Virus record (IMG/VR): IMGVR_UViG_3300042876_000446
Coordinates: 1-22,006 of that record
Reading direction: 5' to 3' (one strand)
DNA: 22,006 nucleotides
Origin: a virus
Positions within the stretch are counted from its first letter, which is position 1. Every line of letters begins with the position of its first letter. Below are positions 1 through 22,006 of the stretch, in pieces. A model generated the notes under the pieces. That model made no database searches and was not told the origin of the DNA. It was given only the letters and a program-made list of their open reading frames with translations. The translations under genes were made by a program, and so were the position numbers.

Positions 1-190
1 GCCCATCGTCCAATGTGACACGAAAAAGCGTGTCCACCCCTTTTTTGAACGGCACTTCCGCCAACCGCGGGACAAACCCGGTTTCTGTCAGCGCCAACAC
101 GGCATGCCGTTGTCCTCGCCTCATCAGTTCTTCAATCGGCGTCTGCTCTCCGGTGATGGGGTTGTAGATGCGCGTTCCTTTGGCAACACA
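1..190 (-). other. Intein N-terminal half inside the helicase P-loop (partial)
   Basis: Just after the extein sequence RRGYFIGDG (ends at 191) the giant protein turns into a Hint/intein start. Cys at 190-188 (residue about 3243) opens CVAKGTRI, a typical intein block A. It is followed by an acidic PIEEL stretch and by VTLDDG running into the window edge, which fits the approach to block B. Strawberry-notch-like helicases normally read GDGTGxGKG here, so the element sits between the Gly and the Thr of the Walker A motif, with Thr expected as the first C-extein residue. P-loops of ATPases are favoured intein sites. The rest of the intein, any homing endonuclease and the C-terminal splice junction lie left of position 1. 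Confidence 0.85.
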
Positions 191-3100
191 CCCATCACCG
201 ATGAAGTAGCCGCGGCGCTCTCCGCTCGGAAGAATCTGCTCATGCGCCTGCCCGGCATAAACGATGTTCTCCAGCGCCGTGAGGCTCAACCGCCCCTCGC
301 TGATAACTTCCTCGGGAAGATTCGGAGTGTAGGACGGGTCAGGCGGCAGCACGCTCGCCATGGCGGCACTCTCCACCAATTTAGCCGGGTGCGATTGCGC
401 CCCAGGAACCCGGACCTTGGCCGGCTCATACTCGGCAAAAATGTCGTCCTCGTTGACGATTTCGCGGCGCTCGGCCGCGGAAGCCCCCTCTACGCTGATG
501 CCGGTCTTACCAGCCGCGCCGCCGCTTCTTCCTCCCGATACAGGGCGCTGTCCGGGTTGCCCTTGCCCCCCTCCATCACCACTTGCAGCACCATTTCCCC
601 GGCTTCCGCCAGTGTCGGCGCTTCCGCCAGTTCCGCCGGCGTCAGATTGTCCGCCAGAATCGCTAGAAGCGCCTCCGGGTTGCTTTCCAGCCAATCCAGG
701 CGAACGGCCTCCGCGGCGTCCTCCGCCGCGTCTCGGTCTGCGAGTGCCGCCCACGCCAGTTGACACACCGGCATTTTGTCCGGTGCCCCCGGAGCCGCCT
801 TGAACTTCTGCAACACCGCTTCCGCCGCCTGATTCAGCGGGTGCGCCCTCGGTTGCGGGCTTTGTGGCGTTCGGTCGGTCATTTCTTACTCCCTCTAAGA
901 CAATACCGGCCCGAACCAAATCGTCAACCTCTCCCGTCACAGCCTGCTCGATTCCCGCCCCGGCCGGCGGCGCCACCTTGTCAATCACCAGAAGCCGGTT
1001 GCTGAAAGTCGTCCCATACTTGGCGTAATTCTTCCCGTCCAGCCACACATTTGCCCGCACATGGTATTTCTTGGCCACGCTGCGCCACCACTGGCGGAAC
1101 GTGGGAGCATTGAAGTCCATGCCTTCGCCCACGATGGCCACAAGGCGCCCGCCGGGCTCCAGGCTCGCCAGCGCCGCCAAGACGTGCTCGGCGCCGATCT
1201 TCGTATCTCCGCGCTTCCCGCTCTTGGCCGCGTTGCTGAACGGAGGATTCAACACCGTAACAGTCGGCCGCCGCAACTCCCCGCCACGCCACCGCGGGCC
1301 GAGGATGTTGTTCAACTTCTCGGCGTTCTCGCCAAAGAGGTAGTCAAACCCCATCTGCTTCAAGAACTCGCGCCGCCGCGGGGAAAGCTCGTTGGCAATC
1401 ACCGTTGCCCCCGCGTTCTTGGCAAACACAGCCAGGCCACCAATGCCGGCACTCGGTTCGAGCACCACATCGCCCGGTTGGATGTTCGCCACCCAATTCG
1501 CCAAGAAAGCCAGCGGCGGCGGCGTGCTGAACTGCTGCATGTCCACCGCTTCCTGTGTGCGCTTGCTCTGTGTCGGCAGTTTGGAAATCAACTCCTCCAA
1601 GCTGCGCAACCTGCGCTCAAACAAGTCGAAGCTGCTTGTTTGCGGAGAGACACCGGCCTTGGCCAAGTGCTGATTGACCGCCAGTTCCATGGCGTCGTAG
1701 GCGTCCTTGACGGTGTAGGTGCCATCCGCCTGCGTGCCGCCCCACGCCTCATCGGTGATGCGGAATAACTCGCGCCAATCGAAGGAGCGCCCTTCCTGAA
1801 TGAGCGCCTTGATGTCGTCGGCCGCTCGCTGCTGCGGCGTGTCCGCTTTCTCAGCGGTTGGCTTGTCCACATGCGTTGCCGCATTGTGTCCGCCCTCTGT
1901 GCTCGGAAGCTCCGCAATGGCTGCCAGGGCTTCGCGCACGGGCACACTGAGGCGCATGATGTCCACATCCCGGCCGGCGCCGTCCATGGCCAGCCATTGA
2001 TGGTGCCCGTCCAGAAGATAGCCGTCCGCGCTGACAAGAATCTTGCGCTGCGTGCCCTCCATGAGCGTGGTCGCCTTCTTGACCTTGGCCGGACTGTATT
2101 CGGCCTGCGTGGGCTTGAGCGTGTCCGGCGCCACCGTCTCGTTGCTGACGGTGATGCCCTTGGATTCGAGGAAGTTGACCAGCGCCCCGCGGGATTCGGC
2201 CGGAACCTGCGGCATGTCCTTCCGCGGAACGCCCAGCGTGCCGGACGACTCGGGGAAGTTCTCCCAGCCTTTTGCGGCGGGCGCTTCCTCTTTTGCGGGC
2301 GCCTCCGGCTTTTCCACCGGCGCGGTCGCCCCCGCATAGACCTCCGACCATTTCACTTGCTGGTCAGGGTCGCTGTTGCTGCCGTTGGCCCACACCTGAG
2401 AAAGCGTCTTCGGGATGATCCGTCCGGGGAACCGTTCCACCAGCGTCCGCGCCAAAGCTTCCGGCGTGTTCACCCCGCGACTCCAAAGCCCGTCAGCCAG
2501 CCGAGACATGGCCGCAATTGCCTCGGGCGTGGCCGCAACGGCAGCAATCGGGGCCGGCGCCGAGGCTGCCGCTACACCCTCCACCACGCGCACGGGAATC
2601 TTCGTCCACCCGGCCAGCATCGCCGCTTGTGCCGTGGCGTTGCCGTCAATAATCGTGAACGTGCCGTCTCCGTTGGCCGAAACATCCAGCGGCGCCCGCT
2701 TCTTGCCGGTCGGGTCGCCCTCGATGTTCTTCAGCATGCCCTTGATGGCCGTTTGCCGCGGGTCGGGCTTCAACCCGGCCAAGAACCTTGCATCCTGCAA
2801 CTCGTTCTTGCGGCTGATGAGGCTCGAAAGCGGCACCACGCGCACCCGGCCGTCCACCAAATCCCACTTGTCATAGGCAAACGCCTCTTTGATGGCATCC
2901 GGGTATTGCGCCAGCCGGCTTGCGTCCACATCGCCCGCGTAGTCGAAAATGTTGTTTTCCGAAATAATCGGTTGGCGGTCGGACCCCTCGGCGGTAGTGT
3001 CTTCTTGTATGGGTAACGACGAAACGAACGCGAAAGCCCTCTCGGTGGCGGATGCCGAGTTGCCCGATCCCTTGGAACTGCCCAAGGATGTTGATGATAT

Positions 3101-6100
3101 GTCCTCGGAAGACTGGACGGTGCTCAATGGGCTGATCCGCAAGTTTGCGGCTGCATCCGAATCTGCGGCGTAGGCTTCGCCAGATAGTTTGACGATTTGC
3201 CGCTCTGCTTTGCGGCGCGTCTTGTCCAAGGAAGACGCAGTAACCGGCGTTAGCCCCTCTTGATTCAGCCGCTTCTTGGCCTCGCGCCAAATGTCATACC
3301 ACTTGTGAATCGCTTTTTTGGCCCGAAGCATGGCCGGCTGAATAATCAGCACTTCCTTGACTACCGGATCAAGCCCTTCGCCATCTTTGACGAATTTCAA
3401 GTTGATGTCCTTGTAGCCAGGACCAACCTCGGCGTGCCTGTCGTAAATATCTGCCACGCCGCCCGGCGAATAGACCGTGTAACCTTTGGCTTCCATCGCC
3501 CCGATAAACCGCGCTGCCACCTGTCGCGCCGGCCCCGGCCCGCCCGCCGGAGCCTCCACCGTGGCCCGCAACAAGTCGCTTGGAATCTTGGGCGAGCGGT
3601 CAATTTTCGACACGGCCGTTCCCAGCTTCTTGACCGCGTTCCTGAACTGCTCCCGATACGGCCGGCCGCCTGCCTGACGTGCCGCATCCACCAAGTCGGC
3701 AAGAAATCCGTCGCGCTGTTTTAGCGCCTCGCCGTGAATGGCGCGCACCGCGTTCTTCAACTGTCCGCGCTGCGCCATGGGCACCGGAGCCGCGCCAGCC
3801 GGAGGCAAGAACTTCTCGAACTCCGCGAACAACGCCTCAAGTTCGGCGTCTGAGTCGGGTGCCGGAGCGTCAATGCTTTCGGCAACGGCCGGCTGCTGCG
3901 CCTCCGCGCCCCCCTGCGGCGCGTTTTCGGTGGCTTCCGCTGTCTCGACACCCGCGGGCTCCGCTGGCTTCCCTGCGGCCTCCAGGCGCGCAACCTCGGC
4001 CTCGATAGCCGCCGCCACGCCCTCGAACTCCGCCCGCTTCTCCGCGTCCAGCGTTCCAAGAAGCTCGTCGCGCAACCACCGCGCCACGTCCCGAAGCACG
4101 TCCGCAATCCGCGCCGCCAGCCCCGGATTGCTCGCCGCCACCGCGTCCACGGTCTGCGCCATGCCCACTTGCTCGTTGGTCGCGCCGTCCAGCTTCGCGG
4201 ACAGATACATGCGCCAGAACTCCATGCCGAGAACCGCGTCCGGCATGGTCGCCGCCGCCGCTTTCCAGTCGCCCCCGTTCTTGGTCAACTCCGCGGCGTG
4301 GTAGGCCATGACCACTTGCCGTTGCGCCTCCTCGGGCAATGCCTTCCAGTCGGTCGCCAGTTCTTCCGCCGACCGCACGTTGGCCGTGGCCCCGTGCAAG
4401 ACCTCCTCGCGCCATGTCGCCCGAATCTTGGCCTCGCGTTCCGCCGGTTCCAGGCCGGCCAAGTTCTGCGCCAGTGTCGCCCGGTCCACATAGACCGTGC
4501 CGCGGAAATACACCATACCGCCGCTCGGCATCGGACTGAACCCCTTGCGCTCGGCCGCCGGCATCCCCTGCAACTCCTGCGCCGTCACAACCCGCGTCCA
4601 ATCGGCGTTCACATGCAGACGATCCGTGGCCACCACCTTCAACGGCAGCTTCCCACTAAACGCCTCGGGAACCGCCGCGCCAAACATGCGCACCGCGGTA
4701 TTGCCGTTCACGGGCTCGGAGAAGACGGAACCGGACTTGGGCGCCGCGGGCTGCCAGTTTGCCGGAGATTCTTCCGGCGCTTTTTCCAGCGTGCTGGCCA
4801 GCATGTCATGCTGCACGCCATCCGGCGTTTGAACCACGGCCATTGCCCCTCCGTTGGTAAATCCAACAACGCGGCCAACCTGCGCCGGCCGCACGGTGCC
4901 CACACCGGGAACTTGCACCAAGTCGCCCTGCCGCACGTCCGGCCTTGCGGGCTTCGCCGCCGCCTTCTTGGCCTTGGGCGCCGCCTTCGGCTTCTTGGCT
5001 TTCGGCGCGGGTTTGGCTGCGGGTGTCTGCGCCGGCGCCAAATACGCATCCAAGGCCGGAATTGCCCCGGTTTCCCCAAGCTCTCGCGCCACCTGATACA
5101 CCCGCGCCATATTCACGAAAACGTCTCCGCCTTCCTCGCCACGCGCCACAAGGTCAGTCAGCGCCATGAACCGCGAAGCGCGTTCCTCGGCGTCCATTTC
5201 GCGGACCTCATCCATCGAAAGCACCGTCAGACGGCCTTTGCCGTCTTTCGCTCCGGTCGCCTGCTCGTCGTCGCGCAAGCTGCGGCCGGCGAACTTCCCA
5301 AAGTCGGCGGGCTTCGGCGCCTCCGCTTCTACCAATTTGCTACCAGTTTCCTGCTGATTGGTAGTTGCGGGCGCCTCGACCGGTGCCACCTGTCCGCCTT
5401 CCGCCGTTTCCTGAACAGGTTCTGGCGTCGTGTTGACCGCTTCGACAGGTTGCGCGACTCCCGGATCAACCGACAAGGATTCCTCGACGGTTCCCTCCGG
5501 CGCTTGGATCTCCTCAATGACAACCTCGCCGTCCGCCCCGCGCTGCAAAGACTTCACCCGCGCCCCGAAAAGCCTCTCCGCCGCCTCCCGGCTCGATGCC
5601 TGCCCGCTCTGCGTCACCGTCACCGGGCGCTTGCTGCCCTTCGGCGTGAAAACCATGCGCGCCCGCCACGTCCCAGGCCCGCCGGCCGCCGCGCCCCCCT
5701 GAACCGGCGTCACCGGCCCGCCGCCCTTCACCGGAGCCGCCGCCGGACCTTCCTCGCCGCCCTGCTGGCCCGCCTGCGGAGTCACCGGAGGCGCCACCAC
5801 CGGCGGAGTAACCGCCTGCTGAGTCTGCGGCGCGGCCTGCTGCACCACCGGAACCGGCTGCCCCTTCTCCTCCGCGGGCTTCTTCCCCTTCGCCGGAGCA
5901 ACCGGAGCCTGCGCTTGCTGCTGCTGCGGAGCCTGCCCCGGAACCACCGGAGGCGCCACAATCATGCTCTCCGCCTCCGCCTCGGCCAACTGATCCGCCT
6001 CGGTCTTCCCGAAATACACCTTCGCCGTTTCCGGCGCCACGCTTGCCACGGCTTTTCTGAACGAATCCGGCACGATGATCCGATTCCCGCGCACATACGC

Positions 6101-9100
6101 CCCCACGTTCAAAAGCGCCTGCTCCTGCGTCGGCGTCAGAGGCGTCAGGCTCACCATGCGAATGGCCGCGTCAATCGCCTCACGATCCGACTCCGCCACC
6201 CCACCCAACTCGTTCACCGCACGCCGCGCACCTTCCCCAATGCCCGCCATGTCGGCCAGGATGCTCGCATATTCGACCATCAACGCCTGCCGCTGCCCAG
6301 CCGCCGCCGAAATCTCAGGATTGACCACCTGTTGCGCCGGCCCGTTCCCCACCGTCTGCCACACCACCGGCGGCAACGTCTTCAGCTTCCGCGCCAACTC
6401 CGCGTCTTTCTCGACCACCGCCGCCAGCCGCCCCTTCAAATCCGCCACCGTCTGCGGATTCTGATACTCCTGCATGGTCTTGGCCTGCTCGTAGGTAATC
6501 GGCTCCTCGGGATAGCGCGTGTTGTGGTCCTCGACCCACTGTTTCAGCGCCTTCTCCTGCGCCCGCCGCATCTTTCCGATGTCGTATTGCGCCGCCGCCC
6601 AGCCGACCGCCGCATGCGGCCCGGCCATGCCCACGCCCCCGATGAACCCGGACAACCCCTGCGCCACCGCATCCCCCAGAGTCGCCCCACTCTGACCGAA
6701 AGCCGCAACCATTTCCTCAAACATCTCGCCGCCGCCGCTCGCCCACCCCTGCTTGGCAAGATCCACCGCCACGTTGCGCGCCTGCTGCCCGACCGTCAGT
6801 GTCCCGCCAATCGGCCGCTCGACCTTCCCCAGCTTGAAAAACTTCTCCGCCAGCCCGTCCAGCCGCGAAATCTCCCGCCCCGCACGGTTCAACGTCAGCC
6901 CCAGACGCTCCGCACTCCCCATCCATTTGCCCAAGGTCAGCAACTTGCCCGCACCAACGCCCGCCAACTGACTCGCCAGCTCAATCCCCATCTCCTGCAC
7001 CGGTGCCACCTGTCCGCCGTAAAATGCCTGCTGCAACGGCCCGAAGAATGACGACTCCGCAATTTTGCCGTTCTGCGAGGCATATTCCATCGCCTTGTGC
7101 TGAATCTCCAAATCGAACTGGCTGTTGAGCGCCGCCGCCTCAAACGCCGCCCAATAACTCGGGCTCAACGTCTGCTGATACGCCGCCAACGCCTGCCCCA
7201 TCTTGCTCCGCGGGTTGAGCAAGTCGTTCTCCCAAGTAAACCGCCCGCCGCCGCCCAAGGCATGGTAGTTGTCCAGCGCCGTCTTGATCCGCCCCGCCGC
7301 CGCCCGCAACTCAGGCTCGGTCATGCGCCCGCTATGCAACCCATCCTTGAACGCCGAAAGCTCTTTCTTGAGCGCGCTCCCCGTCTCCCCACTCCACATC
7401 TTGTCCCGCACCCCGCCCAAATTCCACAGATAGCTCGACGGCAACGCCATCAGCAACGCCTCGCCCACACTGTCAGGCATCCGGTCTTTCAGCGCCCGAT
7501 TGAAATTGTTCTGCCAGGCAATCGTCTGCGCCCCGATCAGCTCGCGCTCCGCATCACTCAGAAGTGGGCTGAACCCATACTTCTGCGCGATGTCGTCACC
7601 CAGCAACTTCACCGCCCCCACCCCCACACCCACCGAGGAACCATAGGCGTTCTGCAACGTGCTGTTCAGCCAGTTCTTGGCCCGCCCCACCAAGCTCTCG
7701 TCCGCCAGCAACTTGTCCCGCGCCGCAATGAACGCCGGCAAGTTGAAATCCACCTTCCGTTGCGCCTCCTGCGCATACTCGGCCATGAACGCCTCTCGCG
7801 CCGCGTAGTCGTTCACCGCCGCCACCCTCTCATGCTCGGACGCACCCAGCCCGGCAATCGCCTTCTCCAGCCCCGCCGGCAACACCGCCGCCGCCACGTT
7901 CATCAAGCCCCGCTTCCATGGGCTCATCTCAGGGTTGGCCGCCTGCGCCTTCCGATACGCCTCCGCCGCGTCACTCGTCCCGTTCTTCGCCCAATAGTTG
8001 AACGAGTCCTCCAGTGACGCAAACTCCGGCTTCGTCCCCCTCGCAATCTTGGCAAACATCCTCGCGTCCTGCGCGCTCAACTGACCGGTCTTGTGTAGCC
8101 AGTTCGTGTCCAACTCCCTCTGCGACGCATCAACCCCAGCCTGCCGCGGGTCAATCTGCGCAATGATGGCCGCCCTCTCGCTGTCCGTCGCCGCCTGCCA
8201 CTGATCCATCACGTCCCGCAACCGCTCCGCACCCCAGCGCCGCCCCGCCCATGCGTTCTCAGCCTCTTTCGCCCAGTCCTTCGCGTCCAACTCCTTGCGA
8301 ACCTCGGGCACCAACGGCGTGCTCCCGTAGGCCGACTTCTTGAACGCCTCCGCGAAATCCGCCGGCATCCCCACATACTCCGGCATCCCACGGTAATAGT
8401 TCCCCGCCGCAAAGCTCGGAGAATGCTGCCCCAGCGGATCCAACTCCAAATACCCCACCCCGTATTGGTCGAACTTGAACCGCCCAACAGGCTCGTCCAC
8501 CGTCTTCTTGCTCCACGGTAGCGGCACCCCCCAAAACTTCGATGATGTCTCCTTCGGCGCGTAGAGAACGCCCCCCTCCAACTTGTAGCCAGGCGGCGCC
8601 TGAATGTCCGTCTGCCCCGCCAACTTCGCGTTCAACTGCCGCTCCATCGCCTCCGGCGTGAACCACTCCGGCGGCGCGTGCGTGTAGCCCGTCGCCTTGC
8701 GCACTTCAGGCGGCAACGCAATCGGCGCCTCCGCAGACAGCTTGGCCGAAGCCGCCTGCTCCCGCCCGCGCATCCTCGCCGCCGTCCACTGATTGACACT
8801 CCCCCGCGTGGACATCGCATCCACAGACGCATCAAGCCCCTCCTCAATCGCCCGCCCCACCGCCGCGTCCTTGGCCTGAAACTCGTTCCAAAGCGTCTCC
8901 ATCAAGTCCGGTGGCGCCGGCTGAATCGGGCTGCTCGCCGGCTCAATCCCCGCCAGCGTCAACGCCATCTCCGAAATGTAGCCGCTCACCGCCGCCGTCC
9001 TCTCCGCCAACCGCCCCGTGTTCGGCAACGTCTCCGCCTCTTGGTAGATCAACTTCGCCTTGTCCGCCACGCTCTCCTTCAAAATGCTGTCCCGCCACGC

Positions 9101-9916
9101 CATCTGATTCCTCACATCAGACTTCGCCCGGTATGCCTCCAACTCCACTTGCGCCTGCCTCTCGACCTTCGCCTTCAACCCCCCCTCCAACTGCGCCTTC
9201 TCCTGCTCCAACGCCTCCCGCGCCGCCCCATCAACCGTGATGTCCTCCAACTTCCGGTCAATGTCCGCAATCCGCCCCCGGTCACTCGCAATGTCCCGCC
9301 CCAGCAAGCTCAACTCGCCCGTGGCCGCCGCCGCCTCCTCTTTCAACACCCGCGTCCGCTCCGCCAAGTTTGCCTTCAACTTCGCGTCCGGCTTCAGCTT
9401 CGCGTCAGGGTCGTAGCCCATCCACTTCCACGCCATGCCAGGCACCACCTTGTAAACGTGCCCATCCTTCTTGACCGTCTCCCCCGTCTCCTCAGGATCC
9501 TGCTCGATCAGCTTCCCATTGTCGTCCCGCACATACGCCTTGCCCGTCACCGGATCAAACATGGTCCCCGACTTGCCCCACTTGCGCATCGGCGCCCCAC
9601 TCGGCGCCGTAATCGGAACCACCGTGCCATCAGGCCGCGTGTAGAACCCAATCGCGTCCGTCTTGTATTCGCCCGCCTGACGCTTGTTGGCCCGCTCTCG
9701 ATCCCGCTCCAACGCCCTCTGCTCCCTCTCCGCACGCGCCAACGCCCTCTCCTGCTCCTTGGCCGCCTTCCCAGCCACCTTCTCCCCGTCCGCCGTAGGC
9801 ACAAACTCCCCGCGCTGCCAGTCCGCCAACCCCGACCGCATCAAATCCTGCCGCCGCTCGGCCTCATCACGGCCGCGGCTCATCTTCATCAGATCGTCTA
9901 GGGTGCGCGTCGCCAT
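1..9916 (-). CDS. Giant DarB-like polyvalent phage protein (3' end outside window)
   Basis: One uninterrupted reading frame starts at ATG 9916 and runs off the left edge: 3305 complete codons with no stop. I translated it by hand in one phase, and it stays protein-like almost throughout. Domain order: charged coiled-coil N-terminus (about 1-230); long Ala-rich region with Gly-rich hydrophobic stretches (to about 1300); Pro/Gln linker (about 1318-1413); Ala/Lys linker (about 1624-1658); a RelA/SpoT-like segment (about 2133-2216); two ParB-like domains; an N6-adenine methyltransferase; a Gly-rich linker; the start of a strawberry-notch-type helicase split by an intein. Methylase plus helicase in one huge phage protein is the DarB plan of phage P1, whose product travels in the virion and shields injected DNA from restriction. 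The start lies 4 bases after the previous stop; its ribosome binding site is weak. The virion role is inferred. Confidence 0.9.
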   Translation of the reverse strand, partial: MATRTLDDLMKMSRGRDEAERRQDLMRSGLADWQRGEFVPTADGEKVAGKAAKEQERALARAEREQRALERDRERANKRQAGEYKTDAIGFYTRPDGTVVPITAPSGAPMRKWGKSGTMFDPVTGKAYVRDDNGKLIEQDPEETGETVKKDGHVYKVVPGMAWKWMGYDPDAKLKPDAKLKANLAERTRVLKEEAAAATGELSLLGRDIASDRGRIADIDRKLEDITVDGAAREALEQEKAQLEGGLKAKVERQAQVELEAYRAKSDVRNQMAWRDSILKESVADKAKLIYQEAETLPNTGRLAERTAAVSGYISEMALTLAGIEPASSPIQPAPPDLMETLWNEFQAKDAAVGRAIEEGLDASVDAMSTRGSVNQWTAARMRGREQAASAKLSAEAPIALPPEVRKATGYTHAPPEWFTPEAMERQLNAKLAGQTDIQAPPGYKLEGGVLYAPKETSSKFWGVPLPWSKKTVDEPVGRFKFDQYGVGYLELDPLGQHSPSFAAGNYYRGMPEYVGMPADFAEAFKKSAYGSTPLVPEVRKELDAKDWAKEAENAWAGRRWGAERLRDVMDQWQAATDSERAAIIAQIDPRQAGVDASQRELDTNWLHKTGQLSAQDARMFAKIARGTKPEFASLEDSFNYWAKNGTSDAAEAYRKAQAANPEMSPWKRGLMNVAAAVLPAGLEKAIAGLGASEHERVAAVNDYAAREAFMAEYAQEAQRKVDFNLPAFIAARDKLLADESLVGRAKNWLNSTLQNAYGSSVGVGVGAVKLLGDDIAQKYGFSPLLSDAERELIGAQTIAWQNNFNRALKDRMPDSVGEALLMALPSSYLWNLGGVRDKMWSGETGSALKKELSAFKDGLHSGRMTEPELRAAAGRIKTALDNYHALGGGGRFTWENDLLNPRSKMGQALAAYQQTLSPSYWAAFEAAALNSQFDLEIQHKAMEYASQNGKIAESSFFGPLQQAFYGGQVAPVQEMGIELASQLAGVGAGKLLTLGKWMGSAERLGLTLNRAGREISRLDGLAEKFFKLGKVERPIGGTLTVGQQARNVAVDLAKQGWASGGGEMFEEMVAAFGQSGATLGDAVAQGLSGFIGGVGMAGPHAAVGWAAAQYDIGKMRRAQEKALKQWVEDHNTRYPEEPITYEQAKTMQEYQNPQTVADLKGRLAAVVEKDAELARKLKTLPPVVWQTVGNGPAQQVVNPEISAAAGQRQALMVEYASILADMAGIGEGARRAVNELGGVAESDREAIDAAIRMVSLTPLTPTQEQALLNVGAYVRGNRIIVPDSFRKAVASVAPETAKVYFGKTEADQLAEAEAESMIVAPPVVPGQAPQQQQAQAPVAPAKGKKPAEEKGQPVPVVQQAAPQTQQAVTPPVVAPPVTPQAGQQGGEEGPAAAPVKGGGPVTPVQGGAAAGGPGTWRARMVFTPKGSKRPVTVTQSGQASSREAAERLFGARVKSLQRGADGEVVIEEIQAPEGTVEESLSVDPGVAQPVEAVNTTPEPVQETAEGGQVAPVEAPATTNQQETGSKLVEAEAPKPADFGKFAGRSLRDDEQATGAKDGKGRLTVLSMDEVREMDAEERASRFMALTDLVARGEEGGDVFVNMARVYQVARELGETGAIPALDAYLAPAQTPAAKPAPKAKKPKAAPKAKKAAAKPARPDVRQGDLVQVPGVGTVRPAQVGRVVGFTNGGAMAVVQTPDGVQHDMLASTLEKAPEESPANWQPAAPKSGSVFSEPVNGNTAVRMFGAAVPEAFSGKLPLKVVATDRLHVNADWTRVVTAQELQGMPAAERKGFSPMPSGGMVYFRGTVYVDRATLAQNLAGLEPAEREAKIRATWREEVLHGATANVRSAEELATDWKALPEEAQRQVVMAYHAAELTKNGGDWKAAAATMPDAVLGMEFWRMYLSAKLDGATNEQVGMAQTVDAVAASNPGLAARIADVLRDVARWLRDELLGTLDAEKRAEFEGVAAAIEAEVARLEAAGKPAEPAGVETAEATENAPQGGAEAQQPAVAESIDAPAPDSDAELEALFAEFEKFLPPAGAAPVPMAQRGQLKNAVRAIHGEALKQRDGFLADLVDAARQAGGRPYREQFRNAVKKLGTAVSKIDRSPKIPSDLLRATVEAPAGGPGPARQVAARFIGAMEAKGYTVYSPGGVADIYDRHAEVGPGYKDINLKFVKDGEGLDPVVKEVLIIQPAMLRAKKAIHKWYDIWREAKKRLNQEGLTPVTASSLDKTRRKAERQIVKLSGEAYAADSDAAANLRISPLSTVQSSEDISSTSLGSSKGSGNSASATERAFAFVSSLPIQEDTTAEGSDRQPIISENNIFDYAGDVDASRLAQYPDAIKEAFAYDKWDLVDGRVRVVPLSSLISRKNELQDARFLAGLKPDPRQTAIKGMLKNIEGDPTGKKRAPLDVSANGDGTFTIIDGNATAQAAMLAGWTKIPVRVVEGVAAASAPAPIAAVAATPEAIAAMSRLADGLWSRGVNTPEALARTLVERFPGRIIPKTLSQVWANGSNSDPDQQVKWSEVYAGATAPVEKPEAPAKEEAPAAKGWENFPESSGTLGVPRKDMPQVPAESRGALVNFLESKGITVSNETVAPDTLKPTQAEYSPAKVKKATTLMEGTQRKILVSADGYLLDGHHQWLAMDGAGRDVDIMRLSVPVREALAAIAELPSTEGGHNAATHVDKPTAEKADTPQQRAADDIKALIQEGRSFDWRELFRITDEAWGGTQADGTYTVKDAYDAMELAVNQHLAKAGVSPQTSSFDLFERRLRSLEELISKLPTQSKRTQEAVDMQQFSTPPPLAFLANWVANIQPGDVVLEPSAGIGGLAVFAKNAGATVIANELSPRRREFLKQMGFDYLFGENAEKLNNILGPRWRGGELRRPTVTVLNPPFSNAAKSGKRGDTKIGAEHVLAALASLEPGGRLVAIVGEGMDFNAPTFRQWWRSVAKKYHVRANVWLDGKNYAKYGTTFSNRLLVIDKVAPPAGAGIEQAVTGEVDDLVRAGIVLEGVRNDRPNATKPATEGAPAESGGGSGVAEVQGGSGGTGQNAGVSTGVGGTRRPRRGGGRRGGRSPGLAGKQPGGASSDSGGQSDAGGTGGSADTGGSRGNGAASGDGGGQGQPGQRPVSGGRSGGAAGKTGISVEGASAAERREIVNEDDIFAEYEPAKVRVPGAQSHPAKLVESAAMASVLPPDPSYTPNLPEEVISEGRLSLTALENIVYAGQAHEQILPSGERRGYFIGDGCVAKGTRIYNPITGEQTPIEELMRRGQRHAVLALTETGFVPRLAEVPFKKGVDTLFRVTLDDG
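188..480 (-). other. Strawberry-notch-like helicase N-terminus (domain of the giant protein)
   Basis: Residues about 3146-3242 hold the conserved lead-in of Sbno-type superfamily 2 helicases found in phage and plasmid polyvalent proteins: a PHP-like HPAKLVESAAMA segment, PPDPSYTPNLP, then IVYAGQAHEQ and LPSGERRGYFIGDG, which leads into the Walker A loop. The order and spacing match what I know of this family. The ATP-binding Lys, the DEAD-like box and the second RecA domain should follow the intein outside the window. Confidence 0.8.
490..882 (-). CDS. Overprinted 130-residue protein nested in the giant gene
   Basis: A complete ORF of 130 codons starts at ATG 882 and ends in TAG at 490. It lies wholly inside the giant gene but in another frame. 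A clear GGGAG Shine-Dalgarno sequence lies 6 bases before the ATG, one of the best in the window. The product is acidic, Ala/Leu/Glu-rich and predicted helical, with segments such as LDWLESNPEALLAILADNL. Most of its codons end in G or C (GCG, CTG, CCG, GTG), the local habit. The giant frame here reads a Gly/Ser-rich low-complexity linker with much poorer third-position bias, as a shadow frame would. I recognise no family. It could be an anti-defence or virion accessory made by internal initiation. A product of frameshifting from the methylase is the alternative. Confidence 0.55.
   Translation of the reverse strand: MTDRTPQSPQPRAHPLNQAAEAVLQKFKAAPGAPDKMPVCQLAWAALADRDAAEDAAEAVRLDWLESNPEALLAILADNLTPAELAEAPTLAEAGEMVLQVVMEGGKGNPDSALYREEEAAARLVRPASA
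930..1560 (-). other. N6-adenine DNA methyltransferase domain of the giant protein
   Basis: Residues about 2786-2996 carry an amino-methyltransferase: FSTPPPLAFLA (motif X-like lead-in), LEPSAGIGGLA (motif I, S-adenosylmethionine binding, about 2818-2829), an acidic NELS after strand 2, and NPPFS (motif IV, N2890-F2893), the catalytic motif of N6-adenine methylases. A C-terminal GTTFSNRLLVIDK strand completes the fold. In DarB-like proteins this domain precedes the helicase, as here. It may methylate incoming DNA. All core motifs look intact. Confidence 0.85.
1920..2110 (-). other. ParB-like domain 2 of the giant protein
   Basis: Residues about 2603-2666 read KILVSADGYLLDGHHQWLA, with the hallmark DGHH (D2636) of the ParB/sulfiredoxin-like nuclease fold, preceded by the usual strand and followed by a helix and IMRLSVPV. 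ParB-like modules of this kind recur in phage polyvalent proteins and are proposed nucleases or CTPase-type DNA-binding domains. Activity cannot be told from the sequence. Confidence 0.65.
2580..2870 (-). other. ParB-like domain 1 of the giant protein
   Basis: Residues about 2349-2446 look like a second ParB-type unit. VRVVPLSSL begins it, and FTIIDGNATAQAAMLAGW followed by IPVRVV ends it. The usual DGHHR is DGN (D2424), so the first His of the motif is replaced. A tandem arrangement with a canonical copy downstream suggests duplication followed by divergence, or two separate acquisitions. Confidence 0.6.
3009..3173 (+). CDS. Possible antisense small protein (54 residues)
   Basis: On the plus strand, opposite the giant gene, ATG 3009 opens a 54-codon frame ending in TAG. 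A longer version could begin at ATG 2949. The product is acidic and soluble, contains SSEDWTVLNGLIRKF and reads like a real helical protein. The giant frame over the same bases is a Ser/Thr-rich low-complexity linker, as expected if it were the passive partner. I see no Shine-Dalgarno sequence and every other gene runs the other way, so this may be an inverted insert or chance. Confidence 0.2.
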   Translation: MGNDETNAKALSVADAELPDPLELPKDVDDMSSEDWTVLNGLIRKFAAASESAA

Positions 9917-9920
9917 ATGG

Positions 9921-10946
9921 TCAAACTCGTGCAGTAATGGGAATGGTAATGCCTCCGCGCTTGAAGAAGCCGACTACCTGACGGTTGCTGGCCTTGCGCT
10001 TTTTCTTCTCCTCGTCAGTTTCACCCTTCTCGGCGCTGGGCACGAACGTATCGCCCTCCATCGAGCCCACCTTCTTGCCGTCCTTCCACACTTCCGGCGC
10101 CTTTGCCTTGGCATCCTTGCGCCCCGTGTCCAAATACTCGCCCGTCCCCTTGTTGTAGGGCCTGCCGTCCCTGTAAACCAACTGATCCAGCCTGCTGAGA
10201 GCTTCGTCGCTCACCCCAATGCCGGACGAATCCCCACCATTGCCCTCGCCCTTGTTGATGGGCTGCCCCGGCTTGCGCCGGTCAAAAAAGATGTCCTTGG
10301 CGTTCCGCATCCCCTCGGCATCCAAAGTCTTTCCGGCCCTACGCGCACTCTCCTCCCGGTCCCGGCTCTCAATGCGCCGGTCGCGCACCTTGTTGGCCGC
10401 CCTCGCCGCCGCATTCAAAGGATTGCCCGCCTTGTCGAACCTCGCCGGCTCTTGACCGCCCACCCCGCGCCCACCACGCCCACCCCTCGGCTGTGACTGA
10501 CGCTTGGCCGCATCTCGCGCTTGCTTATCCCGCGCTGCCGCGTTCAACGCCGCCGCTTGTTGCGCCTCATACTGCGCATCCTCCTGATCCCCACGCCGCC
10601 GGGCTGTCATGGCGCTTTGCTCGTCCTTCCTCTGCTGCGCCTCCGCCTGCTGGTCGCTGTATCGCTTGTCCGCGGTCGCCTTCTGATCGTTGTATCGCCG
10701 GTTGTCCTCCTCGAACCGCTCCCGGTCGGTCACCTGATTCGGGTCAGTCCCCTGCAACGGCGCCCTCGCCGACGCGGGCGCAATGTTGCCCCCCGCATCA
10801 AGGCCGATACTCTTCAACCGCTCCAACGCCACAGGATCCCCGGATGAGGCTGCGGCAGCCAACACGCGGGCCTTGGTCTGATCCCCCTGCGGATTGTAGG
10901 GGTATTCATTCGCGTTCGGCAGTGGAAGGCGGTCAAAAGGGCTCAT
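9921..10946 (-). CDS. Disordered, highly charged phage protein (341 aa)
   Basis: I do not recognise a family. The start MSPFDRLPLPNANEYPYNP is followed by a long hydrophilic region rich in Gln, Asp, Arg and Ala (RYNDQKATADKRYSDQQAEAQQ is typical), so largely helical or coiled. Next comes a Gly/Arg-rich patch (PRGGRGGRGVGGQEP), then a basic RxxR-rich segment. The tail contains a YRDGRPYNKGTGEY motif and a VWKDGKKVGS strand. There are no signal peptide, membrane segment or catalytic motifs. It ends 4 bases before the start of the giant gene, so the two are probably co-translated. The composition fits a virion-internal or scaffold-like protein made with the giant protein; this is inference only. 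Confidence 0.75.
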   Translation of the reverse strand: MSPFDRLPLPNANEYPYNPQGDQTKARVLAAAASSGDPVALERLKSIGLDAGGNIAPASARAPLQGTDPNQVTDRERFEEDNRRYNDQKATADKRYSDQQAEAQQRKDEQSAMTARRRGDQEDAQYEAQQAAALNAAARDKQARDAAKRQSQPRGGRGGRGVGGQEPARFDKAGNPLNAAARAANKVRDRRIESRDREESARRAGKTLDAEGMRNAKDIFFDRRKPGQPINKGEGNGGDSSGIGVSDEALSRLDQLVYRDGRPYNKGTGEYLDTGRKDAKAKAPEVWKDGKKVGSMEGDTFVPSAEKGETDEEKKKRKASNRQVVGFFKRGGITIPITARV

Positions 10947-10955
10947 GCGAAGGTA

Positions 10956-11312
10956 TCAAATCCGGGGCTGAGGAAGCGCCCTCATTGATGGGTGAACGAA
11001 TTGCTCGGTCGGCACGGGGTTGCGAACGTCTCCTTGTGGCGCCATGCGCTGCCGCTTCCTGCGCGTAGTGCGCTTGCCCGCCCCACCGCCACGCGAAGCC
11101 GCTCCAGAAAACGGCCCGCCCTGCGCCATGTATGCCTCATGGTTGCGCTGAATGTTCTGCGGGTGCAACGGGTGTGAAGCGATAGCCTGCTGTGCTGCTG
11201 CCGCCCCCTGCGCCGCGGCTGCGGTCATGCTGGTCGTCGGAGGCGTGCGCAAGTAGTCCAAACGGCGAATGGCCGCCTGCGTGTCGGCGTTGACAATGAC
11301 TTGGCGAGACAT
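10956..11312 (-). CDS. Small basic phage protein (118 aa), unknown function
   Basis: I chose ATG 11312 (MSRQVIVNADTQAAIRRLDY) because GAGGATAACGCC gives a Shine-Dalgarno at proper spacing. An in-frame ATG at 11363 would add 17 unlikely residues overlapping the previous gene. The protein has an N-terminal strand and helix, an Ala/Gln-rich middle (TAAAAQGAAAAQQAIAS), a Gly-rich turn and a strongly basic GKRTTRRKRQR patch, then a disordered tail. No known domain. It begins 4 bases after the preceding stop and ends 9 bases before the next start, so it belongs to the run of short late-type genes between terminase and the giant gene. The basic patch suggests nucleic-acid contact. Confidence 0.7.
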   Translation of the reverse strand: MSRQVIVNADTQAAIRRLDYLRTPPTTSMTAAAAQGAAAAQQAIASHPLHPQNIQRNHEAYMAQGGPFSGAASRGGGAGKRTTRRKRQRMAPQGDVRNPVPTEQFVHPSMRALPQPRI

Positions 11313-11316
11313 GGCG

Positions 11317-11922
11317 TTATCCTCGGTTGTGAGCGGCGCCGCCCGTGAGCGGCATGGCTCCATGTTGGCGGCGGCGCGTCAGGCTTGTCGGACGCCGAAG
11401 GGTTGCCGCATGTTTGGCGCTACCAAGCGATTCTTCCCAGCGGCGGCGCGCATCCATCTCCTCACGCGTCAGTCCTCGGCCAGCAATGCCACCCGGCTCA
11501 CCAAGGCGCGGGTCAACGTAATCAGGATGCCCCACAAAGTCCGACTTCTTGGACATATCAGGAGCGGGATGAGTCCATGCTTGTGTAGGCTGGCTTCCCT
11601 CGCGCTGAATTGCGCCTGTTGCTGTTGCCACTCCCGCGCCCGTCATGCCGACAGCTTGTGGCATCAGGCGCTGTTTGAGTTCTGCCATGGTCTTGGGGCG
11701 AGTGCCCACGGGCGCACCAGGTTGTCCCTTGACCGGCCCCGCTTGTGGGGGGGGCGGCAACGGCTGTCCGGGGCGAGGAACAACCGGGCGCTGCGGCCGG
11801 TCAGGAAAACCGGGCTGAGTCCGCGGCGGGTTGTTCGGCTTCGATCCGCCCGGCTCCGGCGTCACACCCGGAGGCAGCACGCTCGGCGGTTGAATCAATT
11901 TGCCTGTAGTGGTGAGCATCAT
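11317..11922 (-). CDS. Proline-rich disordered phage protein (about 201 aa)
   Basis: The frame opens at ATG 11922; a TTG at 11931 that overlaps the preceding stop is an alternative. The first half is proline-rich (PPSVLPPGVTPEPGG, RPGQPLPPPP). A short helical motif follows (KTMAELKQRLMPQAV). The second half holds GLTREEMDARRRWEESLG and a basic C-terminus. I know no family. The composition resembles minor virion or scaffold proteins of podovirus-like phages. It sits between two similarly low-complexity genes with almost no spacing, which suggests one transcript and roughly co-ordinated expression. Confidence 0.65.
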   Translation of the reverse strand: MMLTTTGKLIQPPSVLPPGVTPEPGGSKPNNPPRTQPGFPDRPQRPVVPRPGQPLPPPPQAGPVKGQPGAPVGTRPKTMAELKQRLMPQAVGMTGAGVATATGAIQREGSQPTQAWTHPAPDMSKKSDFVGHPDYVDPRLGEPGGIAGRGLTREEMDARRRWEESLGSAKHAATLRRPTSLTRRRQHGAMPLTGGAAHNRG

Positions 11923-11927
11923 GTTGG

Positions 11928-12236
11928 TCAAAAGTTTGGGTTGTAATTAGCGCCGGGGATGCCCCGCTTGCGTCGGTTGATCCGCCTTTTCTCGTCCATG
12001 GCCGCCTCTTGGGCGCGTGCCTGCGCTCGCGCTTGTTCCTCTGCCGCGCCAAAATCCCTCTCTCGGGCAAGGTTTGCTTCCATTTTCTGCCGCGCCTTGT
12101 CGGCCCTTTGCATGTTCTGAATCGCATACCCCGACATGCGGTTGGGGTCTTGGGGCTCCATGGCAACCGGCTTCCGGTTCATTCGCATGGCGTTTCCGGT
12201 AATCAGAAGCGGCTTGAATGGATTGGTGGGGCTCAT
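11928..12236 (-). CDS. Basic helical phage protein (102 aa), unknown function
   Basis: ATG 12236 (MSPTNPFKPLLI) is preferred. A frame extending to 12284 would overlap the previous small gene and begins with unlikely sequence. The N-terminus NPFKPLL recalls the NPFSRIL of the gene just upstream, so the two may share a short interaction motif. The middle is helical and Ala/Arg/Glu-rich (EEQARAQARAQEAAMDEKR), followed by INRRKRG and a NYNPNF tail. No domain recognised and no clear Shine-Dalgarno sequence. The stop abuts the next gene. Confidence 0.65.
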   Translation of the reverse strand: MSPTNPFKPLLITGNAMRMNRKPVAMEPQDPNRMSGYAIQNMQRADKARQKMEANLARERDFGAAEEQARAQARAQEAAMDEKRRINRRKRGIPGANYNPNF

Positions 12237-12261
12237 GGCGCGGCGTGTGGCGGTTGAACGG

Positions 12262-12438
12262 TTACGAGTCCCCCATACGGACAACGGTGCGCTTGCGGCG
12301 CTTTGGCTTGCGCGGAACCGGCGCTGGCCCTTGTCCTGAGTTTGGCCGCACCCTGACGGGACGTTGCAGGATGCGCGAAAACGGGTTGACGTGCTTCACC
12401 ATGCGTTGCTCGGAGGCGTTGTTCACATAGTTGGACAT
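12262..12438 (-). CDS. Short basic phage protein (58 aa)
   Basis: ATG 12438 with a GAGAG element about 9 bases upstream opens a 58-codon frame ending in TAA at 12262. The product starts MSNYVNNASEQRMVKHVNPF and ends in a very basic KPKRRKRTVVR segment. The NPF-hydrophobic element matches that of the next gene. It is too short to classify. It fills what would otherwise be an unexplained gap and is preceded by the palindrome at 12468-12486. A frame read here in another phase (12454-12233) lacks protein-like composition. Confidence 0.6.
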   Translation of the reverse strand: MSNYVNNASEQRMVKHVNPFSRILQRPVRVRPNSGQGPAPVPRKPKRRKRTVVRMGDS

Positions 12439-12467
12439 ACCCGCGGACTCTCACGCAACCCGTGGTG

Positions 12468-12486
12468 TTGTCAATCTTTTTGACAA
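12468..12486 (-). promoter_or_regulatory. Palindromic hairpin motif upstream of the 58-aa gene
   Basis: A perfect 7-5-7 inverted repeat (TTGTCAA, 5-base spacer, TTGACAA) between the terminase stop and the next start. In minus-strand RNA it forms a 7-bp stem with loop AAAGA. Related copies lie at 17371-17389 and 19444-19462, with a half copy at 20449-20460. Confidence 0.5.
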
Positions 12487-12508
12487 TCCCGCGCTACAAC
12501 ATGCGTGG

Positions 12509-14281
12509 TCAGGTGCATTCCGCCACCCGGATGCCTGCCGCTTTGGGGCCGGAGCGCGCTGCGTAGTGGTTCTTGCGCCGTTGCTCCCTCGCCAGCTTCG
12601 TTTCCAAGGGCTCATAGAGGGTGGCCGCCGGCAGAACGTGCGCGAGGATGGAGAGGAACATGACCCAATCGTCGTGCTCGCCATCCGCGGCAGCCTCGGA
12701 GCCGTCAGGGTGCGTGATGAATGTCCGAATCTCGGCCAGCGCCCGCGGGCAACGCAGGTCAATCTCCTGTTCGCGGATGAGGGTGGCGAGTTCCCCGATG
12801 ATTTGCCGCTTGCTGCTGGTGTTGGTCTGGAACCCAGGCACAAGGACAGTTTTGCCGGTGCCCGCCTTCTTCCTGCTCCAGACGTTGCACTTGTGGCGCC
12901 GGAGGAGTTCCACGATGCCATGCAGGTTGTTCACTTCGGGCGCGACGAGGCAGTTGCCATACCAGCGTGCGGTGAGCGCGATCCGTTCGGCCACAATGTC
13001 CAAGTCCTTGGTGCGGTCGTCGGGCAGGGTGGCGGCCACCAGCATGGCGGTGTGGTCGGCGTTGTCGGTGTCGGTGTAGCGTGCCCGGCCGATGCCCCAA
13101 GCGTGGCAATCCGATTCGCGGCGGGATCCGGTGGCCTGCTCGCCGGTCATAAAGTCGGCCGCGCCAATGTAACGGAGCCCTTCCTTGGGCTTCTCCCACA
13201 CTCGCAACCACGATTCAGAGCGGGAAGTCTCGATGAACACAGGCACGGCAGCCGTGTCCGGCGCTTCGAGCACGCCATACTTCGGAGGCGCGTGCAGTTC
13301 TTGGCCAACGGCGATTGAGGTTGTGCCTTCCGAGTCAAAGCGTGCGTTGCCGGAGGTCAGGAAGCACGTCACGGGGTCAGACGGATACTCCTGCATGAAC
13401 TTCCGCGGGTCGCCGTTACAGGCGGGCGAGTCAATCACTTGCCGGCGCCATTTCAGCTTCTCGGGCGGAACTTGGTAGAGCGCAACGAGGTCGCGCTCGC
13501 CAGCATAGCGCGCTTCGCCGTCTAGGCTGTCCATGATGCTTTGCGCCTCCTCGGGCGTGCAGGGCACCACCGAATCATCGAACTCGAACCACGGGGCGAA
13601 TACGCGAATGTAGTTGTTCCCCACCTTGCCGGCCTTGAAGTCCTCGAAGTCAACGGCAGCCTGCCACGTTTGGTAGAACACGCCTTGGGCGCCGTTCGGC
13701 GTGGATTCCATGATGACGCAGGTATCGGGGAGGTCCGGCACCGAGTTCATGATGGATTGCATGACATACTCGCCGGAGGTCTTGCCCTTGCTGCGGTAGT
13801 GGGCGGCCTCGGAGGCGAGGAGGAAATGGATGTCGCCGCCCATACCGGCGCGAGGGTCGTTGGCCGTTTCCTCGCGCACTTTCGATCCGTGCGAGAACTC
13901 GCGCTTGGTCTGCTTCGGGGTGTTTCCCCATGACGGGAACTTGTCGGTCTCGACGTAGCGGTCCCAGCACTCCATGAGCTTGGCGGTCGTGCCCAAGTCG
14001 TCGCCCAGGATGGCGCCATAGCCGAGGTAGTTCCGAAGATGGGTGTAGCCGATGGCGAGGGAAACTGTGCTGGAGCCCTTGCGGCGGGGCTTGAGGATGA
14101 TGATGCGGCAGGGAATCCGCTTGTCCCGGCAATGGCGGTAGATGGCCACCACGCGGCGCTGGAAGCTATTAGCGGAGGGGACAATGAGCCGGCCCGCTCG
14201 GTTGAGGATGGTGGAGCATGTTTCCATCCAGACAACGGGGTCTTGGCGGATGTAGAGGGCGGCTTTTTCTTCGGCTTTCAT
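12509..14281 (-). CDS. terL: Terminase large subunit
   Basis: This 590-residue protein is the packaging motor. It has an N-terminal ATPase that drives DNA into the prohead and a C-terminal RNase H-like nuclease that cuts concatemers. Visible motifs: a deviant Walker A KPRRKGSS (64-71), a Walker B-like strand ending in SE (about 151-158), and the coupling segment ESTPNG (192-197). The nuclease has candidate acidic residues D376 (GAADF), E449 (APEVNN) and D537/D538 (GEHDDW). Length and layout are normal for Terminase_6-type proteins. I use ATG 14281; the ribosome binding site is poor (GCTGAATGTA precedes it). It lies about 2.5 kb downstream of the small subunit, with eight short genes between, instead of adjacent to it. 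Confidence 0.92.
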   Translation of the reverse strand: MKAEEKAALYIRQDPVVWMETCSTILNRAGRLIVPSANSFQRRVVAIYRHCRDKRIPCRIIILKPRRKGSSTVSLAIGYTHLRNYLGYGAILGDDLGTTAKLMECWDRYVETDKFPSWGNTPKQTKREFSHGSKVREETANDPRAGMGGDIHFLLASEAAHYRSKGKTSGEYVMQSIMNSVPDLPDTCVIMESTPNGAQGVFYQTWQAAVDFEDFKAGKVGNNYIRVFAPWFEFDDSVVPCTPEEAQSIMDSLDGEARYAGERDLVALYQVPPEKLKWRRQVIDSPACNGDPRKFMQEYPSDPVTCFLTSGNARFDSEGTTSIAVGQELHAPPKYGVLEAPDTAAVPVFIETSRSESWLRVWEKPKEGLRYIGAADFMTGEQATGSRRESDCHAWGIGRARYTDTDNADHTAMLVAATLPDDRTKDLDIVAERIALTARWYGNCLVAPEVNNLHGIVELLRRHKCNVWSRKKAGTGKTVLVPGFQTNTSSKRQIIGELATLIREQEIDLRCPRALAEIRTFITHPDGSEAAADGEHDDWVMFLSILAHVLPAATLYEPLETKLAREQRRKNHYAARSGPKAAGIRVAECT

Positions 14282-14354
14282 TACATTCAGCAGTTAAGCA
14301 TTTCTTATCTACTTGTGGGCAATGGGATTGGACCATTGGCGCCGTGCTGTTGGA

Positions 14355-14654
14355 CTACTTGTCGTAGCAAGAAGTGCCGTCTCCGTTGTATTGGATAACC
14401 TTTCCAAGTCTCATGCGGGCGTCTTCGATGTGGCGCACGGCTAGGATAGCTTGGGACCTCTGCTCTCCGCGATGGCCGTAGAAGTTGTCGGGGATGACGG
14501 AGAGGCTGTGGTTGACGATGCAACGGACTTGGATCTCAAGTCCTTTGAGGCTGTAGCGTATCCTGCGGAGCGCATCTTCAAGGGGCTCGGGGTTCGGGTG
14601 GATTTGACCAGCATCGGAGGCTGGCTCCTGTTGTGTGTTCTCGGTGTCTGACAT
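14355..14654 (-). CDS. Probable Acb2/Tad1-like cyclic-nucleotide sponge (anti-defence)
   Basis: ATG 14654 opens a 99-residue protein. A frame extending to 15014 is rejected because the added part is a shadow of the gene upstream. After a hydrophilic start come a helical segment (LRRIRYSLKGLEIQVRCIV), a FYGHRGEQRSQ turn and a C-terminal helix HIEDARMRLGKVIQ ending in SCYDK. The pattern H(L/I)EDARMRLGKxIQ is one I associate with small phage proteins carrying the Acb2/Tad1 hairpin domain. Acb2 sequesters cyclic oligonucleotides and blocks CBASS; Tad1 blocks Thoeris signalling. That assignment rests on motif recognition only. Its first 214 bases overlap the 3' part of the upstream gene in another frame. 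It ends 73 bases before terL. No clear Shine-Dalgarno sequence. Confidence 0.55.
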   Translation of the reverse strand: MSDTENTQQEPASDAGQIHPNPEPLEDALRRIRYSLKGLEIQVRCIVNHSLSVIPDNFYGHRGEQRSQAILAVRHIEDARMRLGKVIQYNGDGTSCYDK

Positions 14655-15133
14655 AAAGGTGCGGGATAAAACGGGAAGACGGTCACAATCACGCGGGGCG
14701 GGGCGACGACAAAGACCACGCCGGCGGGGCTCACCTTGTAGTAGTAGCCTTTGAACTGGCGGCCGACTTCCTGCTTCGGGCATTGCCGTTGGATTCGCCG
14801 GAGCGTGCGCTTGCCGACTCGGCGCATGCGGGCGGAATACCACTCGCGCTCGGGATCCAGCGCGGGGAATCGCTCTTGCCAGCGGTCGCGGGCGTGGTGC
14901 GTGAAGATACAATCCGTAGCGGAAAGAGGTTTGCCCACCGTCATCTCCACGCTCGGACGGGCTTCGGTAGCCCGCACCCGATGCACCGGCATGGAGCCAG
15001 TGGCCGACCGCCAACGCGGATTTCCTCGGTCGCTCAGGAGAATGTCCCCGCCGTCACCGGGGATGTTCAACGGGCCGCGTGACGTGCGCGGAACCGGGCT
15101 TTTGCCGGGCAAAGTGTGTGAATCGGGATTCAT
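14441..15133 (-). CDS. HARDRW-motif phage protein (up to 230 aa), unknown function
   Basis: The start at ATG 15133 overlaps the preceding stop as ATGA, so coupling fixes it. The first 65 residues are low-complexity. The core from about residue 75 reads TVGKPLSATDCIFTHHARDRWQERF, then a basic helix (RRVGKRTLRRIQR), YYYKVSPAGVVFVV and PPRVIVTVFPF. The pattern of a HAxxRWxER helix followed by short strands ending in VIVTV resembles small single-domain phage proteins of unknown function. After about residue 160 the frame becomes Ser/Thr-rich and overlaps the next gene for 214 bases; the functional protein may end near there, or the overlap may be real. Confidence 0.65.
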   Translation of the reverse strand: MNPDSHTLPGKSPVPRTSRGPLNIPGDGGDILLSDRGNPRWRSATGSMPVHRVRATEARPSVEMTVGKPLSATDCIFTHHARDRWQERFPALDPEREWYSARMRRVGKRTLRRIQRQCPKQEVGRQFKGYYYKVSPAGVVFVVAPPRVIVTVFPFYPAPLCQTPRTHNRSQPPMLVKSTRTPSPLKMRSAGYATASKDLRSKSVASSTTASPSSPTTSTAIAESRGPKLS

Positions 15134-15324
15134 GGCAGTGTCAGTCCGCACGCGAGGCAGGTTGTGCCGGCCCAAATGTTGTCGGAGCCGCAGGACGGGC
15201 AGGATTCGAGGGCGATGCGCGGCGGCTTCTCGCGCTCGGGCCTTGTGCGCGGCTCGTTTCCGTAGTGGCGCCGAGGGTTCTTCTGGCGCTCGGGCGCGAA
15301 GTGTTTGCGGCGGGTCTTGCTCAT
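15130..15324 (-). CDS. Small zinc-ribbon protein (64 aa)
   Basis: The N-terminal two thirds are very basic (SKTRRKHFAPERQKNPRR). The C-terminus holds CPSCG and CLACG (C42, C45, C56, C59), a four-cysteine zinc ribbon. It probably binds nucleic acid or acts as a small adaptor in DNA metabolism. The start shares one base with the previous stop (TGATG), and its own stop overlaps the next ATG (ATGA), so it is translationally coupled on both sides. Confidence 0.8.
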   Translation of the reverse strand: MSKTRRKHFAPERQKNPRRHYGNEPRTRPEREKPPRIALESCPSCGSDNIWAGTTCLACGLTLP

Positions 15325-15503
15325 CAGAAAAGCGTGGGCTGCTGCGGGTTCAGGAAGCGGTTGAGGAACGCAATCGCCTCCTCGGGATTCCCCACGTCCG
15401 CGGGGTCAACGGCGTTGTCGCTCACGATGCCGTTGTCTTGGAGCGCGTTCATGGTGGCCACGGGGTCTAGCCGGTTGCGGGAGATGTATTCGTGGAGGGT
15501 CAT
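15324..15503 (-). CDS. Small acidic phage protein (59 aa)
   Basis: ATG 15503 overlaps the stop of the HNH gene as ATGA, which decides the start. A longer in-frame extension to 15743 lies inside the HNH gene and is rejected. The product has an N-terminal helix (TLHEYISRNRLDPVATMNAL), the segment DNGIVSDNAVDPADVG, and a helix ending FLNRFLNPQQPTLF. It is soluble, and the pattern of two short helices around a Val/Ser/Asp loop recalls small phage proteins of unknown function. No catalytic residues seen. Confidence 0.75.
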   Translation of the reverse strand: MTLHEYISRNRLDPVATMNALQDNGIVSDNAVDPADVGNPEEAIAFLNRFLNPQQPTLF

Positions 15504-15976
15504 GCGGCAATCTGTGAGAGGAGTTCTGTTCGACGCATGTTGACGTGGTGCGCCGCGTGGCAGGGCACACACAGCCACCGCACTTGCAGGGGCTTGGAAT
15601 AGTCGTCGTGGTGGGCCTGAACGCGGGGATTGCCGCATTGCTCGCAGGGTTTCCGCGTGAGTTGTCCCGCTCGAACGGCGCGGCCTACTGCGTGAACCGC
15701 TTTCATTTTGTGCAGGTTGCGCAGTTGCCAATTCTTTCGGCATTGCGCCGAGGGTCTAATATGCACTCCACGCGCCCTACGCTTGCGTTCTTTGAGTCGT
15801 TGTCGGTCCCGTTCTTGGAGCTTCCACACAGGATCGGTGATTTTCGCGTTGTATCGGCGCGACGAGTCCGCCTTGGTGCAGGTTTTGCACTTGTTCAGGT
15901 GCCCGTCCGCCATTCGCGGGTGCGCGTAAAACTCGGCCAGAGGCTTTGTCTCGTGGCATTTGAAGCAGGTTTTCAT
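15500..15976 (-). CDS. HNH endonuclease
   Basis: This 158-residue protein has two zinc-binding regions. The N-terminal one, CFKC...CKTC (C4, C7, C30, C33), precedes a long Arg-rich helix (LQERDRQRLKERKRRARG) that probably grips DNA. The C-terminal HNH module has CEQCG (C111, C114), AHHDDY (H122, H123, D124) and CVPCHAAHH (C136, C139, H140, H143). All metal and catalytic positions seem present. HNH nucleases beside terminase genes are common in phages and can take part in cos cutting; this one could instead be a freestanding homing enzyme. It begins 3 bases after the SSB-like gene ends. Confidence 0.88.
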   Translation of the reverse strand: MKTCFKCHETKPLAEFYAHPRMADGHLNKCKTCTKADSSRRYNAKITDPVWKLQERDRQRLKERKRRARGVHIRPSAQCRKNWQLRNLHKMKAVHAVGRAVRAGQLTRKPCEQCGNPRVQAHHDDYSKPLQVRWLCVPCHAAHHVNMRRTELLSQIAA

Positions 15977-15979
15977 GGT

Positions 15980-16276
15980 CTAGAACGGGATGCTTTCCTC
16001 ATCAAAGCTCGACTCCTGCGCCCTGGGCGCCTCTGCCCGCGGCTTTTCCACCGGTCGCGTGCCAACGTGCTTGCCGTTGCCGAGGATCGGCATTTCAACG
16101 CGGGCGGCGCGCTCCTCCTTGGTGACTCCCTGCTTCACGATGAAATCCCCGTAGTCGCTGTTCGGGGTTTCGATGAGCACAAGATCCACGAACACGGCTT
16201 TCTCGCCGTTCTTGCGCTTGGTTTCCTTGAAGCGGGCCTTGTCCAGTCGGGTTACGTCAATGCTGATGGTTATCAT
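15980..16276 (-). CDS. SSB-like protein with acidic IPF tail (98 aa)
   Basis: ATG 16276 overlaps the upstream stop as ATGA; the frame continues to 16543, but that extension is a shadow. The first 75 residues form alternating strands (MITISIDVTRLDK, KAVFVDLVLIETP, DYGDFIVKQGV), consistent with a small OB-type barrel. After a Pro/Arg/Ala linker the protein ends in SSFDEESIPF, very close to the D-D-x-I-P-F tip that single-stranded DNA-binding proteins use to recruit repair and replication partners. It is shorter than host SSB (about 98 against about 170), as phage versions often are. The alternative is an unrelated protein that mimics the SSB tip. Confidence 0.6.
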   Translation of the reverse strand: MITISIDVTRLDKARFKETKRKNGEKAVFVDLVLIETPNSDYGDFIVKQGVTKEERAARVEMPILGNGKHVGTRPVEKPRAEAPRAQESSFDEESIPF

Positions 16277-16704
16277 GGGAGTTTTTCGAGGACTACAAGC
16301 CGGTTCCATTTCGTGATGCCACACACTCGCCAGCCGGCTTTCTTGTAACAGGCGCCTGGGTTTGTGATGCGGATTCCCCGCGGATTGACGTAGGTGTAGA
16401 GCCGTTGGCCCGGCCACCTCGCCCATGCAATTTGTTCGGCGTCCAAAATGAGCAGGCTCGAAAGAACGGAGCTTTCGTTGCGGAAAATCGCGTTGTTCAC
16501 ACCCTCTTGGCCGGATGCGTCTTTGAACTTCCGCCAGCACCACACGGCGTCTCCGGCCTCCGTGATGAGCACCAACTTTTCACCCGGCCCAACAAACAGT
16601 TTCGGCTTTCTGCCGTCCGCATAGTGATAGCGCGAATAATGGCGGTCGTAGATTTCACGCGCCGCGTCGTCACCGTCTCTCGACTCGTGCCAATACAAGC
16701 CCAT
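16273..16704 (-). CDS. Conserved phage protein (GLYWHESRDGD family), unknown function
   Basis: I prefer ATG 16704 (MGLYWHESRDGDDAAR), since proteins of this kind that I know begin near the LYWHxSRDGD segment. GTG 16761, which overlaps the terminase stop as GTGA, is a strong alternative that adds 19 residues. Ordered segments: YDRHYSRYHYADGR, LFVGPGEKLVLIT, VWCWRKFKDASGQEGVNNA, FRNESSVLSSLLI, ARWPGQRLYTYVNP, NPGACYKKAGWRVCG, then a C-terminal LVVLEK strand. The layout suggests an alpha/beta enzyme-like fold, possibly acyltransferase-related, but I cannot name an activity. It recurs in temperate phages and prophages of varied bacteria. Confidence 0.8.
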   Translation of the reverse strand: MGLYWHESRDGDDAAREIYDRHYSRYHYADGRKPKLFVGPGEKLVLITEAGDAVWCWRKFKDASGQEGVNNAIFRNESSVLSSLLILDAEQIAWARWPGQRLYTYVNPRGIRITNPGACYKKAGWRVCGITKWNRLVVLEKLP

Positions 16705-16757
16705 TGCGCGCCGACCTATGCCGGCGCTGAACAAGTGCGATGTTGCAACGGCGGAGT

Positions 16758-17354
16758 TCACTTGGGTTCTCCTTCGTGTTGCTGGTTTCCTAACGCTGGC
16801 AGGCTCTCCGGGGCGCTTTCGACGGCCGGAAGGGCCTGGACATCAATCACCTCGCCAAACGCAAGGGCTTCGCGCTGGCGAATCTCCGCGGCCTTGGCCA
16901 TGAGGTCCGAGAGAGGCACGAATCCAACGGCGCCGGTCATTTCGATCTTCTCGCCGTATTTCTTCGGCAGGAGCTTCGAGGCGGCCCACTTGAGGGCGTC
17001 AATCTTGATGCGGAGAAGCTGCGGGTCGGCGTCGGTGGCGGCGGCTTCTCGCATGATGCGGTCGAAACAACCGTCCGCTTGGCGTTCGCGGGCGCGCACG
17101 TATCTACTTAGAAAAACGGGGTCCGCCTCGGTTCTCTGATACACGGCACCTTGCGATGGCATTCCCGTTTCCTCGCAGATCGTGATGAGCGGTTCACCGC
17201 AAGCGAGACGTTCGAGCATGGTGTCCCAAACGTGCTCGGGGATATTGCGAGAGCCTTTGGGGCGTCCCTTGGGGCGTCCGGTGGGCGGTTTTTTGCGGCG
17301 CGGTTTGCGCTTTCCTGGTGTGGTTCCGGGCTCTCCTTGCAGGTCGTTGACCAT
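16758..17354 (-). CDS. terS: Terminase small subunit (Sf6/Terminase_5-like)
   Basis: This 198-residue protein has a basic N-terminus (RKPRRKKPPTGRPKGRPKGS), then a helix-turn-helix (ERLACGEPLITICEETGMP followed by the recognition helix QGAVYQRTEADP) and the central helix typical of Sf6-like small terminases (FLSRYVRARERQADGCFDRI). Next comes LLRIKIDALKWAASKLLPKKYGEK, a near-diagnostic phrase of that family, and an acidic tail. It recognises phage DNA and loads the large subunit. ATG 17354 is preceded by TTGTCA, 17 bases and TTTATT, so a promoter may sit right at the start. The gene ends overlapping a possible GTG start of the next. Confidence 0.9.
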   Translation of the reverse strand: MVNDLQGEPGTTPGKRKPRRKKPPTGRPKGRPKGSRNIPEHVWDTMLERLACGEPLITICEETGMPSQGAVYQRTEADPVFLSRYVRARERQADGCFDRIMREAAATDADPQLLRIKIDALKWAASKLLPKKYGEKIEMTGAVGFVPLSDLMAKAAEIRQREALAFGEVIDVQALPAVESAPESLPALGNQQHEGEPK

Positions 17355-17360
17355 GGGGAA

Positions 17361-17389
17361 AATAAACCTGTTGTGAATCCTTTTGACAA
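17361..17389 (-). promoter_or_regulatory. Possible terS promoter overlapping a hairpin motif
   Basis: On the minus strand TTGTCA (17389-17384), a 17-base spacer and TTTATT (17366-17361) stand 6 bases before ATG 17354, so a transcript would start at about the initiation codon. The -35-like element is part of the inverted repeat TTGTGAA/TTGACAA at 17371-17389, whose RNA loop is AAGGA. The stem has one mismatch. Confidence 0.35.
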
Positions 17390-17453
17390 GGAAAAGTCTT
17401 GACAGGGGGGTGGGTCGGCGGGGTTTCCTGTCCTTTACCGGGTAGATGCGACC

Positions 17454-17675
17454 CTATGTTTTCAGTGATGATTTCCGCTTCGATGAAGTGCGGGGTCTGG
17501 TCGCAAAAGTGCGGGTGAAGTCGGGCGGAGTGGAGAGGTCAACGTCGGCAACGCGGACGGTGTAACCATTGGCCTTTGCCCAAGCGGTGGCGGCTGGGAT
17601 GCGGTCTTCGACTTCGGTGAGGAGTTTTTCGGTGTAGTCGGGGGCGCCGATTTTGGTGGCCCAGGCGATTTTCAC
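17454..17675 (-). CDS. Small phage protein (73 aa), unknown function
   Basis: GTG 17675 overlaps the previous stop (GTGA), which sets the start. The product opens VKIAWATKIGAPDYTEKLLTEV, continues AATAWAKANGYTVRVADVDLS, and ends in a basic Ser/Arg/Lys tail. The strand-helix-helix-strand alternation suggests a small alpha/beta fold. I do not recognise it. It is the last of three coupled genes served by the 18143-18115 promoter and ends about 100 bases before terS. Confidence 0.65.
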   Translation of the reverse strand: MKIAWATKIGAPDYTEKLLTEVEDRIPAATAWAKANGYTVRVADVDLSTPPDFTRTFATRPRTSSKRKSSLKT

Positions 17676-17911
17676 AGCAACTCCTCCCTTTTGAGGAACG
17701 CGAGGAGGCCGTTGGCCTCGATGTGGGTGATGGTGTCGGAGAGGAAGTCGGCGCCGGTGATCCGGCTGTAGTTGTCGAGTTCGTCTTGGAGGAGGGTAAT
17801 TTCGATGGCTCCGTCTGCGGTGGCGAAGGTGATGACTTCGTGCTGTTTCCGGTCGCGGTTGAAGGCGAGGTCTTCGGCGGCCTTGGTGATGGCGGTGGTT
17901 TTGAGGCTCAT
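17672..17911 (-). CDS. Small acidic phage protein (79 aa)
   Basis: ATG 17911 overlaps the preceding stop as ATGA. The sequence MSLKTTAITKAAEDLAF leads to two strands (HEVITFATADGAIEITLL) and then to ELDNYSRITGADFLSDTITHIEANGLL. This is a compact alpha/beta protein with many acidic residues and no metal or catalytic signature. No family named. Tight coupling on both sides indicates it is made in step with its neighbours. Confidence 0.75.
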   Translation of the reverse strand: MSLKTTAITKAAEDLAFNRDRKQHEVITFATADGAIEITLLQDELDNYSRITGADFLSDTITHIEANGLLAFLKREELL

Positions 17912-18105
17912 TGTGCTTCGGTGATAAGTTCGACCATGTTGGCGTCAACCAATTGCCAAGGTTGAATGGCCAATTCGGGCATTGGGGTGTAGATGCCGAC
18001 GCGGCCGTTTTGTTCGTCGTCGTAGGCGAACCATTCGCGGTCGGCGTCGCCGGGGTCTTGCCACTCCGGCTTGATCCTGATCCGGTCTCCTTTTTTGATG
18101 CTCAT
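17908..18105 (-). CDS. Small SH3/KOW-like phage protein (65 aa)
   Basis: First gene of the transcript from the 18143-18115 promoter. It begins MSIKKGDRIRIKPEWQDPGD and continues REWFAYDDEQNGRVGIYTPM, a pattern of short strands with KGDRIRI near the start, as in small SH3-like barrels of phage and host accessory proteins. The rest (AIQPWQLVDANMVELI) closes with a strand and helix. Function unknown. ATG 18105 stands only 9 bases after the -10 element, so the mRNA should have almost no leader. Confidence 0.8.
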   Translation of the reverse strand: MSIKKGDRIRIKPEWQDPGDADREWFAYDDEQNGRVGIYTPMPELAIQPWQLVDANMVELITEAQ

Positions 18106-18114
18106 GACACCTAT

Positions 18115-18143
18115 ACCATAGCGAACAGTTCGCTTTGTGTCAA
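18115..18143 (-). promoter_or_regulatory. Strong promoter with embedded 15-bp operator
   Basis: Minus strand: perfect -35 TTGACA (18143-18138), 17-base spacer, -10 TATGGT (18120-18115). Between and overlapping the boxes lies a perfect palindrome AGCGAAC-T-GTTCGCT (18134-18120), a likely repressor operator. It should drive the three small genes and probably terS and beyond. Confidence 0.7.
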
Positions 18144-18158
18144 CCGGTTTGTGGGGTG

Positions 18159-19394
18159 CTACTGCAAAAGTTCGGTCAGGAGCACGCGAAAAGCTCGCTC
18201 TGCGGTTGCGGGGACGACTCCGTTTCCGAGCAATCGCAACTCATCGGTGCGATTGTCACAGGAGACGCACAACTCGGCATAGTCCATCCCACGGGCAGGC
18301 CCATGAGGGTTTCGACCCATCGGGGGTTGAGTTTGCCCGCCTGCTGCCTCTCGACCATCGGCGTGAGTTCCTTGTATTCCCGGTCCTGGTTGCCCCTGCC
18401 GCTCTTGTGGTCGCGTGCTGTTGGGGCGCCCCATTGTTCCTCCCTCCACACTTGCGTTGCTATGCTTTCCCCTCCGCGATTGTCGTTCCAATGTTCCCCG
18501 TATTCCGGGTGCATTGATGCCATTGCACTTCGCGGGGTCGCCCAAGCCTTCACCGCACCCGCCAGATACACCCCTTGATTCCCGTTCGGGCCGCTGCTCT
18601 CCATGTCGGGCGTGTGCGCGGTGATTGTGGGCCACAACTCTCGGCGGCTCCCATCCGTGCTGCTGCTCGCCGGGGCGGGCGGGCCATGCTTGACCGCATG
18701 ATGCAGCTTGATCTGCTTCTTGCTCGGATTGTTCGGGTCGCCCGTTGTTGAGCGGCCACCGTTGGGAACATCCGGCGTCGGCCAGCTTGCCATTGCCGCC
18801 ATCGTCCCCAACGGAATCGAATTGCGCTCCAGTTGTGATTTGCCGACCGAGTTCTTTGATTCGTTGACGCTGATCGTGGGCCAAGATGAACACCCGCTTG
18901 CGTTGGTGCGGTGCGCCGACTTCACTCGCGCTGAATATGCCCCACGTCGCTCTGTAACCCATTCCTGCCAAGTCTTGCAGGACGTTGCGAAGGCCGAGGG
19001 TAATGTGTCCTTCAACGTTCTCGAAGAAGCAGAGCCGGGGTCGCATGGCAGCAATTCCGGTTGAAATAGCTGACCAGAGGTGGCGGGGGTCGTCTGCTCC
19101 GAGTCGCTTGCCTGCTGCGCTGAAAGGTTGGCAGGGATAACCGCCAGAGAGGATGTCCACTCGTCCGTGAAACGCTGCGAATGGGAAGGTTCGCAAATCA
19201 GGCCAGAGCGGAGCCGGGTCAAGTTGCCCGCCTTCCATGCGCGCAAGAAGTAGCTCGCACGCGAAGGCTTCGATCTCTGAGTAAGCGACCGTGCGCAAGC
19301 ATGGGATGCATCGGTGCAATCCGAGGTCAATGCCTCCGTATCCGGCACAAAGGCTGACGTGCGTAATTGGGCGGGGAGTATCCACATTGCTCAC
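18159..19394 (-). CDS. C5-cytosine DNA methyltransferase
   Basis: This 411-residue protein carries the ordered C5-methylase motifs: I, SLCAGYGGIDLGL (14-26); IV, GGYPCQPFS with catalytic C88; VI, FFENVEGH (E125); VIII, QRKRVFILAH (164-173); and X, LLGNGVVPATAERAF near the end. Between VIII and X lies a long hydrophilic stretch with few hydrophobic residues (about 180-380), which should be the target-recognition part but is low-complexity. The start is taken as GTG 19394; GTG 19385 is possible. A second open frame, +1 relative to this, covers nearly the whole gene and contains a motif IX-like segment missing here. It probably protects phage DNA from host restriction. No cognate restriction gene is visible. 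Confidence 0.88.
   Translation of the reverse strand: MSNVDTPRPITHVSLCAGYGGIDLGLHRCIPCLRTVAYSEIEAFACELLLARMEGGQLDPAPLWPDLRTFPFAAFHGRVDILSGGYPCQPFSAAGKRLGADDPRHLWSAISTGIAAMRPRLCFFENVEGHITLGLRNVLQDLAGMGYRATWGIFSASEVGAPHQRKRVFILAHDQRQRIKELGRQITTGAQFDSVGDDGGNGKLADAGCSQRWPLNNGRPEQSEQEADQAASCGQAWPARPGEQQHGWEPPRVVAHNHRAHARHGEQRPERESRGVSGGCGEGLGDPAKCNGINAPGIRGTLERQSRRGKHSNASVEGGTMGRPNSTRPQERQGQPGPGIQGTHADGREAAGGQTQPPMGRNPHGPARGMDYAELCVSCDNRTDELRLLGNGVVPATAERAFRVLLTELLQ
18176..19387 (-). CDS. Overlapping second frame of the methyltransferase (403 codons)
   Basis: ATG 19387 opens a 403-codon frame, +1 to the methyltransferase and ending just before its stop. From about residue 169 it reads like a methylase target-recognition region: repeated W(P/A)T units (SSWPTISVNE, ASWPTPDVPN, ELWPTITAH, KAWATPRSAM), then APTARDHKSG and LNPRWVETLMGLPVGWT (18283-18333). 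That last phrase resembles motif IX (LTxREaARLQGFPDxF) of C5 methylases and the end of known phage methylase-related proteins. The first 160 residues are mostly a shadow. Either both frames are expressed, or a frameshift joins the frames, or the conservation simply reflects that of the overlapping gene. Confidence 0.4.
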   Translation of the reverse strand: MWILPAQLRTSAFVPDTEALTSDCTDASHACARSLTQRSKPSRASYFLRAWKAGNLTRLRSGLICEPSHSQRFTDEWTSSLAVIPANLSAQQASDSEQTTPATSGQLFQPELLPCDPGSASSRTLKDTLPSAFATSCKTWQEWVTERRGAYSARVKSAHRTNASGCSSWPTISVNESKNSVGKSQLERNSIPLGTMAAMASWPTPDVPNGGRSTTGDPNNPSKKQIKLHHAVKHGPPAPASSSTDGSRRELWPTITAHTPDMESSGPNGNQGVYLAGAVKAWATPRSAMASMHPEYGEHWNDNRGGESIATQVWREEQWGAPTARDHKSGRGNQDREYKELTPMVERQQAGKLNPRWVETLMGLPVGWTMPSCASPVTIAPMSCDCSETESSPQPQSELFACS

Positions 19395-19443
19395 TTGGCG
19401 GCGGTGTGGCGCAAGGTTGGCATGGTCGTTCGTTGTGGCTGAG

Positions 19444-19462
19444 TGGTCAATCCTTTTGACAA
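19444..19462 (-). promoter_or_regulatory. Hairpin motif upstream of the methyltransferase
   Basis: Minus strand TTGTCAA-AAGGA-TTGACCA: a 7-bp stem with one mismatch and an AAGGA loop, 49 bases before the methyltransferase start. A 10-codon frame (start 19423) lies between and ends at the GTG start region; it could be a leader peptide, but this is unproven. Confidence 0.45.
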
Positions 19463-19467
19463 CGCCA

Positions 19468-19788
19468 TCAGGCGTAGCAAGAGAAGGATGCGGGTTTGCC
19501 GTCCCATGCGGAAATCCAGCCGTAGCCGGGCTCGAACTTGCAGCCGACCGGCTTGCCGTCTCGGAAGACCAGTTTCCGGCGGAGGGTTTCTCCGGTCGGG
19601 TCGCCGGGGGTGGCGCGGCCGGTCATGGATTGGCCGGAATACTCCGTTTCCACGGTCTTGAGCTTGCGGAGGGTGAGCCAGTTGCCGGAGCGTTTGAGGA
19701 CTTCGTAGAAGTCCACGTTAGTTTGGTCGTAGCCCCAAGTGCCTTTGAGGATGGCACCGGTGGCGTAGGGTGTGGTGGGCGTGCTCAT
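19468..19788 (-). CDS. Conserved phage protein (WGYDQTNVDFY family), unknown function
   Basis: This 106-residue protein begins 3 bases after the preceding stop. Its core GTWGYDQTNVDFYEV, followed by basic strands (WLTLRKLKTVETEY), a PGDPTGETLRRKLVF segment and a C-terminal WDGKPASFSCYA, matches a small protein I have seen in many phages and prophages, always without a function. It is beta-rich, probably a compact barrel. Neighbours are three other short conserved phage proteins, so this is one accessory cassette. Confidence 0.85.
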   Translation of the reverse strand: MSTPTTPYATGAILKGTWGYDQTNVDFYEVLKRSGNWLTLRKLKTVETEYSGQSMTGRATPGDPTGETLRRKLVFRDGKPVGCKFEPGYGWISAWDGKPASFSCYA

Positions 19789-19791
19789 AAA

Positions 19792-20169
19792 TCAGGCAGC
19801 CATCAGAGCCGCGGCGCCGGTGGCCGGCGCTTTGGCGTTTTCCTTGGCGATGATGAAAGCCACGTCGAGGGCGAGGGAGCTTTCGGAGTTGGCGAGGGCG
19901 GCTTTGATCTGCGCGGCGGCGGCTTCGAGTCCCTTGGCGGAAAAGCGGGCGGCCGGGGCCATGAAAACGCGGCCGCCGGATCCGAGGATGGTGGAGAAGC
20001 CGTTGCCTTCCAGCTTGGTGATCGGCGCCAAGCTGGCGTAGAAGCCGCGGGGGTAGTTGTTGCCGGTGAAGTAGGACACGCCGCCCTTGGCATAGACGGC
20101 CTCGATGCGGAGGACGCGGTTTTCTTGGGCCAGCGGGATTTCGGTGATGAGGATGGATTGTTTGCTCAT
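19792..20169 (-). CDS. Conserved phage protein (125 aa), unknown function
   Basis: The sequence starts MSKQSILITEIPLAQENRVLRI and contains VSYFTGNNYPRGFYASLAPI, a conserved phrase in a family of small phage proteins (NYxRGYYLSVxPV in others). A glycine-rich strand segment (STILGSGGRVFMAPAARFS) and C-terminal helices follow. No catalytic residues or metal sites. It lies 20 bases downstream of the previous stop, with no strong Shine-Dalgarno sequence, and 3 bases before the next gene. Confidence 0.82.
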   Translation of the reverse strand: MSKQSILITEIPLAQENRVLRIEAVYAKGGVSYFTGNNYPRGFYASLAPITKLEGNGFSTILGSGGRVFMAPAARFSAKGLEAAAAQIKAALANSESSLALDVAFIIAKENAKAPATGAAALMAA

Positions 20170-20189
20170 GGTGTTTGTGGTGTTGGTTG

Positions 20190-20447
20190 TTAGATGGTGG
20201 CGAAGCCGAGGCGAATCGTTTGCCCGGATGTGGACACTTGGTAGAGCGTGCCGCGTTGCGCTTGGATGGCTGCGGCGTCGGCCCGGATTTCCGCGGCGAG
20301 GTCTGCCGGTGCGTCGGGTTCGATGGTCAGTTGCAGCTTGGCGAAGTCGAGGAAGGCAAGGCGGGCGTAGTCGCCGGCTTTCTCGCGCTGGCGGTCGGCG
20401 TAGCTGATTCCCGTAGGGAAGATGCCGGAGAAGATGCGTGGGTTCAT
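20190..20447 (-). CDS. Conserved phage protein (85 aa), unknown function
   Basis: It reads MNPRIFSGIFPTGISYADR, then a short strand LAFLDFAKLQLTIEP, a helix DLAAEIRADAAAIQAQRG and a final QVSTSGQTIRLG. The FPTGISYADR and STSGQT phrases occur together in small phage proteins of unknown function. AAAGGA lies 8 bases before ATG 20447, a good ribosome binding site. That element is also the spacer of the recurrent hairpin motif, although here the second stem arm is lost. Confidence 0.85.
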   Translation of the reverse strand: MNPRIFSGIFPTGISYADRQREKAGDYARLAFLDFAKLQLTIEPDAPADLAAEIRADAAAIQAQRGTLYQVSTSGQTIRLGFATI

Positions 20448-20448
20448 G

Positions 20449-20460
20449 TGGTCAATCCTT
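20449..20460 (-). promoter_or_regulatory. Half copy of the hairpin motif serving as ribosome binding site
   Basis: Minus strand AAGGATTGACCA directly precedes ATG 20447. It matches one stem arm and the AAGGA loop of the motif seen at 12468, 17371 and 19444; the other arm has diverged (ACGCCGA), so no hairpin forms here. Confidence 0.4.
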
Positions 20461-20466
20461 TCGGCG

Positions 20467-20712
20467 TCAGGCGGCTTGCTCCATGCCCCGTTGCATGGCG
20501 GGGATTCCTTGGTTGATGCGGTCCATCATGGCGGCCCGCATATCGTCCAGAATCCAACCGGCGTTGACGGGATACCATTGCCAGCCGTCCACTTGGGTTT
20601 TCGGGTCCATAGTCTTGAGCTTCTTCCACGCAGCAACGTAGGTGCCGAGCGTGACGCGGCGGCCGCTGCCGAGAGTGATGAGGCGGGTGACTTTGGCGGG
20701 TTTGGCTTTCAT
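20467..20712 (-). CDS. Conserved phage protein (81 aa), unknown function
   Basis: ATG 20712 (MKAKPAKVTRLITLGSGRR) is chosen; a TTG at 20730 would add six residues and lies inside the promoter. The core VTLGTYVAAWKKLKTMDP and VDGWQWYPVNAGWIL, followed by the helix DDMRAAMMDRIN, recalls a small phage family with LGTYVxAWK and DRINQ phrases. Helical, possibly DNA-associated, with no enzyme motifs. It is the first gene after a promoter whose -10 ends 8 bases before the ATG, so its mRNA should be almost leaderless. Confidence 0.82.
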   Translation of the reverse strand: MKAKPAKVTRLITLGSGRRVTLGTYVAAWKKLKTMDPKTQVDGWQWYPVNAGWILDDMRAAMMDRINQGIPAMQRGMEQAA

Positions 20713-20720
20713 ACATTCAC

Positions 20721-20749
20721 ACTCTAGCAAACTGTTGGCTAACTGTCAA
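20721..20749 (-). promoter_or_regulatory. Promoter with embedded operator ahead of the accessory cassette
   Basis: Minus strand: perfect -35 TTGACA (20749-20744), 17-base spacer, -10 TAGAGT (20726-20721). A near-perfect palindrome TAGCCAACAGTTTGCTA (20741-20725) fills the spacer and -10 edge and matches the 18120-18134 operator as AGCnAACnGTTnGCT. A short CACGA/TCGTG inverted repeat lies just upstream at 20751-20769. Nothing else is evident between here and the integrase stop. Confidence 0.65.
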
Positions 20750-20836
20750 CCACGAATCGCGTTGTCGTGAAGAATTGACGCACAATCCCCTTTGTCTCTC
20801 ACTTTTGCCCGTTTTTGATACACAAAGCCCCTCTGG

Positions 20837-21985
20837 CTACTCCAGCCGGAGCCCTTTCACCGCGGCAGCAAGGGCCGACTCGGGAAGGTGGGTATAGACC
20901 TGTGAGACAGCTTTCGAGGAGTGCCCAAGGATTGCCATGGCCACCGATTCCGGCGCTCCGGCGGCCTTGAGCATGGTGTTGGTCGTGTGGCGGAGGTAGT
21001 GGAAGGACACGGCGCCCGCGGCGCGGCGGGCGGCGCGGCCTTTGCCGGTGCCGGCGTGGGTGCGTGCTTCGACCAGGCCGGCGCGGGCGAGGATGGCGTG
21101 GAACTGATTCGAGAGGGTGCCGGTCTTCCCGTGCGCGGCGGCCACGCGGGCGGCGGCCTCGGGGAAAACGCAAGTTCCGCCGGCAAACTTGCGCTTTTGG
21201 AGCCACGCGGCGAAGGGCTTTGCCAGCGGGATAGCCATGGCGGCGCCGGTCTTGCGGGCGGTGAAGCGCCACCAGCCGCGGAAAACGTCCTGCCGGCGCA
21301 TGGTGGCGATGTCCCCAAGGCGCTGGCCGGTGTAGATTCCGGCCAAGATGATGCCGCGCCACTCGTCCGCGGGGTCGGTCGCCTCGATGATGGCGCGGAT
21401 CTCGCGGGCGGACAGGGCTCGGCGCTCGCCGGCGGCGTCTCGGGCGGCTTTCAGCGGGCGGACGCGGGCGGCCGGATCGGCGGCAATGACGCCCTCGCGG
21501 GCGGCCTCGGCAAACGCCCCGCGGAGAATCTTGAGGTAGAGGTTGGCGGTCGAGGTCGCAAACCGGCCGGCCAAGGCGTCCCGGTAGCGGGAAACGTGGG
21601 CGGGCGTGATGTTGGCCAGCGGGCCGGCGAGGACCGCGGGGCCGATGAACTCGCGGAAGTCTTCGAGAACTTGCTCGTAGCGGTCTGCGGTCCCCTGCCC
21701 TACCTCGCGGCGTCTTCGTGCCTCCCACCGGTCGAAGAAGGCACTGGCGGCCTCCTGCGCCAGCCCGCGGGGGTCTTCGTGGATGCTGCCGAGAACATCG
21801 GCCAGAACTTTGCGGGCCGCCTCGGCGGTCATGTGCTGGCGGGCGGCGCGCTCCGCGGCCAGGGCAATTTGCAGGGCGGCCGTTTTGTCGGTCGTCTTGG
21901 TGGTCCGCTGGCGGCGCGTGCCGTCCGGCAGCCGGTAGCAGGCAATCCAGAACTTCGAGCGGGGGCGACGTTTGACGCTGGCCAT
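20837..21985 (-). CDS. int: Tyrosine site-specific integrase
   Basis: This 382-residue enzyme is a tyrosine recombinase. A basic N-terminal arm-binding part (ASVKRRPRSKFWIACYRLPDG) precedes a core-binding SAM-like domain (about 75-175) and the catalytic domain. The full active set is visible: R222 (TGQRLGD), K245 (ARKTG), H329 and R332 (FHYLRHTTNT), H355 (LGHSS) and the nucleophile Y364 (VYTHLP). It should integrate and, with an accessory factor, excise the phage. ATG 21985 is used; the region upstream is cut by the window edge. It is followed by 124 bases without a gene before the next start. I could not identify an attachment site. Confidence 0.95.
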   Translation of the reverse strand: MASVKRRPRSKFWIACYRLPDGTRRQRTTKTTDKTAALQIALAAERAARQHMTAEAARKVLADVLGSIHEDPRGLAQEAASAFFDRWEARRRREVGQGTADRYEQVLEDFREFIGPAVLAGPLANITPAHVSRYRDALAGRFATSTANLYLKILRGAFAEAAREGVIAADPAARVRPLKAARDAAGERRALSAREIRAIIEATDPADEWRGIILAGIYTGQRLGDIATMRRQDVFRGWWRFTARKTGAAMAIPLAKPFAAWLQKRKFAGGTCVFPEAAARVAAAHGKTGTLSNQFHAILARAGLVEARTHAGTGKGRAARRAAGAVSFHYLRHTTNTMLKAAGAPESVAMAILGHSSKAVSQVYTHLPESALAAAVKGLRLE

Positions 21986-22006
21986 AGGTCAGGGGATGCA
22001 CACCGG

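Follow-up and report, generated by a model that had tools for sequence, protein, structure and literature searches.

The window, by which we mean the whole stretch of DNA that was analysed (22,006 nucleotides), ends inside a strawberry-notch helicase gene that is interrupted at its ATP loop by the start of an intein. Complete relatives of this intein encode the Hint splicing domain on the sense strand and, between the two Hint halves, an HNH endonuclease on the opposite strand. We regard it as practically certain that this dual-coded family is real. For the window as a whole, the likely explanation is a mobile P-loop intein in a DarB-like helicase, with its Hint domain read from the sense strand and its HNH gene from the antisense strand.

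The interrupted helicase in the window

The minus strand of the window holds a giant ORF of 3305 amino acids (2..9916), an incomplete frame that continues past the contig edge. The window makes up the complete IMG/VR record G000 (22006 bp), and the contig is not extendable. Residues 3176-3251 of the ORF match the Pfam family AAA_34 (E=8.7e-21) up to the interruption. This N-terminal part of the strawberry-notch helicase domain lies at 191..391 on the minus strand and ends in GDG, directly before motif I (TGxGKG). The end of the ORF, translated from 2..9916(-), reads ...LPSGERRGYFIGDG-CVAKGTRIYNPITGEQTPIEELMRRGQRHAVLALTETGFVPRLAEVPFKKGVDTLFRVTLDDG, where here and below a hyphen within a motif marks the insertion point. 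AAA_34 model positions 2 to ~68 are found in the window before the intein and positions 69-306 are found in the relative L002 after it; behind the insert of L002 the family resumes at model position 69 (E=2.6e-84) and is followed by Helicase_C_4 (E=2e-81). The host protein of the window is a strawberry-notch helicase interrupted at its ATP loop.

Upstream of the helicase, at approximately 1200..1520 on the minus strand, motifs read by eye (VLEPSAGIGG...VTVLNPPF) point to a probable adenine methylase; no methylase family was significant for this region in the Pfam and library searches of the window ORF. By the family context of PMC5512222, the 3305 amino acid ORF is a candidate DarB-like polyvalent virion protein. 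Elsewhere in the window a C5 cytosine methylase (PF00145, E=5.9e-33) shares nearly its whole length with another long frame of that strand (18159-19394(-) and 18176-19387(-)). The latter frame resembles an 'Mte8-like' protein that is annotated as methylase-overlapping in Escherichia phage K1ind2.

The N-terminal 63 residues of the intein are encoded at 2..190 on the minus strand, as 63 codons that begin with Cys1 (codon 190..188) and run up to the contig edge, and the frame has no stop before position 1. The junction reads RRGYFIGDG-CVAKGTRI, with the nucleophile Cys1 and block A present at the N-junction. Blocks B, F and G lie beyond view, because the window is the complete record and ends at the contig edge. 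An earlier sequence-only reading had proposed that an intein is placed precisely within the Walker A loop of the strawberry-notch helicase part of a giant phage protein, and this placement is borne out by the junction, by the AAA_34 match and by the empty and filled relatives described below. That reading had also looked to a search of the 63 residues with intein models. The public models recognise them weakly (TIGR01445 intein_Nterm E=0.026; DnaB-intein model E=0.0016), as does the Mtu RecA intein (phmmer, E=0.015), but a profile made from 26 related inteins, with the window left out, finds them with E=2.3e-17, and the next best of the 472 window ORFs scores E=0.022. The fragment shares 49-50% identity with inteins, either of the same P-loop site or of another; a tblastn search of the junction against annotated phages gave no match. 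We are highly confident that the element is an intein. That the terminal Cys-containing stretch is no intein but an insertion, or an artefact of assembly at the contig edge, would fit the weak scores of the public models and the end of the contig 190 nt into the element, but this is scarcely credible beside the profile match and a junction that is exactly that of four relatives (L002, L005, L029 and L042).

The same site is found both empty and filled. In L003 and L004 (62% identical) the helicase is uninterrupted and reads GERRGYFIGDGTGVGKG, so that the site is GDG-TGVGKG. In L002, L005 and L029 the arrangement is GDG-C...HN-TG(V/L)GK with an insert of 340-347 residues, and the HN-Thr junction followed by TGxGKG that had been predicted for the far side of the intein is present in all three. 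The window's element is an in-frame insertion in a conserved motif that is absent from close homologues (L003, L004 and others). Most strawberry-notch homologues have no intein and its presence is patchy. Block B of the relatives has conserved T69 and H72, and the AlphaFold model of the L002 intein has a Hint fold that matches DnaB inteins in Foldseek.

Two further strawberry-notch loci were observed. A helicase in an IMG isolate-genome provirus (L042:2700-3288) ends at the contig edge inside the same intein, and its intein part has several frame disruptions. L018 (10001 onward) has a different intein in the same P-loop, with a sense-frame LAGLIDADG enzyme (Pfam E=1.7e-7) and apparently Ala1, which is inserted a few residues further on (GDGTGVGKGR-AQPLDA...HN-TSAATI). 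The L018 intein represents a second independent invasion of the strawberry-notch P-loop.

The HNH gene opposite the intein linker of the relatives

The homing enzyme of an intein is usually a domain of the same polypeptide. In the complete inteins of the family described here, Hint halves of ~95 and ~40 residues are separated by a stretch of 150-260 residues that is rich in Ser, Pro, His and Arg. In six-frame translation this linker is the reverse complement of an open frame of 180-310 codons with HTH units and an HNH domain; the antisense HNH protein of L005 is 230 aa long. In 28/28 distinct complete inteins (26 that remained after duplicate removal, L140 and the Pectobacterium phage group) the stretch between the Hint halves has an HNH ORF on the opposite strand, always in one phase, in which antisense codon position 1 is opposite sense codon position 1. 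Loci were found by searching viral contigs with a profile of the intein N-half, and more were then added with the antisense HNH as query. The N-half profile alone found 21 loci, 17 of which have the opposite-strand HNH between the Hint halves. The remaining four comprise L042, which is cut by the contig end, the mini-intein L048, and L040 and L047, which carry sense LAGLIDADG-type enzymes as judged by eye.

The Pfam family HNH_3 is found in 26/26 antisense ORFs, together with HTH families, and the antisense HNH of the relatives matches a PHROG HNH endonuclease (E=1.8e-25). Free-standing homologues of the same HNH exist. In Foldseek the antisense HNH model had no match below E=0.001, and I-HmuI was found with E=0.088 (probability 0.99). 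The sense frames match Intein_splicing (PF14890) in 20/20 cases. We also considered whether the long linker might be an endonuclease of the sense strand, degenerate or novel, and rejected this, since the sense frame gives Intein_splicing alone (one case adds a weak zinc-finger match) and the linker is predicted to be disordered. In the complete relatives an HNH endonuclease is associated with the intein, as the sequence-only reading had thought possible, but it is encoded by a gene of its own on the other strand rather than as an intein domain.

Two pattern scans of 84,980 prokaryote genomes, which were of limited reach, found no intein of the P-loop family; they returned one HNH relative (L136, Nitrospira sp. 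MAG contig VGWY01000134.1, 3172-3417). Within that reach the scans suggest that the intein family is phage-borne.

Selection acts on both strands of the intein linker in the relatives. Differences between antisense ORFs at antisense positions 1, 2 and 3 number 3698, 3154 and 5539, and position 3 is highest in 43/43 pairs, which are not independent. Antisense position 3 is sense position 2, where a change always alters the sense amino acid. The Hint-N halves of the same 43 pairs have their peak at sense position 3 (1287/1101/2261). In cultured Pectobacterium and Dickeya phages a single gene displays the same contrast. Between Setonix and Amona the N-extein differs by 0/0/14 at sense positions 1/2/3, Hint-N by 0/0/5, the antisense ORF by 5/16/7 and the C-extein by 12/4/124. 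All differences between Ymer and Sabo fall within the antisense ORF, where they number 2/10/3 and amount to 13 sense and 5 antisense amino-acid changes.

The sense frame is also kept open. Opposite the HNH genes it has no stop in 5886 codons, compared with 163 and 259 stops in the other two opposite-strand frames, and a synonymous shuffle that keeps the antisense protein gives an expectation of ~152 sense-frame stops. In a control set of 39 HNH relatives with no detected Hint domain, the same frame contains 94 stops in 4011 codons. Shine-Dalgarno sequences of at least 6 nt precede the antisense start in 10/26 cases, compared with 4.25% at random positions (P~5e-8), although a strong one is missing in roughly half of the antisense ORFs. 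In AlphaFold the sense frame has Hint halves with block means mostly >90 and a linker <50, whereas the antisense protein has a mean of 89; in structure the Hint model resembles DnaB inteins (target TM-scores 0.87-0.89).

Long antisense open frames are common in GC-rich genes, and the sense frame is bound to be translated along with the rest of the host protein. The antisense frames of the relatives could then be a by-product of the composition of the sense linker and encode nothing. Such a by-product would not be expected to carry HNH_3 in every antisense ORF, to have free-standing homologues, to fold confidently where the sense linker does not, to be preceded by an excess of Shine-Dalgarno sequences, or to have substitutions concentrated at positions that leave the antisense protein unchanged and invariably alter the sense protein. 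We rejected this possibility on the substitution pattern, the avoidance of stops and the controls, and give it next to no chance of being correct.

Hint and HNH sequence similarity are correlated across the family (Spearman 0.43; 0/2000 permutations as high). The correlation is consistent with long joint inheritance, and together with the fixed phase it suggests that the dual-coded lineage has one origin. The linker shows with unusual clarity how two unrelated proteins can be under selection on both strands of one DNA stretch: a stop in the sense frame would cost the phage an essential enzyme, and the antisense frame must retain a working nuclease. This makes the family a good system for gauging constraint in overlapping genes.

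Host genes, proposed mobility and the window's own intein

All 28 inteins are inserted in P-loops, before (T/S/C)-Gly. The hosts are terminases (GPAG-TGK(T/S)), several of which are named by context with no family match, clamp-loader ATPases (TGxSG-CGKTTL), a RecD-like helicase (GPAG-TGKT), a SNF2-type helicase (FLD-TGLGKS) and strawberry-notch (SBNO) helicases (GDG-TGVGKG). The host of L070 is likewise named by context with no family match. Since these ATPases are unrelated and yet carry the lineage in the same loop, it may have spread through recognition of P-loop codons.

The arrangement is also present in cultured phages. In eight records of Pectobacterium and Dickeya phages the intein contains an unannotated antisense HNH gene; the intein lies within an ORF labelled 'hypothetical protein' or the record is unannotated, and an antisense gene is missing from the annotation wherever annotated regions were inspected. 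In Pectobacterium phage Ymer (OP748252.2; L128:1071-3335(-)) the terminase large subunit has a 288-aa intein with an antisense HNH gene of 232 aa, and seven related phage records share this arrangement. Klebsiella phages have uninterrupted terminases with ~71% identity to that of the Ymer group. The terminase genes of L140 and L141 have C-exteins that are 87% identical and an intein at the same site; in L140 the intein is 398 aa long and has the antisense HNH, whereas in L141 it is 134 aa long and does not. This pair indicates that the antisense gene is a removable module, as expected of a homing gene that comes and goes. L141 either lost the HNH or never had one, and the mini-intein L048 has none. 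In a separate observation, the C-extein of the L051 terminase (770-2836(-)) has a second Hint region (Hint_2 at residues 98-140 and Intein_splicing at 344-371), and this gene seems to hold two inteins.

By homology, we propose that these inteins work as follows. The host gene would be translated with the intein included, which in the strawberry-notch helicase lies between GDG and TGxGKG, and the sense reading of the linker would be an unstructured, stop-free stretch. The Hint halves would fold around this disordered linker and splice, so that the ATP loop is restored; in the strawberry-notch helicase GDG would be joined to TGVGKG. The HTH-HTH-HNH gene would be transcribed and translated separately from the opposite strand; its HTH units may bind the P-loop DNA and its HNH domain may cut or nick alleles that lack the intein, after which repair would copy the intein into the cut allele. 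Compared with a fused enzyme, an endonuclease encoded in antisense need not fold inside the precursor and could be made at another time.

The unspliced helicase is presumed to be inactive, because its P-loop is split by the intein, and this is a reasonable inference. The sequence-only reading had gone further and suggested that conditions or timing control splicing and hence the helicase. The split ATP loop is in keeping with such a switch, and P-loop inteins have been proposed as environmental sensors (PMC5050341). The terminase inteins tested in the same study spliced quickly (PMC5050341), however, and patchy presence together with an endonuclease gene is what a selfish element predicts. We consider a regulatory role improbable and favour a mobile intein.

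The window's own intein quite probably has the antisense HNH gene, to judge by its relatives. This is a prediction, because the window ends before the gene region: it holds intein nucleotides 1-190, and the antisense ORF of the same-site relatives ends at intein nucleotides 196-223, so that the window stops 6-33 nt short of the end of the gene in those relatives. If the gene is carried, its last codons would have their place at 1..18 on the plus strand, where the conserved phase reads AHRPM-stop; this reading is compatible with the gene and is no evidence of it. The window's element could instead be a mini-intein or have an endonuclease fused in the sense frame. The linker region is outside the window, the family includes the mini-inteins L048 and L141, and sense LAGLIDADG enzymes are found in L040, L047 and, at a different point of the strawberry-notch P-loop, L018. 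An intein of this ordinary kind is nevertheless rather unlikely, as all three complete inteins at the exact site (L002, L005 and L029) carry the antisense HNH gene, and so do the 17 of 21 loci found with the N-half profile alone.

For the window we therefore favour the dual-coded intein. It is fairly likely that this intein belongs to an old dual-coded lineage, in which an independent HNH enzyme encoded in a fixed phase would target P-loop codons, and its expression would be decoupled from that of the host protein and might be under antisense regulation against it. A lineage with its homing enzyme on the opposite strand would be another route to intein mobility, and it may explain phage inteins that have a long featureless linker and seemingly no endonuclease. 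Cultured phages (Ymer, Setonix and their relatives) make the antisense-HNH intein testable now, and L140 and L141 provide a natural comparison with and without the endonuclease.

Comparison with known systems

In 2009 Dassa et al. reportedly described 'fractured genes', which are split inteins with a free-standing endonuclease gene between their halves. There too the endonuclease gene is separate from the splicing domain and lies between the Hint halves. The inteins described here are continuous, and their sense frame crosses the endonuclease gene. In the open-licence PMC literature we found no account of an intein whose endonuclease is encoded in antisense, and one may exist elsewhere.

DarB-like polyvalent methylase-helicase proteins of phages, including strawberry-notch types, have been surveyed (PMC5512222). 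The window host resembles them in being a giant phage protein with a strawberry-notch SF2 helicase and a probable adenine methylase upstream; the survey makes no mention of inteins (PMC5512222).

P-loop inteins are known in phage terminases, namely TerL1-a and TerL1-b of mycobacteriophages (PMC5050341). They share with the present family the Hint domain, the insertion into the Walker A motif of a phage ATPase and the association with a homing endonuclease. In TerL1-a/b the intein polypeptide itself includes the endonuclease, as a sense-frame domain, whereas here the enzyme has its own gene on the opposite strand. A further difference is the insertion point, which is before (T/S/C)-Gly-Lys in this family and between Lys and Thr in TerL1-a/b (PMC5050341).

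The ShiLan domain, described in 2025, is a same-strand hidden HNH in an insertion of a phage methylase that has no splicing domain (PMC11855218). It is similar to the present family in that a stop-free insertion in the host frame hides an HNH in another frame, and in being phage-borne and patchy. The ShiLan HNH is frame-shifted on the same strand, whereas the relatives described here combine an antisense HNH with a true Hint intein; a same-strand, out-of-frame HNH with no splicing domain is not what they contain (PMC11855218). An arrangement that is ShiLan-like but antisense was observed in L101:1547-3850(-), where a DNA methylase (N6_N4_Mtase, E=1e-28) is broken by two stop-free insertions that are the reverse complements of two different HNH genes, the plus-strand ORFs 2116-2595 and 2806-3405. 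A Hint domain was not seen in this methylase gene.

Antisense homing endonuclease genes are known in nuclear group I introns (PMC9548176). These genes likewise sit within a self-splicing element and are read from the strand that faces the host gene (PMC9548176). An RNA intron is free of any need for a sense frame, whereas an intein must keep its frame open, and dual coding is therefore forced upon the inteins described here.

Follow-up and report, generated by a model that had tools for sequence, protein, structure and literature searches.

The DNA methylase M.EcoHK31I is made of two chains, of which the smaller is encoded in an alternative frame inside the gene for the larger; both proteins are required, and the small chain is far shorter than the large one. 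The enzyme is a two-polypeptide C5 methyltransferase that acts on the sequence YGGCCR (Lee et al. 1995, cited in PMC3404938), and, as described in PMC3404938, its large polypeptide carries motifs I-VIII and X and its smaller polypeptide motif IX only. A different division is found in M.AquI, where catalytic motifs I-VIII are located on one chain and the distal recognition region, together with motif IX, on the other (PMC3404938).

The stretch of DNA analyzed here, hereafter the window, comprises positions 1 to 22,006 of the IMG/VR virus record IMGVR_UViG_3300042876_000446 (22,006 nucleotides in all) and contains a methyltransferase gene in which the main frame, alpha, is accompanied over nearly its whole extent by an open +1 frame, beta. 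As judged from sequence comparisons, beta is, with a probability of roughly 80%, a separate protein that serves as a recognition and motif-IX subunit and completes the catalytic domain of alpha, so that the two together would constitute one C5 methylase. Elsewhere in the window, positions 1-9950 of the minus strand hold a frame of more than 2,000 uninterrupted codons, which apparently continues past the left end of the record. The only stop in this frame between 3800 and 10100 lies at its upstream boundary, and the long plus-strand open reading frames in 1-9950 look like its antisense shadows.

Two frames in one methyltransferase gene

The alpha frame (18159..19394, minus strand) encodes the large, catalytic subunit of a C5-cytosine methyltransferase, identified by Pfam and phrog profile searches (PF00145, 5.8e-33; phrog_363, 7.6e-55), an AlphaFold model and Foldseek. 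Read from a GTG at 19394 it is 411 aa long, and read from a GTG at 19385, the conserved one, 408 aa; it terminates at a stop codon at 18159-18161. A preliminary description of this DNA had placed motifs I, IV, VI, VIII, and X in the main frame, and all five are confirmed in the sequence. Motif I, LCAGYGGIDLGL, responsible for SAM binding (19317..19352, minus), falls in near-invariant columns of the homologues. Motif IV, GGYPCQPFSAAG (19110..19145, minus), contains the catalytic Cys within an invariant P-C pair, and it is followed by motif VI, FFENVEG (19008..19028, minus), with an invariant N-V, and motif VIII, QRKRVFILA (18879..18905, minus), with an invariant R-K-R. Motif X, RTDELRLLGNGVVPATAERAF (18189..18251, minus), which reads RTDELRLLGNGVVP in the alpha frame of the window, is present in alpha in 90/92 homologues and in beta in 0/92. 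Motif IX, canonical or of the type seen in beta, is absent from the alpha frame of the window and of 92/92 homologues. In the AlphaFold model, residues 1-186 and 379-408 are folded into a large domain and residues 190-378 are predicted with low confidence; Foldseek matches this model to HhaI, HaeIII, and DNMT1. Of the features of a C5 methyltransferase, alpha shows motifs I, IV, VI, VIII, and X as well as the fold of the large domain, and lacks motif IX and a confidently folded recognition domain (190-378) in the same chain.

The +1 frame had been described as open for 403 codons with the strand left unstated. It is open for exactly that length on the minus strand, the strand of both frames, from an ATG at 19387 to a stop at 18176-18178 (18176..19387), and encodes a 403-aa protein with almost the same extent as alpha. 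This protein is supported by profile matches, homologues, and selection: the phrog_1008 family, labelled DNA methyltransferase, is matched by beta of the window at 1.4e-22 and by 66/66 of the beta homologues tested. Close to its N-terminus lies a segment under selection, residues 25-72 (19172..19315, minus); in shorter nested relatives the match to beta begins near residue 62-86, and residues 25-72 are outside those matches. A variable region with WPT/WATP-like units, residues 169-322 (18422..18883, minus), is a candidate target-recognition region. The WPT-like units already remarked upon in the preliminary description are indeed found in this frame, at residues 169, 202, 252, 282, and 319, and the number of such units between residues 169 and 322 varies from 0 to 6 across homologues.

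Toward the C-terminus, residues 352-369 of beta (18281..18334, minus) form a motif IX-like stretch, KLNPRWVETLMGLPVGWT, marked out by selection across residues 313-372 and by its spacing to motif X. The earlier observation that such a sequence occurs in the +1 frame and is missing from the main frame extends to the homologues, 81/92 of which carry the pattern in beta and 0/92 in alpha. Modelled alone, beta gives a poor AlphaFold prediction (pLDDT 48.7), compatible with a chain in need of its partner for folding and equally with a chain that has no fold. The beta profile found no match among solved structures, and the homology of its IX-like motif to canonical motif IX therefore rests on pattern, spacing, and fused relatives.

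The two frames begin at overlapping start codons, ATGTG (19383..19387, minus), composed of the beta ATG and the alpha GTG. Comparison of homologues shows the overlap of starts to be conserved in 87/92, as ATGTG in 57/92 and as ATGNNATG in 30/92. A second alpha GTG, located at 19394 and 7 bases upstream of the beta ATG, is present in the window and in some homologues. In many homologues a single Shine-Dalgarno-like sequence, recognized by eye in the sequence listing and unscored, precedes both starts; no clear Shine-Dalgarno sequence was found ahead of the starts in the window.

Conservation and selection of both frames

Taken alone, the window has 2 stops in the +1 frame within the bounds of the main gene, compared with a mean of 4.75 after codon shuffling that keeps the main-frame protein (P = 0.065). 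The open frame is unusual and inconclusive on this basis, and it is the homologues that decide. Scans of viral contigs returned 43 loci with the beta query and 80 with the alpha query, about 120 related loci in all, and in every one of them a beta homologue is encoded, at an identical offset, by a +1 frame that stays open along the methylase; the +2 frame of those loci contains about 8 to 35 stops. For 79 genes less than 85% identical, shuffling of synonymous codons with preservation of the alpha protein predicts about 372 internal +1 stops, and 1 was observed (1, 0, and 0 in the N-terminal, middle, and C-terminal parts, versus 202, 143, and 27 expected), with stops in the +2 frame occurring as expected by the shuffle. 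Relatives that retain motif X with stops scattered through the +1 frame, to which the preliminary description had pointed as evidence against a coding frame, were sought and not found.

When the shuffle instead preserves beta, the alpha frame shows 4 stops versus about 934 expected (0, 0, and 4 in the N-terminal, middle, and C-terminal parts, versus 389, 464, and 81), a count made on 79 genes that had been picked as open alpha frames. Among 96 distinct beta spans collected without this filter, an alpha stop occurs in one only (L124). That single in-frame stop, at L124:3565, is located shortly past motif VIII, with motif X downstream and beta intact, and represents a true truncation or a sequence error.

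In the N-terminal half, raw identity in the +1 frame is no higher than in single-coding neighbor genes, so that plain similarity is not evidence there, and raw identity was dropped as a line of evidence. Since comparisons of fourfold sites and codon positions are confounded by incomplete divergence, selection was read from conditional identity and from an OLGenie-style dN/dS-like test, in which changes are sorted by their effect on each frame, with bootstrap ranges and with neighboring single-frame genes of the same loci as controls. A codon-level test on both frames had been proposed in the preliminary description, and its outcome is that the +1 frame is coding. Across residues 313-372, which include the motif IX stretch, beta dNN/dNS is 0.24 (0.21-0.26) versus 0.64 (0.58-0.71) in the controls, and alpha is neutral (dNN/dSN 1.10). 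Across residues 373-400, containing motif X, alpha dNN/dSN is 0.08 and beta resembles the control. Both frames are selected over residues 25-72, where beta dNN/dNS is 0.41 (0.37-0.45) versus 0.64 in the control and the alpha value is 0.32, and alpha alone is selected over residues 73-132, which hold motifs IV and VI and where beta shows nothing beyond the shadow of alpha.

The map of conditional identity returns the same mosaic, with residues 169-204 and 313 onward selected chiefly in the beta frame, and adds a conserved patch in the middle of alpha, WPARPGEQQHGWEPPRVV (18633..18686, minus). In this patch the main-frame residue is the same, given an unchanged beta residue, at 0.91-0.95 versus about 0.6 in controls, and main dNN/dSN is 0.23; no other part of the middle of alpha is clearly selected in the alpha frame. 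About 90 distinct phage genes related to this one have both frames maintained by selection.

An open +1 frame might also be a by-product of G+C-rich codon use combined with strong conservation of the methyltransferase, a reading with which the P value of 0.065 for the window alone and the equality of raw N-terminal-half +1 identity with that of single-coding control genes agree. It is scarcely credible for the family as a whole, in which 1 stop stands against about 372 expected at a third-position G+C (GC3) of about 0.55, a relative in Phage C75C1 maintains a +1 frame of 460 codons at 48.5% G+C, the overlapping starts are conserved, and the beta frame is selected at 0.24 where the main frame is neutral. 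A chance open frame through codon bias is ruled out by the homologue stop counts and the selection on the beta frame.

Gene arrangements in relatives and the readings of beta

Relatives of the two frames occur in fused, tandem, and nested form. In Mycobacterium phage Phasih (L166), motifs I-VIII, a TPQARDYKG unit, LHPAFPEWMMGWPAGW, and LRIIGNGVVPQ are all found in a single chain. In the Mycobacterium phage PeterPeter (genes 79/78, L160) and the Streptomyces phage Samora (genes 34/35, L164), adjacent genes form the tandem halves of a split enzyme, and both members of each pair are already named DNA methylase or methyltransferase. Paenibacillus phage Likha (51/52) and Escherichia phage K1G (gp34/gp35) have a shorter beta that lies within alpha in the +1 frame, and existing annotation names each of the two nested frames DNA methyltransferase; in these phrog_1008 pairs beta has about 230 codons and starts inside alpha, whereas beta of the window spans all of alpha. 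Motif X is located in the beta frame, downstream of motif IX, in L129 and in the Alicyclobacillus locus L134. Across fused, tandem, and nested relatives, the motif-IX stretch and the WPT-like units of beta therefore behave as the recognition half of a methylase, in whichever frame or gene they are encoded. Between the IX-like proline and motif X lie 21.67 codons in 78/80 two-frame loci and 16-20 codons in single-chain relatives. The two-frame arrangement is not a general property of C5 methylases, since the annotated single-chain methylases L163 and L169 are without a beta frame and L162, L163, and L170 have a canonical motif IX. On a plasmid of Paenibacillus bovis (L168, 1504-3125), a nested alpha/beta methylase without annotation precedes a second beta-like piece, which has a motif-IX-like sequence of its own.

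The mosaic of conservation and selection in both frames, the overlap of the starts, the distribution of the motifs, and the arrangements in relatives are direct observations. We infer in addition that both proteins are translated and associate, that the resulting complex methylates DNA, and that recognition of the target falls to beta. Ribosomes would initiate at the beta ATG or at the overlapping or neighboring alpha start, and a single initiation region would thereby yield two nearly coterminal proteins. Alpha would provide the SAM-binding catalytic domain with motifs I-VIII, closed by motif X, and a middle that would be mostly linker, and beta would provide the motif-IX element, probably most of the target-recognition region with its WPT-like units, and the N-terminal segment. 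Association of the two would give one working methylase, which would probably serve to modify phage DNA against host restriction. The low model confidence of alpha residues 190-378 is in line with a missing part that beta would supply, and is not proof of it.

The preliminary description had offered two mechanisms for the +1 frame, a frameshift into and out of it or a separate protein, either of which was proposed to change target specificity. Programmed frameshifting would produce a single-chain enzyme through a +1 shift after motif VIII, translation of the recognition region plus motif IX from the beta frame, and a -1 shift before motif X. Such a chain would have its parts in canonical order, with motifs I-VIII from the main frame, recognition and IX from the +1 frame, and X again from the main frame; the constant spacing of 21.67 codons between IX and X agrees with it, and Phasih (L166) is an existing single-chain relative. 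Each frame, however, stays open where it would be dispensable under a double shift, which disfavors this mechanism: upstream of the entry point the +1 frame has 1 stop versus 202 expected and is selected at beta residues 25-72, and between the two shifts the main frame has 0 stops versus 464 expected and retains a selected patch (WPARPGE..WEPPRVV). The beta start codon is conserved, and in relatives the halves are separate genes, either tandem or nested. Near the exit point, slippery heptamers, suggested earlier as something to look for, are not conserved and occur in 4/69 loci only. Neither a conserved slip site nor an unread frame free of selection, the hallmarks of programmed frameshifting, was found here. 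Frameshifting in and out is thus improbable, and the separate protein is the better of the two proposals.

Beta could also be a separate protein with some other role, for example as an inhibitor, a regulator, or a counter-defence factor, overlapping a methyltransferase that is sufficient by itself. Its lack of a confident fold when alone and of a solved relative would be compatible with such a role, as would the selection on an N-terminal segment that lies outside the matches of the shorter nested relatives. A self-sufficient alpha is difficult to reconcile with the lack of motif IX in 92/92 homologues and with a middle region modelled at low confidence, and an unrelated function for beta with a motif-IX-like element whose spacing to motif X is canonical and with relatives whose beta parts are fused to a methylase or bear motif X (L166, L160, L164, L129, L134). 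Another role for beta is accordingly considered unlikely. For beta as the partner subunit of alpha, the data fit an obligatory half of one enzyme better than a switchable second specificity. More tentatively, the ATGTG region may have the function of making both halves of an obligate two-chain enzyme, such that their ratio is fixed and assembly can take place on one messenger, with the N-terminal segment of beta as a new domain that arose by overprinting of the catalytic motifs.

Comparison with known methylases

Few long overlaps on one strand have both frames demonstrably under selection. The present family adds about 90 distinct cases in which a mosaic of selection can be read, and the accompanying relatives, single-chain, tandem, nested, and coextensive, illustrate how overlaps of this kind can come about. 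Annotation of phage methylases usually keeps one frame, which suggests that half of an enzyme may be missed; cloning of the annotated gene alone could consequently yield an inactive protein.

The fold adopted by alpha residues 1-186 and 379-408 in the model resembles the large domain of M.HhaI and M.HaeIII, enzymes in which, unlike in the window, motif IX and the recognition region belong to the same chain. M.AquI differs from the window in carrying motif X on its small chain, whereas motif X of the window is on alpha; only the distant relatives L129 and L134 place IX and X together on the small chain, resembling the division of M.AquI. With M.EcoHK31I, as described in PMC3404938, the window shares a large chain with motifs I-VIII and X and without IX, and a motif IX on a second polypeptide. 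In the window as in M.EcoHK31I, the second chain is encoded in an alternative frame, here the +1 frame and coextensive with alpha. The window differs from M.EcoHK31I in that its beta is as long as alpha, has an overlapping start codon, and contains WPT-like units and, in addition, a selected segment at the N-terminus, and in that the gene belongs to a phage, with no restriction enzyme recognized adjoining it. A literature search returned no report of a coextensive two-frame methylase, which does not exclude that one exists. The principle is known from M.EcoHK31I; what is new is the near-total overlap, the shared start site, the additional N-terminal segment of beta, and the wide extent of the family. 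Alpha and beta resemble the two halves of one enzyme, and the arrangement in the window resembles a very extended form of a rare known one.
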